A stretch of 64,000 bases of DNA, taken from the NCBI RefSeq assembly GCF_001654865.1, contig NZ_LXEO01000002.1:62001-126000 (forward strand). Direction: 5' to 3'. The notes beneath the pieces were generated by a model. It did no database searches and had not been told where the DNA came from. It saw only the letters and a program-made list of their open reading frames with translations. Made by a program: the position numbers and the translations under genes. The stretch comes from Buttiauxella noackiae ATCC 51607 (GTDB lineage Bacteria > Pseudomonadota > Gammaproteobacteria > Enterobacterales > Enterobacteriaceae). Positions 1 to 64,000 of this stretch are shown here, one piece after another; position 1 is the first letter of the stretch; each line of letters starts with the position of its first letter.

Positions 1-73
1 CCACAGCATGATTATTTCCCGGACTGTCAGTTAAACGCAGCGGGCATGATAGCGAATCAGCCGCTGTGTTTCA

Positions 74-102
74 TTGCCTTTACGGGGCCGCACTTCTATT
101 CT
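74..102 (+). promoter_or_regulatory. Candidate sigma-70 promoter of mak
   Basis: A TTGCCT hexamer at 74-79 and TATTCT at 97-102 are separated by 17 bases, each matching four of six consensus positions. They lie just upstream of the mak GTG start at 135. No experimental support; a moderate sequence-only call. Confidence 0.4.
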
Positions 103-134
103 GTTGATAACACTAATTAAATGAGGGCATCGCT

Positions 135-1046
135 GTGCGCATTGGTATCGACTTAGGTGGGACAAAAACAGAAGTGATCGCACTGGCGGATGATGGTAAA
201 CAACTTTTCCGTCATCGCCTGCCAACACCGAAAAATGACTATCAGCAAACCATTGGCACTATTGTTGAATTGGTACGCCTGGCTGAGGAGGCCACGGGTG
301 AGAAAGGAACGGTTGGCATTGGTATCCCAGGCTCCATTTCGCCCTATACCCGTGTGGTAAAAAATGCCAACTCAACCTGGCTCAATGGCCAACCTTTCGA
401 TAAAGACTTATGCGATGCGCTAAGCCGTGAAGTGCGTTTGGCAAACGATGCTAACTGCCTCGCGGTTTCCGAAGCTATAGATGGTGCAGCAGCAGGGGCT
501 GCGATTGTCTTTGCGGTGATCATCGGAACCGGATGTGGCTCAGGTATTGCCATTAATGGCCGCAGCCTGATTGGTGGCAACGGTACTGCGGGCGAGTGGG
601 GACACAACCCATTGCCGTGGATGGACGAAGACGAGCTGCGTTTTCGCGAGGAAGTGCTTTGCTACTGTGGCAAACAAGGGTGCATCGAAACCTTTATTTC
701 CGGTACCGGCTTCGGCACGGATTACTATCGTTTGAGCGGAAAACAGCTCAAAGGCAATGAGATCATGCATTTAGTCGATCAACAAGATCCTGTTGCTGAG
801 CTGGCGATCGCGCGTTACGAAATGCGCCTCGCAAAATCACTGGCGCACATCGTCAATATTCTTGACCCCGATGTGATTGTATTGGGCGGTGGGATGAGCA
901 ACAACGAACGCTTGTACAAAACGGTGCCGCAGCTAGTGAAACCATGGGTATTTGGTGGCGAGTGCGAAACCCCAATTCGTAAAGCGGTACATGGTGATTC
1001 CAGCGGCGTACGTGGTGCTGCATGGTTGTGGCCATTAGAGAAATAA
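135..1046 (+). CDS. mak: Fructokinase Mak (ROK family)
   Basis: ROK-family sugar kinase that phosphorylates fructose (manno(fructo)kinase) with ATP in the cytoplasm. The 303-residue product matches the length of E. coli Mak (302). The N-terminus carries the phosphate-binding loop [10 protein letters not shown], the catalytic Asp is D105 in LANDAN, and the ROK zinc site is visible as H157 plus C176, C178 and C183 (CYCGKQGC). The start is a GTG at 135, preceded by GAGGG seven bases upstream; no ATG fits better. In E. coli araJ lies between mak and sbcC; here the next gene is sbcC, convergent, only about 58 bases away. Recognition by motif and overall sequence is strong. Confidence 0.95.
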
Positions 1047-1051
1047 AAGCC

Positions 1052-1099
1052 GGTGGATGACGCTGCGCCCGTAGATTTGATAAGCGCAGCGTCATCCGC
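1052..1099. repeat. REP-like palindrome between mak and sbcC
   Basis: A perfect 14-base-pair inverted repeat has arms at 1055-1068 (GGATGACGCTGCGC) and 1084-1097 with a 15-base loop. It sits between the convergent ends of mak and sbcC. The GCCGGTGGATG... pattern resembles enterobacterial REP elements. There is no T-run on either strand, so it is better described as a REP-like stem protecting or ending transcripts than as a standard intrinsic terminator. Confidence 0.65.
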
Positions 1100-1104
1100 A
1101 AAAA

Positions 1105-4100
1105 TCAACCGACAGCAAACTCCTTCGCCAGGCGACTCACGCCCAGGCCGTTAATTTTCTTCACCTTAATCTGCACCGGGATCCGTTCTTTCATCGCCTC
1201 GACATGGCTTATCACGCCGATGGTTTTACCGCTGGCGTTAAGCGTGTCGAGTGCGTCCAGCGCGGTATCCAGCGTTTCGGCATCCAGCGTGCCAAAGCCT
1301 TCATCAAGGAACAGCGAGTCGATACGCGTTTTATGGCTCACCAGATCGGAGAGCGCCAGTGCCAGCGCGAGGCTGACCAGGAAGCTCTCGCCACCAGAAA
1401 GTGTACGCGTGTCACGCACCGCATCGGCCTGCCAGGTATCTACTACCTGCAACTCCAGCGCTTCGCTGTCTTTGCGTTGCAGCAGATAGCGGCCATGCAG
1501 ACGGTTGAGCTGGTTGTTCGCCAGCCACACCAGATTGTCGAGCGTCAGCCCCTGGGCAAACTTACGGAATTTATCGCCTTCTTTTGAGCCAATTAGCGCA
1601 TTGAGATAACCCCAGTCTTCAACTTGCTGCTGGCACTCAACTATCGCCTGCATCAGCCCTTGCTGGCGCTGGCGGTTTTCCTCGTCATGGCGTAGCTGTT
1701 GCTGAATTTGCCCTTGCTGCGTGGTGTTTTCACGTAGTTGCTGATTGCAGTGCGCCAGTTGTTCCTGCAATAAACTCAGTTCCGCCTCCGCCGCCAGTGT
1801 TTCCGGGCGAGCTGCAAGGTGTTCTGTCAGCGCTTTTTCTGCCTGCTGGAAAAGAACGGTTTGCTGCTGATGCTGTTGCTCAAGTTGCTGTTTTTTCTGC
1901 TCGAGCTGCTGGCGCTCGCTTTCACTTAACAACGCCGCCTGGAATGATTCCACATCGGCAAAGGGGCTTGCGGCAAGCGCAGTCAGGAACTGCTCGTTTG
2001 CCTGAGCAAGGCGGGTTTCTTCCTGCTGGAGTTGCTGTTGCAACGTCTGCCACTGGCTTTCCAGTGCGATGCAATCGCTGTGCAGGTTATGCCAGCTTTG
2101 TAGCGCCGAAATTTGTACGCTTTCGGATAACGGTGCGGGCTCGCTGCCGTCGTCAATCAAAGCGTTGAGTATGTTTTCCAGCGTGGTCAATTGCTGCTGC
2201 AAGTGTGGAAGCTGTTCGTGGCGCTGCTGCCAGTGCTGTGATTCCTGTTGGCGCTCCGCAAGCCAGCTATTTTCTTCGCCACTCGCCGGATGCTGTAAAG
2301 CGACATTTTCGAGCGCGGCGTTTAATGCTTCACGCTGGGATGTTATCTCTGCGGCGAGTTTGTCGTGCTGAACTCGCGCCTGCGCAAGTTGCTCTTCCAC
2401 GGCGATGCGCTGGGTGAGCTGATGCAATTGCTGCTCGCGTTGTTCTTCGCTTTCCAGCCAGTTCTGGAGATCGTCTTCTGGCGCCAGTGCAAGTTGCAAG
2501 CTGGCGCACAATTGTTGCCAGCGCGCACGAAGCGCGGTTTCTTCTTCATCCAGCGCCGTGGCTGCGGCAATCAGGTGTTCACGTTGCTTGCGTTGGGTAT
2601 CAAGCTGGCCCTTCATCGCAAAGCCCGCTTCCGCAAGGCTTGCCACTTCAAGTTTCAGCGTTGCAAGCCGCTGCTGATTTTCACCCGGTTTTATCGCCTG
2701 ATAATCCGCCACCGCCGGATGCTGCGTGGAGCCACACAGCGGGCAGGGTTCATCGGGCTGCAAATGGGCGCGTTCCGCTTCGAGGCTGACAATTCGTCTT
2801 TCCAGCTCGCACACTTTTTCCAGATCGCTTTCGTGCTGGCGGCGTTCTTTATATTGCTGGCGCTTGAGTGCCAGTTCCGCATCACCCTGAGCGATCAGTT
2901 TTTCAAGCACGGCGATATCTTGCTGCTGCTGCGTTTTGCGCTTGAGAAGTGAGGAAAGCTGCGGCTTTAGCGTGGCGAGCTGTTGGCGCAGAGGGCGAGC
3001 GGCTATCGTCGCTTGTAAATGAGCGCTCACTTCATCTGCATTAAGAGACAACTCAACAACCGGCAGCAGTCCGAGTTTTTTCTGGTTAGCTTCGATATCG
3101 CGCTGCAACGTCTGGAGCTGAGAGGTGTCGCGCTGTTGCTGGCTGAAAGCCATGCGCCAGCCCGCTAATTCCGCTCCCCACAGACGATAACTGTCGTGCG
3201 TTTTTAGCCACTCCTGGAGCTGGGTGTTTTCCTGCGTCAGTTTTGCTGCCTGGCTAGCTGCCGCAAGCCTTGTCTGCTGGCGGCGCACCATTGCCTGACG
3301 TAAGCGAGTATTCACTTCTTCTGTCTGGAGGCGGGTTTTTTGCAGCGTAGCCTGGAGTTCTTGCAGGCGTTGCCAGTCAGGGCGCAGTTTCTCCGCTGGC
3401 TGTGCGCGCGTTAGTTTTTCTAATAAAGGTGCCGCTTCTTCGATGGCTCGTGCGGCCGTATTGCGCGCCAGCTCGGATTGCGCATGGTTTTGCGTAAGCT
3501 GTGCAAGTTGGCTTAGCCATTGTTGGTGCTGCTGGAGTTTGAGCTGTTCTGCTAGCCGTGTTTTTTCTTCTGTAGTGAGTGCCTGCAAACTCTCGGAAAG
3601 CTGCTGACGCTGCTCTTCGCTTAACAGCGCGACACCTGCGGCCTGGGCTTGCAGGTTTTCAAGCTGGCTGCGCACATTCTTATGATTTTCGAACACCGCC
3701 GCAGAAACGGTGCCGTAGATTTCGGTGCCGGTGAGTTCTTCCAGCAGTGAGGCGCGGTCATTAGCATCGGCGTTTAAAAACGCGGCGAACTGGCCCTGGG
3801 AAAGCATCATCGAGCGGGTAAAACGGTCGTAATCCAGCCCGGTTAGCTTGGCGGTAAGATCGAGCTTATCTTTGACCTTATCGGCAACTATTTTGCCGCT
3901 GGCGACTTCGGCCAGTTCAACTCTTGGAGCTTGCAGATTGCCGTTTACCGCATTGCGCGCACGGTTCTGGCTCCAGAATGCGCGATATGCCACGCCTTTG
4001 ACTTCAAACTCCACTTCCGCCAGACATTCGGCGGTGTCGCGTGTCATCAGGTCATTCTGCGACTGGGAGACGGTATTGAGGCGCGGAGTTTTATGATAGA

Positions 4101-4260
4101 GCGCGAGGCAGATCGCATCGAGCAGCGTGGTTTTCCCGGCACCGGTTGGCCCGGTAATCGCAAACAAGCCGTTGCTGGCGAAGGGTTCGCTGGTGAAATC
4201 AATTTTCCATTCCCCTTTCAGGGAGTTGAGGTTTTTTAACCGCAGGCTGAGAATTTTCAT
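1105..4260 (-). CDS. sbcC: Exonuclease subunit SbcC
   Basis: Large ATPase subunit of the SbcCD (Mre11-Rad50-type) nuclease, which opens hairpins and cuts DNA ends at palindromes during replication and repair. At 1051 residues it is close to E. coli SbcC (1048). The Walker A motif GPTGAGKT lies at residues 37-44, followed by very long glutamine-rich coiled coils. The zinc hook CPLC is at C506/C509 in the middle. The ABC signature [12 protein letters not shown] and Walker [11 protein letters not shown] are near the C-terminus. Its ATG overlaps the sbcD stop by four bases (ATGA), so the two subunits are translationally coupled in one operon. Confidence 0.97.
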
Positions 4261-5474
4261 GCCTGTTCCTCCGCGTCATGCAGGCTTGCCACCGTCTGGG
4301 CAAACAGGTTGCGTAAGCGTTGCGCGCGTTCTTCCGTGGTCTCTTCCTGAATCAGGCGGCGCTCAAAAACTTCTTCCACCGTCAGTTCACTCAGGGTTTC
4401 TTTGTGCTGCTGGGCGATAACGCGTTCACGCTGTTCGCGGCTGCGGCGCAGCAACACCACTTCAACGGGCAATGTTTCAGTGAGCTGCTGAATATGACGC
4501 TGCATATCATGCAGATATTCATCGGTGGAGATTTCAATATCCAGCCACACTTTGGGCTCTGCGGGGGCATCGCGCCACTGTGTCAGCTGTTGTTCTATTT
4601 CGCTAAGTGAGCCTTTGATCACCGCCAGCGGCTGGCTGACGGGGACATTCAGCGCGGTGACTTCATACAGTTTGCCTTCGGCAAATTCCACCAGATAAAC
4701 GCTTTTGCTCTTGCCGGTTTCATCAAAACTTAATGGAATAGGTGAACCGCTATAACGGATATGTTCAGTGCCGCCAATTAATTGCGCACGGTGAATATGG
4801 CCCAGCGCGATGTAATCCGCCTGCGGGAAGTGTTGCGCCGGGAAGGCATCAAGCGTGCCAATATAAATGTCGCGCACCGCATCACTTTTTGTTACGCCGA
4901 CTGTTGTTAAGTGCCCGGTCGCGATGATTGGCAGCTTTGCATCAGCGCGTAAATCGCAGGCCGCGCTATAACACTGTTTATAATGCTCGCTGATGGCTTC
5001 CATTAATGAACGCTGTTTTTCATGGCCAGACAAGCCCGCCTGGCTGCTTTGAATATCGCGTGGGCGCAAAAATGGAATAGGGCAGAGAATCGCACCGGGT
5101 TGACCACTTTTGGATTTTAGAACAATAGCTTGCTGGCTGGTATCATGGCGAGCACTGGCAATAACATATGTATTCAGGCAGGCCATCAGTTCACGAGATT
5201 CGTTAAGCGTCGCGACGGAGTCATGGTTTCCCGCCAGCACCACAAGAGAACACCCCGTCGCCTGAAGCTGCACCACAAAGCGGTTATATAGTTCACGCGC
5301 ATAGCTTGGTGGCGAGCCGGTATCAAAAATATCGCCCGCGACAATTATGGCATCCACATCATGCTCGACTGCGGCTTTCAGCAACCATTCAAGAAACGCC
5401 TGGTGCTCAGGACCGCGGTTTTTGGTATAAAAATTTTGACCCAGATGCCAGTCTGATGTGTGAATAATGCGCAT
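4257..5474 (-). CDS. sbcD: Exonuclease subunit SbcD
   Basis: Mn-dependent phosphoesterase (Mre11-like) subunit of SbcCD; it provides the nuclease active site while SbcC supplies ATP-driven DNA binding. The 405-residue protein (E. coli about 400) shows the metallophosphatase motifs in order: D8-W-H10 in SDWHLG, D48 in VAGDIFD, N83-H84-D85 in LAGNHDS, and GHIHRAQ further on. It is the first gene of the sbcDC operon and is divergent from phoB; the 188-base intergenic region holds the pho box of phoB. Gene identity and start are well supported. Confidence 0.97.
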
Positions 5475-5581
5475 TACTTGTCCCGTGGTTCAAAAGCGTA
5501 GCCGCGATTATAAAGCGGATACCGAATAACGGCATAACTCAGTGTCATAATTCAAAGTGATGGGTCATCTGGCAGTCATGT

Positions 5582-5615
5582 TTTTCATAAATCTGTCATA
5601 AATCTGACGCATAAT
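5582..5615 (+). promoter_or_regulatory. Pho box and -10 of phoB
   Basis: Seven-base units TTTTCAT (5582-5588), CTGTCAT (5593-5599) and a weaker CTGACGC (5604-5610) recur every 11 bases, separated by AAAT. This is the arrangement of a PhoB-binding pho box. CATAAT at 5610-5615 fits as a -10 with no good -35, as expected for a PhoB-activated promoter. It implies autoregulation of phoBR under phosphate limitation, as known in E. coli. Confidence 0.85.
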
Positions 5616-5662
5616 GGCGCCGCATTGAAACAACAATAATTATTCCTTGAGCAGGGCGAATC

Positions 5663-6352
5663 ATGGCGAAGCGTATTTTAGTCGTAGAAGATGAAGCTCC
5701 AATCCGTGAAATGGTGAGCTTTGTGCTCGAGCAAAACGGTTTTCAACCTGTAGAAGCGGAAGATTATGACAGTGCAGTGAATCTGCTTATTGAACCCTTT
5801 CCTGACCTGATATTGCTGGATTGGATGTTGCCGGGTGGTTCGGGGATTCAGTTTATCAAGCACCTGAAACGTGAAGCATTAACCCGTGAAATACCGGTGA
5901 TGATGCTGACGGCGCGTGGGGAAGAAGAAGATCGCGTGCGCGGCCTGGAAGTCGGGGCCGATGATTATATTACTAAGCCGTTTTCCCCGAAGGAGCTGGT
6001 GGCGCGAATTAAAGCTGTGATGCGTCGTATCTCGCCAATGGCGGTGGAAGAGGTGATTGAGATGCAAGGGCTGAGTCTGGACCCATCATCGCACCGGGTA
6101 ATGACTGGCGAAAACCCACTGGATATGGGGCCAACCGAGTTTAAGTTATTACACTTCTTTATGACGCACCCGGAGCGGGTGTATAGCCGTGAGCAATTGC
6201 TTAACCATGTGTGGGGCACCAATGTTTATGTCGAAGACCGAACGGTGGACGTACATATTAGGCGGTTACGCAAAGCACTCGAACACAGTGGACATGACAG
6301 AATGGTACAAACAGTACGCGGTACGGGTTATCGGTTCTCAACCCGCTTTTAA
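5663..6352 (+). CDS. phoB: Phosphate response regulator PhoB
   Basis: OmpR/PhoB-family response regulator that activates the phosphate-starvation regulon by binding pho boxes. The 229-residue product has a receiver domain (about 1-120) with acidic pocket E9-D10-E11, phosphoacceptor D53 in LLDWMLPGG, a conserved Thr in MLTARGEE, and K in [12 protein letters not shown]-terminal winged helix (about 130-229) ends in [10 protein letters not shown] and VRGTGYRFS. It starts with ATG at 5663 behind a GCAGGG ribosome site. The cognate kinase gene phoR follows after 22 bases; the pho box upstream indicates autoregulation. Confidence 0.98.
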
Positions 6353-6374
6353 TTCCTTATCAGGAGAGTGACGC

Positions 6375-7682
6375 GTGCTGGAACGGTTGTCATGGAAAAG
6401 GTTGGTACTGGAGCTGGTGCTCTGTTGTATACCGGCCGTCATTTTAGGCCTTATTTTTGGCCATTTACCCTGGTTTTTATTACTGGCGGTCACAGGGCTG
6501 CTGGTTTGGCATTTCTGGAATTTGTTGCGTCTGTCGTGGTGGTTGTGGGTTGATCGCAGCATGACGCCTCCACCGGGGCGGGGGAGTTGGGATCCGTTGC
6601 TCTACGGCCTTCACCAGATGCAGTTGCGTAATAAAAAACGCCGCAAAGAGTTAGGTAACCTGATTAAGCGCTTTCGTAGCGGTGCAGAATCATTGCCCGA
6701 TGCAGTTGTGCTGACCACCGAAGAAGGGACGATTTTTTGGTGTAATGGCCTTGCTCAACAGTTATTAGGGCTGCGCTGGCCGGACGATAACGGGCAGAAC
6801 ATACTTAATTTGCTGCGATACCCGGAATTTACCCGCTATTTGTCACAAAAAGATTTTTCCCGCCCACTGACACTAGTGCTCAATAATGGCCGTCATCTGG
6901 AATTTCGCGTAATGCCATACAGCGACGAACAGTGGCTGTTGGTGGCGCGTGATGTGACTCAGATGCACCAGCTTGAAGGGGCGCGCCGTAACTTTTTTGC
7001 CAACGTCAGCCATGAACTGCGGACACCATTGACGGTACTGCAAGGTTACCTGGAAATGATGCAGGATCAGGCTCTTGAAGGGCCATTGCGGGACAAAGCG
7101 CTAGGTACCATGCGTGAACAAACTTCACGAATGGAAGGCCTGGTTAAGCAACTTCTGACACTGTCAAAAATTGAAGCAGCCCCGGCGATGGTGCTCAATG
7201 AAAAGATTGATGTCCCACTGATGTTGCGTGTGGTGGAGCGCGAAGCGCAGACTCTCAGCCATCAAAGACAGACGTTAGAGTTTGATATCGACTCAACCCT
7301 GAAAGTGTTTGGTAATGAAGAACAATTGCGCAGTGCGATTTCGAACCTCGTTTACAACGCGGTGAACCATACGCCAGAGGGCACATATATTACGGTGAGC
7401 TGGAAACGGATTGCAGGTGGTGCGTGTTTTAGTGTTGAAGATACGGGGCCTGGCATTTCAGCTGAACATATTCCGCGCCTGACTGAGCGTTTTTACCGCG
7501 TAGATAAAGCGCGTTCACGGCAAACCGGTGGTAGCGGGCTGGGACTTGCGATAGTGAAACATGCTTTGAGCCACCATGACGCACGCTTGCACATTGAAAG
7601 CCAGTTGGGTAAAGGAACAACATTTTCCTTTGTACTGCCTGAGCGTCTTATCGTGAGCGAAAAAGTGGTTCAGACAGAGTAG
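6375..7682 (+). CDS. phoR: Phosphate sensor kinase PhoR
   Basis: Membrane histidine kinase that phosphorylates PhoB when the Pst transporter signals low phosphate, and dephosphorylates it otherwise. The 435-residue protein (E. coli 431) has two closely spaced membrane segments in roughly residues 9-52, a PAS-like region around 100-190, the H-box with phosphorylated H213 in [10 protein letters not shown], an N-box [13 protein letters not shown], and G boxes DTGPGIS and GSGLGLAIV. The start is GTG at 6375, with CAGGAG at 6361-6366 giving eight-base spacing. It is co-transcribed with phoB and followed by a strong hairpin. Confidence 0.97.
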
Positions 7683-7712
7683 CTTACTCAAATGGTGTCA
7701 AAATAACTTTCC

Positions 7713-7744
7713 GCAGGCCAGTTTTCTGGCCTGCGTTTTTTTTG
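7713..7744 (+). terminator. Intrinsic terminator of phoBR
   Basis: GCAGGCCAG and CTGGCCTGC arms with a short TTTT loop are followed by an eight-to-nine-base T-run, about 30 bases after the phoR stop. A typical rho-independent terminator ending the phoBR transcript. Confidence 0.9.
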
Positions 7745-8099
7745 CTCAGATGTAAATCAATAATACTCAGTTGGCTATAATTTGACCGCACAAACAACCA
7801 TGATGTTTTCTTATGAATAAACTTATCCTCTAAATTACTGGCTAATTTAAGGATATCAATCTGGTTTTGGGATCCCTTCTTGCCTTCATTCGCTATAAGC
7901 GTTTTAATTGCGGCCCTGTAATTAGTAGACCGACTGGATTTGAGTGGTAATTCAAACAACTATTCTTCTCCACCGATCCCGGAAAGGATTTTCCGCTGTC
8001 GTAACTACTGATTGCCGCTTTTATGCCGAGTTTAAAGGTATAAAATTTGAATATTTTCAAAACTTTCAACACCACACATCCACAGGCTGCAAATATTTT
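7745..8099 (+). other. Long brnQ leader/upstream region
   Basis: About 355 bases between the phoR terminator and brnQ are without a credible gene. A TATAAT hexamer at 7776-7781 and TATAAA at 8039-8044 are possible -10 elements, but neither has a good -35 at 16-18 bases. The gap has a similar size in E. coli (about 400 bases), so it may hold conserved control of brnQ. I see no leader peptide or recognised riboswitch. Confidence 0.4.
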
Positions 8100-9422
8100 A
8101 TGACCCATCATTTGAAATCTCGTGACATCCTCGCACTGGGCTTTATGACCTTTGCGCTGTTTGTTGGAGCAGGCAATATCATTTTCCCACCTATGGTGGG
8201 TTTACAGGCTGGCGAGCATGTCTGGATTGCCTCACTTGGCTTCCTGGTCACTGCGGTCGGCCTGCCAGTTCTGACCATTGTCGCCATCGCCCGCGTAGGG
8301 GGTGGTATTGATAGTTTGAGCTCACCGATTGGCCGTCGTGCTGGTGTCATATTAGCCACTGTTTGTTACCTTGCCGTTGGTCCACTGTTTGCGACACCAC
8401 GTACAGCGACCGTCTCCTTCGAAGTCGGGATTGCGCCACTGGTTGGCAGCAGTGAACTTGCGCTGTTTATCTACAGCCTGGTTTATTTTGCCATTGTTAT
8501 GGCCATCTCTTTGTATCCGGGAAAATTGCTCGATACCGTCGGCCATGTGCTGGCTCCGGTAAAAATTGTCGCGCTATTGGCGTTGTCAGTCGGTGCGATT
8601 CTGTGGCCTGCTGGGGGTATCAGCACCGCGACTGAAGCGTACCAACATGCAGCGTTTTCAAACGGCTTCGTCAATGGTTATCTGACCATGGACACGCTGG
8701 CATCTTTGGTCTTCGGGATTGTCATTGTTAACGCAGCGCGCTCGCGTGGCGTTACAGAATCTCGTCTGCTGACTCGCTATACCATCTGGGCTGGCCTGAT
8801 TGCAGGTGTCGGCTTAACGCTGATTTACTTAGCACTGTTCCGCCTGGGTTCAGACAGCGCAACGCTGGTTGCTGACCAGAATGCGAACGGTGCGGCGATT
8901 CTTCATGCTTATGTTGCTCACACCTTCGGTGGTGCCGGTAGCTTCTTTCTTGCCGCACTGATTTTCCTTGCATGTATGGTAACGGCGATTGGCCTGACTT
9001 GTGCGTGTGCTGAATTTTTCAGCCAGTACTTACCACTGTCTTACCGTTCGCTGGTGTTTATCCTTGGATTGTTCTCGATGGTGGTGTCAAACCTTGGTTT
9101 GAGCCATTTGATTCAGATTTCGATTCCCGTGCTGACGGCGATTTACCCACCGTGTATTGCGCTGGTGGTGCTGAGCTTCACCCGTCCGTGGTGGCATAAT
9201 TCAACTCGCGTTATCGCTCCGGCGATGATCATCAGTACCTTCTTTGGCATTATTGATGGGCTTAAAGCATCGGCAATCAGTAACATTCTACCGGAGTGGA
9301 CTTCGCGCCTTCCGTTATCCGATCAAGGCCTGGCATGGCTGATTCCGACCATTATTATGGTGGTGATTGCCATCGTATGGGACCGCGCCGCAGGGCGACA
9401 GGTGGCATCCGCCGCCCACTAA
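8100..9422 (+). CDS. brnQ: Branched-chain amino acid transporter BrnQ
   Basis: Sodium/proton-coupled uptake carrier (LIVCS family) for leucine, isoleucine and valine in the inner membrane. The 440-residue protein (E. coli BrnQ 439) is almost entirely hydrophobic with about twelve membrane helices and has the family N-terminal stretch [20 protein letters not shown]. An in-frame extension reaches back to 7944, but the ATG at 8100 gives the conserved N-terminus [14 protein letters not shown] and the family length, so that start is chosen. It is followed by its own terminator and then proY. Confidence 0.95.
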
Positions 9423-9440
9423 AAATTAGAATTATGTTCA

Positions 9441-9469
9441 ACCACGGGGCTTAGCTCCGTGGTTTTTTT
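9441..9469 (+). terminator. Intrinsic terminator of brnQ
   Basis: A ten-pair stem (ACCACGGGGC at 9441-9450 with GCTCCGTGGT at 9454-9463, one G-U pair) and a TTA loop run straight into seven T residues, 18 bases after the brnQ stop. Confidence 0.93.
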
Positions 9470-9483
9470 ATTGTTAAGCAGGT

Positions 9484-10875
9484 ATGGAATCAATGGAAAA
9501 CGCTAATAAACTCAAGCGCGGCTTGAGTACCCGGCACATACGCTTTATGGCGTTGGGCTCGGCAATTGGCACCGGGCTGTTTTATGGCTCGGCAGACGCA
9601 ATCAAAATGGCTGGCCCAAGTGTATTGCTGGCTTACATCATTGGCGGGGTGGCGGCATATATCATTATGCGTGCACTCGGCGAGATGTCGGTTCATAACC
9701 CTTCAGCCAGTTCATTCTCCCGCTATGCGCAAGATAACCTTGGCCCATTAGCCGGGTATATCACTGGCTGGACCTACTGTTTTGAGATCCTGATTGTGGC
9801 GATTGCGGATGTTACCGCCTTCGGTATCTATATGGGGCTATGGTTCCCGGCAGTGCCGCATTGGGTCTGGGTATTGAGCGTAGTGCTGATAATCTGCGCC
9901 ATTAACCTGATGAGCGTGAAGGTGTTCGGTGAACTGGAGTTCTGGTTCTCGTTCTTCAAGGTTGCCACCATCATCATCATGATTGCTGCCGGCATCGGCA
10001 TTATCGTGTGGGGGATTGGTAACGGCGGCCAGCCAACAGGTATTCATAACTTATGGAGCAATGGCGGCTTCTTCAGCAATGGCTGGATAGGCATGATTAT
10101 GTCGTTGCAGATGGTGATGTTTGCTTACGGTGGTATTGAAATCATTGGCATTACTGCCGGTGAAGCGAAAGACCCGCAGAAGTCGATTCCCCGTGCGATC
10201 AACTCTGTTCCTTTACGGATTCTGGTGTTCTATGTAGGCACGCTGTTTGTCATCATGTCGATTTACCCGTGGAACCAGGTTGGGACGGAAGGTAGCCCGT
10301 TCGTGCTGACTTTCCAGCATATGGGGATAACGGCTGCGGCAGGCATTCTGAACTTTGTTGTTATCACTGCCTCGCTTTCAGCCATTAACAGTGATGTGTT
10401 TGGTGTGGGTCGTATGCTGCACGGTATGGCAGAACAAGGCAGTGCGCCGAAAGTGTTCGCCAAAACCTCCCGTAACGGTATTCCGTGGGTCACGGTATTA
10501 GTGATGTGCTGTGCGCTGTTACTGGCTGTGGTGCTTAACTACTTAATTCCAGAAAACGTCTTCCTGGTGATCGCGTCGTTGGCAACATTTGCCACGGTGT
10601 GGGTATGGATAATGATTCTGCTTTCACAGATCGCTTTCCGTCGCAAACTCTCTCCTGAACAGACAAAGGCGCTGAAATTCCCGGTGCCTGGTGGTGTTGC
10701 GACCACAGCTGTTGGGCTGGTGTTCCTGGTCTTTATTATCGCGCTTATCGGCTGGCACCCGGACACCCGCATTTCGCTGTATGTTGGCTGTGTGTGGATA
10801 GTTTTGCTGTTGGTGGGTTGGATATTCAAACGCCGTCAAATCCTGGCTGCAAGCGAGAGTAACAGCGGGATTTAA
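9484..10875 (+). CDS. proY: Proline-specific permease ProY
   Basis: APC-superfamily amino acid permease, annotated in E. coli and Salmonella as a (cryptic) proline transporter. The 463-residue protein has about twelve membrane helices and the family N-terminal motif [16 protein letters not shown]; the body is nearly colinear with E. coli ProY (457). Two starts are possible. The ATG at 9484 keeps the MES N-terminus seen in E. coli but leaves only one base after AGG. The ATG at 9493 ([11 protein letters not shown]) has AGG ten bases upstream and may be the real start. It is monocistronic, followed by a bidirectional hairpin shared with the minus-strand yicS-like gene. Confidence 0.93.
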
Positions 10876-10884
10876 TCGCAGCAG

Positions 10885-10920
10885 TAAGGTGGACTAGCGT
10901 CAGCGACGTCCACCTTATTA
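10885..10920. terminator. Bidirectional hairpin between proY and yicS
   Basis: TAAGGTGGAC (10885-10894) and GTCCACCTTA (10908-10917) form a perfect ten-pair stem with a 13-base loop. It lies between the converging ends of proY and the minus-strand small gene. T-rich tracts are weak, so termination strength is uncertain. Confidence 0.65.
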
Positions 10921-10921
10921 T

Positions 10922-11215
10922 TTACATCTCCGGGCATTCCACTTTACTTATCGCATCCCAGTAGTTTTTCTCGTTGCTGCGCTCAAGCGCAATTCTCGCC
11001 TCACGGATATACCCTTTATTATCCTCATTAGAGAGGATTTTATTCGCCCAAACCTCATCAGAAACCTTCTTCTGCGGGTGACAAGTCCTCTTCAGGTCAC
11101 TGACAATTTGTTGTTTATATTTTCCAAACTGTAGAGCTTCATACGTCGAATCTGCCAGAGAGTTGGCAGTCCAGGTCACACAAAGAAGCAGGGTAATATT
11201 TCGGACGATAGACAT
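10922..11215 (-). CDS. yicS: YicS-family small secreted protein
   Basis: A 97-residue protein recognisably related to E. coli YicS (also 97 residues), whose function is unknown. A signal peptide occupies about residues 1-21, with a hydrophobic core LLLCVTW and likely cleavage after NSLA. The mature part holds two cysteines (in KRTCHP and the C-terminal KVECPEM), suggesting one disulfide in the periplasm. The conserved stretches SDEVWAN, REARIALERSN and NYWDAISKVECPEM match YicS closely. A strong AGGAGG site sits five bases before the ATG. In E. coli yicS lies elsewhere, so its place between proY and malZ is a local feature. A palindrome overlapping its promoter suggests repressor control. Confidence 0.85.
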   Translation of the reverse strand: MSIVRNITLLLCVTWTANSLADSTYEALQFGKYKQQIVSDLKRTCHPQKKVSDEVWANKILSNEDNKGYIREARIALERSNEKNYWDAISKVECPEM

Positions 11216-11230
11216 AGCAGCCTCCTGTAC

Positions 11231-11248
11231 AGTGAGAATATTCTCACT
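11231..11248. promoter_or_regulatory. Perfect 18-bp palindrome over the yicS promoter (RcsAB-like)
   Basis: AGTGAGAATATTCTCACT is a perfect inverted repeat. Its core TGAGAATATTCTCA agrees with the RcsAB box consensus TAAGAATATTCCTA at 11 of 14 positions. It overlaps the last bases of the predicted -10 of the minus-strand gene and its start point, the position of a repressor operator. The regulator assignment is inference. Confidence 0.55.
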
Positions 11249-11274
11249 ATAGGTAGGGCTAACTTATTAAGCAA
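11246..11274 (-). promoter_or_regulatory. Promoter of the yicS-like gene
   Basis: Read on the minus strand, TTGCTT (11274-11269) and TATAGT (11251-11246) are separated by exactly 17 bases. The predicted start falls inside the palindrome at 11231-11248. Confidence 0.6.
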
Positions 11275-11285
11275 ACGGCTCAATT

Positions 11286-11308
11286 TCTCATCCCCCGCTT
11301 TCATCCCC
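11286..11308 (-). promoter_or_regulatory. Two candidate MalT boxes upstream of malZ
   Basis: On the minus strand GGGGATGAGA (11295-11286) and GGGGATGAAA (11308-11299) match the MalT core GGGGA(T/G)GAGG at nine and eight of ten positions. They are spaced 13 bases apart and lie 80-100 bases before malZ. This agrees with malZ being a maltose-regulon gene in E. coli. Confidence 0.65.
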
Positions 11309-11387
11309 CAATAAAAATAGCAACGATGAGTGATAGCCAGCTACGCTGTGGCAAGGTGGCGGCAATAAATTTTCTGGGGATACGATT

Positions 11388-13205
11388 ATGTTGAATGCCT
11401 GGCACCTTCCGGTGCCCCCTTTCATACAAACACGTAAAGACAAGTTGTATATCACGCTGTGGGTCTCTGGCGATGATTTACCGCAGCGTGTAGTTCTGCG
11501 TTACGAAAAGGATAATGAAGAAACCTCAATACCGATGACGCGCCAAAAAGTGGCTCCCGAAGAGGGTGTGGTGGCATGGCGCGGTGTGATTGATCTCACC
11601 GAAGGGCAGCCGCGTCGACGCTACAGCTTCAAGCTACTGTGGTTGGACAAACAGCGCTGGTTAACACCACAAGGTTTGAGGTCAATTCCGCCTGCAAGAC
11701 TTGAGCAATTTGCCGTTGATCTGCCCGATGATGGCCCGCAGTGGGTGCAGGATCAGATCTTCTATCAGATTTTCCCCGATCGTTTTGCGCGTAGTGAGCA
11801 ACGCACTCCAGAGCAGGATCAGGTTTATTATCACCATGCGGCAAAACGCGACATTATTTTGCGCAATTGGGACGATCCGCTGAGTGGGGATGCTGGAGGA
11901 TCGACATTTTACGGCGGCGATCTGGATGGTATTAGTGAAAAACTGCCATATCTGAAAAGGCTGGGCGTCACCGCGCTCTATCTCAATCCGATCTTCACCG
12001 CACCGAGCGTACATAAATACGATACTCAGGATTATCGCCATGTAGACGTGCAGTTCGGCGGCGATCACGCCTTTTTACGTCTGCGTAAAAATACTCAGAA
12101 ATACGGTATGCGCCTGATGCTCGATGGGGTGTTTAACCACAGTGGTGATACGCATCAGTGGTTTGACAGGCAGCAAACTCATGGAGAAGGAGCGAGCCAC
12201 AATCCACAATCTCCATGGCGTGATTTTTACAGCTATAACCAGCAGGGGCATGCGCTCGACTGGCTTGGCTATTCCAGCTTGCCAAAACTGGATTACCAGT
12301 CTTCCTTGTTGGTTGATGAGGTTTACCAGGGAGAAGACAGTATTGTGCGCCACTGGTTACGTGAGCCGTGGGGGATCGACGGCTGGCGGCTTGATGTGGT
12401 GCATATGCTCGGTGAGGCAGGTGGGGCGCGGAATAACTTCCTGCATGTCACGGGTATTACCAGGGCTGCAAAAGAGACCAATCCAGATGCCTATATATTG
12501 GGCGAACATTTTGGTGATGCGCGGCAGTGGCTACAGAATGACACTGAAGATGCGGCAATGAACTACCGTGGCTTCACCTTCCCGCTGTGGGGGTTCCTAG
12601 CTAACACCGATATTTCCTACGATCCGCAGCATATCGACGCACAAACATGTATGGCCTGGATGGATGAATATCGTGCGGGGCTTTCTCAGCAGCAGCAATT
12701 GCGCATGTTTAACCAGCTTGATAGCCATGACACTGCACGTTTCAAGTCGATACTTGGAAAGGATATTGCTCGTTTGCCTCTGGCAGTGGTGTGGCTTTAT
12801 TGCTGGCCGGGCGTGCCTTGTGTTTATTACGGTGATGAAGTCGGCCTGGATGGTAATAACGACCCGTTCTGCCGAAAACCATTCCCGTGGGATCCTGATC
12901 GGCAAGATCTGGATTTGCTGGCGCTTTACCAGCGTTTAGGAAAGTTGCGCCATAAGAGCCGTGCTTTGCGCCATGGCGGTTGCCAGGTGATTTATGCGAA
13001 CGCTGATGTGGTGGTATTTGCGCGTGTTTATCAAAACGAACGCGTGCTGGTGGCGATTAACCGTGGCGAACAAATTGATGTCACGTTGCCGTGGAATCCG
13101 CTGCTAAACGGCATAACCTGGACACAACGAGAAGGTGAAGCGCAGCTGGATAATCACCGATTGTCACTACCTGAAGTTTCCGTTTCTCTCTGGCAAAGTC
13201 TCTGA
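11388..13205 (+). CDS. malZ: Maltodextrin glucosidase MalZ
   Basis: Cytoplasmic glycoside hydrolase family 13 enzyme that releases glucose from the reducing end of maltodextrins. At 605 residues it equals E. coli MalZ. An N-terminal beta domain is followed by the TIM barrel with the four family motifs: DGVFNHSGD, nucleophile D336 in GWRLDVVHM, acid/base E373 in LGEHFG, and D448 in [14 protein letters not shown] ribosome site lies seven bases before the ATG. MalT-like boxes upstream point to induction by maltotriose. The 142 bases after the stop hold a hairpin and then the accessory operon. Confidence 0.97.
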
Positions 13206-13216
13206 TTCTGTAACCG

Positions 13217-13247
13217 GTTTCCCTTTTCGTCAGGCGAGGGGGGAAAC
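13217..13247 (+). terminator. Hairpin after malZ
   Basis: GTTTCCCTTTTC (13217-13228) can pair in RNA with GAGGGGGGAAAC (13236-13247) using three G-U pairs, with a seven-base loop. The following bases are not T-rich, so it may only partly stop malZ transcription before the next operon. Confidence 0.45.
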
Positions 13248-13347
13248 AGGTGCTATTCTTATTTCTCGTCCCCCTTCATCACTACCATTCAGGCTAGATA
13301 TTTCCAGCTCTCATGCCCTCCGGGCCCATTGATTCTGAGGAAACACT

Positions 13348-13989
13348 ATGTCTATACGTGAACTGATCGACCCCACTAACTCCACGCTGATTTTTATCGA
13401 CCACCAACCGCAGATGTCTTTTGGCGTGGCGAATATCGACCGGCAAACGTTGAAAAACAACACGGTGGCATTAGCAAAAGCGGGCAAGATTTTTAACGTT
13501 CCCACCATTTTCACCTCGGTCGAAACGAAAAGCTTCAGCGGTTACATCTGGCCCGAACTTCTGGCTGTTCATCCCGAAATAACCCCAATAGAACGTACCT
13601 CAATGAACTCCTGGGAAGATGCCGCTTTTGTTGCCGCGGTGAAAGCGACCGGGCGCAAGAAGCTGATTATCTCTGCGCTGTGGACGGAGGTATGCCTGAC
13701 ATTCCCGGCGCTAATGGCGTTGGAAGAAGGGTTTGAAGTTTATGTGGTAACTGATACTTCGGGCGGGACTTCTGTCGATGCGCACGAACGCTCGATTGAT
13801 CGCATGGTGCAGGCGGGAGCGGTTCCAGTGACCTGGCAACAAGTATTGCTTGAATATCAACGTGACTGGGCGCGGCGTGATACATACGACGCAGTAATGG
13901 ATCTAGTGCGAGAGCACTGTGGCGCGTATGGCATTGGCGTGGATTACGCTTACACCATGGTTCATGGCGCGCCAGAGCGGAAAGCCTGA
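13348..13989 (+). CDS. Isochorismatase-family cysteine hydrolase (YcaC-like)
   Basis: A 213-residue cysteine hydrolase of the isochorismatase superfamily, close to the YcaC branch. D18 in FIDHQPQ and the nucleophile candidate C116 in WTEVCLTFPAL are in the usual places, and the following segment ALMALEEGFEVYVVTD is typical. YcaC-type proteins have no settled substrate; many relatives hydrolyse amides or carbamates. It heads an operon with the ABM-domain protein (55-base gap) and the amidohydrolase (23-base gap), which suggests shared breakdown of one compound. The trio is not in E. coli at this site, so it is probably an acquired or lineage-specific block. Family call secure; substrate unknown. 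Confidence 0.85.
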   Translation: MSIRELIDPTNSTLIFIDHQPQMSFGVANIDRQTLKNNTVALAKAGKIFNVPTIFTSVETKSFSGYIWPELLAVHPEITPIERTSMNSWEDAAFVAAVKATGRKKLIISALWTEVCLTFPALMALEEGFEVYVVTDTSGGTSVDAHERSIDRMVQAGAVPVTWQQVLLEYQRDWARRDTYDAVMDLVREHCGAYGIGVDYAYTMVHGAPERKA

Positions 13990-14044
13990 TTCATTGCGGC
14001 AGGCATTTCCCTGCCTTCTATTTTCTTTGCATCAGGAATAGCCC

Positions 14045-14587
14045 ATGGCTGACAACAATACTGTCACGCTAGTGATTACCCACGCCCTGAAAGCTGGCCA
14101 GGCTGCGCGTTATGAAGAGTGGCTGGCGAAAATCATGCCCGCTGCGGCACGTTATCCGGGGCATCGTGGCGTGCATGTCATTCGCCCAACGGCCGGGAAT
14201 GACGTGTACAACATCGTTATTCGCTTCGATACACTGGAAAATCTCACCGCCTGGACGAAATCGGCCGAGCGTGAAGCGTTGGTCGAGGAGATCAAACCGA
14301 TCCTCAGCCAGGACGACCATCTGGAAGTACGCACCGAAAACGCATTTTGGTTCACCCCGGAAACACCGACGATCAAACGCCCGGCTCAGTGGAAGCAATT
14401 CCTGATAACGCTGGCCGTCATTTTCCCAAGCACTAACGTGGTGCCACGTATCACAGCCCTGGTTTTTCCTTCGCTGCATGGTTCGCTTTTATTACATCTC
14501 ATCAATGACGCGTTAGTGGTGGCGTTGGTGGTGTGGTTATGGATGCCAATCATGACGCGCCTGTTTGCAGGCTGGTTGAAAAAATAA
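14045..14587 (+). CDS. ABM-domain protein with C-terminal membrane segments
   Basis: A 180-residue protein with an antibiotic-biosynthesis-monooxygenase (ABM) ferredoxin-like domain in residues 1-100 (TLVITHALKAGQAARYEEWL... HRGVHVIRP... YNIVIRFDTLENLTAW). After a linker it has two hydrophobic stretches near 119-138 and 147-175, ending in WLKK. ABM proteins include cofactor-free monooxygenases, but many have no known activity; the membrane tail would place the domain at the inner membrane. Middle gene of the three-gene operon. Family is clear from the fold pattern; catalysis is not shown. Confidence 0.8.
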   Translation: MADNNTVTLVITHALKAGQAARYEEWLAKIMPAAARYPGHRGVHVIRPTAGNDVYNIVIRFDTLENLTAWTKSAEREALVEEIKPILSQDDHLEVRTENAFWFTPETPTIKRPAQWKQFLITLAVIFPSTNVVPRITALVFPSLHGSLLLHLINDALVVALVVWLWMPIMTRLFAGWLKK

Positions 14588-14610
14588 CGTTCCACTGAGG
14601 AGAACAGGTT

Positions 14611-16479
14611 ATGTCGCAATCTGCTTCATTAATTCTCACTAACGGTCAATTTCATACCCTTGATAGCGAAGCACCGCTGGCCGAAGCGGTGGCAATCAAA
14701 GACGGCAAAATTATCGCAGTAGGGAATGAGTCGTGGGTGATGAGCTTTGCGAGTGGGGAAACACAGCGAATTGATCTTAAAGGCCATACGGTAATACCAG
14801 GCCTTAATGACTCACATTTGCACCTTATTCGTGGTGGGCTCAATTACAACCTGGAGCTACGTTGGGAAGGTGTGCCATCACTTGCGGATGCACTACGGAT
14901 GCTAAAAGAGCAGGCCTTGCGTACCCCTTCGCCGCAGTGGGTGCGTGTGGTTGGAGGGTGGACGGAGTTTCAGTTTGCTGAGCGCCGTATGCCAACGCTT
15001 GAAGAACTCAATGAGGCAGCTCCAGATACGCCCGTTTTTGTGCTGCATCTTTATGACCGCGCACTGCTAAATCAGGCGGCGCTTAGAGCGGTGGGCTACA
15101 CCAAAGAGACGCCTAATCCGCCGGGCGGTGAAATCATGCGTGACCGCCATGGCAATCCAACGGGGATGCTTATCGCCAAACCGAATGCAATGATCCTCTA
15201 TTCAACACTGGCTAAAGGGCCGAAATTACCGCTGGAAATGCAGGTAAACTCGACACGTCAGTTTATGCGAGAACTCAACCGCTTAGGTGTAACCAGCGCC
15301 ATTGATGCTGGTGGTGGTTTCCAGAATTACCCGGAGGACTACCAGATTATCGACCAGCTTCACGCGCAACAGCAGATGACGGTACGCATTGCCTATAACC
15401 TGTTTACCCAGCGCCCGCAGCATGAACTGGAAGATTTTGAAAAGTGGACCGATATGCTGAAACCGGGGCAGGGAACGGATTTCTATCGCGCCAATGGAGC
15501 CGGAGAAATGCTGGTCTTTTCTGCCGCCGATTTTGAAGACTTTTTGCAACCACGTCCGGATTTACCAGAAGGTATGGAGCAAGAGCTGGAACGTGTGGTA
15601 CGCCATTTAGTAGAACATCGTTGGCCATTCCGTTTACATGCGACCTATAACGAGTCCATCAGTCGGATGTTGGACGTCTTCGAAAAGGTGGATCGTGATA
15701 TTCCGTTTAATGGTTTGCATTGGTTTTTCGATCATGCAGAAACGATTACCGAGAAAAATATCGAGCGAGTTAAAGCGTTGGGCGGTGGGATTGCTGTGCA
15801 GCACCGTATGGCGTTTCAAGGGGAATATTATGCCGCACGCTACGGAGCACAGGCGGTTAAGCAGACGCCACCCGTCGCGAAAATGCTCTGTGCTGAATTG
15901 CCTGTTGGGTTAGGCACAGATGCGACACGAGTTGCCAGCTACAACCCGTGGACCGCGCTCTACTGGCTAGTTTCAGGGCGTACCGTGGGTGGCATGCAAA
16001 TGTATGACGACAATAACCGGCTATCGCGTGATGTTGCGCTGGAATTGTGGACGGCGGGCAGTGCGTGGTTTTCCAGTGAGCAGGGCAAAAAGGGTCGAAT
16101 TCAAACCGGGCAACTGGCGGATTTAGTCGTGCTGTCGAAAGACTTTTTCAGCGTGACGGAAGAGGAAATCAAAGGCATTGAATCATTGATGACACTGGTG
16201 GATGGTAAAGTGGTTTACGCAGCCGGTGTGTTTACGTCACTGGGACCGCCGGCAATTCCGGTCGTGCCTGAATGGTCACCCGTGGCAAATGTCCCCGGAC
16301 ATTATCGAAGCGATCCGCCAATAGCCGCGAAAGTGGGCATGGCTGCGCAGGTTCATCAGTGTTGTGGGGGTTGTAACGTGCATGGTCACCAGCATGATGC
16401 GGCGCGTACATCGGCGATACCGGTTTCTGACGAAGGGGCATTCTGGGGTGTTTTGGGGTGCTCTTGTTTTGCGTTTTGA
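14611..16479 (+). CDS. Amidohydrolase family 3 protein with Cys/His-rich tail
   Basis: A 622-residue metal-dependent hydrolase of the YtcJ-like amidohydrolase branch. The N-terminal composite beta domain (LILTNGQFHTLDSEAPLAEA, then DGKIIAVG) leads to the metal-binding NDSHLHL with H69 and H71; later motifs include HATYNES, HWFFDHAE and LGTDATR. The C-terminus closes the beta domain with LADLVVLSKDFF, then extends into an unusual tail with C584, C585, C588, H591, H593 and H595 and a final pair C617/C619. Such proteins hydrolyse C-N bonds in varied substrates. Third gene of the operon, followed by a strong terminator shared with tsaA. Substrate unknown. Confidence 0.85.
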   Translation: MSQSASLILTNGQFHTLDSEAPLAEAVAIKDGKIIAVGNESWVMSFASGETQRIDLKGHTVIPGLNDSHLHLIRGGLNYNLELRWEGVPSLADALRMLKEQALRTPSPQWVRVVGGWTEFQFAERRMPTLEELNEAAPDTPVFVLHLYDRALLNQAALRAVGYTKETPNPPGGEIMRDRHGNPTGMLIAKPNAMILYSTLAKGPKLPLEMQVNSTRQFMRELNRLGVTSAIDAGGGFQNYPEDYQIIDQLHAQQQMTVRIAYNLFTQRPQHELEDFEKWTDMLKPGQGTDFYRANGAGEMLVFSAADFEDFLQPRPDLPEGMEQELERVVRHLVEHRWPFRLHATYNESISRMLDVFEKVDRDIPFNGLHWFFDHAETITEKNIERVKALGGGIAVQHRMAFQGEYYAARYGAQAVKQTPPVAKMLCAELPVGLGTDATRVASYNPWTALYWLVSGRTVGGMQMYDDNNRLSRDVALELWTAGSAWFSSEQGKKGRIQTGQLADLVVLSKDFFSVTEEEIKGIESLMTLVDGKVVYAAGVFTSLGPPAIPVVPEWSPVANVPGHYRSDPPIAAKVGMAAQVHQCCGGCNVHGHQHDAARTSAIPVSDEGAFWGVLGCSCFAF

Positions 16480-16496
16480 GTAGATTTAAACCATTA

Positions 16497-16522
16497 AAAA
16501 AGGCCGCTTGCGCGGCCTTTTT
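16497..16522. terminator. Bidirectional terminator
   Basis: AAAAAGGCCGC and GCGGCCTTTTT arms with a four-base loop form an eleven-pair stem with T-runs on both strands. It ends the amidohydrolase operon (plus) and the peroxiredoxin gene (minus). Confidence 0.93.
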
Positions 16523-16541
16523 CGTCAAAAACGTTTAGCGA

Positions 16542-17144
16542 TTACAGGCTAGAAACGTTTTCGCTCAGGTATTTAGCAACGCCGTCTGGAGACGCGTTCA
16601 TGCCTTCTTTACCTTTTTCCCACTGAGCTGGGCACACTTCGCCGTGCTCTTCGTGGAATTGCAGCGCATCAACCATACGCAGCATTTCATCAACGTTACG
16701 GCCCAGCGGCAGGTCGTTAACAACCTGGTGACGCACGATGCCGTTTTTGTCGATCAGGAAAGAACCACGCAGAGCAACGCCTGCGTCTGGATGTTCGATG
16801 CCATAAGCTTTCTGAATTTCACGCTTAATGTCAGCAACCATCGCGTATTTCACTTCGCCGATGCCGCCATTTTCAACAGGGGTTTTACGCCATGCGTTGT
16901 GAACGAACTGGGAGTCAAAAGATACACCAACGACTTCTACGCCACGTTTCTGGAATTCTTCGTAACGCTTGTCGAACGCAATCAGTTCAGACGGACAAAC
17001 GAAAGTGAAGTCCATTGGCCAGAAGAACACAACGGTGGTTTTACCATTGGTGTGTGCTTTGAAGTTGAAGTTCTCAACGATTTCGCCACTACCGAGAACG
17101 GCTGCAGCTGTAAAGTCAGGGGCTGGACGAGTAACCAGGACCAT
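16542..17144 (-). CDS. tsaA: 2-Cys peroxiredoxin TsaA (AhpC/TSA family)
   Basis: Typical 2-Cys peroxiredoxin reducing hydrogen peroxide and organic hydroperoxides in the cytoplasm. The 200-residue product has peroxidatic C50 in FTFVCPSE and resolving C171 in GEVCPAQW. It also has the GGIG motif and a C-terminal YL in place of YF, features linked to overoxidation sensitivity. It matches Salmonella TsaA, found at the same locus next to malZ but absent there in E. coli K-12. The symbol tsaA here is the peroxiredoxin, not the tRNA methyltransferase TrmO. The electron donor (thioredoxin or AhpF-like) cannot be told from sequence. An OxyR-like motif lies upstream of its promoter. Confidence 0.88.
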   Translation of the reverse strand: MVLVTRPAPDFTAAAVLGSGEIVENFNFKAHTNGKTTVVFFWPMDFTFVCPSELIAFDKRYEEFQKRGVEVVGVSFDSQFVHNAWRKTPVENGGIGEVKYAMVADIKREIQKAYGIEHPDAGVALRGSFLIDKNGIVRHQVVNDLPLGRNVDEMLRMVDALQFHEEHGEVCPAQWEKGKEGMNASPDGVAKYLSENVSSL

Positions 17145-17193
17145 ATGTACTCCTGTTAATTTTGTTAAAGTGAGTGTTAACGCAACGGGGGGG

Positions 17194-17260
17194 AGTATAG
17201 GGGCGGCAATCCCTCTAACTCAAGCATGCTGCGCCAATTAATCAGATAGGATTTACCTAT
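17194..17260 (-). promoter_or_regulatory. tsaA promoter with OxyR-like site
   Basis: On the minus strand TTGAGT (17223-17218) and TATACT (17199-17194) are 18 bases apart. Upstream, ATAG-N7-CTAT at 17260-17246 fits one half of the OxyR motif ATAGnTnnnAnCTAT and is centred about 66 bases before the expected start point. The second OxyR half-site is weak (ATTG in place of ATAG). Peroxide induction is therefore plausible but inferred. Confidence 0.5.
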
Positions 17261-17297
17261 CAAAAAATGAATATTCGCACGGCAGCGATCCAAAATA

Positions 17298-17317
17298 GCC
17301 CTTTTTTACAAAAGGGC
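17298..17317 (-). terminator. Weak hairpin after acpH
   Basis: GCCCTTTT (17298-17305) and AAAAGGGC (17310-17317) form an eight-pair stem about 30 bases beyond the acpH stop on the minus strand, followed by TATTTT. A modest terminator. Confidence 0.5.
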
Positions 17318-17345
17318 AAGAATTTAATCGTAAGGCTGCGATCGC

Positions 17346-17927
17346 TTACAAATTCTTTTGTTCGGCTAGATTCATCATGCGTGGGTAGAACTGCCAGAAC
17401 AGCTCTTCAAGCGCATCATAGTGAGCATCAAGATCTTGCCAGGAAGCTCGCAAAGCATCAAGTTTTGGTCTACGGCTAGCCATACCATTGAGAACATTAG
17501 CAATAAATGCCATATCGCTATAACGCTCCATCCAGCGCTCTTCCCACAGATATTGATTCAGATTGATAAAGCGCGGTGGGGTATCCGCTAAGAACGGTTC
17601 AATATTGGCACGGGCACTGGAGATAAACTCTGCCAGCGGGAGATCCGGACTTAGCGTTTGCCAATGGCGTGAAATGAAATGATCCCACATGACATCCAGC
17701 GTAATCGGTGCGACACGGCGCGTTTCAGGGCGGAACCATTGACGTGCAATTGCCACTTCCGGTAAACCATCGGTCAGAACATCCACACGGCGGTGCATTC
17801 GGATGCCAGCCACCACATCGCCTGGAAAACTTTCATCCGGGTTGCCACGTACGAAATCAGCCAGCAAATTACCCAAGAGTGAGCTATCAGAAAGGCTTGC
17901 GAGATGTAAATGGGCGAGAAAATTCAT
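17346..17927 (-). CDS. acpH: Acyl carrier protein phosphodiesterase AcpH
   Basis: Cytoplasmic phosphodiesterase that removes the 4'-phosphopantetheine group from holo-acyl carrier protein. The 193-residue protein equals E. coli AcpH (YajB) in length and has the family's conserved His/Asp stretches [26 protein letters not shown] and [12 protein letters not shown], which supply the metal site related to HD-domain enzymes. TAAGG lies five bases before the ATG. It is divergent from queA, as in E. coli, across a 103-base spacer. Confidence 0.95.
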
Positions 17928-17967
17928 AGTAACCTTATTCGTAAATAGCGTAAGGGCGGCTTATTCC

Positions 17968-17996
17968 TTGCAGGGAAAGTCCCCTGGCACTAGACT
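17968..17996 (+). promoter_or_regulatory. queA operon promoter
   Basis: TTGCAG (17968-17973) and TAGACT (17991-17996) are separated by 17 bases, 35 bases upstream of the queA ATG. Good sigma-70 geometry. Confidence 0.65.
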
Positions 17997-18030
17997 GTAG
18001 CGCCACTTTTTAAGTCTTGAGTTCTAAACC

Positions 18031-19101
18031 ATGCGCGTTGCCGATTTTTCCTTTGAATTACCAGAATCCTTGATTGCTCATTATCCACAAGCACAGCGTA
18101 GTGGGTGTCGTTTGCTGTCGCTGGAAGGGCCGACGGGTAATTTAACGCATGGCACTTTCACCGATCTGCTCGATAAGCTCAACCCTGGAGATTTGCTGGT
18201 CTTTAACAATACCCGTGTAATCCCGGCGCGCCTTTTTGGCCGCAAAGCGAGCGGCGGCAAAATTGAAGTGCTGGTTGAGCGCATGCTTGATGACAAACGC
18301 ATCCTTGCCCATATCCGCGCTTCTAAGGCCCCTAAACCGGGTGCCGAATTGCTGTTGGGCGATGATGAAAGCGTACATGCGACTATGGTTGCGCGCCACG
18401 ATGCGCTGTTCGAAGTGCAATTCGAAGACGAACGCAGCGTGCTCGATATTTTAAACAGTATCGGCCATATGCCGTTGCCACCGTATATTGACCGTCCGGA
18501 TGAAGAGTCTGACCGCGAGCTATACCAGACGGTCTATAGCCAGAAACCAGGTGCGGTTGCGGCTCCGACGGCGGGTTTGCACTTTGATGAGCCGTTGCTG
18601 GAAGCGCTGCGCAACAAGGGTATTGAGCAGGCGTTTGTGACGCTGCACGTAGGAGCCGGGACATTCCAGCCAGTGCGCGTTGATAGCATCGAAGATCACA
18701 TCATGCATTCCGAATATGCGGAAGTGCCTCAAGATGTCGTTGATGCCGTATTAGCCTGTAAAGCACGTGGTAATCGCGTTATTGCGGTTGGCACGACATC
18801 AGTTCGTTCGTTAGAAAGCGCGGCTCAGGCAGCAAAAAACGATCTGATTGAACCTTTCTTTGGCGACACACAAATTTTTATCTACCCAGGTTATCAATAC
18901 AAAGTGATTGATGCGCTGGTGACCAATTTCCACCTGCCGGAATCGACTCTGATCATGCTGGTTTCTGCGTTTGCTGGTTATAAAAACACCATGAACGCCT
19001 ATAAAGAAGCCGTAAGTTCCGAATATCGCTTTTTTAGTTACGGGGATGCCATGTTCATCACGTACAATCCGCAGGCTATTGATGAGCGCCCAGGCGCTTA
19101 A
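18031..19101 (+). CDS. queA: S-adenosylmethionine:tRNA ribosyltransferase-isomerase QueA
   Basis: Converts 7-aminomethyl-7-deazaguanine in tRNA to epoxyqueuosine by transferring and isomerising the ribosyl group of S-adenosylmethionine, in the queuosine pathway. Exactly 356 residues, as in E. coli. Conserved stretches include [19 protein letters not shown], the [12 protein letters not shown] segment, APTAGLHF and [10 protein letters not shown]. First gene of queA-tgt-yajC-secD-secF; an internal hairpin separates it from tgt, the enzyme acting just before it in the pathway. The queC gene at the window's end belongs to the same pathway. Confidence 0.97.
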
Positions 19102-19113
19102 TCACTAAATTCT

Positions 19114-19146
19114 ACGCCGCCGGTTACTCCGACGGCGTTTTGTCTT
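19114..19146 (+). terminator. Hairpin between queA and tgt
   Basis: ACGCCG-C-CGG and CCG-A-CGGCGT form a nine-pair stem with one mismatch and a TTACT loop, followed by TTTTGTCTT. The short T-run suggests partial termination (attenuation) inside the operon. Confidence 0.6.
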
Positions 19147-19148
19147 AA

Positions 19149-20309
<1,161 letters not shown>

Positions 20310-20330
20310 TTTAATAATGAGGGATTTTTA

Positions 20331-20663
20331 ATGAGCTTTATCATTTCTGATGCGGTTGCTGCAACAGGTGCTCCGGCGCAGGGTAGCCCGTACTCTTTGA
20401 TTCTTATGCTGGTGGTTTTTGGTCTGATCTTCTATTTCATGATCCTGCGCCCACAGCAAAAACGTACCAAAGAGCATAAAAAGCTGATGGACTCCATCTC
20501 TAAAGGGGATGAAGTGCTGACTACCGGTGGTCTGGTTGGTCGCGTAGTGAAAGTAGCTGAAACTGGCTATATCTCTATTGCGTTAAACGACACCACTGAA
20601 GTGGTTATCAAGCGTGATTTCGTAGCTGCCGTTCTGCCGAAAGGCACTATGAAGGCGCTGTAA
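20331..20663 (+). CDS. yajC: Sec translocase accessory protein YajC
   Basis: Small inner-membrane partner of SecDF-YidC in protein export. The 110 residues match E. coli YajC: a short N-terminal segment, one membrane helix around residues 20-38 (LILMLVVFGLIFYFMI), then the basic RPQQKRTKEHK and a cytoplasmic beta-rich domain with GDEVLTTGGLVGRV. Twenty-one bases after tgt and 27 before secD. Confidence 0.97.
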   Translation: MSFIISDAVAATGAPAQGSPYSLILMLVVFGLIFYFMILRPQQKRTKEHKKLMDSISKGDEVLTTGGLVGRVVKVAETGYISIALNDTTEVVIKRDFVAAVLPKGTMKAL

Positions 20664-20690
20664 TATTCGTTTTTCCCTAAGGGAACTACC

Positions 20691-22538
20691 GTGCTAAACC
20701 GCTATCCTTTGTGGAAGTACATCATGCTGATCGTCGTGTTTATCGTCGGTCTGCTATACGCACTTCCCAACCTATATGGTGAGGATCCGGCAGTTCAGAT
20801 CACTGGCGCGCGCGGCGTCGCCGCCAGTGAGCAAACGCTGATCCAGGTCCAGAACACCTTAAACGCAGAAAAAATCCCCGCTAAGTCTGTGGCCCTGGAA
20901 GAGGGTGCGATTCTTGCACGCTTTGACACCACTGATACGCAGCTTCGTGCTCGCGAGGCGCTGATGAGCGTCCTTGGCGATAAATACGTTGTGGCGCTTA
21001 ACTTAGCTGCGGCGACTCCTCGCTGGTTATCCGCTATTTCCGCAGAACCGATGAAACTCGGTCTTGATCTGCGTGGTGGCGTGCACTTCCTGATGGAAGT
21101 CGACATGGATACCGCTCTGAGCAAGTTGCAGGAACAAATTATTGATAACCTGCGCACTGACTTGCGCGATAAGAGCATTGCGTACACTAACGTGCGTAAA
21201 GCCGATAACTATGGTGTCAATGTTGTTTTCCGTGACAGCAAAACGCGTGATGACGCTATCTCCTATTTAACTCCACGCCATCGTGATTTGGTGCTTTCTG
21301 CTCAAGGCAGCAACGCAATGCGTGCTGTAATGACAGATGCTCGCCTGAGTGAAGCGCGTGAGTATGCCGTTCAACAGAACATCAATATCCTGCGTAACCG
21401 TGTAAACCAACTGGGCGTTGCTGAGCCATTGGTACAGCGTCAGGGTGCGGATCGCATTGTTGTTGAACTACCTGGTATTCAGGATACTGCGCGTGCGAAA
21501 GAGATTCTTGGCGCGACTGCAACGCTTGAATTCCGACTGGTCAACACTAACGTGGATGCTTCCGCTGCGGCTTCTGGCCGTGTGCCGGGTGATTCCGAAG
21601 TGAAACAGACCCGTGAAGGTCAACCGGTTGTCCTGTACAAGCGTGTGATTCTGACCGGTGACCATATCACTGACTCCACTTCCAGCATGGATGAATACAA
21701 TCAGGCTCAGGTGAATATTTCACTTGATAGCGCTGGTGGTAACATCATGTCTAACTTCACCAAGGACAACATCGGTAAACCGATGGCAACCCTATTTGTG
21801 GAGTACAAAGACAGCGGTAAGAAAGATTCCACTGGTCGTGCAATTCTGGCGAAACAAGAAGAAGTTATTAACGTGGCGAACATTCAGTCACGTCTGGGTA
21901 ACAGCTTCCGTATCACCGGTATTAGCAATCCAAATGAAGCTCGCCAGCTTTCTCTACTGCTGCGTGCGGGTGCATTGATTGCGCCAATTCAGATTGTTGA
22001 AGAACGTACCATCGGCCCAACTCTGGGTATGGAAAACATCAAGCAAGGTCTTGAAGCGTGTCTGGCAGGTCTGGCTGTTTCAATCATCTTTATGCTGTTC
22101 TTCTATAAGAAGTTTGGCCTGATTGCGACCTCTGCACTGTTGGTTAACCTGGTGATGATTGTGGGGATTATGTCCCTTCTGCCGGGGGCAACGCTCACCA
22201 TGCCGGGGATTGCGGGGATCGTGCTAACCCTTGCCGTCGCCGTCGATGCCAACGTACTGATAAACGAACGTATTAAGGAAGAACTTAGTAACGGACGTTC
22301 GGTACAACAGGCTATCCACGAGGGCTACCAGGGCGCGTTCAGCTCTATTTTCGATGCCAACATTACGACGCTTATCAAGGTCATCATCCTGTATGCCGTA
22401 GGCACCGGGGCAATTAAAGGCTTTGCGATCACAACCGGTATTGGTGTGGCGACGTCCATGTTTACCGCAATCGTCGGTACCCGTGCCATCGTAAACCTGT
22501 TGTACGGCGGCAAACGCATCAACAAGCTGTCTATCTGA
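20691..22538 (+). CDS. secD: Protein-export membrane protein SecD
   Basis: RND-type subunit of the SecDF-YajC complex that uses the proton gradient to pull proteins through SecYEG. At 615 residues it equals E. coli SecD. One N-terminal membrane helix, a large periplasmic domain (about 30-450) with [14 protein letters not shown], and five C-terminal helices including the [15 protein letters not shown] segment that carries the proton-path aspartate. GTG start at 20691 behind AAGGGAACTACC. secF follows after ten bases. Confidence 0.98.
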
Positions 22539-22548
22539 GGAGTGCGTT

Positions 22549-23520
22549 GTGGCACAGGAATATACTGTTGAACAATTGAACTACGGCCGTAGAGTCCATG
22601 ACTTTATGCGCTGGGATTTCTGGGCTTTCGGTATCTCCGGGTTCTTGCTAATCCTTTCTCTCGTCATTATCGGCGTGAAAGGTTTTAACTGGGGTCTGGA
22701 TTTCACCGGTGGTACGGTTATCGAAATCTCGCTGGAAAAACCAGCGGATTTAGACCAGATGCGTGAAGCGTTGCAGAAGGCGGGCTTTGCTGATCCGCTG
22801 GTGCAGAACTTCGGTAGCAGCCGCGACATTATGGTACGTATGCCACCTGCCAAAGGGGAAACCGGTGGGCAGGTGTTAGGGAGCAAAGTCGTTAGCGTCA
22901 TTAACGAAGCGACTAGCCAGAATGCAGGTGTAAAACGTATTGAGTTCGTAGGCCCAAGTGTGGGTGCCGATCTTGCTCAAAACGGTGCTCTGGCACTGCT
23001 GGCCGCGCTGCTTTCCATCCTGGTATATGTTGGATTCCGCTTTGAGTGGCGTCTGGCTGCCGGTGTGGTTATCGCGCTGATGCACGACGTGATCATTACT
23101 CTGGGTGTACTGTCGCTATTCCATATTGAGATAGACCTGACCATCGTCGCATCGTTGATGTCGGTTATCGGCTACTCACTGAATGACAGTATCGTCGTAT
23201 CTGACCGTATTCGTGAAAACTTCCGCAAGATTCGTCGCGGAACGCCTTACGAAATCTTCAACGTTTCTTTGACGCAGACTCTGCATCGTACGTTGATTAC
23301 ATCCGGTACTACGTTGGTTGTGATTCTGATGTTGTATCTGTTTGGTGGTGCGATGCTGAAAGGCTTCTCACTGACCATGCTTATCGGTGTTTCTATCGGT
23401 ACTGTTTCTTCTATCTACGTGGCGTCAGCACTGGCGTTGAAACTGGGCATGAAGCGTGAGCACATGTTGCAGCAGAAAGTAGAGAAAGAAGGTGCGGATC
23501 AACCGTCGATTCTGCCTTAA
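22549..23520 (+). CDS. secF: Protein-export membrane protein SecF
   Basis: Partner of SecD in proton-driven protein export. The 323-residue protein (E. coli 323) has an N-terminal helix, a periplasmic domain starting [11 protein letters not shown], and five C-terminal helices with [17 protein letters not shown]. The start is GTG at 22549; the ribosome site GAGGAG overlaps the secD stop, so translation is probably coupled. Last gene of the operon, followed by a strong terminator. In E. coli yajD comes next; here it is replaced by a VOC/regulator pair. Confidence 0.97.
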
Positions 23521-23544
23521 TAATCAGGGCATTTGCTGATATCG

Positions 23545-23578
23545 AAAACCGCGGCCATTGTGCTGCGGTTTTTTTTTC
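23545..23578 (+). terminator. Intrinsic terminator of secDF operon
   Basis: AAAACCGCGGC and GCTGCGGTTTT arms (23545-23555, 23562-23572, one G-U pair) with a six-base loop are followed by more T residues. Confidence 0.92.
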
Positions 23579-23592
23579 GACGGTATAAAAGT

Positions 23593-23616
23593 CTCCTGAC
23601 AGTATGCTGTCAGGAG
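23593..23616. promoter_or_regulatory. Perfect palindrome upstream of VOC gene (operator candidate)
   Basis: CTCCTGACAG (23593-23602), TATG, and CTGTCAGGAG (23607-23616) form a perfect inverted repeat with ten-base arms, 47 bases before the VOC gene. There is no T-run, so it is not a terminator. It is a likely binding site for the HTH-WYL regulator encoded two genes downstream, by analogy with self-regulated pairs of this type (inference). Confidence 0.6.
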
Positions 23617-23663
23617 GGTCTGGTTAGACTCCTTAATGAACCCTATCACTGAGGAGTAAACAA

Positions 23664-24029
23664 ATGGACACCATCATCAATTGGTTTGAAATTCCGGTAC
23701 AAGATCTGGAACGCGCGGCGGCTTTTTACGAGGCGGTTTTTGCAACTAAGCTTCATCGTGAAACGATGCCCGGTATGGAAATGGCTATTTTCCCGCATAC
23801 CAAACCTAATCCCGGTGGAGCGTTGTTAAAATCTGATGCGTTCAAACCTTCGGCGCAAGGTTCGGTGGTTTACCTGCATGCATCTGACTTGAGCGCGATG
23901 CTTGAGCGAGTGGCTAGTTCCGGAGGGGAATGTGTCTTTGGCCCGCAAGAGCTTCCTGATGATATTGGTACTTTTGCACTGATCATCGACAGTGAAGGCA
24001 ATCGTGTCGGGTTACACCAACCCGTTTGA
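23664..24029 (+). CDS. VOC (glyoxalase/bleomycin-resistance) family protein
   Basis: A 121-residue single-domain protein of the vicinal oxygen chelate superfamily. It shows paired beta-alpha-beta-beta-beta units: INWFEIPVQDLERAAAFYEAVF at the start and SVVYLHASDLSAML to DSEGNRVGLHQP in the second half. The final E/H-containing strand IDSEGNRVGLHQ is the usual metal-site region. Function unknown; relatives bind small molecules or act as lyases. GAGGAG lies eight bases before the ATG. It is followed at 71 bases by an HTH-WYL regulator and preceded by a palindrome, so the pair is probably one regulated unit. Confidence 0.88.
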   Translation: MDTIINWFEIPVQDLERAAAFYEAVFATKLHRETMPGMEMAIFPHTKPNPGGALLKSDAFKPSAQGSVVYLHASDLSAMLERVASSGGECVFGPQELPDDIGTFALIIDSEGNRVGLHQPV

Positions 24030-24100
24030 GTCCCGGTATATACTGAATGACGAACGCCTGTCGGAAATTCTGGCAGGCATTACTTTTTCGAAATAACGCC

Positions 24101-24820
24101 ATGAGCCGAAGAGCAGACCGCCTTTTTCAAATCGTCCAGATCCTGCGTGGGCGTCGTATTTCCACGGCAGCGTTACTTGCCGAACGCCTCGAGGTTTCTG
24201 AGCGCACTATCTATCGCGATATCCGTGATCTTTCACTTTCCGGTGTTCCCATTGAAGGTGAGGCAGGGTGTGGCTATCGTTTGCTGCCAGGTTACGATTT
24301 ACCGCCGCTGATGCTAACGCCAATGGAAGTGGAAGCCCTGGTTGCTGCGATACGTTTGGTGCAAACCTGGAGTGGTGAAACGCTTGCACAGGCAGCAGGA
24401 ACTGCGGAGGAAAAACTGCTGGGAATTTTGACCCCACAGCGACGAGTAGTTGCTGAACGGTCTCGTATTCTTTCACCGGATTTTAATAAATACCCGCAGG
24501 TTAAAACCTGGTTTGACGTTTTTCATTCTGCTATCGGACAGTTACAGGTGCTTCATATCAGTTATGAGGATGAACAGGGCCGAGTGTCGAGCCGAAATAT
24601 ACATCCACTAGGGCTGACTTTCTGGGGAGATGTTTGGTTACTGGTAGCCTGGTGTGAGGTGCGCGAGGATTACCGTAGTTTTCGCGTGGATCGCTGTTTG
24701 TCAGTCACACCAGCAGGGCGGAATTTCTCTGAACGCCCCGATCGTTCTCTGAATCATTTCATTCAGTTACAGCAAAATGAAGGCTGTCTTCCAGAAACAA
24801 AAAAGCCGATCGGCAAATAG
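24101..24820 (+). CDS. HTH-WYL transcriptional regulator (YafY/DeoR-like)
   Basis: A 239-residue regulator: N-terminal HTH_11 helix-turn-helix (RADRLFQIVQILRG... LAERLEVSERTIYRDIRDL, residues about 1-60) and a C-terminal WYL ligand-sensing domain (about 135-215, with LTFWGDVWLLVAWCEVREDYRSFRVDR). The frame is open back to 24047, but MSRRADRLFQ at 24101 is the usual family N-terminus, so that start is preferred; no strong ribosome site marks either. It is downstream of the VOC gene and probably controls it through the palindrome at 23593-23616. The coding end overlaps its own terminator. Confidence 0.85.
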   Translation: MSRRADRLFQIVQILRGRRISTAALLAERLEVSERTIYRDIRDLSLSGVPIEGEAGCGYRLLPGYDLPPLMLTPMEVEALVAAIRLVQTWSGETLAQAAGTAEEKLLGILTPQRRVVAERSRILSPDFNKYPQVKTWFDVFHSAIGQLQVLHISYEDEQGRVSSRNIHPLGLTFWGDVWLLVAWCEVREDYRSFRVDRCLSVTPAGRNFSERPDRSLNHFIQLQQNEGCLPETKKPIGK

Positions 24821-24834
24821 CGGATCGGCTTTTT
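24800..24834. terminator. Bidirectional terminator between regulator gene and tsx
   Basis: AAAAAGCCGATC (24800-24811) pairs perfectly with GATCGGCTTTTT (24823-24834) around an 11-base loop. The stop codon of the regulator lies in the loop region. T-runs on both strands serve this gene and tsx. Confidence 0.9.
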
Positions 24835-24851
24835 AAAGATTCAGACAGCGA

Positions 24852-25730
24852 TTAGAAGTTGTAACCAACCACTAAGTAACCACCCCAACCAGTGGAGCGC
24901 ACGTTCTCATTCATAAAGCTAAGATCTGCATCATCGTTCCACTGGCCACCGTTGTGCCAGTAACGGGCAACAACTGCATAATGGAAGTGATCATAGTTCA
25001 GAGAAAGAACATGGCTGGAAGCGATAGAGTTACTGGTGCGAGCTTGTTTGCCATTCTGATCAAGGAAATTGTCGTCGCCCAGATCTGAACCCCAGTCAAA
25101 GTTTGTGAAACCGATGTAGCTCAGGTTACCGCCCCACAGGGAAGTAATCGGCACAAAGTATTTCACTTTGAAACGGTAGCCATCCCACTCGTTTTCGTTG
25201 GATGCGCCATAGTTCTGCCACTGGTATTTTGCATACACGTTCATGGACAGGCTCATTGGCAGGCCAGTATCGATGTCGGTACCCAGACCCATGTACCAGG
25301 TGCTCTGACGGCCATCTTTGTTGCGACCCATATCGTAGATATAGTTGTTTGCAACATACCACTCTTTGAACGGACCGAAGCTCAGGTCAGTGCCAGTCAG
25401 CTTGTCGATAGAGAAACGTGGTTCAATTTCCATAAACAGCGGAGAACCGTGGTTCCAGATACCTTTCGCATCAGTGTTACCACCGAAGAATACTGGCGCA
25501 TCCATGTAACCATAGAAGTCGAACCAATCTTTCTTAGCGAAAGCTTCATATTCCAGATAGGTATCGTTACGGATTTGTGGCCCGAAACGGGTGTGGTAGC
25601 TGCCTACAACGTTAACGCTTTGGTGCCACCAATCAGAAAGGTATTCAGTGTTTTTTGTTTCTTCGGCGTGAGCCGCGAAAGAGCTTGAAAGCGCCAGGAC
25701 GGTGCTAGCCGCCAAAATAATTTTTTTCAT
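24852..25730 (-). CDS. tsx: Nucleoside-specific outer-membrane channel Tsx
   Basis: Outer-membrane beta-barrel that admits nucleosides and serves as a phage/colicin receptor in E. coli. From the ATG at 25730 the product is 292 residues (E. coli 294): signal peptide 1-22 (cleavage after AAHA), then a mature protein starting [21 protein letters not shown] and ending in aromatic [10 protein letters not shown], the barrel-assembly signal. An in-frame GTG extension to 25742 is disregarded because MKKI is the conserved start. CRP-like sites upstream suggest the CRP/CytR control known in E. coli. The [10 protein letters not shown] loop near the end differs from E. coli and may affect receptor specificity. 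Confidence 0.96.
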
Positions 25731-25827
25731 TTTATATGCCACTGTTTTTACATGAATCCCGTGAGGGCAGGAGGTGTTTTATCACCTAAGGTCATCAACC
25801 ATTCACTTGGTTCTTATTGACGCGCCT

Positions 25828-25869
25828 ATTATAGAAATCCCTGCTCACAAAAATATGTTTCATTTCACA
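25828..25869 (-). promoter_or_regulatory. tsx promoter with CRP site at -40.5
   Basis: On the minus strand TATAAT at 25833-25828 is a perfect -10 without a -35. A weak CRP-like site, TCACA at 25865-25869 with N6 and a poor second half at 25854-25858, is centred near 25861.5. That is about -40.5 from the expected start, the class II position reported for E. coli tsx-p2. Confidence 0.6.
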
Positions 25870-25978
25870 TTATCGACAAGTGCGTAATCGATTGCGTTCT
25901 CAATTGCGCACATTAAAAACGGGCGAGATTCTACCTGCTTCGTGAATTTAAGCAAATAGATGGCCCGTTGTTACAAAT

Positions 25979-26000
25979 ATATGTGATTAAGATCACTAGA
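25979..26000. promoter_or_regulatory. Strong CRP site between tsx and yajI
   Basis: TGTGA-TTAAGA-TCACT at 25982-25997 matches the CRP consensus TGTGA-N6-TCACA at nine of ten core bases. It lies about 250 bases upstream of tsx and 110 bases beyond the yajI stop, so it most likely serves tsx from a distance. Confidence 0.65.
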
Positions 26001-26108
26001 TTTATTTATCAGAGAGAAAGGAGTTGATCGGGTTTCATTCGTTGAGTTGTAACAAAAAACGCAGATGTTACTGAGGGTTACCCCCACAAACGCGAGGGTA
26101 GTTGTTTA

Positions 26109-26669
26109 TTACTGGACTGGTAGCGCCAGGGAAGGATCGACGGGTTGTATATCGTGAATTCTCACAAAACCTAATTGGTCAGGCGAAAGCCCTGAAAGCA
26201 CTAACGGAATACTGACATCGCTCGGTGCTAATACGCTCGCAGGCGCATTGAATTGTTGCGACTGAACGTTCACTTCCTGGTAGTTATCCGTGGTGCCCTG
26301 TATTTCCCCCCATTCTACTTTGCCGGTAAAAGCAGGCAGCGGATCGTTGGACTCACCTTTGATCATGAGCATCACACGGGTGCCATTTGCTTCCGGGGTA
26401 ATGCTGCTCAGCGACATTTGCAGATTGCCTAACTGACTATTCAGGCGCGCCGGAGTTTTAGAACCGGGTAACAAATAGACACCAGTCGTTGATTTAGCGT
26501 TCAGTGCATTTTGTTGCGTCAGTTTCACGGTCTGATCAGTGAGCTGGGTCATTTCTTTATTTAAAGAACCCACTTCGCTTTTCATTTGGCGCACTTCAGT
26601 TTGTTGTGCGCAGGCACTGAGGCTCACCAGGCTGGTAACCAGGAGAATTCTTAGGTAACTCTTTGTCAT
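26109..26669 (-). CDS. yajI: Lipoprotein YajI (DUF3251)
   Basis: Predicted periplasmic lipoprotein of 186 residues (E. coli YajI 179), function unknown. The signal peptide ends in lipobox LSAC with lipidated C20. A short heptad-like coiled coil follows (about 25-55), then the conserved NAKSTTGVYLLPGSKTPARLN and a beta-rich domain. The C-terminal LGFVRIHDIQPVDP is typical of the family. It lies between tsx and nrdR as in E. coli and is divergent from nrdR. Confidence 0.92.
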   Translation of the reverse strand: MTKSYLRILLVTSLVSLSACAQQTEVRQMKSEVGSLNKEMTQLTDQTVKLTQQNALNAKSTTGVYLLPGSKTPARLNSQLGNLQMSLSSITPEANGTRVMLMIKGESNDPLPAFTGKVEWGEIQGTTDNYQEVNVQSQQFNAPASVLAPSDVSIPLVLSGLSPDQLGFVRIHDIQPVDPSLALPVQ

Positions 26670-26784
26670 CGCTAATTTTTCCTTGAGGTTCTTTCCTGAA
26701 TTAAGCGTAGCTTGTCGCTAATGAAAAGTCATATTTGTTGGGATGAGGTGGCGTTACCTTTGTACTCCCGCTACTTCGCGGTAA

Positions 26785-27269
<485 letters not shown>

Positions 27270-27270
<1 letters not shown>

Positions 27271-28391
27271 TGCTGATGTCGCTTGATGAAAAATTTATGG
27301 CTCGTGCTTTGCAATTGGCAAAGCGCGGGCGTTTCACCACCATGCCGAACCCGAATGTTGGCTGCGTGATTGCCAAAGATGGCGAAATTGTTGGTGAGGG
27401 TTTCCACTTTCGTGCCGGTGAGCCTCATGCAGAAGTTCATGCGTTGCGCATGGCTGGTGACAAAGCACAAGGTGCTACAGCGTATGTCACATTAGAGCCT
27501 TGTAGTCACCATGGTCGCACACCACCGTGCTGTGATGCGTTAATTGCGGCTGGTGTTTCGCGTGTGGTTGCCGCGATGCAAGACCCAAATCCACAAGTTG
27601 CCGGGCGTGGTTTATACCGTTTGCAACAGGCTGGCATTGATGTGAGCCATGGTTTGATGATGAACGAAGCCGAGGTCATTAACCGGGGCTTCCTGAAGCG
27701 CATGCGTACCGGTTTCCCGTATATTCAACTCAAGCTGGGTGCATCGCTCGATGGCCGTACCGCGATGGCCAGTGGTGAAAGTCAGTGGATCACTTCACCT
27801 GAATCACGCCGGGATGTGCAGCGCCTGCGTGCGCAAAGTGCAGCTATTCTAAGCAGCAGTGCAACGGTGTTGGCTGATGATCCATCTTTCACTGTGCGTT
27901 GGAACGAATTAGGCAGCGCGACTCAGGCAGTTTACGCCCAGGAAAACTTACGCCAGCCAACGCGCATTATTCTCGACCGAGAAAATCGCGTGACGCCGCA
28001 ACACAAAATTATCGCTCAGGCAGGTGAAACCTGGCTTGCACGTTGTAAAGCCGATGAGCAAATATGGCCTGACGGTGTTGAGCAATTTATCGTGCCAGAG
28101 CATAACGGCCATCTCGATTTGGTCGTTATGATGATGTTACTTGGCAAACGTCAGGTGAATTCCATTTGGGTGGAGGCGGGCGCAACACTTGGTGGCGCGC
28201 TACTGCAAGCCGGTCTGGTTGATGAGTTGATTGTGTATGTAGCACCGAAATTATTAGGTAACGAGGCGCGTGGCTTATGTAACCTGCCGGGGCTTGAAAA
28301 ATTAGCCGATGCGCCCGAATTTAGCTTTAGCGAAGTCCGTCAGGTCGGCCCTGATTTATGCCTGCATTTGACGCAGCGTATCGCACGTTAG
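27270..28391 (+). CDS. ribD: Riboflavin biosynthesis bifunctional deaminase/reductase RibD
   Basis: Catalyses deamination of the pyrimidine intermediate and then reduction of its ribose side chain in riboflavin synthesis. The 373-residue protein (E. coli 367) has an N-terminal deaminase domain with zinc ligands H53 (HAEVHAL), C78 and C87 (EPCSHHGRTPPCC) and proton-shuttling E55. The C-terminal reductase domain has LGASLDGRTAM and VEAGATLGGALL. The ATG at 27270 overlaps the nrdR stop; an alternative ATG is at 27276. ribH follows 79 bases later. Confidence 0.97.
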
Positions 28392-28470
28392 TAAAACGTA
28401 AGCAGCCGCGAAAAGATTATGATAAAATCCGCCCCCCTAACGGGGCTAAACAGAACCGTAAAGGAAGAAT

Positions 28471-28941
28471 ATGAACATCATTGAAGCAGCCGTTGCTACT
28501 CCAGACGCTCGCGTCGCCATCACCATCGCGCGTTTTAACAACTTCATCAATGACAGCCTGCTGGATGGTGCGCTTGACGCCCTGAAACGTATCGGCCAGG
28601 TTAAAGATGAAAATATCACCGTGGTCTGGGTTCCGGGTGCTTATGAGTTGCCATTGGCGGCAGATGCACTGGCGAAAACCGGTAATTATGACGCGGTGAT
28701 TGCGCTGGGCACGGTTATCCGTGGCGGTACAGCTCACTTTGAATATGTTGCTGGTGGTGCCAGCAATGGCCTGGCACATGTTGCGCAGGAAAGTGGTATT
28801 CCAGTCGCCTTTGGCGTGCTGACCACCGAAAGTATTGAACAAGCCATCGAACGCGCTGGCACAAAAGCCGGTAACAAGGGTGCAGAAGCTGCACTGACCG
28901 CGCTTGAAATGATTAATGTATTGAAAGCCATCAAGGCCTGA
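28471..28941 (+). CDS. ribH: 6,7-dimethyl-8-ribityllumazine synthase RibH
   Basis: Condenses the RibD-derived pyrimidine with dihydroxybutanone phosphate to give the direct riboflavin precursor; forms an icosahedral capsid in related bacteria. 156 residues, equal to the E. coli protein (also called RibE). Visible motifs are [39 protein letters not shown] (with the catalytic His) and [11 protein letters not shown]. Preceded by GGAAGA and followed by nusB, as in E. coli. Confidence 0.97.
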
Positions 28942-28961
28942 TTTTTTGTAAGGGGAAATCT

Positions 28962-29381
28962 GTGAAACCTGCTGCTCGTCGCCGTGCCCGTGAGTGTGCC
29001 GTTCAGGCGCTATACTCCTGGCAGTTATCTCGAAATGACATCGCTGATGTCGAATACCAGTTCCTGGCTGAACAGGACGTCAAAGACGTTGACGTTAACT
29101 ACTTCCGCGAACTGTTGGTCGGGGTGGCTACTAACAGCGCGTATCTGGATGGGCTAATGAAGCCTTACCTGTCTCGCCAGCTCGAAGAGCTGGGTCAGGT
29201 AGAAAAAGCGGTTCTGCGTATTGCACTGTTTGAATTGGCTAAACGTGATGACGTGCCATACAAAGTGGCAATCAACGAAGCCATTGATCTTGCGAAAACC
29301 TTCGGTGCCGAAGACAGCCACAAGTTCGTAAATGGTGTGCTTGATAAAGCTGCTCCACAGATTCGTCCCCGCAAAAAGTAA
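28962..29381 (+). CDS. nusB: Transcription antitermination factor NusB
   Basis: RNA-binding protein that, with NusE (S10), recognises boxA RNA for rRNA antitermination. 139 residues, all alpha-helical, identical in length to E. coli NusB, with conserved [18 protein letters not shown] and [13 protein letters not shown]. Start is GTG at 28962 with AAGGGG about six bases upstream. It sits between ribH and thiL, with a compound hairpin and a short repeat after it. Confidence 0.97.
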
Positions 29382-29387
29382 TCTTCT

Positions 29388-29468
29388 GGCCGGTGATTAT
29401 TCATGAGTTTTTGAGCTACAGCTAACAACGCTGTAGCCTAAAGAATACTGAATACCCGGCCTTTTTTT
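29388..29468 (+). terminator. Compound terminator after nusB
   Basis: An outer stem pairs GGCCGG...TATTCA (from 29388) with TGAATACCCGGCC (29449-29461), and an inner perfect hairpin GCTACAGC/GCTGTAGC lies in its loop near 29415-29436. The structure ends in seven T residues. Confidence 0.65.
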
Positions 29469-29472
29469 ATTC

Positions 29473-29533
29473 TATATCCGTTAGCATTCGAGTTGCAGCT
29501 AAGACCCCTGCAGCTTGCAGAATGACGGGTATA
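29473..29533. repeat. Internally deleted ERIC-like element between nusB and thiL
   Basis: About 61 bases whose ends are inverted copies (TATATCCG...GCATTCGAGTTGCAG and CTGCAGCTTGCAGAATGACGGGTATA). The ends match those of the full ERIC at 60232-60355, but the central TTACTT/AAGTAA core is absent. Confidence 0.65.
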
Positions 29534-29549
29534 TTCAGAGGCGTAACGA

Positions 29550-30527
29550 ATGGCATGCGGTGAGTTTTCCTTAATTGCCCGTTATTTTGATCGCGTAAGC
29601 AGTTCCCGTCGCGATGTGGAAACCGGAATCGGCGATGATTGTGCCTTGCTGACGGTAGCCGAGAAGCAACTTTTAGCGATAAGCACCGATACGCTAGTCT
29701 CAGGCATCCACTTCCTGCCGGATATTAATCCTCGCGATTTGGGCTACAAAGCTCTGGCAGTTAATCTAAGCGATTTGGCTGCTATGGGCGCCGATCCAGC
29801 CTGGTTGACGCTGGCTATTACCCTTCCTGAAGTCGATGAAAGCTGGCTTGAAGCCTTCAGCGATAGTTTGTTTGAACAACTCGAATACTACGATATGCAG
29901 CTCATCGGCGGTGATACCACCCGTGGCCCGCTCGCAATGACGCTTGGTATTCACGGCCTGGTGCCGGTGGGGCGTGCGCTAAAACGTAGCGGAGCTCGCC
30001 CTGGTGACTGGATTTATGTCACGGGTACGCCAGGTGATAGCGCCGCAGGCCTTGCCATACTGCAAGATCGTTTAGTCGTTAAAGATTCGGCACAGGCTGA
30101 ATATCTTACTCAACGCCATTTGCGCCCAACTCCTCGCGTGCTGCACGGGCAGGCCTTACGTGATCTTGCCAGCAGTGCAATTGATCTCTCTGACGGGCTA
30201 ATCTCTGATTTGGGTCATATCCTTAAAGCGAGTGAGTGTGGAGCGCGCATTGATCTCGATGCTCTGCCATATTCGACTGCGTTGAAAGCTAACGTTAGCG
30301 ATGAACTTGCGTTGCAATGGGCGCTTTCTGGCGGAGAAGATTACGAGCTGTGCTTTACCGTGCCGGAACTCAATCGTGGTGCCCTGGATGTGGCTATTGG
30401 TAATCTTGGGATTCCATTTACCTGCATCGGCCAGGTTGCGCCTGATTCTGAAGGGCTGCAGTTCTTGCAAAATGGCAAACCGGTTAAGCTGGATTTAAAA
30501 GGATACGATCACTTTGCCTCGTGCTAA
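29550..30527 (+). CDS. thiL: Thiamine-monophosphate kinase ThiL
   Basis: ATP-dependent kinase making thiamine diphosphate, the active cofactor. 325 residues as in E. coli. N-terminal [10 protein letters not shown], Mg/ATP-binding [33 protein letters not shown] and [10 protein letters not shown] are all present. GAGGCG lies seven bases before the ATG. Its end overlaps pgpA by 14 bases. Confidence 0.97.
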
Positions 30528-31020
30528 AGATGTGGCTAAAAGCCGTCTCAAACTCAGCAATCCATGGCATTTGCTTGCCACTGGTTTTGGCAGCGGCTTA
30601 AGCCCAATAATGCCCGGTACCGCGGGGTCGCTTGCAGCGATCCCATTCTGGTATGTAATGACATTTTTGCCATGGCAGCTCTATTCCATGGTCATCATGC
30701 TCGGTATTTGTATCGGTGTTTATCTGTGCCACCAGACCGCACGTGATATGGGAGTTCATGACCACGGCAGCATTGTGTGGGATGAATTCATCGGCATGTG
30801 GATTACTCTGATGGCACTGCCAATCAACGATTGGCGTTGGGTTGCCGCAGGCTTTTTGGTATTCCGAATTCTCGATATCTGGAAGCCATGGCCAATTCGT
30901 TGGTTTGACCGCAATGTGCATGGTGGCATGGGGATCATGGTGGATGACATTGTCGCCGGGGTGTTCTCCGCGGGAATAATCTATGTGATTGGTCACCACT
31001 GGCCGATTGGTTTGTTCTGA
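30514..31020 (+). CDS. pgpA: Phosphatidylglycerophosphatase A
   Basis: Inner-membrane phosphatase converting phosphatidylglycerophosphate to phosphatidylglycerol. 168 residues from a TTG start at 30514 (E. coli 172 with four extra N-terminal residues). The conserved body begins [27 protein letters not shown] and contains [15 protein letters not shown], the acidic catalytic region, and about four membrane helices. No in-frame ATG exists near the E. coli start; the equivalent codon at 30508 reads ATC. AAAAGG at 30497-30502 serves the TTG. Overlap with thiL implies coupled translation. Confidence 0.93.
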
Positions 31021-31071
31021 TTTAAAACAACCCTCACGCACTCCCTCTGGAGAGTGTGAGGGCATTAATAG

Positions 31072-32046
31072 TTACTTAAATCCTACCTTTTCATGCGGTT
31101 CATATACCGTTTCCAGCTCGGCAATCTCTTCAGGTTTTAGCGTTAAATCCACTGCTCCGAGCAAATCATCCAGTTGATGTTCGCGGGAAACGCCAATAAT
31201 CGGCGCGGCAACGCCAGGCTTGCTTAACAGCCATGCCAGCGCGACCTGAGCGCGTGACACGCCTTTATCATCCGCGACATTCGCCAGGCGTTCTGCAATC
31301 ATCGCATCGTTATCCCGACTCCCTTCGTAGAGCGTTTTACCGAACTCATCAGACACCGATCGCGCGGTGGTATCACCCCATGGGCGAGTCAACTTACCGC
31401 GCGCCAGCGGGCTCCATGGGATCACGGCGATCCCCTGTTCGTAGCAAAGCGGCAGCATATCGAGTTCTTCTTCGCGGTAGATCAGATTGTAGTGATCTTG
31501 CATGGTGACGAAACGCGCCCAACCATGTTGATCCTGTAATGCCAGCGCTTGTGCAAACTGGGAACTGTGCATGGACGATGCGCCGATATAGCGGGCTTTC
31601 CCCGCTTTCACCACGTCGTTTAGCGCTTCAAGCGTTTCCTCAATGGGCGTGTTGTAGTCCCAACGGTGGATTTGCAGCAGATCGACATAATCCGTTCCCA
31701 GGCGTCGCAGGCTGTCATCAATCGAACGCAAAATCTGTGCACGCGATAAGCCTTCGGCAAGATCGCCAACCTGATGGTACACCTTAGTGGCCAGTACATA
31801 ATCTTCGCGGCGCATGAAGTCTTTAAGTGCGCGCCCGACAATCTCTTCGCTGCTACCGTCGGAATAGCTATTGGCGGTATCAAAGAAATTAATGCCGTTA
31901 TCGATGGCGTGTTTGATGATGAGGCGACTGCTCTCTTCAGGGAGCGTCCAGGCGTGTTTGCCGCGGTCTGGCTCGCCAAAAGTCATACAACCCAGGCAAA
32001 CGCGGGAAACTTTGAGGTCTGTTTTTCCTAACGTGTTGTAGTGCAT
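31072..32046 (-). CDS. yajO: Aldo/keto reductase YajO
   Basis: NADPH-dependent aldo/keto reductase; in E. coli it has been linked to 1-deoxyxylulose 5-phosphate/thiamine-related reactions, but its true substrate is uncertain. The 324 residues match E. coli YajO. AKR motifs are FFDTANSYSDG (catalytic Asp/Tyr), LATKVYH (Lys), LLQIHRWD (His) and the cofactor stretch PIIGVSREHQLDDLL. Last gene of the minus-strand xseB-ispA-dxs-yajO run, separated from dxs by an ERIC element. Confidence 0.94.
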   Translation of the reverse strand: MHYNTLGKTDLKVSRVCLGCMTFGEPDRGKHAWTLPEESSRLIIKHAIDNGINFFDTANSYSDGSSEEIVGRALKDFMRREDYVLATKVYHQVGDLAEGLSRAQILRSIDDSLRRLGTDYVDLLQIHRWDYNTPIEETLEALNDVVKAGKARYIGASSMHSSQFAQALALQDQHGWARFVTMQDHYNLIYREEELDMLPLCYEQGIAVIPWSPLARGKLTRPWGDTTARSVSDEFGKTLYEGSRDNDAMIAERLANVADDKGVSRAQVALAWLLSKPGVAAPIIGVSREHQLDDLLGAVDLTLKPEEIAELETVYEPHEKVGFK

Positions 32047-32068
32047 GGTTCCACTCCTGCATAATTTT

Positions 32069-32192
32069 ACTCGTCATACTTCGAGCCTCAGGAGTGTTGG
32101 CTGCATTCGTTCACCCCAGTCACTTACTTTAGTAAGCTCCTGGGGATTCTCTCTTTTGCCGCCTTCCTGCAACTCGAATTATTTAGAGAAGT
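32069..32192. repeat. ERIC (IRU) element between dxs and yajO
   Basis: About 124 bases with the typical ends (CGTCATACTTCGAG and CTGCAACTCGAATTATTTAG) and the core inverted repeat CCCCAGTCACTTACTTTAG / AGTAAGCTCCTGGGG at 32114-32145. It matches the well-known ERIC core primer regions. It is transcribed within the dxs-yajO operon and would fold into a long hairpin in the mRNA. Confidence 0.93.
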
Positions 32193-32232
32193 AAGAATCG
32201 GTTATAAGCATAGCAGGAGTGGAGGAGGGGGA

Positions 32233-34095
32233 TTATTTAAGCCAGTCGCGAATCCGGGTTTCCATGCCCTGAACATCCAGGCCGATGGCGGCGCGCGCTT
32301 CTTCCTGAGTGCCTTGCGGAATAAAGTAATCAGGCAGGCCGATATTGAGCACCGGAACCACTTTACGATTAGCCATCAGCACTTCATTGACGCCGCTGCC
32401 AGCACCACCAATGACCGCATTTTCTTCAATCGTCACCAGCGATTCATGACTGGCTGCCAGTTCCAGAATTAAGGCTTCATCGAGTGGTTTCACAAAACGC
32501 ATATCAACCAGCGTGGCGTTAAGTGATTGCGCAACCGCTTGGGCTTCTGGCAACAGAGTGCCGAAGTTCAGCAGTGCGATTTTCTCACCTTCACGTTTCT
32601 TCACGCCTTTACCGATTGGCAGCAATTCCAGGGGTTGCAACTCAGCACCAGTACCATTCCCACGCGGATAACGCACCGCAGATGGGCCTGCGTTGTAGTG
32701 ATAACCGGTGTGCAGCATCTGGCGGCATTCGTTCTCATCACTTGGCGTCATGATGACCATTTCAGGAATGCATCGCAGGAAGGAGATGTCGAACGCGCCC
32801 TGGTGGGTTTGCCCGTCAGCGCCAACAATCCCCGCACGGTCGATGGCAAATAACACCGGCAGCTTCTGGATAGCCACATCGTGAATCACCTGATCGTACG
32901 CACGTTGCAGGAAGGTTGAGTAAATGGCGACAACCGGTTTGTAACCGCCAATGGCAAGACCTGCCGCAAACGTCACGGCGTGCTGTTCAGCAATGGCGAC
33001 ATCAAAATACTGTGATGGATACTGGCGTGAAAACTCCACCATGCCCGAGCCTTCGCGCATCGCAGGCGTAACGGCCATGAGTTTGTCGTCTTTGGCTGCG
33101 GTTTCGCATAGCCAGTTACCAAAGATTTTCGAATAGCTTGGCAGGCCACCCGCAGCTTTCGGCAGTGTGCCGCTTTGCGGGTCAAATTTTGGCACCGCAT
33201 GGAAGCTAATCGGGTCTTTTTCAGCAGGCGCATAACCACGACCTTTTTTAGTCATGATGTGCAGGAACTGCGGGCCGTTCAGGTCACGCATGTTCTTAAG
33301 TGTATTGACCAGGCCGACAACATCGTGTCCATCAACCGGGCCAATATAGTTAAAGCCTAACTCTTCAAACAACGTACCCGGCACCACCATACCTTTCAGG
33401 TGCTCTTCGGTACGTTTGAGCAGTTCTTTAATCGGCGGTACGCCAGAGAACACTTTTTTCCCGCCTTCACGCAGCGAAGAATAAAGTTTCCCGGAAAGCA
33501 ATTGTGCAAGATGATTGTTCAACGCACCGACATTCTCGGAAATCGACATTTCGTTGTCGTTGAGAATGACGAGCATATTTGGGCGAATGTCACCGGCATG
33601 GTTCATCGCTTCAAACGCCATACCTGCGGTAATTGCGCCATCGCCAATCACGCAAACTGTGCGGCGGTCTTTGCCCTCTTTTCCTGCGGCAACAGCAATA
33701 CCGATTCCCGCGCTGATTGAGGTCGACGAGTGGCCCACGCTCAATACGTCATATTCGCTTTCGGCGCGCCACGGGAAGGGGTGTAAGCCGCCTTTCTGGC
33801 GGATTGTGCCAATTTTGTCACGACGGCCAGTAATGATTTTATGCGGATAAGCCTGATGACCGACATCCCAGATTAACTGGTCAAACGGAGTGTTATACAC
33901 ATAGTGGAGCGCCACGGTCAGTTCTACCGTGCCAAGGCCAGAGGCAAAATGCCCGCTGGAACGGCTTACGCTATCGAGCAGGTAACGACGCAGCTCATCA
34001 CAAAGTTTCGGTAAGCTCTCTTTTGGCAACAGGCGTAGCTCAGGGGCTGATTCCACCAGTGCGAGGGTCGGGTATTTGGCAATATCAAAACTCAT
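32233..34095 (-). CDS. dxs: 1-deoxy-D-xylulose-5-phosphate synthase Dxs
   Basis: Thiamine-diphosphate enzyme joining pyruvate and glyceraldehyde 3-phosphate; first step of the MEP isoprenoid pathway, also feeding thiamine and pyridoxal synthesis. 620 residues as in E. coli. The ThDP/Mg motif begins [18 protein letters not shown] and ends with NDNEMSIS; the catalytic Glu is in [16 protein letters not shown]; the C-terminal domain ends with [16 protein letters not shown]-like sequence. It follows ispA by 25 bases in the xseB-ispA-dxs operon. Confidence 0.98.
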
Positions 34096-34120
34096 TAGAA
34101 ACTCATCGTGGTGTTATTAA

Positions 34121-35020
34121 TTATTTATCACGTTGGATTATATAGCTCGCTAACGCTTCCAGTGCGGTAGTGTCTAACGACTGGCGAGCCAGGCCTTCCA
34201 GCGCCCTGAGAGAATCCTGGTAGAGATCCCAGGCTTTAGCTTTGGCATTTTCAAGCCCCAACAAGGCCGGATAGGTACTTTTACCCAGTTGCTGGTCGGC
34301 GCCCTGGCGTTTACCCAGTGTAGCGGTATCACCAATAACGTCGAGGATATCGTCCTGAACCTGGAATGCCAGGCCGATGCTTTCAGCATAACGGTCAAGC
34401 AACGGCAGGGCAGCACGGCCCGCATCACCTGCGCTCAGCGCGCCCAGACGAACAGAAGCGCGAATTAACGCCCCTGTTTTGTGGCGATGAATGCGCTCAA
34501 GGCTTTGCAGATCCACATGCTTGCCTTCTGCTTCCAGATCCAGTGCCTGGCCGCCACACATTCCGGCAACGCCACTGGCTGTAGCCAGTTCTTTCACCAT
34601 CGCGAGTCGGTCAGCAATAGCGACGCCAGCCATTGGTGCATCACTGAGTATAGAAAATGCCAGTGTTTGTAGGGCATCTCCGGCCAAAATGGCGCTCGCT
34701 TCACCGAATTTGATGTGGCAAGTTGGTTGCCCACGACGCAGATCGTCGTCGTCCATGGCCGGCAAATCATCATGAATCAATGAATAAGCATGGATGCATT
34801 CGATTGCCGCAGCAGGTGCATCCAGCGTCTCTTGCGCTATGCCGAACATTTCCCCGGTCGCGTAGACCAGGAAAGGACGCAGTCTCTTGCCACCAAATAG
34901 TGCGCCATAGTGCATAGCCTCAACCAGAGGAGTGTTCTGAAACGGTAGCGGTGCCAGAAAACGCAGCAGCGCATCGTTGGCCCGCTCGGCGTGGGCCTGC
35001 AACTGATGGTTAAAATCCAT
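34121..35020 (-). CDS. ispA: Farnesyl diphosphate synthase IspA
   Basis: Condenses isopentenyl and dimethylallyl/geranyl diphosphates to farnesyl diphosphate. 299 residues (E. coli 299). The first aspartate-rich motif lies in HDDLPAMDDDDLRRG and the second in QVQDDILDVIGD, with GGKRLRPFL upstream. Directly adjacent to the xseB stop codon, so translation is coupled; dxs follows and supplies the same pathway. Confidence 0.98.
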   Translation of the reverse strand: MDFNHQLQAHAERANDALLRFLAPLPFQNTPLVEAMHYGALFGGKRLRPFLVYATGEMFGIAQETLDAPAAAIECIHAYSLIHDDLPAMDDDDLRRGQPTCHIKFGEASAILAGDALQTLAFSILSDAPMAGVAIADRLAMVKELATASGVAGMCGGQALDLEAEGKHVDLQSLERIHRHKTGALIRASVRLGALSAGDAGRAALPLLDRYAESIGLAFQVQDDILDVIGDTATLGKRQGADQQLGKSTYPALLGLENAKAKAWDLYQDSLRALEGLARQSLDTTALEALASYIIQRDK

Positions 35021-35263
35021 TTACTCGTTATCCGGGGTAAAAGGCTTGAGTGGGGCGTCTTCGCTATCGCTTAGCAGGATTTGTACGCGTTGTTCTGCTT
35101 GCTGCAGTTTCACCTGACCCTGGCGTGCAAGCTGCACTCCACGCTCAAATTCATTTAACGCCTCTTCGAGCGCTAAATCTCCGCTCTCCAGACGAGTAAC
35201 AATCTGCTCAAGCTCCACAAGCGCAGTTTCAAAACTGGCCGGGACTTCGGTTTTTTTCGGCAT
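35021..35263 (-). CDS. xseB: Exonuclease VII small subunit XseB
   Basis: Small helical subunit that joins XseA in the single-strand-specific exonuclease VII. 80 residues as in E. coli, with the family core [20 protein letters not shown] and [17 protein letters not shown], forming a two-helix hairpin. First gene of xseB-ispA-dxs-yajO and divergent from thiI. The ATG at 35263 is followed by the usual MPKK. Confidence 0.96.
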
Positions 35264-35467
35264 AGTGAATGTCTGACTCTAATAATTTTTGCGACTCTGC
35301 AATGGTAGCGGAAACTGACAAGCAAGTAACCATGAGCATGTTGGTTAGCAGAGGTTAGTGATATACTTGCGCGCCTCGGATGCAGCGGCAACTCGCCGTT
35401 GCAGTTCTTTAAGTCTTCCAGCCCGCATGATTAGTCATGCCTGGCTCATCAACGAATCTAAGCCGCC

Positions 35468-36916
35468 ATGAAGTTTATCATTAAATTGTTCCCGGAAATC
35501 ACCATCAAGAGTCAATCTGTGCGCATACGCTTTATTAAGATGCTCACCGGGAACATTCGCAACGTTTTAAAACACTACGATGAAGATCTGGCGGTTGTTC
35601 GCCACTGGGACAACATTGAAGTTCGCGCTAAAGATGAAAATCAGCGTATCGCCATTCGTGAAGCGTTGACCCGCATTCCCGGTATTCACCATATTCTGGA
35701 AGTTGAAGATGTGCCGTTTACCGATTTGCACAATATCTTCGAGCAGGCGCTGGAGCTTTATCGCGATCAACTGGAAGGCAAAACCTTCTGCGTGCGTGTG
35801 AAACGTCGTGGTAAACATGAGTTTAGCTCGATTGAAGTTGAGCGTTATGTCGGTGGCGGCCTGAATCAACACATTGAATCAGCACGCGTAAAACTGACCA
35901 AGCCAGAAGTTACAGTTAACCTGGAAATTGAAAATGACCGTCTGCTGCTGGTAAAAGGCCGCTATGAAGGTATTGGTGGTTTCCCGATTGGCACCCAGGA
36001 AGATGTGCTGTCTTTGATTTCCGGCGGCTTCGACTCCGGTGTTTCCAGCTATATGCTGATGCGCCGTGGTTGCCGCGTGCATTACTGCTTCTTTAACCTC
36101 GGTGGTGCCGCGCACGAAATCGGCGTTAAACAAGTTGCTCACTATCTGTGGAACCGCTTTGGTAGCTCCCACCGCGTGCGTTTCGTTGCGATCAACTTTG
36201 AGCCGGTCGTTGGCGAGATTCTTGAAAAAGTCGAAGATGGCCAGATGGGCGTGGTGCTCAAACGTATGTTCGTGCGTGCCGCTTCTAAAGTCGCAGAGCG
36301 TTACGGCGTGCAGGCGCTGGTAACCGGCGAAGCACTGGGCCAGGTTTCCAGCCAGACGCTGACTAACCTGCGTTTGATCGACAACGTTTCCGATACGCTG
36401 ATTCTGCGTCCGCTTATCTCTCACGATAAAGAGCACATCATCGATCTTGCGCGTGAAATTGGTACTGCTGACTTTGCGCGTACCATGCCGGAATACTGCG
36501 GCGTGATCTCGAAAAGCCCAACCGTGAAAGCGGTAAAAGCGAAGATTGAAGCCGAAGAAGCCAACTTTGATTTCTCTATTCTGGATCGCGTGGTTGAAGA
36601 AGCGACGAACATTGATATTCGCGAAATCGCCAATCAGACCAAAGAAGTGGTGACAGAAGTTGAAACCGTTGACGCATTTGGCCCGAATGACGTGCTGCTG
36701 GACATTCGTTCTATCGACGAACAGGACGATAAGCCATTTAAGCCAGAAGGCGTGGAAGTGGCATCACTGCCATTCTATAAACTGAGCACCGCATTCGGCG
36801 ATTTGGACCAGAGCAAAAACTATTTGCTGTGGTGCGATCGTGGTGTGATGAGCCGTTTGCAGGCGCTGTATCTGCGTGAACAAGGCTTTAACAACGTTAA
36901 GGTTTATCGCGCTTAA
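35468..36916 (+). CDS. thiI: tRNA sulfurtransferase ThiI
   Basis: Makes 4-thiouridine at position 8 of tRNA and provides sulfur for the thiazole of thiamine. 482 residues, identical in length to E. coli. N-terminal ferredoxin-like and THUMP domains, a PP-loop [11 protein letters not shown] that adenylates tRNA, C344 in PEYCGVIS, and a C-terminal rhodanese domain with persulfide-carrying C456 in LLWCDRG. The stop is followed by a nine-pair terminator stem; beyond it begins an accessory island in place of the yajL gene expected in E. coli. Confidence 0.98.
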
Positions 36917-36926
36917 GTTATTTGAT

Positions 36927-36953
36927 AAGGGTCTTTCTCTCAGGAAGACCCTT
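36927..36953. terminator. Terminator between thiI and the IclR-type gene
   Basis: AAGGGTCTT (36927-36935) and AAGACCCTT (36945-36953) form a perfect nine-pair stem with a nine-base loop, placed between converging genes. T-runs are short on both sides. Confidence 0.7.
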
Positions 36954-37643
36954 TCACAATTTCAGCGTTGATAGTGCCTGTTTTAATTCCCGCGCAATAT
37001 TTGGAATATCTTCCTTTTCAAAGAACCCCATTGTGACACCAATAGCCAATAGATTGCCTTTACGGTCCGGTATCGGGCAGGCGATTGATTGCGCGCCCGG
37101 AATTCCCTGCGCAGGTTTATAGCGTACGGCATATCCCAGTTTTGTTGTCTCTTCAATTAATTGCTGCTCTCGCTCATTCGCTGGCGTGTAATTGCCAAAG
37201 CACATATACACTTGCCCGGCAGCACTTAAGTGAATTGGGATTGGCGTATTATCACGAAAATCAATTTCGACATTTCGAAAACTGCGGTGATAGTGGCGTA
37301 GAACAAGATTGCCCGATTGAGCAATGACCATACCCGTTGAGAGATTCATCCGATCGCGAAACTCGCACAGCAAGTTGTTGATCAAAGAGAGGGGATCAGT
37401 ATGCGTTGCCGCACTACTTGCGAGCCGCACAATCGTGTCACCCAGGCAGTACTGCCCACTGCCATCCTGAAACAACATTCCCGTCCGGCAAAGTGAAACA
37501 AGATACTTATGCAGACGGCTTTTTGATAAGCCGCAGCCTGCTGCTACATCCGTGGCTCTCGCCCGGCCATGCTGCGTGGCGATGTACTCCATAATGGAGA
37601 CTGCAATATCAACTGAATTAACGCCTTGTGTCGTTTCTGGCAT
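36954..37643 (-). CDS. IclR-family transcriptional regulator
   Basis: A 229-residue regulator. The N-terminal winged helix (about 10-70) contains SVDIAVSIMEYIA, ATDVAAGCGLSKSRLHKYL and YCLGDTIVRLAS; the C-terminal IclR effector domain (about 85-225) contains HLSAAGQVYMCFG and GIPGAQSIACPIPDRKGNLLAIGVTM. The frame continues to a TTG at 37661, but the ATG at 37643 is better placed behind GAGGACGGG. It is divergent from the molybdoenzyme operon and so probably controls it. IclR proteins usually respond to small organic acids or aromatics, so the inducer may be the reductase substrate or a breakdown product (inference). Confidence 0.9.
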   Translation of the reverse strand: MPETTQGVNSVDIAVSIMEYIATQHGRARATDVAAGCGLSKSRLHKYLVSLCRTGMLFQDGSGQYCLGDTIVRLASSAATHTDPLSLINNLLCEFRDRMNLSTGMVIAQSGNLVLRHYHRSFRNVEIDFRDNTPIPIHLSAAGQVYMCFGNYTPANEREQQLIEETTKLGYAVRYKPAQGIPGAQSIACPIPDRKGNLLAIGVTMGFFEKEDIPNIARELKQALSTLKL

Positions 37644-37744
37644 GGTATATCCCGTCCTCAATCCTCGCTGAGTTTATCACTAAACCCCCTGTTATCGATC
37701 CGACTTCACACTCCTTAAACCCTGATTACGGGATTAAACGATCG

Positions 37745-37758
37745 TTGACCTTTCTCAA
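37745..37758. promoter_or_regulatory. FNR-like box upstream of the molybdoenzyme operon
   Basis: TTGAC-CTTT-CTCAA matches the FNR consensus TTGAT-N4-ATCAA at eight of ten bases, with symmetric mismatches. Its centre (37751.5) lies about 42-45 bases before a predicted start following the -10-like ACTAAT at 37784-37789, the usual activating position. Anaerobic activation would suit a DMSO-reductase-type enzyme. Confidence 0.6.
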
Positions 37759-37759
37759 G

Positions 37760-37796
37760 TTCACCATTGGTTTACCGTGATTCACTAATGGTGATT
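37760..37796. promoter_or_regulatory. Repeated operator-like motif in IclR/Mo-enzyme spacer
   Basis: TTCACCATTGG (37760-37770) and TTCACTAATGG (37781-37791... read from 37781) are direct copies at nine of eleven bases, 21 bases (two helical turns) apart. TCACCATT and AATGGTGA (37761-37768, 37787-37794) also form an inverted pair. This is a candidate binding site for the divergent IclR-type regulator, overlapping the operon's -10 region. Confidence 0.45.
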
Positions 37797-37813
37797 AAAA
37801 CAGGAGGTATTTC

Positions 37814-40147
37814 ATGGAAGCGTTGAGCAAATATCGATTACAACGAAGAATGTTACTTAAAGGGATGGGAGTTGTTGGGTTGGCTTCGCTTACACCCTGC
37901 ATGTTGGGTCTACGCCAGGCAAATGGTGAGCCATTGCCACGGGTGCGCCTGAAACTCTCGGATTACAAGACCTACCGTTCCACCTGTGCAATGGAGTGCT
38001 TACATTGCAATTTGACGGCCTTTGTCTGGCAAGACCGGCTGATCAAAATTGAGGCAAGCAAAGATTTCAATGTGAAATGTTGCCTGCGCGGTATTAGCCG
38101 TACCAAATGGGTATATCACCCGCTACGTCTGACCCAGCCACTTTTGCGGACAGGTGAGAAAGGCAAAGGGATTTTTAAACCGATCAGTTGGGATGAAGCT
38201 CTCGATCTTATCGAAAACAAGATTCGTGACACGATTACGGATCATGGCAATGAAGGGCTTTTAATCACCACCCATGCCGGGAATATGGACTCCATCAAGA
38301 ATGATATGGGGAAAGCCTTTTTCGATTATCTGGGAGGATCAACCAAACAGGCTGGGTCTCTTTGTTGTGCAGCGGTGACTGCGGCGATGATACCAATGCT
38401 GGGTCTTCGCTATGCCGATACACGCGATACGATAGCCGACAGCCGTTATATTCTTTGCTGGGGGAATAATCCAGCAGTCACCATGCATGCTTATTTCAAA
38501 AATTACAGTCAGGCCCAGCGCAATGGCGCACGCATGGTGGTTATTGATCCTCGTTTTAATGAAACGGCTGCAAAAGCTGATGAGTGGGTCCCTATTGTTC
38601 CAGGTACGGATATCGCTTTGGCTTTGGGGATGATCAAAATCATCATTGATGAAAAGCGTTATGACGCTGAATTTTTGAGGGCACATACCGGCGCTGTTTA
38701 TCTGGTAGATGCGCAGCAAAAATTATTGCGTGAAAAAGCTGAAGATCCGGATAGCTATCTGGTCTTCGATACCCATAGTCAGAGCGTTGTGCGCCATGAC
38801 TTACCAGGCGTTCTGCCCGCTCTTTTTAGCAACGAATTGCCAGTAGGCAGCGCGTTTACAACCGTTCTTGACCAGATAAAACAAGAAGCAGAGCCCTGGA
38901 ATGTCCAAAGGGTAACTGAAGAAACTGATATTCCTGAACAGACGGTATTGCGCCTTGCACGTGATTACGCCAGCACAACACCTTCGATGATTATCCAGAA
39001 TATGTCGGGTGCGCAGCGCACTGAATTTGGAACTTATGTGGCTGCGAGCCAATTCTATCTGGCATTGCTTACCGGGAATATCGGTAAACGGGGCGCTGGT
39101 GTTTGCGATGCTGGTGGTGCAAGGCAGATGGCTAAGTTTTCCCCGATTATTCCACCTGCACCAAATGCCAAAAAGATCGCGCCAATCCCTGTGTCGAAAA
39201 TTGGGGAATGGGTTGTCCAGCAAAAACCTCATCCTGTTAAGTTCTGGTGGAACATGACGATGGGAGCCATGACTCAACTCCCGAATACCAACCAGGTTCG
39301 TGAAGCCTTCAAAAGCGTTCCTTTTGTTGTGGTTGCGGACAACCTAATGACTTCTTCGGCGCTGTATGCGGATCTGGTGCTTCCGGTAACGACTATTTTT
39401 GAAGACGTGAGCCTGATGGCCGGTGTACGTAGTCATTATGTGCAATTGATGGAAAAGGCCGTGGAACCGCCGGGTGAAGCAAAACCTGACTATTGGATTT
39501 TTGCCCAACTTGCAGAGCGCTTTGGGTTTGGTGAGGTGTTTAACCAGCCAATAGAGCACTACATTGATGCCTGCCTTGAAGGTTCTGGTATTACTCGAGA
39601 GATGCTGGCTCAAGGGCCCGTTCGCCCCACACAGGGCGATTGGATTCCATTCAAAGACGGGCAGTTCCGCACCAGTACCGGCAAAGCAAATCTGTTTATA
39701 GAAGAGTGGCAAAAGAAAAACTTTTCACCGGTGGTCACCTGGAAACAGGTTGCTGAGTCAGTAAAAGGTTCTCCTGAGCTTGCGAAAAAATACCCTCTCA
39801 TGGCGGTGCAACGCAAGTTGGCCCGCAGCGTTCATTCAAGCCACGGTATGAATGAATGGATCCTCGAGGTGCAACGCAACCGTCCAAACGTAATGATTCA
39901 TCCAGATGATGCGCGTTCGCGCAATATCAGCGCTGGCGAATGGGTGGTTGTTTATAACCATCGCGGTGAACATCGGGCAATTGCGGATGTGACCAGCCAT
40001 ATTAAGCGGGGTGTGGTGTCGTTAGATAACGGTTGGTGGGAGCAACAGGGCGGCAGTAGTAGTCATGTGACGAATGATCATGTGGAACCATTAAGCAACG
40101 GACATTGCTGTAACAGCACCTTGGTTGATGTGAGAAGGGAGGCGTAA
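37814..40147 (+). CDS. Molybdopterin oxidoreductase catalytic subunit (DMSO-reductase family, TAT-exported)
   Basis: A 777-residue catalytic subunit of a complex iron-sulfur molybdoenzyme. It begins with a twin-arginine signal (R11-R12 in LQRRMLLKG, followed by a hydrophobic stretch). A [4Fe-4S] motif C58-X3-C62-X2-C65-X24-C90 ends in CLRG. PISWDEALDLIENKI is the usual family anchor. The likely molybdenum-ligand region is GSLCCAAVTAAM with adjacent C184 and C185. The C-terminal MGD-binding domain runs from about 650 (ARSVHSSHGMNEW) to the end, which has a further Cys pair. AGGAGG lies before the ATG. Partner Fe-S and membrane subunits follow. It is related to DmsA/PhsA-type enzymes; the electron acceptor is not identifiable from sequence. 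Confidence 0.88.
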   Translation: MEALSKYRLQRRMLLKGMGVVGLASLTPCMLGLRQANGEPLPRVRLKLSDYKTYRSTCAMECLHCNLTAFVWQDRLIKIEASKDFNVKCCLRGISRTKWVYHPLRLTQPLLRTGEKGKGIFKPISWDEALDLIENKIRDTITDHGNEGLLITTHAGNMDSIKNDMGKAFFDYLGGSTKQAGSLCCAAVTAAMIPMLGLRYADTRDTIADSRYILCWGNNPAVTMHAYFKNYSQAQRNGARMVVIDPRFNETAAKADEWVPIVPGTDIALALGMIKIIIDEKRYDAEFLRAHTGAVYLVDAQQKLLREKAEDPDSYLVFDTHSQSVVRHDLPGVLPALFSNELPVGSAFTTVLDQIKQEAEPWNVQRVTEETDIPEQTVLRLARDYASTTPSMIIQNMSGAQRTEFGTYVAASQFYLALLTGNIGKRGAGVCDAGGARQMAKFSPIIPPAPNAKKIAPIPVSKIGEWVVQQKPHPVKFWWNMTMGAMTQLPNTNQVREAFKSVPFVVVADNLMTSSALYADLVLPVTTIFEDVSLMAGVRSHYVQLMEKAVEPPGEAKPDYWIFAQLAERFGFGEVFNQPIEHYIDACLEGSGITREMLAQGPVRPTQGDWIPFKDGQFRTSTGKANLFIEEWQKKNFSPVVTWKQVAESVKGSPELAKKYPLMAVQRKLARSVHSSHGMNEWILEVQRNRPNVMIHPDDARSRNISAGEWVVVYNHRGEHRAIADVTSHIKRGVVSLDNGWWEQQGGSSSHVTNDHVEPLSNGHCCNSTLVDVRREA

Positions 40148-40149
40148 CT

Positions 40150-40698
40150 ATGGCTAAACAATATGGTTTTCTCATCGATATGAAAAATTGCTATGGCTGC
40201 AAAACTTGCAGCATGGCGTGTAAATCAGAAAACGAAACACCTCTGGGTGTACTTTGGCGACGTGTAAGGGAATGCCGTACGGATGATCCAAACAGTCAGG
40301 CATTTATTACGATGTCCTGTAACCACTGTGACGATCCACAATGCATGAAAGTTTGCCCGGCAAATACCTACCATAAACGTCCTGATGGCATCGTAGTACA
40401 GGATCACGATCGCTGTATTGGTTGCCGTATGTGCATTATGGCTTGTCCCTATAACGCACCCGTGTTTGATCCCAATGAAGGCAAAACGAGTAAATGTAAT
40501 CTTTGTGCCGAGAGGCTAGATGAAGGGTTATTGCCCCGTTGTGTTGAGTCATGCCCAGCAGGTGTACTGCGTTTTGGTGAAATTTCTGCACTACGAGCGG
40601 AGTATCAAACTCCCTGGGAACGGCTGGAAAAACGTTATCACCTGCCAGACCATCGGATCAGTGGGCCAAATATCGTGATCATTCCTGCGGATGAGTAA
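40150..40698 (+). CDS. Four-cluster ferredoxin-like electron-transfer subunit (DmsB/PhsB type)
   Basis: A 182-residue iron-sulfur subunit with 16 cysteines arranged for four [4Fe-4S] clusters: C14/17/20/24 (CYGCKTCSMAC), then CNHCDDPQCMKVC, CIGCRMCIMAC and CNLC...CVESC. It would wire the membrane subunit to the molybdenum subunit. It has no signal peptide of its own and is probably carried across the membrane with the TAT-bearing catalytic subunit, as in DmsAB. The start is two bases after the catalytic subunit's stop, implying tight coupling. Confidence 0.92.
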   Translation: MAKQYGFLIDMKNCYGCKTCSMACKSENETPLGVLWRRVRECRTDDPNSQAFITMSCNHCDDPQCMKVCPANTYHKRPDGIVVQDHDRCIGCRMCIMACPYNAPVFDPNEGKTSKCNLCAERLDEGLLPRCVESCPAGVLRFGEISALRAEYQTPWERLEKRYHLPDHRISGPNIVIIPADE

Positions 40699-40707
40699 GG
40701 GGTTTAT

Positions 40708-41508
40708 ATGGAAATTTATGAATTACCACTCGTATTCTTTACGGTTCTGGCGCAATGGGGAATAGGCGGTGTAATCGCTTTAACTCTTTGTCAATCTGGA
40801 AAAAATAGAGTTTTTGATACACCGACTGTGCGTAAAATTGCATTGGTCTTTTGGCTGATAACCATAATCGGCTCCTGTGCTTCTTTGGCTCATTTGGGGT
40901 CGCCATTAGGCGCTTATCGGGCTTTTGCAGGCCTTGGGCGTTCATGGCTTAGTCGTGAAGTTGTCGCCTTTATTTTGCTTAATGGGGGGCTGACGCTGTG
41001 GCTTTTAATGTGCTGGTTTGCGAATGACTCTGTATGGATGAAAGTCGCCAACTGGTGTGTTTGTTTGCTGGGTATTGGCGCGATCCTGGTCAGCTCTCAG
41101 ATCTATTACCAGATGACACTACACCCATTGTGGAACACCCTCGCCACGCCGTTTGCCTTCTTTGGCTCCGCACTATTGCTTGGATTTGCCAGTATCAATG
41201 TCATGGCAAATTATGTTCAGCAAAATCTCCCGGCAACGATTAAAGCGGGGTTGTTGCTGGGAATCGCGTTGATCATTCTGGCTCTGTGGATGCGATACCA
41301 TATTCCCGGCGCGGATGCCGGCAGTGTCCTGTTCTGGTGGCAGTTGCTGGCAAGCGTTGTCGTGAGTGTCTGGTTATTATCTCGCGCAGGCAGTAGAAAA
41401 ATCCCTTTATTTGCAGGGATGTTGCTGGTGGGGATAATTTTATCGGGTGAACTTGCAGGCCGGATGTTGTTTTATGGCAACGTCATGAGTGGAGCGCCCT
41501 GGTTTTAG
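40708..41508 (+). CDS. DmsC-type membrane anchor subunit
   Basis: A 266-residue integral membrane protein with about eight hydrophobic helices. It belongs to the DmsC family of quinol-oxidising anchors: ELPLVFFTVLAQWGIGGV at the N-terminus and SLAHLGSPLGAYRAF-LGRSWLSREV, the DmsC signature region (compare the HLGSP stretch of DmsC). It would oxidise menaquinol or a similar quinol and pass electrons to the Fe-S subunit. Nine bases after the previous gene. Its stop lies 12 bases from the convergent yajL; no clear terminator separates them. Confidence 0.88.
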   Translation: MEIYELPLVFFTVLAQWGIGGVIALTLCQSGKNRVFDTPTVRKIALVFWLITIIGSCASLAHLGSPLGAYRAFAGLGRSWLSREVVAFILLNGGLTLWLLMCWFANDSVWMKVANWCVCLLGIGAILVSSQIYYQMTLHPLWNTLATPFAFFGSALLLGFASINVMANYVQQNLPATIKAGLLLGIALIILALWMRYHIPGADAGSVLFWWQLLASVVVSVWLLSRAGSRKIPLFAGMLLVGIILSGELAGRMLFYGNVMSGAPWF

Positions 41509-41520
41509 GGCGCTTGCTGC

Positions 41521-42111
41521 TTAGACTCGATAATCGAAAATGCCTGGAGGCAATACAACCTGAGCCGCTACTTCAGCGGCTTTTTCTTTCCCTACCAGCA
41601 GATGGATTATCTTCAGAGCAAAATCCATGGCTGTGCCGGGCCCCTGGCTGGTCAACAGGTTAAAACGCGGGTCCCAGACCATACGTTTATCTTGCCATTG
41701 AGCTTCTGGAATCGTCTCTTTCAGCCCTGGGAAGCCTGTCATATTGGCGATGGGGAAAAGTTCATGCGGAACCAATACCGTACCGGCTGCAGCACAAATA
41801 GCGGCGACGATACGCCCCGAAAGATGGAATTGACGCACGGTTTCAACCAGCAGTGGGCTGTCGCGAAAACATTCCGCACCTTTTAAGCCGCCTGGTAATA
41901 CGATGATATCGTACTCACCGTCTGCGACTTCAACCAGCGGCGCGTCGGCCAGCAGTTTTACCCCACGCGAACAGGTAATCGTCAGATCTCCATCGCTGGC
42001 AACGCTTGCTGTGGTAACGCTAATACCGCCACGGACCAGAAGATCGATAGTGGTGACGGCTTCAGTCTCTTCAGTCCCAGGAGCCAGACAAACCAGTGCT
42101 CGAGCGCTCAT
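41521..42111 (-). CDS. yajL: Protein/nucleic-acid deglycase-type chaperone YajL (DJ-1 family)
   Basis: DJ-1/PfpI superfamily protein involved in protection against oxidative and carbonyl stress. From the ATG at 42111 it has 196 residues, as in E. coli, with nucleophile C106 in [11 protein letters not shown] and the conserved E15 region [10 protein letters not shown] second ATG six bases upstream (42117) is nearly on top of AAGGAG, whereas 42111 is seven bases away, so 42111 is chosen. Its start lies inside the 3' end of panE (41-base overlap), as in related bacteria. Confidence 0.95.
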
Positions 42112-42985
42112 ATTCATTCTCCTTACGCTTTATTTGCTCATACAAGCGGCTGTTCACCGGCACTGAAAGGCCATGGGCGCGCGCGCGTTGCAGTAAATAA
42201 CCAGTAATGTAATCAATCTCGGTGTGGCGTTCGACCCGCACATCCTGAAGCATCGACGAGATGTTTTCTGCCGTGCTTTCGATAACTTTGCCGACATAAT
42301 AAATCAAGTCTTCGGCCGTAGTGTGGTGACCTTCGCGTTCCATCACCCTGGCAACCTCATGGCATATCTCATTAACTTCACTCTGATGATGGCGCAGCTT
42401 ACCGTTCGGGCAATTGTAGAGTGCAGTAAGTGGGTTTATCACACAGTTCACTGCCAGCTTTTTCCAGTTCGCCGCAAGAATGTTGTCGTGCCAGGCAATC
42501 TCAGGTAACGCGTGGTGCAGCATATCTGCAAGAAAGCTAAAATCGTTGCCCGCAGCGTTCCCAGGCCCAATATGTGTGATGCCATTGGCGACGTGAATAA
42601 TGATGTTGTTATCGCGCCGCGCAGCATGCGTGGTAGCGCCTGATAAGAGTGGCTGGTGCAATGCCCCTAACTCTTCGAGAGTGCCCATGCCATTATGTAG
42701 CAGCAGAATAGGGCAGTTAGTTGGAAGTTTACCCGCCAGTGCTTTCACGGCGTCAGAAACCTGCCATGCTTTTAGTGTCACCAGCAATAATTCGCTGCTG
42801 GCGAGAAAATCAGGATCGTTGGCGATAAGCGTTTGGTTGAACACGCTTCCATCAGTTTCGACCAGATTGACATGGCAAAAAGGTTGCGGCACGCGCAGCC
42901 ATCCTTGAACTTCATGTCTCTGCTTAAAAAGCGATGCCAGCCAGAGTTGGCCGAGCGCACCGCAACCTAGCACGGTGATTTTCAT
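42071..42985 (-). CDS. panE: 2-dehydropantoate 2-reductase PanE
   Basis: NADPH-dependent reduction of ketopantoate to pantoate in coenzyme A synthesis. 304 residues (E. coli 303). N-terminal nucleotide-binding [26 protein letters not shown], catalytic Lys in [21 protein letters not shown], and the pantoate-binding helical C-terminal domain with [21 protein letters not shown]. Upstream of and overlapping yajL on the minus strand; divergent from yajQ. Confidence 0.96.
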
Positions 42986-43112
42986 TTTGCCTCCTGGCAG
43001 CAGATGTTTTGCTTAATCTATATTATACAGGGCTCTCTCCTGCTTTAACGGGTTGTTTTGCGCGGCCCAGCAGGTATTATGCAACGCAACAAAAAGAGAG
43101 GGAGAAGAAAGC

Positions 43113-43604
43113 ATGCCATCTTTTGACATTGTGTCTGAAATTGATATCCAGGAAGTGCGTAACGCGATTGAAAACGCGGAACGTGAGGTTGCTACTCGTT
43201 TTGACTTCCGCAATGTGCCAGCAACATTTGAACTGAATGAGAAAAATCAGTCCATCAAAGTTGCCAGCGAGTCTGACTTCCAGGTCAACCAACTGTTGGA
43301 TATTCTTCGTGCCAAGCTGCTTAAGCGCGGTATTGAAGGCGCTTCAATTGATGTGCCGGAAGAGTTCGTGCACAGCGGTAAAACCTGGAGCGTTGAAGCG
43401 AAACTTAAGCAGGGCATCGAATCTGCCATTGCCAAGAAGATTGTGAAGCTGATTAAAGACAGCAAAGCAAAAGTTCAGGTGCAGATTCAAGGCGAAGAGT
43501 TGCGCGTCACCGGCAAATCTCGCGACGATTTACAGGCCGCAATGGCGCTGGTTCGTGGTGGTGATTTGGGGCAGCCGTTCCAGTTTAAAAACTTCCGCGA
43601 CTGA
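43113..43604 (+). CDS. yajQ: Nucleotide-binding protein YajQ
   Basis: Small two-domain protein reported to bind RNA or nucleotides, and cyclic di-GMP in some relatives. 163 residues from the ATG at 43113, as in E. coli, beginning [19 protein letters not shown]; the final FQFKNFRD is typical. The frame extends to 43053 without family sequence, so the longer start is rejected; GGAG lies eight bases before 43113. Convergent with yajR through a shared hairpin. Confidence 0.95.
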
Positions 43605-43609
43605 TTTTT

Positions 43610-43630
43610 AAAGGGGCTTTATGCCCCTTT
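43610..43630. terminator. Hairpin shared by yajQ and yajR ends
   Basis: AAAGGGGC (43610-43617) pairs with GCCCCTTT (43623-43630), loop TTTAT. The yajR stop codon lies in the loop, so the stem also encodes the last yajR residues. Confidence 0.75.
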
Positions 43631-44983
43631 CACCAACTGTTCAATCTCAAAGCGATTCGTTAGCTTACTATCTATCTTCACGTAGGCGCTGCGTTCCTGC
43701 GCGATAATATTCACCTCACTCACGCCATGTTGAGCCAGCAAACGCTGTTTCAGTGATTCATCTGCGGCCACATCTTCCGGTAATTCAATTCGCAGGCTTG
43801 CTACATACGGCGGCTCGGTCATCGTGCTGCTCACCAGTAGCCACACCATTGCCAGCAATGCGCCCATCAGGAATACCGTCTGCGAATCAAACAACCCGTC
43901 AATCCATCCGCCCAGAGAACCGCCAATGGCTACGCCTAAAAACTGGCTGGTGGAATAAATCCCCATCGCCGTGCCTTTGTAGCCTGCCGGAGATTCTTTG
44001 CTGATCAGTGACGGTAAAATGGCTTCCATCAGGTTAAACGCCAGGAAGAAGAGCTGAACACCCAGCACTAATTCCCAGAAATGCGGACCGGAACCCCACA
44101 GCACAATTTCAGCAATCAGCAAAAGTGCCACACAGCCCACAAACACGCGTTTCATACGGCGTTTTACTTCTGCATAGATGATAAATGGCACCACCGAAGC
44201 AAAAGCAATCAACATAGTGCAAAGGTAAACTTTCCAGTGCTCAGCCGCCGGGAAACCGGCTTGTTCAAGCTGGCCGGGAAGAGCGACAAATGTCGACATC
44301 AGCATGATGTGCAGGCACATGATGCCGAAGTTCAGCTTGAGTAGTTTTGGCTCTGCCAGCACTTTGCTAAAGCAGCCTTTCACCATGCCGGACTCGCGGT
44401 TCAACACATGGCTTTTAGTATTTGGCACCACCCATAGGGTGATTAAAATGCCGCAACTTGCCAATACCGCAATCATCCAGAACAGCGCATTTAAACCGAG
44501 GTTATGGGTGATGATGGGGCCAAGTACCATAGCGATGGCAAAGGTGATGCCGAAGCTCACGCCGATAAAGGCCATGGCTTTGGTACGATTCTGTTCACGA
44601 GTTAAATCAGAAAGCAGGGCCATTACGGCCGCAGCAATTGCGCCAGAACCTTGCAATGCCCGGCCAAGAATCACGCCCCAGATAGAATCTGAAAGAGCAG
44701 CAATCACGCTACCGAGCACGAAAATCAGCAAGCCGCCGATAATTAGCGGTTTACGGCCAATACGATCGGATAGCAGGCCAAATGGAATCTGGAAGACCGC
44801 CTGAGCAAGGCCATAAATGCCGATGGCAATACCAATCAGTGCCTGGCTTGCACCTTGTAGCGCCATTCCGTAAGTAGTAAGAACCGGTAGCACCATAAAC
44901 ATGCCGAGCATGCGTAGTGAAAATACCGTGCCTAAACCCCACGTCGCACGTAACTCGACAGGCGTCATTTTGTAATCGTTCAT
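43619..44983 (-). CDS. yajR: MFS transporter YajR
   Basis: Major facilitator superfamily efflux-type transporter with a C-terminal cytoplasmic YAM (ferredoxin-like) domain; substrate not established. 454 residues from the ATG at 44983, as in E. coli. The MFS motif A is LLSDRIGRKPLI between helices 2 and 3, and motif C-like GPIITHNLG lies later. The last 65 residues (SLRIELPEDV...ERSAYVKIDSKLTNRFEIEQL) are the YAM domain. The start at 44989 is a GTG and is less likely than ATG 44983 with GAGG upstream. Confidence 0.94.
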   Translation of the reverse strand: MNDYKMTPVELRATWGLGTVFSLRMLGMFMVLPVLTTYGMALQGASQALIGIAIGIYGLAQAVFQIPFGLLSDRIGRKPLIIGGLLIFVLGSVIAALSDSIWGVILGRALQGSGAIAAAVMALLSDLTREQNRTKAMAFIGVSFGITFAIAMVLGPIITHNLGLNALFWMIAVLASCGILITLWVVPNTKSHVLNRESGMVKGCFSKVLAEPKLLKLNFGIMCLHIMLMSTFVALPGQLEQAGFPAAEHWKVYLCTMLIAFASVVPFIIYAEVKRRMKRVFVGCVALLLIAEIVLWGSGPHFWELVLGVQLFFLAFNLMEAILPSLISKESPAGYKGTAMGIYSTSQFLGVAIGGSLGGWIDGLFDSQTVFLMGALLAMVWLLVSSTMTEPPYVASLRIELPEDVAADESLKQRLLAQHGVSEVNIIAQERSAYVKIDSKLTNRFEIEQLVKGA

Positions 44984-45090
44984 TACCACCTCAGATAAAA
45001 AGCAGGCCTTAGTGTAGTGCGTGGGAAGGGGAGGGTAAATGGCTGGTTGTTTAATAAATATTACAATGCGGAATGCTTGATGGCACTAAT

Positions 45091-45116
45091 AAAAAAGGGC
45101 GCAATTGCGCCCTTTT
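45091..45116 (-). terminator. Terminator of the cyo operon
   Basis: AAAAGGGCGC and GCGCCCTTTT arms with AATT loop give a ten-pair stem, with six T residues following on the minus strand after cyoE. Confidence 0.93.
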
Positions 45117-45130
45117 ATGAGGTTCATGAC

Positions 45131-46018
45131 TTACCAGACGTAAGTCATAAGATTTTGTGAATTTGGCACCATGAAATCGACCGACATCATCACGCTTAAT
45201 GAGGTGATAGCAACGATTGAAAAGACGAACAATTTGCGCGCCCAGACTTTATCGTCCTCCACTTTATAACCACGTAATGCCATGCCCAACCACCAGACAC
45301 TGACTGCGGCGGCAACGACCAGATATTTCCATCCAGCATAACCACCCAGCGACAGCATCAACGTTGCGACGGCAAAAGCGATGATATAAACCGTAATGTG
45401 GTTTTTCGCGACCGAAATCCCTTTAACCACTGGCAACACAGGAATGTTAGCCGCCTGGTAATCTTTAAAGCGGAAGATGGCAATCGCATACGAGTGCGGC
45501 ATCTGCCACAGGCTAAAGATAGCCAGCAGGATTAAAGCACCGGCATCAAATTCATTGGTCACAGCACAGTAACCAATGACTGGCGGTGCGGCACCTGACA
45601 GGCTGCCAATTAGCGTGCCATAGACGGAGTGGCGTTTCATGTACAGGCTATAAACGCCGACATAAACCACAAAGCCCATCACGCCTAACCACATGGCCAG
45701 CGGGTTAGCACCAAACCACAGCAGCATGAAGCCAGCAATACCCAACAAGGTGGCGTATACCAGCGAGGTTTTCGGCGTAATCAAGCCTTTGACCAAAACC
45801 CTGTTCTTGGTTCTCTCCATCTTGCGGTCAATATCGCGGTCAATGAAGTTGTTATAAACACAACCCGAAGCAACGACCAACGACACCCCGACAAGGGTGG
45901 AGATAAACAGGGAATAATCAATACTGCCCTTTGAGGCCAGTAAAAATCCGCCAATAACAGAAATTAAATTGCCGAAAATAATTCCTGGTTTAGTGACTTG
46001 TAGGTACCGCTTCATCAT
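45131..46018 (-). CDS. cyoE: Protoheme IX farnesyltransferase CyoE
   Basis: Inner-membrane prenyltransferase adding a farnesyl chain to heme b to give heme O for cytochrome bo3. From the ATG at 46018 it has 295 residues (E. coli 296), beginning [21 protein letters not shown]. The aspartate-rich [17 protein letters not shown] and [16 protein letters not shown] motifs and about nine helices are present. A longer open frame to 46135 is out-of-frame cyoD sequence and is rejected. Last gene of cyoABCDE. The farnesyl donor comes from IspA, encoded in this window. Confidence 0.96.
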
Positions 46019-46029
46019 ATAGGCTGCTC

Positions 46030-46358
46030 TTAGTGAACCATCATGTTCTGGTTGAGGTTCCACATAATCCAGATAGAGCCGACCACCAGAATGGCTATTA
46101 TCAGCGCAGTAAAGGCAAAGGCCACCAGGTTCCAACGTTCCTCAGAAGAGGTGTTCATGTGCAGGAAGCACACCAGGTGAACTAAAATCTGTACTACAGC
46201 ACTCACCAGTACCACGCCAAGAATTACTGCGTGGGACGCTGTTCCTGTCATAACCATCCAGAACGGGATTGCCGTCAGGATGATAGACAGGATAAAACCA
46301 GTCATATAGGTTTTAACGCTACCGTGGTGGGCGCCAGCGTGTTCGTTTGAATGACTCA

Positions 46359-46359
<1 letters not shown>
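46030..46359 (-). CDS. cyoD: Cytochrome bo3 oxidase subunit IV CyoD
   Basis: Small membrane subunit (109 residues, as in E. coli) needed for assembly of the copper-B centre. Begins [22 protein letters not shown], followed by three membrane helices with the conserved [19 protein letters not shown]. The ATG shares one base with the cyoC stop (TAATG). The frame extends upstream to 46440 but has no family sequence there. Confidence 0.96.
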
Positions 46360-49921
<3,562 letters not shown>

Positions 49922-50395
49922 TTAACGACCTCAATTCCGGGGAGCTCTAATTGTCGTTTAAAGTGTGGAGGCATTTTACGGGAAGGTTACATTACTGTAA
50001 ACATGAATGGCGTAGTGTCAGTGTGGTGTTACCGGGTTCTGCCGACAATGTCACATAGAATGCAACAAACTGTAAAATATCGAGATAGCCCGCGACCACG
50101 CTGGGTTATAACGAAAACCTATGTTGCTATAAATAGTGAAGGTTAATTGGTATAACCAATCATTTTGTTAAACATAAATTTAACAAAATGGCATCAATTA
50201 ACAAACGGAGTGAGCTGTAAATTAATTTACCAACTGGCTGAATCGGTTAAAGGTGCGGAGAAAATAATTTTCGTGCTAATAATGCAAAAAAACAGGCTTG
50301 CATTCGTCAAATAATTCATCGCATAAATATTTGCATGTTAATTGAACGATATAGTTACTGAGCGAAATTTATTATTTTTATTAATCTGACGAATT
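49922..50395. other. Long cyoA upstream region
   Basis: 474 bases between cyoA and ampG without a gene. It contains a perfect palindrome at 50161-50190, an imperfect GGTTAATTGGTATAACC palindrome at 50141-50157 and several TTGTTAA/GTTAATT units on the minus strand, the type of direct repeats bound by ArcA. In E. coli this region controls cyo through ArcA and FNR; the same role here is inference. Confidence 0.55.
50161..50190. repeat. Perfect 12-bp-arm palindrome upstream of cyoA
   Basis: CATTTTGTTAAA (50161-50172) and TTTAACAAAATG (50179-50190) are exact inverted copies around CATAAA. It is AT-rich and has no adjacent T-run, so it is unlikely to be a terminator; a regulator-binding or cruciform site is more plausible. 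Confidence 0.7.
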
Positions 50396-51871
50396 TTACA
50401 CTAAAGCTGATTTTCGCAACGCCAGATAATCAAGTATCCCTCCGAGTAAAACGCCACCAACTGCAAATAACGCTCCCCACTCCAGGAATTGAATGTTGAA
50501 CGCCCAGTTTGTCAGGCCCGTCGCATTGGTAATTAATACCACCAACCATACCGCCAACAGAGCACAACCTAACATCAATGCCTGCAGAGCTATACGATAA
50601 GCGGAAGAAAATTCGCTTCGCGGAATGAAACTATCGTTATTCTGGGTGTATTCCAGCGTTGTTTTGCAAACCAGAAGCAACAGAATGCCTGGAACTGCGG
50701 CAATAACAGAGAATAAGTAAAACGTGGGCCAGCCTTGCGCTTCAACAAACCAGCCGGCAATCGGACCAACATAAACGCGGCCTACTGCGGATAAGGCTGA
50801 AAGCAGCGCAAACTGAGTGGCAGAAAACGATTTATTACACAGTGTCATTAAAAGCGCGACAAATGCCGCTGTACCCATGCCACCGCAGAGGTTTTCGAAG
50901 AAGACGGCGGCTGCCATGCTGAACATGCTCTTATCGGTAATCGACAGAAGCCAGTAACCAGCATTAGAGACACCCTGCAAAATGCCAAAGATCAGCAATG
51001 CGCGGAACAGTGACAGGCGCTGCATTAAAATGCCGCCGTAGAGTGCGCCAACGATTGTGGCAATCAACCCCAGTGTTTTATTCACCACACCGACTTCACC
51101 GGCATCAAAACCTACGCCGCGGATCAAAAATGTGGTTGTCAGACTCATGGCAAATGCATCCCCGAGTTTGTACAACACAATCAGCAGCAGAATAAGCCAT
51201 GCATTGTTGCGGCCAAAGAAATCACGCAGTGGAGCGACCACTGCTTGTTCAAGGCTTTTTGGGACCGGAATTGCATCAGTGGGCTCTGGGGCAAGCAATG
51301 TAGCGATGATACAAGGCAGCATCAGTGCGGCCATCAACCAGTACATGCCCTGCCAGCCAAGGTATCTATCCGCAAGCCAGAGCGCTAAACCACCCGATAC
51401 CAGCATCGCCAGTCGATAGCCCAACACGCTGATTGCTGCACCCGTGCCGCGTTCTTCAGCTGGAAGAACATCCGTTTTCCACGCGTCAAAGACGATATCT
51501 TGAGAGGCCGAGCAGAAAGCAATCACTACAGCCAATGCTGCCATCCAACGTAACTGCGAGCCGGGTTCAAGAAAACCCATGCCTGCAATAGCAACCAACA
51601 ACAGAATTTGGGTGATCAGCAACCAACCACGACGCCGTCCAAGCAGCGGCGGCGTATATCTGTCCATAACCGGCGACCACAGAAACTTAAACACATAGGC
51701 TTGCCCAACGAGCGAGAAGAAACCAATGGTTTTAAGATCGATGTTCTCGACCGTCATCCATGCTTGTAGCGTGCCGGAGGTGAGGGCGAGTGGAAGACCG
51801 GATGCAAAACCTAAAATCAAAAGAATGGCTGACTTAGGTTGCTGGAAGAGACGCAGATAGTGATTGGGCAT
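50396..51871 (-). CDS. ampG: Muropeptide permease AmpG
   Basis: MFS-type inner-membrane permease importing anhydro-muropeptides for cell-wall recycling; in species with inducible AmpC it supplies the inducer. 491 residues as in E. coli, beginning with YLRLFQQPKSAILLILGFASGLP and containing about 14 helices. Conserved stretches include SLVGQAYVFKFLWSPVMDRY and FFENLCGGMGTAAFVALLM. It follows yajG by 48 bases on the minus strand, as in E. coli. Confidence 0.97.
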   Translation of the reverse strand: MPNHYLRLFQQPKSAILLILGFASGLPLALTSGTLQAWMTVENIDLKTIGFFSLVGQAYVFKFLWSPVMDRYTPPLLGRRRGWLLITQILLLVAIAGMGFLEPGSQLRWMAALAVVIAFCSASQDIVFDAWKTDVLPAEERGTGAAISVLGYRLAMLVSGGLALWLADRYLGWQGMYWLMAALMLPCIIATLLAPEPTDAIPVPKSLEQAVVAPLRDFFGRNNAWLILLLIVLYKLGDAFAMSLTTTFLIRGVGFDAGEVGVVNKTLGLIATIVGALYGGILMQRLSLFRALLIFGILQGVSNAGYWLLSITDKSMFSMAAAVFFENLCGGMGTAAFVALLMTLCNKSFSATQFALLSALSAVGRVYVGPIAGWFVEAQGWPTFYLFSVIAAVPGILLLLVCKTTLEYTQNNDSFIPRSEFSSAYRIALQALMLGCALLAVWLVVLITNATGLTNWAFNIQFLEWGALFAVGGVLLGGILDYLALRKSALV

Positions 51872-51919
51872 ACTTTGCTCTACATCCAGCCCGCATGACG
51901 CGGGCTGGTGGGGTATTGA

Positions 51920-52498
51920 TTAACGAGCGTTCTGCTTAATAAAGTCGTGAACGCTGGTGTCCTGAGCCATATCAGCAATGGTATCAGTCAATACGGAGTT
52001 CACCGCGTTGGCGATATTCTTGTTGGTAGCCTGGAACGCCCCTTCTACGTTATAGCTAGAACGGTAGTTTTTGGTCATCTTGTTGCCATTTTTTGCGGTC
52101 GCAATGATCACGATGTCAGCTTTAGTGGCGATGTTGTAGCGCACGCTGCCCTGAGACACGTCAGCAAACAACTGGTTTACGATGATTTGCAGATCAACCG
52201 GGCTGTTTGGCCCAACCATGTAACCACGCGCAGTCATCTGTTTTTCCAGCACTTCTTGCAGCAAGAAGCGCAGGTCACGGGATGGAGTCAGCGTAACCAG
52301 TTGGTTATCACGAGTGACTTTCGCCAGAGCCTGGTCTTTACGTTGATCTGCACCGTTGATGCTGACAGTCACACCCATCAAGCTCGGATCTTGCTGAGGC
52401 AGGCTAATGGTTGGAGAAACATCAATGGTAGTTGGTGGTGTTGCACAGCTGGCCAGCATAAATACGGCGACCAACGGGAATAATAGTTTTTTTAACAT
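51920..52498 (-). CDS. yajG: Lipoprotein YajG
   Basis: Predicted lipoprotein of 192 residues, as in E. coli, function unknown (conserved enterobacterial family). Signal peptide ends in lipobox LASC with C18; mature part begins ATPPTTIDVSPTISLPQ. Upstream of ampG in a probable two-gene operon and divergent from bolA. Confidence 0.94.
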   Translation of the reverse strand: MLKKLLFPLVAVFMLASCATPPTTIDVSPTISLPQQDPSLMGVTVSINGADQRKDQALAKVTRDNQLVTLTPSRDLRFLLQEVLEKQMTARGYMVGPNSPVDLQIIVNQLFADVSQGSVRYNIATKADIVIIATAKNGNKMTKNYRSSYNVEGAFQATNKNIANAVNSVLTDTIADMAQDTSVHDFIKQNAR

Positions 52499-52803
52499 GT
52501 TCGCTATCTCAATGTACTCAAGGGGCAGGCAGATAAAAAATCACGCCATCATAACACTGCGGTTGCCCAGGGGAAGTAGTTAACGCACGTAATTTCATCG
52601 CGTTGCGCTTTTTCTGAGCGGTTGCAAAGCTATCTGACCACTTTGCCCTCGATTAGTGCCGTAATCACATTAATCTACAGGGGCTTGGCTAAGAAAATCA
52701 GACGAAAGCTAAATAATTGTTGTAATTCCGTTATTAAAACGGCTAAAAGCGGCTAACATTTAAAGGGATGAGTGGCATCTCTACGTAGTCGAGGAGAAAG
52801 TTC
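52499..52803. other. yajG-bolA divergent intergenic region
   Basis: 305 bases hold the divergent promoters. CGGCTAA occurs twice ten bases apart (52740-52746 and 52750-52756). The second copy with ACATT resembles the -10 region of the growth-phase 'gearbox' promoter of E. coli bolA. GAGGAG at 52791-52796 is the bolA ribosome site. No other gene is seen. Confidence 0.5.
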
Positions 52804-53121
52804 ATGATGATGCGCGAGCAAATAGAATCAAAATTAAGGGCAGCGTTTGAACCCGTGATCCTGGAAGTCGCGGATGAAAGCTATCGTCACAATGTCCCGG
52901 CAGGTTCAGAGAGTCATTTCAAAGTGGTTCTGGTCAGCGATCGTTTTGTCGGTGAGCGTTTTTTAAATCGTCATCGTATGATTTATGGCACTTTGAGTGC
53001 AGAACTCTCGTCAACTGTGCATGCGCTGGCGCTGCATACCTACACCATTAAGGAATGGGAGGGGTTGCATGACACTATTCTCGCCTCCCCACCTTGCCGT
53101 GGAGCAGGGTCAATCGCCTGA
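52804..53121 (+). CDS. bolA: Morphology/stress regulator BolA
   Basis: Small regulator of cell shape and stationary-phase genes that also partners monothiol glutaredoxins in Fe-S handling. 105 residues as in E. coli; the KH-like fold carries conserved [31 protein letters not shown] and [10 protein letters not shown] (with the conserved His residues). Starts with ATG at 52804 after GAGGAG. Followed by a terminator and the tig promoter. Confidence 0.97.
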
Positions 53122-53189
53122 AGTTAACCTTCAGACTTGCAACTGAGGGAACTTTTCCTTTATGTTGCGGTATATGAATCGTGTTTTAT

Positions 53190-53216
53190 AAAACGGCCTG
53201 CGGGCCGTTTTGTTTT
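53190..53216 (+). terminator. Terminator of bolA
   Basis: AAAACGGCC (53190-53198) and GGCCGTTTT (53203-53211) form a nine-pair stem with a four-base loop, followed by GTTTTG. Confidence 0.88.
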
Positions 53217-53304
53217 GTCTGAGATAGCCCTCGTTATTCCAGGGCTTGGGCAAAAAATCCAAAAGAACTGTGAAAAGGGCCGCAGCAACACTGTGTTGCC
53301 GTTC

Positions 53305-53333
53305 TCGACTCACCTTGGTGATGCCGCTATAAT
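53305..53333 (+). promoter_or_regulatory. tig promoter
   Basis: A perfect -10 TATAAT at 53328-53333 is preceded at 17 bases by TCGACT (53305-53310). It lies about 145 bases upstream of the tig ATG. The rest of the 356-base bolA-tig gap shows only the bolA terminator. Confidence 0.65.
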
Positions 53334-53477
53334 GCTGCGTCTTATTTTTCGGAATGTCTTCGGGACGATTCTGACGACAGGGAATGTGATTCTGATACAG
53401 AAGGCATCCCGGTTCTGCGGAGTGCAAATGAGCGCTTCCAGAGTTGACCGAGCACTGTGATTTTTTGAGGTAACAAG

Positions 53478-54776
53478 ATGCAAGTTTCAGTTGAAACCAC
53501 TCAGGGCCTTGGCCGCCGTCTCACGATTACTATCGCTGCAGACAGCATCGAAACCGCTGTAAAAAGCGAGCTGGTCAACGTGGCAAAGAAAGCCCGTATC
53601 GACGGTTTCCGTAAAGGAAAAGTGCCGATGACTGTTATCGCACAACGCTATGGCGCTTCTGTTCGCCAGGACGTGTTGGGCGAATTGATGAGCCGCAACT
53701 TTGTTGAAGCGATCATCAAAGAAAAAATCAATCCAGCTGGCGCACCGAACTACGTTCCAGGCGAATACAAACTGGGCGAAGACTTCACCTACGCGGTTGA
53801 GTTTGAAGTGTACCCAGAAGTTGAGCTGCAGGGTCTGGAAGCAATCGAAGTTGAAAAACCGGTTGTTGAAGTGACTGACGAAGACGTTGATGCAATGCTG
53901 GACACCCTGCGTAAACAGCAGGCGACCTGGAAAGATTCAGACGCTGCTGCAACTGCAGAAGACCGCGTAACTCTCGACTTCACCGGTTCTGTAGACGGCG
54001 AAGTATTCGAAGGCGGCAAAGCGTCTGACTTCGTACTGGCAATGGGCCAGGGTCGTATGATCCCTGGTTTTGAAGACGGTCTGGTTGGTCACAAAGCGGG
54101 CGAAGAATTCACTATCGAAGTGACCTTCCCGGAAGATTACCACGCTGAAAACCTGAAAGGTAAAGCGGCTAAGTTCGACATCGTTCTGAAGAAAGTTGAA
54201 GAGCGTGAACTGCCAGAATTTACTGAAGAATTCATCAAGCGTTTCGGCGTTGAAGATGGTTCTGTTGCAGGTCTGCGCACCGAAGTTCGTAAAAACATGG
54301 ATCGTGAGCTGAAAGGCGCTGTGCGTAACCGCATCAAGTCTCAGGCAATCGACGGTCTGGTTAATGCGAACAACATCGACGTTCCAGCTGCACTGATCGA
54401 CAGCGAAATCGACGTTCTGCGTCGCCAGGCTGCTCAGCGTTTTGGTGGCAACGAGAAACAAGCGCTGGAACTGCCACGTGAACTGTTCGAAGAACAAGCT
54501 AAACGTCGTGTAGTTGTTGGCCTGCTGCTGGGCGAAGTCATTCGTACCCATGAGCTGAAAGCTGATGAAGAACGCGTTAAAGGTCTGATCGAAGAAATGG
54601 CATCTGCCTACGAAGATCCGGCTGAAGTTGTAGAATTCTACGGCAAAAACAAAGAACTGATGGACAACATGCGTAATGTTGCTCTGGAAGAACAAGCTGT
54701 TGAAGCTGTTCTGTCTAAAGCGAAAGTGACTGAGAAAGCCACTAACTTTAGCGAACTGATGAACCAGCAAGCGTAA
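53478..54776 (+). CDS. tig: Trigger factor Tig
   Basis: Ribosome-bound chaperone and peptidyl-prolyl isomerase that receives nascent chains. 432 residues as in E. coli. The ribosome-docking loop GFRKGKVP has G43-F44-R45-K46; the FKBP-type isomerase domain (about 150-245) includes [18 protein letters not shown] and [13 protein letters not shown]; a helical C-terminal domain follows. GAGG precedes the ATG. Followed by a strong terminator, then clpP. Confidence 0.98.
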
Positions 54777-54815
54777 GCATAATTTTTGGCATCATCGCCA
54801 AAATATTGCTGCATC

Positions 54816-54850
54816 AAGCCCGTCACCTACTGGTGGCGGGCTTTTTTTAT
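54816..54850 (+). terminator. Terminator of tig
   Basis: AAGCCCGTCACC (54816-54827) pairs with GGTGGCGGGCTT (54832-54843; one G-U) around TACT, then a T-run of five or more. Confidence 0.93.
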
Positions 54851-54920
54851 CAGTGACTCCCTGAAAACCCATCAATAAAACGCAGTTTCAGGGTTAGCGT
54901 AACAAGAAAAGGTTGTTATG

Positions 54921-54949
54921 CTTGAAACAGGGCAAGCTTATCCCCATAA
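54921..54949 (+). promoter_or_regulatory. Sigma-32 heat-shock promoter of clpP
   Basis: CTTGAAA (54921-54927) and CCCCATAA (54942-54949) are separated by 14 bases, an excellent match to the RpoH consensus. It lies 148 bases before the clpP ATG. The remaining part of the 320-base tig-clpP gap shows only the tig terminator. Confidence 0.85.
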
Positions 54950-55096
54950 ATAAGGGCATGGCTCGAAAATGGATCCCTGACTGATAATCCGTCCGAATAA
55001 GGTAATAGGTGTAAGCAGGAGCGTAGTCTTCTTCTGGCACCTCAAGTAGAATCAGTGCTGCAGGTATCGAAGGCTTAATTATTCCAGGAGACGGAA

Positions 55097-55720
55097 ATGT
55101 CATACAGTGGCGAAAGAGATCAATTTGCACCCCATATGGCCCTGGTGCCGATGGTTGTTGAACAGACATCGCGTGGCGAGCGTTCATACGATATCTATTC
55201 CCGTCTGCTTAAGGAACGTGTCATCTTTATGACGGGCCAGGTCGAAGACCATATGGCTAATCTGATCGTAGCGCAGATGTTGTTCCTGGAAGCAGAAAAC
55301 CCAGAAAAAGACATCTATCTCTACATCAACTCACCAGGTGGTGTGATTACCGCTGGTATGTCTATCTACGATACGATGCAATTTATTAAACCAGATGTCA
55401 GCACCATCTGTATGGGACAAGCCTGTTCTATGGGGGCATTCCTGCTGACCGCTGGGGCGAAGGGTAAGCGCTTCTGCTTGCCGAACTCACGAGTCATGAT
55501 TCACCAGCCGCTGGGCGGTTATCAGGGCCAGGCGACGGATATCGAAATCCATGCCCGTGAAATCCTGAAAGTGAAAGCTCGTATGAATGAACTTATGGCG
55601 CAACACACGGGCAAATCTCTTGAAGAAATAGAGAGAGACACCGAGCGTGACCGTTTCCTCGCAGCAAGTGAAGCGGTAGAGTATGGGTTAGTTGACTCAA
55701 TCCTGACTCACCGTAGCTAA
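55097..55720 (+). CDS. clpP: ATP-dependent Clp protease proteolytic subunit ClpP
   Basis: Serine peptidase forming the tetradecameric barrel used with ClpX or ClpA. 207 residues as in E. coli, including a short propeptide. The catalytic triad is S111 ([11 protein letters not shown]), the His in MIHQPLGG, and a later Asp. The residue just before the catalytic serine is Cys110, where E. coli has Ala (GQAAS). The oligomer handle [16 protein letters not shown] is intact. A sigma-32 promoter lies upstream; clpX follows after 133 bases. Confidence 0.97.
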
Positions 55721-55853
55721 TGCCCGAAAATAGTGAGCCGTATACTATTATTGTTATAGCAACGGCTCATAGCGCGCTTACGATTGGCTGCGCCGTAGAA
55801 TGGCACTTGCGCCGTCCTGTTCGGTGCACAGAAACAAAAAAGAGGTTTTACCG

Positions 55854-57128
55854 ATGACAGATAAGCGCAAAGACGGTTCAGGCAAACTGCTGTACTGCTC
55901 TTTTTGCGGCAAAAGCCAGCATGAAGTGCGTAAACTGATTGCCGGGCCGTCAGTGTATATCTGCGATGAGTGTGTCGACTTATGTAACGACATTATTCGC
56001 GAAGAGATTAAAGAAGTCGCTCCGCACCGCGAACGTAGTGCGCTGCCGACTCCGCATGAAATCCGTCACCATCTCGATGATTACGTCATCGGTCAGGAAC
56101 AGGCTAAAAAAGTCCTGGCGGTTGCGGTTTACAACCACTACAAACGTCTGCGTAATGGCGACAGCACCAACGGCATCGAACTGGGCAAAAGTAACATTCT
56201 GCTCATCGGGCCGACGGGTAGCGGGAAAACCCTGCTGGCTGAAACCCTGGCACGTTTACTGGATGTTCCGTTCACTATGGCTGATGCCACAACGTTAACC
56301 GAAGCCGGTTACGTGGGTGAAGATGTCGAAAACATCATCCAGAAACTGCTGCAGAAATGTGATTACGATGTGCAGAAAGCACAGCGCGGTATCGTGTATA
56401 TCGATGAGATCGACAAAATCTCCCGCAAATCTGATAACCCGTCCATCACTCGTGATGTGTCTGGTGAAGGTGTGCAGCAGGCGTTGCTGAAACTTATCGA
56501 AGGTACCGTTGCGGCGGTTCCACCTCAGGGTGGCCGTAAGCATCCACAGCAAGAGTTCCTGCAGGTTGATACCTCCAAGATTCTGTTTATCTGTGGCGGT
56601 GCATTCGCAGGGCTGGATAAAGTTATTGCTAACCGCGTTGAAACCGGTTCAGGCATTGGCTTTGGCGCGACTGTAAAAGGTAAATCTCAAAAGGCGACCG
56701 AAGGGCAGTTGTTAGGCCAGGTTGAGCCAGAAGATTTGATCAAATTTGGTCTGATCCCTGAGTTTATCGGCCGTCTGCCAGTGGTTGCTACGCTGACTGA
56801 GCTGAGCGAAGAAGCACTGATCCAGATCCTGAAAGAGCCGAAGAACGCCCTGACCAAGCAGTACCAGGCGTTGTTCAATCTGGAAGGCGTGGATCTGGAA
56901 TTCCGTGACGAAGCGCTGGATGCCATTGCTAAGAAAGCAATGGCACGTAAAACCGGTGCTCGTGGTCTGCGTTCCATCGTAGAAGGCGCATTGCTCGATA
57001 CCATGTACGATCTTCCTTCTATGGAAGACGTTGAGAAAGTGGTGATTGACGAATCCGTCATCGACGGTCAAAGCAAGCCATTATTAATTTATGGCAAGCC
57101 GGAAGCGCAACAAGCATCCGGTGAATAA
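55854..57128 (+). CDS. clpX: ATPase subunit ClpX
   Basis: AAA+ unfoldase that feeds substrates to ClpP. 424 residues from the ATG at 55854, as in E. coli. The N-terminal zinc-binding domain has C15, C18, C37 and C40; Walker A GPTGSGKT, Walker [11 protein letters not shown], the pore loop GYVGED, and the IGF-type ClpP-docking loop ([10 protein letters not shown]) follow. The frame extends to 55800 but [15 protein letters not shown] is the conserved start. Confidence 0.98.
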
Positions 57129-57204
57129 TTCGCCAAAATAACCAGTCAGTTAGTCTAAAAAGGGGGATTTATATCCCCCTTTTGCTTTTCCTTCATTCCT
57201 GGCA

Positions 57205-57231
57205 TTGAATGCTCGGGAAACATCCCCATAT
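57205..57231 (+). promoter_or_regulatory. Sigma-32 heat-shock promoter of lon
   Basis: ATTGAAT around 57204-57210 and CCCCATAT at 57224-57231 are 13 bases apart, and the sequence between resembles the E. coli lon heat-shock promoter. It lies about 150 bases upstream of the lon ATG. Confidence 0.85.
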
Positions 57232-57261
57232 ACTGAATTACTTGTTGGTGATGCCATGATT

Positions 57262-57326
57262 CCTGTCATCCTTCAAGTGCAGGTGCGTGGTTTACGCCTT
57301 CCTGCAAATTGAAAGATTTAAGGTAT
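57262..57326. repeat. Internally deleted ERIC-like element upstream of lon
   Basis: About 65 bases with left end CTGTCATCCTTCAAGTGCAGG and right end GCCTTCCTGCAAATTGAAAG...GGTATA, which are inverted copies and match the ends of ERIC. The central TTACTT/AAGTAA core is missing. It lies in the 5' leader of lon between the heat-shock promoter and the gene. Confidence 0.65.
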
Positions 57327-57379
57327 AAACAGAGGACATCGCCCCATCACCAGGCGGACCTTAACTAAGAGAGAGCTCT

Positions 57380-59734
57380 ATGAATCCTGAGCGTTCTGAA
57401 CGCATTGAAATCCCCGTATTGCCATTGCGCGATGTGGTGGTTTATCCGCACATGGTAATTCCACTGTTTGTCGGGCGAGAAAAATCCATTCGTTGCCTGG
57501 AAGCGGCCATGGATCATGATAAAAAAATCATGCTGGTGGCGCAGAAAGAAGCCTCGACAGATGAGCCGGGTGTAAATGACCTGTTCTCAGTGGGAACCGT
57601 CGCATCCATTTTGCAAATGCTGAAACTGCCAGACGGCACGGTAAAAGTGCTGGTTGAGGGTTTACAGCGTGCGCGTATCACCACGCTTTCTGACAACGGT
57701 GACCATTTCTCAGCTCAGGCTGAGTACCTGAATTCGCCAGCTATCGAAGAGCGCGAACAGGAAGTGCTGGTGCGCACCGCAATTGGTCAGTTTGAAGGCT
57801 ATATCAAACTGAACAAAAAAATCCCGCCAGAAGTGCTGACATCGCTGAACAGCATTGACGATCCTGCTCGTCTGGCTGACACCATTGCTGCACATATGCC
57901 ATTGAAACTGACTGATAAACAGTCCGTTCTCGAGATGTCCGATATTAACGAACGTCTTGAATATCTGATGGCAATGATGGAGTCGGAAATCGATCTGCTG
58001 CAGGTTGAGAAACGTATTCGCAACCGCGTTAAAAAGCAGATGGAAAAGAGCCAGCGTGAGTACTATCTGAATGAGCAAATGAAGGCCATTCAGAAAGAAC
58101 TCGGCGAAATGGACGACACGCCAGATGAAAACGAAGCGCTAAAACGCAAAATCGATGCGGCTAAAATGCCGAAAGAAGCGCGTGAAAAAACTGAAGCGGA
58201 ACTGCAAAAACTGAAAATGATGTCACCAATGTCTGCGGAAGCAACCGTGGTTCGTGGCTACATCGATTGGATGGTGCAGGTGCCGTGGAATGCGCGCAGC
58301 AAAGTGAAAAAAGATCTGCGTCAGGCGCAGGAAGTCCTCGATACCGATCATTACGGCCTTGAGCGCGTGAAAGATCGTATCCTGGAATACCTCGCAGTGC
58401 AGAGTCGTGTTAACAAGCTCAAAGGGCCAATATTGTGCCTGGTTGGGCCTCCAGGGGTGGGTAAAACTTCACTGGGTCAGTCCATCGCCCGCGCGACTGG
58501 GCGTAAATACGTGCGTATGGCATTAGGCGGCGTGCGTGATGAAGCTGAAATTCGTGGTCACCGTCGTACTTATATCGGTTCCATGCCAGGCAAGTTGATT
58601 CAGAAAATGGCGAAAGTGGGGGTTAAAAACCCATTATTCCTGTTGGATGAAATCGACAAAATGTCTTCTGACATGCGCGGCGATCCGGCTTCTGCACTTC
58701 TGGAAGTGCTTGATCCAGAACAGAACGTGGCGTTTAACGACCACTATCTGGAAGTCGATTACGATCTCAGCGATGTGATGTTCGTGGCAACATCTAACTC
58801 CATGAACATTCCGGCTCCGCTGTTGGACCGTATGGAAGTGATTCGTCTGTCCGGTTATACCGAAGACGAAAAGCTGAATATTGCTAAACAGCACCTGTTG
58901 ACGAAGCAAATTGAACGTAACGCGCTGAAAAAAGGCGAAATTACGGTTCACGATAGCGCGATTACCGGCATCATTCGTTACTACACCCGTGAAGCGGGCG
59001 TGCGTAGCCTGGAGCGTGAAATTTCCAAACTGTGCCGTAAAGCGGTTAAACAACTGCTGCTGGATAAAACGCTCAAGCACATCGAAATCGACGGCGACAA
59101 CCTGAAAGATTTCCTTGGCGTGCAGCGCTTTGACTACGGCCGTGCAGACAGCGAAAACCGTGTGGGCCAGGTAACCGGCCTTGCGTGGACCGAAGTTGGC
59201 GGCGACCTGCTAACGATTGAAACTGCTTGTGTGCCGGGTAAAGGCAAACTGACTTACACCGGTTCTCTGGGTGAAGTTATGCAGGAATCCATCCAGGCAG
59301 CGTTGACCGTAGTGCGCGCGCGTGCAGAGAAATTGGGCATCAACGCTGATTTCTACGAGAAACGCGACATCCACGTTCACGTGCCAGAAGGTGCGACGCC
59401 GAAAGATGGCCCGAGTGCGGGTATTGCAATGTGTACCGCGCTGGTTTCGTGTCTGACGGGCAATCCGGTTCGTGCAGATGTGGCGATGACCGGTGAAATC
59501 ACGCTGCGTGGCCAGGTTCTGCCAATCGGTGGTTTGAAAGAAAAACTGCTGGCGGCGCATCGTGGTGGTATCAAAACTGTTCTGATTCCGGATGAAAATA
59601 AACGCGATTTGGAAGAAATTCCGGACAACGTTCTTGCCGATCTGGATATCCATCCGGTGAAGCGCATCGAGGAAGTTTTGACTCTTGCATTGCAGAACGA
59701 GCCTTACGGAATGCAGGTTGTGACCGCAAAATAG
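57380..59734 (+). CDS. lon: ATP-dependent protease Lon
   Basis: Soluble AAA+ protease degrading misfolded and regulatory proteins. 784 residues as in E. coli. Order: N-terminal substrate-binding LON domain (1-200), coiled coil, Walker A GPPGVGKT (residues 356-363), Walker [11 protein letters not shown], sensor region, and the protease domain with the catalytic dyad S679 (DGPSAG) and K722 (GGLKEKL). Preceded by a heat-shock promoter and followed by a terminator and hupB. Confidence 0.98.
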
Positions 59735-59766
59735 TGACCTGACGCATATTCGGTAAATAAAATAAG

Positions 59767-59803
59767 AGCTGGCTGGTGAATTGTCACTTGCCAGCTTTTT
59801 TTT
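59767..59803 (+). terminator. Terminator of lon
   Basis: AGCTGGC (59767-59773) and GCCAGCT (59790-59796) enclose an inner GTGA/TCAC stem; eight T residues follow. Confidence 0.92.
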
Positions 59804-59944
59804 GTATCGCTACTTTAGATCGTTGGTGATGCATGCCATTAACAACGGGTGTTGTAAGGGCATGACAGGCCTGATATAACTGCTGCGCGGTCGCCCTTTG
59901 AAGGATACTGGTGCGATATAAATTATAAAGAGAGGAAGAGAAGA

Positions 59945-60217
59945 GTGAATAAATCTCAACTGATAGACAAAATTGCCGCAGGTGCTGATATTTCTAAAGC
60001 TGCGGCTGGACGTGCATTAGACGCTGTGATTGCTTCTGTTACCGAATCTCTGCAATCTGGGGAAGACGTGGCACTGGTTGGCTTTGGAACTTTTGCTGTT
60101 CGTGAACGTGCTGCCCGTACCGGCCGTAACCCACAAACAGGTAAAGAAATCACCATCGCAGCTGCAAAAGTACCAGGTTTCCGTGCTGGTAAAGCGCTGA
60201 AAGAAGCTGTTAACTGA
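59945..60217 (+). CDS. hupB: DNA-binding protein HU-beta
   Basis: Histone-like protein that bends DNA without strong sequence preference. 90 residues as in E. coli, with helix-rich N-terminus [25 protein letters not shown] and DNA-binding arms [25 protein letters not shown]. Start is GTG at 59945 behind a GAGAGGAAGAGA ribosome site. The transcript runs through an ERIC element to a hairpin at 60385-60410. Confidence 0.97.
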
Positions 60218-60231
60218 TTTATCGCTAGCTA

Positions 60232-60355
60232 ATACCCGTAGCATTCGAGTTGCAGGTAGGCGGCCAGGGAGCTTATCCCGATGAGTTTACTTCAGTAAGT
60301 GATTCGGGTAAGTGAATACAGCCAATGCTCCAATAGCTTGAAGAATGATGGGTAT
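60232..60355. repeat. ERIC element downstream of hupB
   Basis: About 124 bases with inverted ends ATACCCGTAGCATTCGAG and CTTGAAGAATGATGGGTAT. The core inverted repeat (ATCCCGATGAGTTTACT / AGTAAGTGATTCGGGT) has the ERIC TTACTTnAGTAAGTGA centre. It is full length and lies in the hupB 3' untranslated region. Confidence 0.9.
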
Positions 60356-60384
60356 ATAGGGCAAGGCTAGTAAAGTTAGGTCAG

Positions 60385-60411
60385 GGCGCATCGTTAGATG
60401 TGCCTTTTTTT
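60385..60411 (+). terminator. Terminator of hupB
   Basis: GGCGCATC (60385-60392) and GATGTGCC (60397-60404) pair with one G-U, loop GTTA, followed by seven T residues. It lies beyond the ERIC element. Confidence 0.9.
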
Positions 60412-60573
60412 ATGCCTGATGGCTAATTTTGCGCATGTTTGATGATTTGAACCCGTTTTCTTGTCACAATACCCGCTTGCACGCAGCGGCACAGCAGTAC
60501 GCATATTCAGGGATGCCCATTTAGCGACTGCGCTGGGTTTACCATTCACACTACAGTGGAGTGTTGTTACACC

Positions 60574-62445
60574 ATGATGGACAATTTACGTACGGCGGCA
60601 AACAGCCTCGTAATCAAGATAATTTTCGGGATCATTATCGTGTCATTCATTTTGACTGGCGTGAGTGGCTACCTGATTGGCGGTAGTGCCAACTACGCCG
60701 CAAAAGTGAATGGCCAGGAAATTAGCCGTGGTCAGTTTGAAAATGCTGTTGCCAGTGAGCGTAACCGCCAGCAGCAACAGCTTGGCGAACAGTTCTCTGT
60801 GCTAGCCGGTAACGAAGGCTACATGAAGCAGATGCGTCAACAGGTGCTGTCGCGCATGATTGATGAAGCGTTAATGGACCAATACGCCAAACATCTTGGT
60901 CTTGGTATTAGCGACGAACAAATTAAACAAGCCATCTTTAAAGAACCTGCATTCCAGAACAACGGCAAATTTGATAACGCGCGTTATACCGCCATTATTA
61001 GCAATATGGGTATGACTGCGGATCAATACGCCCAGGCATTGCGTAATCAACTGACCACTCAGCAGCTGATTAATGCTGTTGTGGGTACTGATTTCATGCT
61101 GGCGGGTGAAACTGACGAGTTGGCAGCACTGGTGTCGCAACAACGTGTGGTTCGTGAAGCCACAATTGATGTAAACGCACTGGCTGCGAAGCAGGAAGTT
61201 TCCGAGCAGGAAATCAACTCCAGCTACGAGCAGAACAAAAACAACTACATTGCCCCTGAGCAGTTCAAAGTAAGCTACATCATGCTTGATGCAGCTTCTC
61301 AGAATGTTGAAGTAGCAGATACAGATATTCAGGCTTACTACGACCAGCATCAGGACGAGTTCACTCAGCCTCAACGTAACCGTTACAGCGTGATTCAGAC
61401 TAAAACTGAAGTCGAAGCTAAAGCGATTCTTGATGAGCTGAGCAAAGGCGGTGATTTTGCTGCTCTGGCAAAAGAAAAATCGGCTGATATTATCTCTGCC
61501 CGCAACGGCGGTGACATGGGTTGGCTTGAGCCTGGCACAACGCCTGATGAGCTGAAAAATGCCGGTCTGAAAGACAAAGGCCAGCTTTCTGGTGTTATCA
61601 AATCTTCAGTTGGCTTCCTGGTCGTTCGTCTTGATGACATTCAGTCTGCGCAAACTAAACCATTGGCAGAAGTGAAAGAAGCCATTGCTGCGAAAGTGAA
61701 GCAAGAGAAAGCGGTCGATGCTTACTACGCGTTGCAGCAGAAAGTTAGCGATGCGGCAAGCAATGATAACGAATCTCTGGCAAGTGCTGAGAAAGTTGCT
61801 GGTGTTAAAGCTGTTGAGACCGGTTGGTTTGGTCACGACAACTTACCTGCAGCGCTGAACTTCAAACCTGTTTCAGACGCTATTTTTAATGGTGGTCTGG
61901 TCGGTGCGAACGGCGCTCCGGGTATGAACTCCGACATCATTACTGTTGATGGTGACCGCGCGTTTGTTATTCGTATCGCTGAGCACAAAGCTGAAGCTAT
62001 CAAACCGTTAGCTGAAGTTCGTGAACAGGTTATCGCGCAGGTTAAACATCAGAAAGCTGAGCAACAAGCTAAGCTGGATGCTGACAAGCTCCTGAATGCG
62101 CTGAAGTTGGGTAAAGGCGATGAAGCTATGAAAGCCGCTGGCTTGAGCTTCGGTGAAGCGAAAACGCTGACCCGTACTGGCCAGGACCCAATTAGCCAGG
62201 CCGCATTCAATCTGCCATTACCGGCCAAAGATAAGCCAGCCTACGGCGTGGCAAATGACATGCAGGGTAATGTGGTTCTGTTAGCTCTGGATCAAGTTAA
62301 GCCTGGTGACATGCCGGCAGAACAGAAAAAAGCGATGGTTCAGGGTATCACCCAGAACAATGCCCAGATCACTTTCGAAGCGCTGATGACCAACCTGCGC
62401 AAAGAAGCGAAAATTAAGATGGGTGACAGCATCGAACAGCAGTAA
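60574..62445 (+). CDS. ppiD: Periplasmic folding chaperone PpiD
   Basis: Membrane-anchored SurA-like chaperone that assists proteins leaving SecYEG. 623 residues from the ATG at 60574, as in E. coli. A single N-terminal membrane helix (about 14-34, IIFGIIIVSFILTGVSGYLI) is followed by chaperone segments and a parvulin-like domain around 265-355 (YSVIQTKTEVEAKAILDEL... GGDMGWLE). The parvulin domain is considered inactive in E. coli. The frame is open to a GTG at 60556, but MMDNLRTAANSL is conserved. Confidence 0.97.
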   Translation: MMDNLRTAANSLVIKIIFGIIIVSFILTGVSGYLIGGSANYAAKVNGQEISRGQFENAVASERNRQQQQLGEQFSVLAGNEGYMKQMRQQVLSRMIDEALMDQYAKHLGLGISDEQIKQAIFKEPAFQNNGKFDNARYTAIISNMGMTADQYAQALRNQLTTQQLINAVVGTDFMLAGETDELAALVSQQRVVREATIDVNALAAKQEVSEQEINSSYEQNKNNYIAPEQFKVSYIMLDAASQNVEVADTDIQAYYDQHQDEFTQPQRNRYSVIQTKTEVEAKAILDELSKGGDFAALAKEKSADIISARNGGDMGWLEPGTTPDELKNAGLKDKGQLSGVIKSSVGFLVVRLDDIQSAQTKPLAEVKEAIAAKVKQEKAVDAYYALQQKVSDAASNDNESLASAEKVAGVKAVETGWFGHDNLPAALNFKPVSDAIFNGGLVGANGAPGMNSDIITVDGDRAFVIRIAEHKAEAIKPLAEVREQVIAQVKHQKAEQQAKLDADKLLNALKLGKGDEAMKAAGLSFGEAKTLTRTGQDPISQAAFNLPLPAKDKPAYGVANDMQGNVVLLALDQVKPGDMPAEQKKAMVQGITQNNAQITFEALMTNLRKEAKIKMGDSIEQQ

Positions 62446-62492
62446 TTAACCTCGAGGTTTCTCGCAGTTAACTGCAACACTATGCAACATTT

Positions 62493-62515
62493 AAAGGCCG
62501 CTTTCGCGGCCTTTT
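62493..62515 (+). terminator. Terminator of ppiD
   Basis: AAAGGCCGC and GCGGCCTTT arms with TTTC loop and a final T, about 48 bases after the ppiD stop. Confidence 0.88.
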
Positions 62516-62596
62516 CCATATTTGAAGATTGCCATTTGTAGCTGTTTTTTTTCCTCGATAAGGTGGCTTCGCTGTCAACACACAAGGAGGAACAGC

Positions 62597-62980
62597 ATGA
62601 AAACAGGATTCAAAAGTGGAATACAAGCAATGTGCATTGCCGTGGCATTTATTGGTACGAGCATCTGCACTCAGGCTCTGGCGGCCCCAGTTGCTGTCAA
62701 AAATGATACAGCTCAGGCTCAACAGCACAGCGATAAAACCCCAGTCACCCCTGTTGCTACCGCTAAATCGAGCGACGCTGATGATGGCGTGGTAAGTATT
62801 AACACGGCGAGCGCAGAAGCTTTGGCACAGGCAATGAATGGTGTTGGCCTGAAAAAAGCACAATCGATTGTGAGTTACCGGGAAGAGTACGGCCCATTCA
62901 AGGCACTGGAGCAATTGCAAGAGGTACCCGGGATTGGCAGTGCATTGGTAGAACGTAATCTGTCTCACATTAAGCTTTAA
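62597..62980 (+). CDS. ybaV: ComEA-like helix-hairpin-helix protein YbaV
   Basis: Secreted helix-hairpin-helix protein of 127 residues (E. coli YbaV 123), related to the DNA-binding domain of competence protein ComEA; a role in DNA uptake or binding is inferred by family. Signal peptide about 1-29 (cleavage after QALA), an Ala/Thr/Gln-rich linker, and the HhH domain in the last 65 residues: VSINTASAEALAQAMNGVG, KKAQSIVSYREEYGPF, LQEVPGIGSALVERN. The start at 62597 is set by AAGGAGGA; the longer frame from 62522 lacks a signal-peptide start. Confidence 0.93.
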   Translation: MKTGFKSGIQAMCIAVAFIGTSICTQALAAPVAVKNDTAQAQQHSDKTPVTPVATAKSSDADDGVVSINTASAEALAQAMNGVGLKKAQSIVSYREEYGPFKALEQLQEVPGIGSALVERNLSHIKL

Positions 62981-63030
62981 CGCTTAGTGCTCCTTGCTCG
63001 CGCAGCTGGGAAAGTTTGCTATGCTAAATC

Positions 63031-63047
63031 ACAGGTCATACCAGTTT
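63031..63047 (-). promoter_or_regulatory. FadR operator upstream of fadM
   Basis: On the minus strand AACTGGTATGACCTGT matches the FadR consensus AACTGGTCRGACCWGTT at nearly all positions. It lies about 60 bases before fadM and just downstream of a -10-like TATGCT at 63020-63025. In E. coli fadM is repressed by FadR, so the same fatty-acid control is expected. Confidence 0.8.
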
Positions 63048-63104
63048 GGTGTGGCCTGTTACCTCACCTGAATATTAAAACTACAGTGAAAGGGTTTTAG
63101 CGCT

Positions 63105-63503
63105 ATGCAAACACAAATCAAAGTTCGGGGTTACCATCTTGATTTCTATCAACATGTTAACAATGCCCGCTACCTTGAGTTTCTCGAAGAAGCCCGCTGG
63201 GAAGGGCTGGAAAATGCGGCAGGATTCCAATGGATGACCGAGCACAACATTGCGTTCATCGTGGTGAATATCAACATCAATTATCGTCGCCCGGCGGTGT
63301 TGGGCGATCTTTTGCGTATTGAAAGCACCTTGCAGCAACTTAACGGAAAAAGTGGCGTGTTGAGCCAGGTGGTTAAGCTTGAGCCAGAAGGCGAAGTGGT
63401 CGCAGACGCACTGCTGACATTCGTGTGCATTGATTTAAAAACCCAGAAATCAGTGCCGTTGGAAGGGGAGTTGCGCGAGAAGTTAGTGCAGATGATGGAA
63501 TAA
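63105..63503 (+). CDS. fadM: Acyl-CoA thioesterase FadM
   Basis: Long-chain acyl-CoA thioesterase of the 4-hydroxybenzoyl-CoA (hotdog) family, acting at the end of oleate beta-oxidation. 132 residues as in E. coli (YbaW). The active-site region GYHLDFYQHVNNARYLEFLEE contains the catalytic Asp/Tyr-type residues, followed by the NINYRRPAVLGDLL strand. The FadR site upstream supports fatty-acid regulation. Confidence 0.96.
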   Translation: MQTQIKVRGYHLDFYQHVNNARYLEFLEEARWEGLENAAGFQWMTEHNIAFIVVNININYRRPAVLGDLLRIESTLQQLNGKSGVLSQVVKLEPEGEVVADALLTFVCIDLKTQKSVPLEGELREKLVQMME

Positions 63504-63523
63504 TTCCCTCATTTCTGGCAAAT

Positions 63524-63594
63524 GTCGGATGTCGCACCGCTAATCCGACCTACGAACCGGGTTTTGTAGGGGGGATTAGCGGAGTGACATCCAC
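63524..63594. repeat. REP/BIME-like inverted repeat between fadM and queC
   Basis: GGATGTCGCACCGCTAATCC-GACCTAC (63527-63553) and GTAGG-GGGGATTAGCGGAGTGACATCC (63566-63592) are imperfect inverted copies around GAACCGGGTTTT. The GGATnnCG...CTAATCCGACCTAC pattern is that of enterobacterial REP elements in back-to-back orientation. It lies between the converging ends of fadM and queC. Confidence 0.75.
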
Positions 63595-63631
63595 CATTGC
63601 GAAGCAGATTTATCATCTGCTCCGCGAAACA

Positions 63632-64000
63632 TTACTTCAGGCTGGTTTTCTTTTTCATGGCTGCCATTACTCCTGGTTTATCCGCCAGGTAATGGTTAAT
63701 ACCGTTAGCACGCAGGTTGCATGCGGCACATTCGCCACAGCCGTCGCCTTTAATGCCGTTATAGCAGGTCAGCGTTTCGCTCCTTACCAGATCCAGTTGC
63801 TGCCAGTAGTCCGCTAACGCCCATGTTTCTGCTTTATCGAGCCACATCAGCGGTGTTTCGAAACGAATATCTCGAGCCATACCAAGGCTAACGGCATGGT
63901 TCAGGGCTTTTACAAATTCATCTCGGCAGTCCGGGTAACCGGAGAAGTCAGTTTCACAAACACCGGTGATCACCGCTTCGGCTTCAACCTGATATGCGTA
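63632..64000 (-). CDS. queC: 7-cyano-7-deazaguanine synthase QueC (3' part)
   Basis: C-terminal 122 codons of QueC, which makes preQ0 from 7-carboxy-7-deazaguanine using ammonia and ATP, upstream of QueA and Tgt in the queuosine pathway. The gene continues beyond the window end on the minus strand; the frame is open to base 64000 ([25 protein letters not shown]). The zinc site is visible as [18 protein letters not shown]; the end [13 protein letters not shown] is typical. N-terminal PP-loop is outside the window. Confidence 0.95.

Follow-up and report, generated by a model that had tools for sequence, protein, structure and literature searches.

A DmsABC-like gene cassette of Buttiauxella noackiae with a conserved cysteine pair at the putative metal-ligand site of its molybdopterin subunit

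Gene cassette and genomic setting

The analysed stretch of Buttiauxella noackiae ATCC 51607 DNA, 64,000 nucleotides in length and hereafter called the window, harbors a four-gene cassette comprising a divergent IclR-type transcriptional regulator gene (R; 36954..37661, minus strand; PF09339 HTH_IclR; e-value: 9.2e-11) and three plus-strand genes for the subunits A, B and C. The A gene (37814..40147), preceded by a ribosome-binding site read from the sequence (AGGAGG; 37802..37807, plus strand), encodes a 777 amino acid catalytic subunit of the molybdopterin oxidoreductases of the DMSO reductase (MopB) family. Matches to PF00384 (Bitscore: 188.8; e-value: 1.8e-55; cut-off: 24) and PF01568 (Bitscore: 77.4; e-value: 1.1e-21; cut-off: 26.8) place the product in the MopB superfamily, with the dinucleotide-binding domain present. 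The best NCBIfam model for A is TIGR02166 (dmsA_ynfE), at a Bitscore of 315.8 below the cut-off of 777.7, while the PhsA model NF012032 is matched at 255.2, also below its cut-off (694). By eye, residues 10-16 (QRRMLLK; 37841..37861, plus strand) form what we take to be a twin-arginine (Tat) motif, replaced by RRTLLKG in most homologues.

Gene B (40150..40698, plus strand) codes for a 182 amino acid DmsB-like four-cluster ferredoxin-type subunit (PF13247), whose four cysteine groups were recognized by eye and whose best model, TIGR02951 (DmsB), scores 173.2 bits, below the cut-off of 214.1. Gene C (40708..41508, plus strand) encodes a 266 amino acid membrane anchor of the DmsC family (PF04976; Bitscore: 90; cut-off: 22.3). 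The DmsB-type and DmsC-type partners of a DmsABC complex are thus both present, B at a score below its model cut-off. A chaperone gene is absent from the cassette, and three TorD-type proteins are encoded elsewhere in the Buttiauxella genome. The genes flanking the cassette are housekeeping genes, and no hint of a substrate is found among these neighbours.

An FNR-like box (TTGACctttCTCAA; 37745..37758), with two mismatches to the FNR consensus TTGATN4ATCAA, lies upstream of the A gene. Sites with two mismatches or fewer are found upstream of A in 29/31 homologous loci, compared with 182/930 random 200-nt stretches. The IclR-type homologue adjoins the A gene in 28/31 loci. A regulator of this type points to a small organic inducer, and one would not usually expect it to respond to an inorganic acceptor.

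R, A, B and C occur together in 28 of the 31 loci, R being missing from L023, L024 and L030, and the cassette remains intact across different chromosomal surroundings. Locus L030 lies on a contig of 8.6 kb from a metagenome bin labelled Deltaproteobacteria, and its host is therefore uncertain; a PucR-type regulator (2566-4140) is encoded upstream in place of the IclR-type protein. Among the close relatives listed, the closest homologue in a named genome is that of Buttiauxella massiliensis (98% protein identity), and carriers include Citrobacter, Proteus, Providencia, Yersinia and Serratia. The distribution is patchy: a search of 295 genomes from the same family gave 17 matches in 16 of them, counting the genome of the window, and two of twelve Buttiauxella genomes carry the cassette. 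Only the window's own genome matches among 398 genomes sampled over the phylum, and only G676 itself among 297 genomes of the phylum to which the L030 bin is assigned. Complete E. coli genomes yielded no match, near or distant, and viral contigs yielded none, while plasmids carry only relatives of less than 60% identity (best listed: 30.3%). The plasmid enzyme L065, considered as a possible member, was rejected as not belonging to the family.

In seven of the ten cassette-free Buttiauxella genomes the flanking genes thiI and yajL are 126-162 bp apart, and in one they are located on different contigs. A sugar-PTS cassette occupies the gap instead in genome G977 (L189; 892-5062), in which genes for a GntR-type regulator, a glucosamine-6-phosphate-deaminase-like protein, a 6-phospho-beta-glucosidase-like protein and a PTS EIIC-like protein were recognized by eye. 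About 780 bp separate thiI and yajL in G979 (L190), and this extra DNA gave no tblastn hit to any of the four cassette proteins. The thiI-yajL site looks like an insertion hot spot.

Cysteine conservation and the metal-ligand position

Thirteen cysteines are present in A, at residues 29, 58, 62, 65, 89, 90, 184, 185, 215, 431, 587, 765 and 766. Their conservation was followed in an alignment of the 31 genome-contig loci, all from close relatives, and the 17 matches from 16 of the 295 same-family genomes, from which 11 identical copies were dropped to leave 37 distinct rows, the window included, with 53-98% identity to the window's protein. C58, C62, C90, C184, C185, C587 (39572..39574, plus strand) and C766 are invariant, while C65, C89, C215 and C431 are each retained in 36/37 rows, C765 in 33 and C29 in 22. 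All four combinations of TGT and TGC codons are used at residues 184-185 (13, 9, 9 and 6 rows), indicating that the residues themselves are conserved and not merely the DNA. Cysteines as a class are not enriched among the invariant positions (7/13 cysteines against 270/777 positions; hypergeometric P = 0.12), and the weight of the evidence lies in the identity of the cysteines that persist even in the 53% identical homologue and in their positions.

The most divergent row, L055, is a second copy in genome G238 and is 53% identical to the A protein of the window; the same gene is found in L094 (5433-7796), with no IclR gene beside it. This paralogue has His in place of C65, the third cysteine of the Fe-S motif, and Gly in place of C89, while the cysteine pair at the ligand site is kept. 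G238 appears to be Leminorella-like, judging from its other copy, which is 75-76% identical to the window's protein and has a neighbourhood of the L035 type.

The Fe-S motif C-X3-C-X2-C-X24-C, as given in the original prediction, is formed by C58, C62, C65 and C90 (37985..38083, plus strand), and the interval highlighted there, 37985-38368, extends exactly from C58 to C185. Adjacent cysteines had been proposed for the fourth position of this FS0 [4Fe-4S] cluster. C90 (38081-38083) does correspond to that ligand, whereas C89 (38078-38080) is an extra residue, replaced by Gly in the 53% paralogue. In a second alignment, six family members were compared with 33 control sequences, namely other enzymes of Buttiauxella and related genomes, plasmid records and three PDB chain stretches. 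C65 and C90 align with the third and fourth cluster ligands of these controls, the spacing from the second ligand to the third being shorter by one residue. Spacings, read by eye from the aligned segments, are C-X3-C-X3-C in 14 of the 31 controls that cover the region (L106 among those with this spacing), C-X2-C-X3-C in 11 and C-X4-C-X3-C in three, the remainder being a NarG protein with H-X3-C-X3-C (L092), one without the first cysteine and one with no motif. None of these 31 readable controls shows C-X3-C-X2-C, the other two of the 33 not covering the region. Subunit A departs in this respect from the C-X2-C-X3-C of type I enzymes, and from the type II pattern of NarG and PcrA, in which H-X3-C-X3-C is combined with an Asp ligand. 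The residue before the second FS0 cysteine is Glu in 37/37 homologues and Asn in DmsA-type rows.

Downstream, C184 and C185 (38363..38368, plus strand) had been placed at the molybdenum-ligand region. C184 falls in the metal-ligand column, which in the 33 controls holds Ser in 19, Cys in 13 and Gly in one, whereas C185 is the residue that follows it, in a column with Thr in 11 controls, His in five, Met in three and others, and Cys in 0/33. The possibility that the pair lies away from the active site, or is not conserved, was examined by aligning homologues, and both cysteines were found in 37/37 rows at the ligand column. The column of the serine ligand of type III (DmsA) enzymes accordingly holds Cys in 37/37 homologues, and by alignment A agrees with the Cys or Sec ligand of type I (PsrA/PhsA/NapA/FDH), in line with the earlier proposal that a cysteine stands where DmsA has its serine. 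The C-terminal cysteine pair also noted there exists as C765-C766 (40106..40111, plus strand), but is only half conserved (33/37 against 37/37 rows), and it aligns to the C-terminal tail, away from the ligand.

In single-sequence HMMER searches C184 is matched by Cys173 of PsrA (2vpw), by the equivalent Cys in HDCR FdhF and by the Ser in TMAO reductase, all of which we take to be metal ligands. A NarG control (L092) likewise shows Cys in this column, although its known ligand is Asp; this Cys, one of the 13, is probably an alignment slip, and the ligand column is thus not error-free. The loop from G175 to the ligand comprises nine residues in 6/6 family rows and in 19/19 Ser rows, whereas the 13 controls with Cys in the ligand column have ten residues (12 rows) or 11 (one row). 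A therefore combines the nine-residue loop of DmsA-type enzymes, and not the 10-11 residues of type I, with a Cys-type ligand position. AlphaFold modelling with 27 family sequences gave a mean pLDDT of 56.1, with residues 176-205 below 50, and since the model is poor at this site the assignment of C184 rests on the alignment. On this basis the metal is probably held by C184 where DMSO reductase uses Ser, with C185 following. Cysteine ligands as such are common among enzymes of this superfamily, and what sets subunit A apart is the DmsA-type scaffold, the second cysteine and the cluster spacing.

A DNA scan with the loose pattern G-[ST]-L-C-C-x-A gave matches in 285/398 and 149/297 genomes, with many rows at or below the reversed-pattern control. 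Inspection of 60 such loci yielded a single molybdopterin protein, whose motif is located away from the ligand. The own genome of the window also encodes an FDH-H-like protein with a ligand Cys (RVCHGP) beside one with an in-frame TGA at that position (L088, L089).

Proposed function and alternative explanations

Taken together, the Tat-like signal of A, its partner subunits B and C and the FNR-like site point to an anaerobic, periplasmic, quinol-linked enzyme. As such, R and the ABC genes probably specify a Tat-exported, FNR-controlled and membrane-anchored respiratory Mo or W enzyme on the DmsABC plan, with C184 as metal ligand, and a reductase is more likely than a dehydrogenase. Menaquinol would deliver electrons to C, from which they would travel along the four clusters of B to FS0 of A (C58, C62, C65 and C90) and on to a bis-pyranopterin Mo or W coordinated by Cys184 instead of Ser, where most likely a small electron acceptor would be reduced. 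Cys185 could supply a second-shell thiol beside the metal, at the position where formate dehydrogenases have the His that follows their ligand. Expression would be expected under anaerobic conditions, by way of the FNR box, and in the presence of an inducer recognized by the regulator.

The pairing with acetylene hydratase (2e7z) offers a different register, in which C185 would be the metal ligand and C184 its neighbour: the ligand-region Cys of that enzyme pairs with C185 in both single-sequence HMMER searches, and the two cysteines of the family are both invariant. We regard this as improbable, since PsrA, TMAO reductase and HDCR FdhF all pair with C184, the acetylene hydratase Cys itself falls in the C184 column of the multiple alignment, and a loop of nine residues, the length seen in Ser-ligated rows, leads up to C184. 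That the pair is a product of chance, in a family so conserved that any residue appears fixed, draws on the 270 invariant positions among 777 and on the lack of enrichment of cysteines, but is hard to credit given the location of the pair in the ligand column, its retention at 53% identity in L055 and its mixed codons. Catalysis at FS0 that dispenses with Mo, as claimed in the available text of a preprint for Salmonella periplasmic sulfate reductases (PMC12636705), would be served here by the C-X3-C-X2-C motif; the unusual spacing, the His for the third cysteine in one paralogue and the inclusion of Proteus among the genera said there to carry such enzymes speak for it. We consider it very unlikely, since the enzymes described in that text have a Ser ligand and C3XC3XC or C4XC3XC motifs, whereas the present family has Cys in 37/37 rows and another spacing, and differs from DmsA-type rows in the invariant Glu before the second FS0 cysteine.

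The nature of the substrate is a separate matter. Because the inducer of the IclR-type regulator is perhaps organic, there is some chance, though well short of even, that the enzyme acts on an organic compound sensed by this regulator, in the manner of acetylene hydratase or the catechol dehydroxylases, with no inorganic acceptor. The IclR-type regulator in 28/31 loci, the PucR-type regulator beside the L030 copy and a profile match to acetylene hydratase (e-value: 7.2e-52) are in keeping with this, as are catechol dehydroxylases described, in the available part of the source, as Tat-exported and probably membrane-anchored (PMC7028382). PcrA (1.4e-65) and PsrA (1.2e-62) give better profile scores, however, acetylene hydratase falls outside the Cys-Cys clade in the tree (weak support), and the cassette contains no catabolic gene.

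Within the favored reading of a quinol-linked respiratory enzyme with C184 on the metal, C185 could be a second-shell residue, a redox switch or a catalytic thiol. The last of these would make the vicinal pair itself catalytic, with C184 on the metal and C185 as a reacting thiol to which a chalcogen or thiol substrate would be joined in a disulfide or persulfide. Combined with a new FS0 motif, whose third cysteine has given way to His in L055, this would amount to a Ser-to-Cys switch that arose in nature on a DmsA scaffold and has a substrate of its own, a speculative and rather unlikely outcome. If the second cysteine does participate, this would amount to new active-site chemistry. A Ser-type body with a Cys ligand furthermore represents a natural experiment on the part played by the ligand in substrate choice. 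The hosts are ordinary, culturable enterobacteria, and because some relatives carry the cassette while others lack it, gene removal offers a way to test what it does.

Comparison with known systems

In a tree of 12 family rows and 33 others, which includes several long branches and three partial rows, the Cys-Cys family forms one clade (100/100). It shares one side of the tree with DmsA/TorA, NarG and the plasmid enzyme L065, the order in which these and the clade itself branch being left open. PsrA, PhsA-like proteins, TtrA and acetylene hydratase make up a separate branch, and FDH/NapA likewise stand apart. The likeness to the type III systems DmsABC and YnfEFGH extends to the gene order A-B-C, the DmsB- and DmsC-type partners, the Tat-like signal, the C-X-R-G following the fourth cluster Cys and the nine-residue ligand loop. 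The cassette differs from DmsABC in the Cys for the Ser ligand, the Cys at +1, the C-X3-C-X2-C in place of C-X3-C-X3-C, scores below the TIGR02166 and TIGR02951 cut-offs and the lack of a chaperone gene. Ser-to-Cys variants of DMSO reductase have reportedly been engineered. PsrA and PhsA (type I), which belong to periplasmic quinol-linked complexes, share the Cys in the ligand column but differ in loop length (10-11), in their C-X2-C-X3-C motif and in their separate tree branch. Acetylene hydratase has a Cys ligand that aligns with the C184-C185 pair, but its loop comprises ten residues and it belongs to a different branch, while the catechol dehydroxylases were likened by description only.

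Sorting of the superfamily into types by protein ligand is set out in the available text of PMC6650914. The Salmonella Psr1-3 periplasmic sulfate reductases resemble the present system, according to the available part of the preprint, as DmsABC-like paralogues moving between genomes, but they keep Ser and the C3XC3XC or C4XC3XC motifs of the two dominant lineages in the Salmonella DmsA-paralogue tree, and A shares neither feature (PMC12636705). Our literature search found no report of this cassette or of a Cys-Cys ligand pair. In the accessible part of their paper, Wells et al. (2023) describe novel MopB branches that apparently use Cys and take a basal position relative to the Ser, Asp and chalcophilic groups; the best hits of their uncharacterised members are DmsA-like, PsrA-like and AH-like (PMC10100899). 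The Cys pair and the FS0 spacing find no mention for these branches in that part of the text. The place of the Cys-Cys clade, matched by description only, fits these Cys-coordinating branches, and Cys-ligated DmsA-like branches are, as far as that text extends, already in print (PMC10100899).
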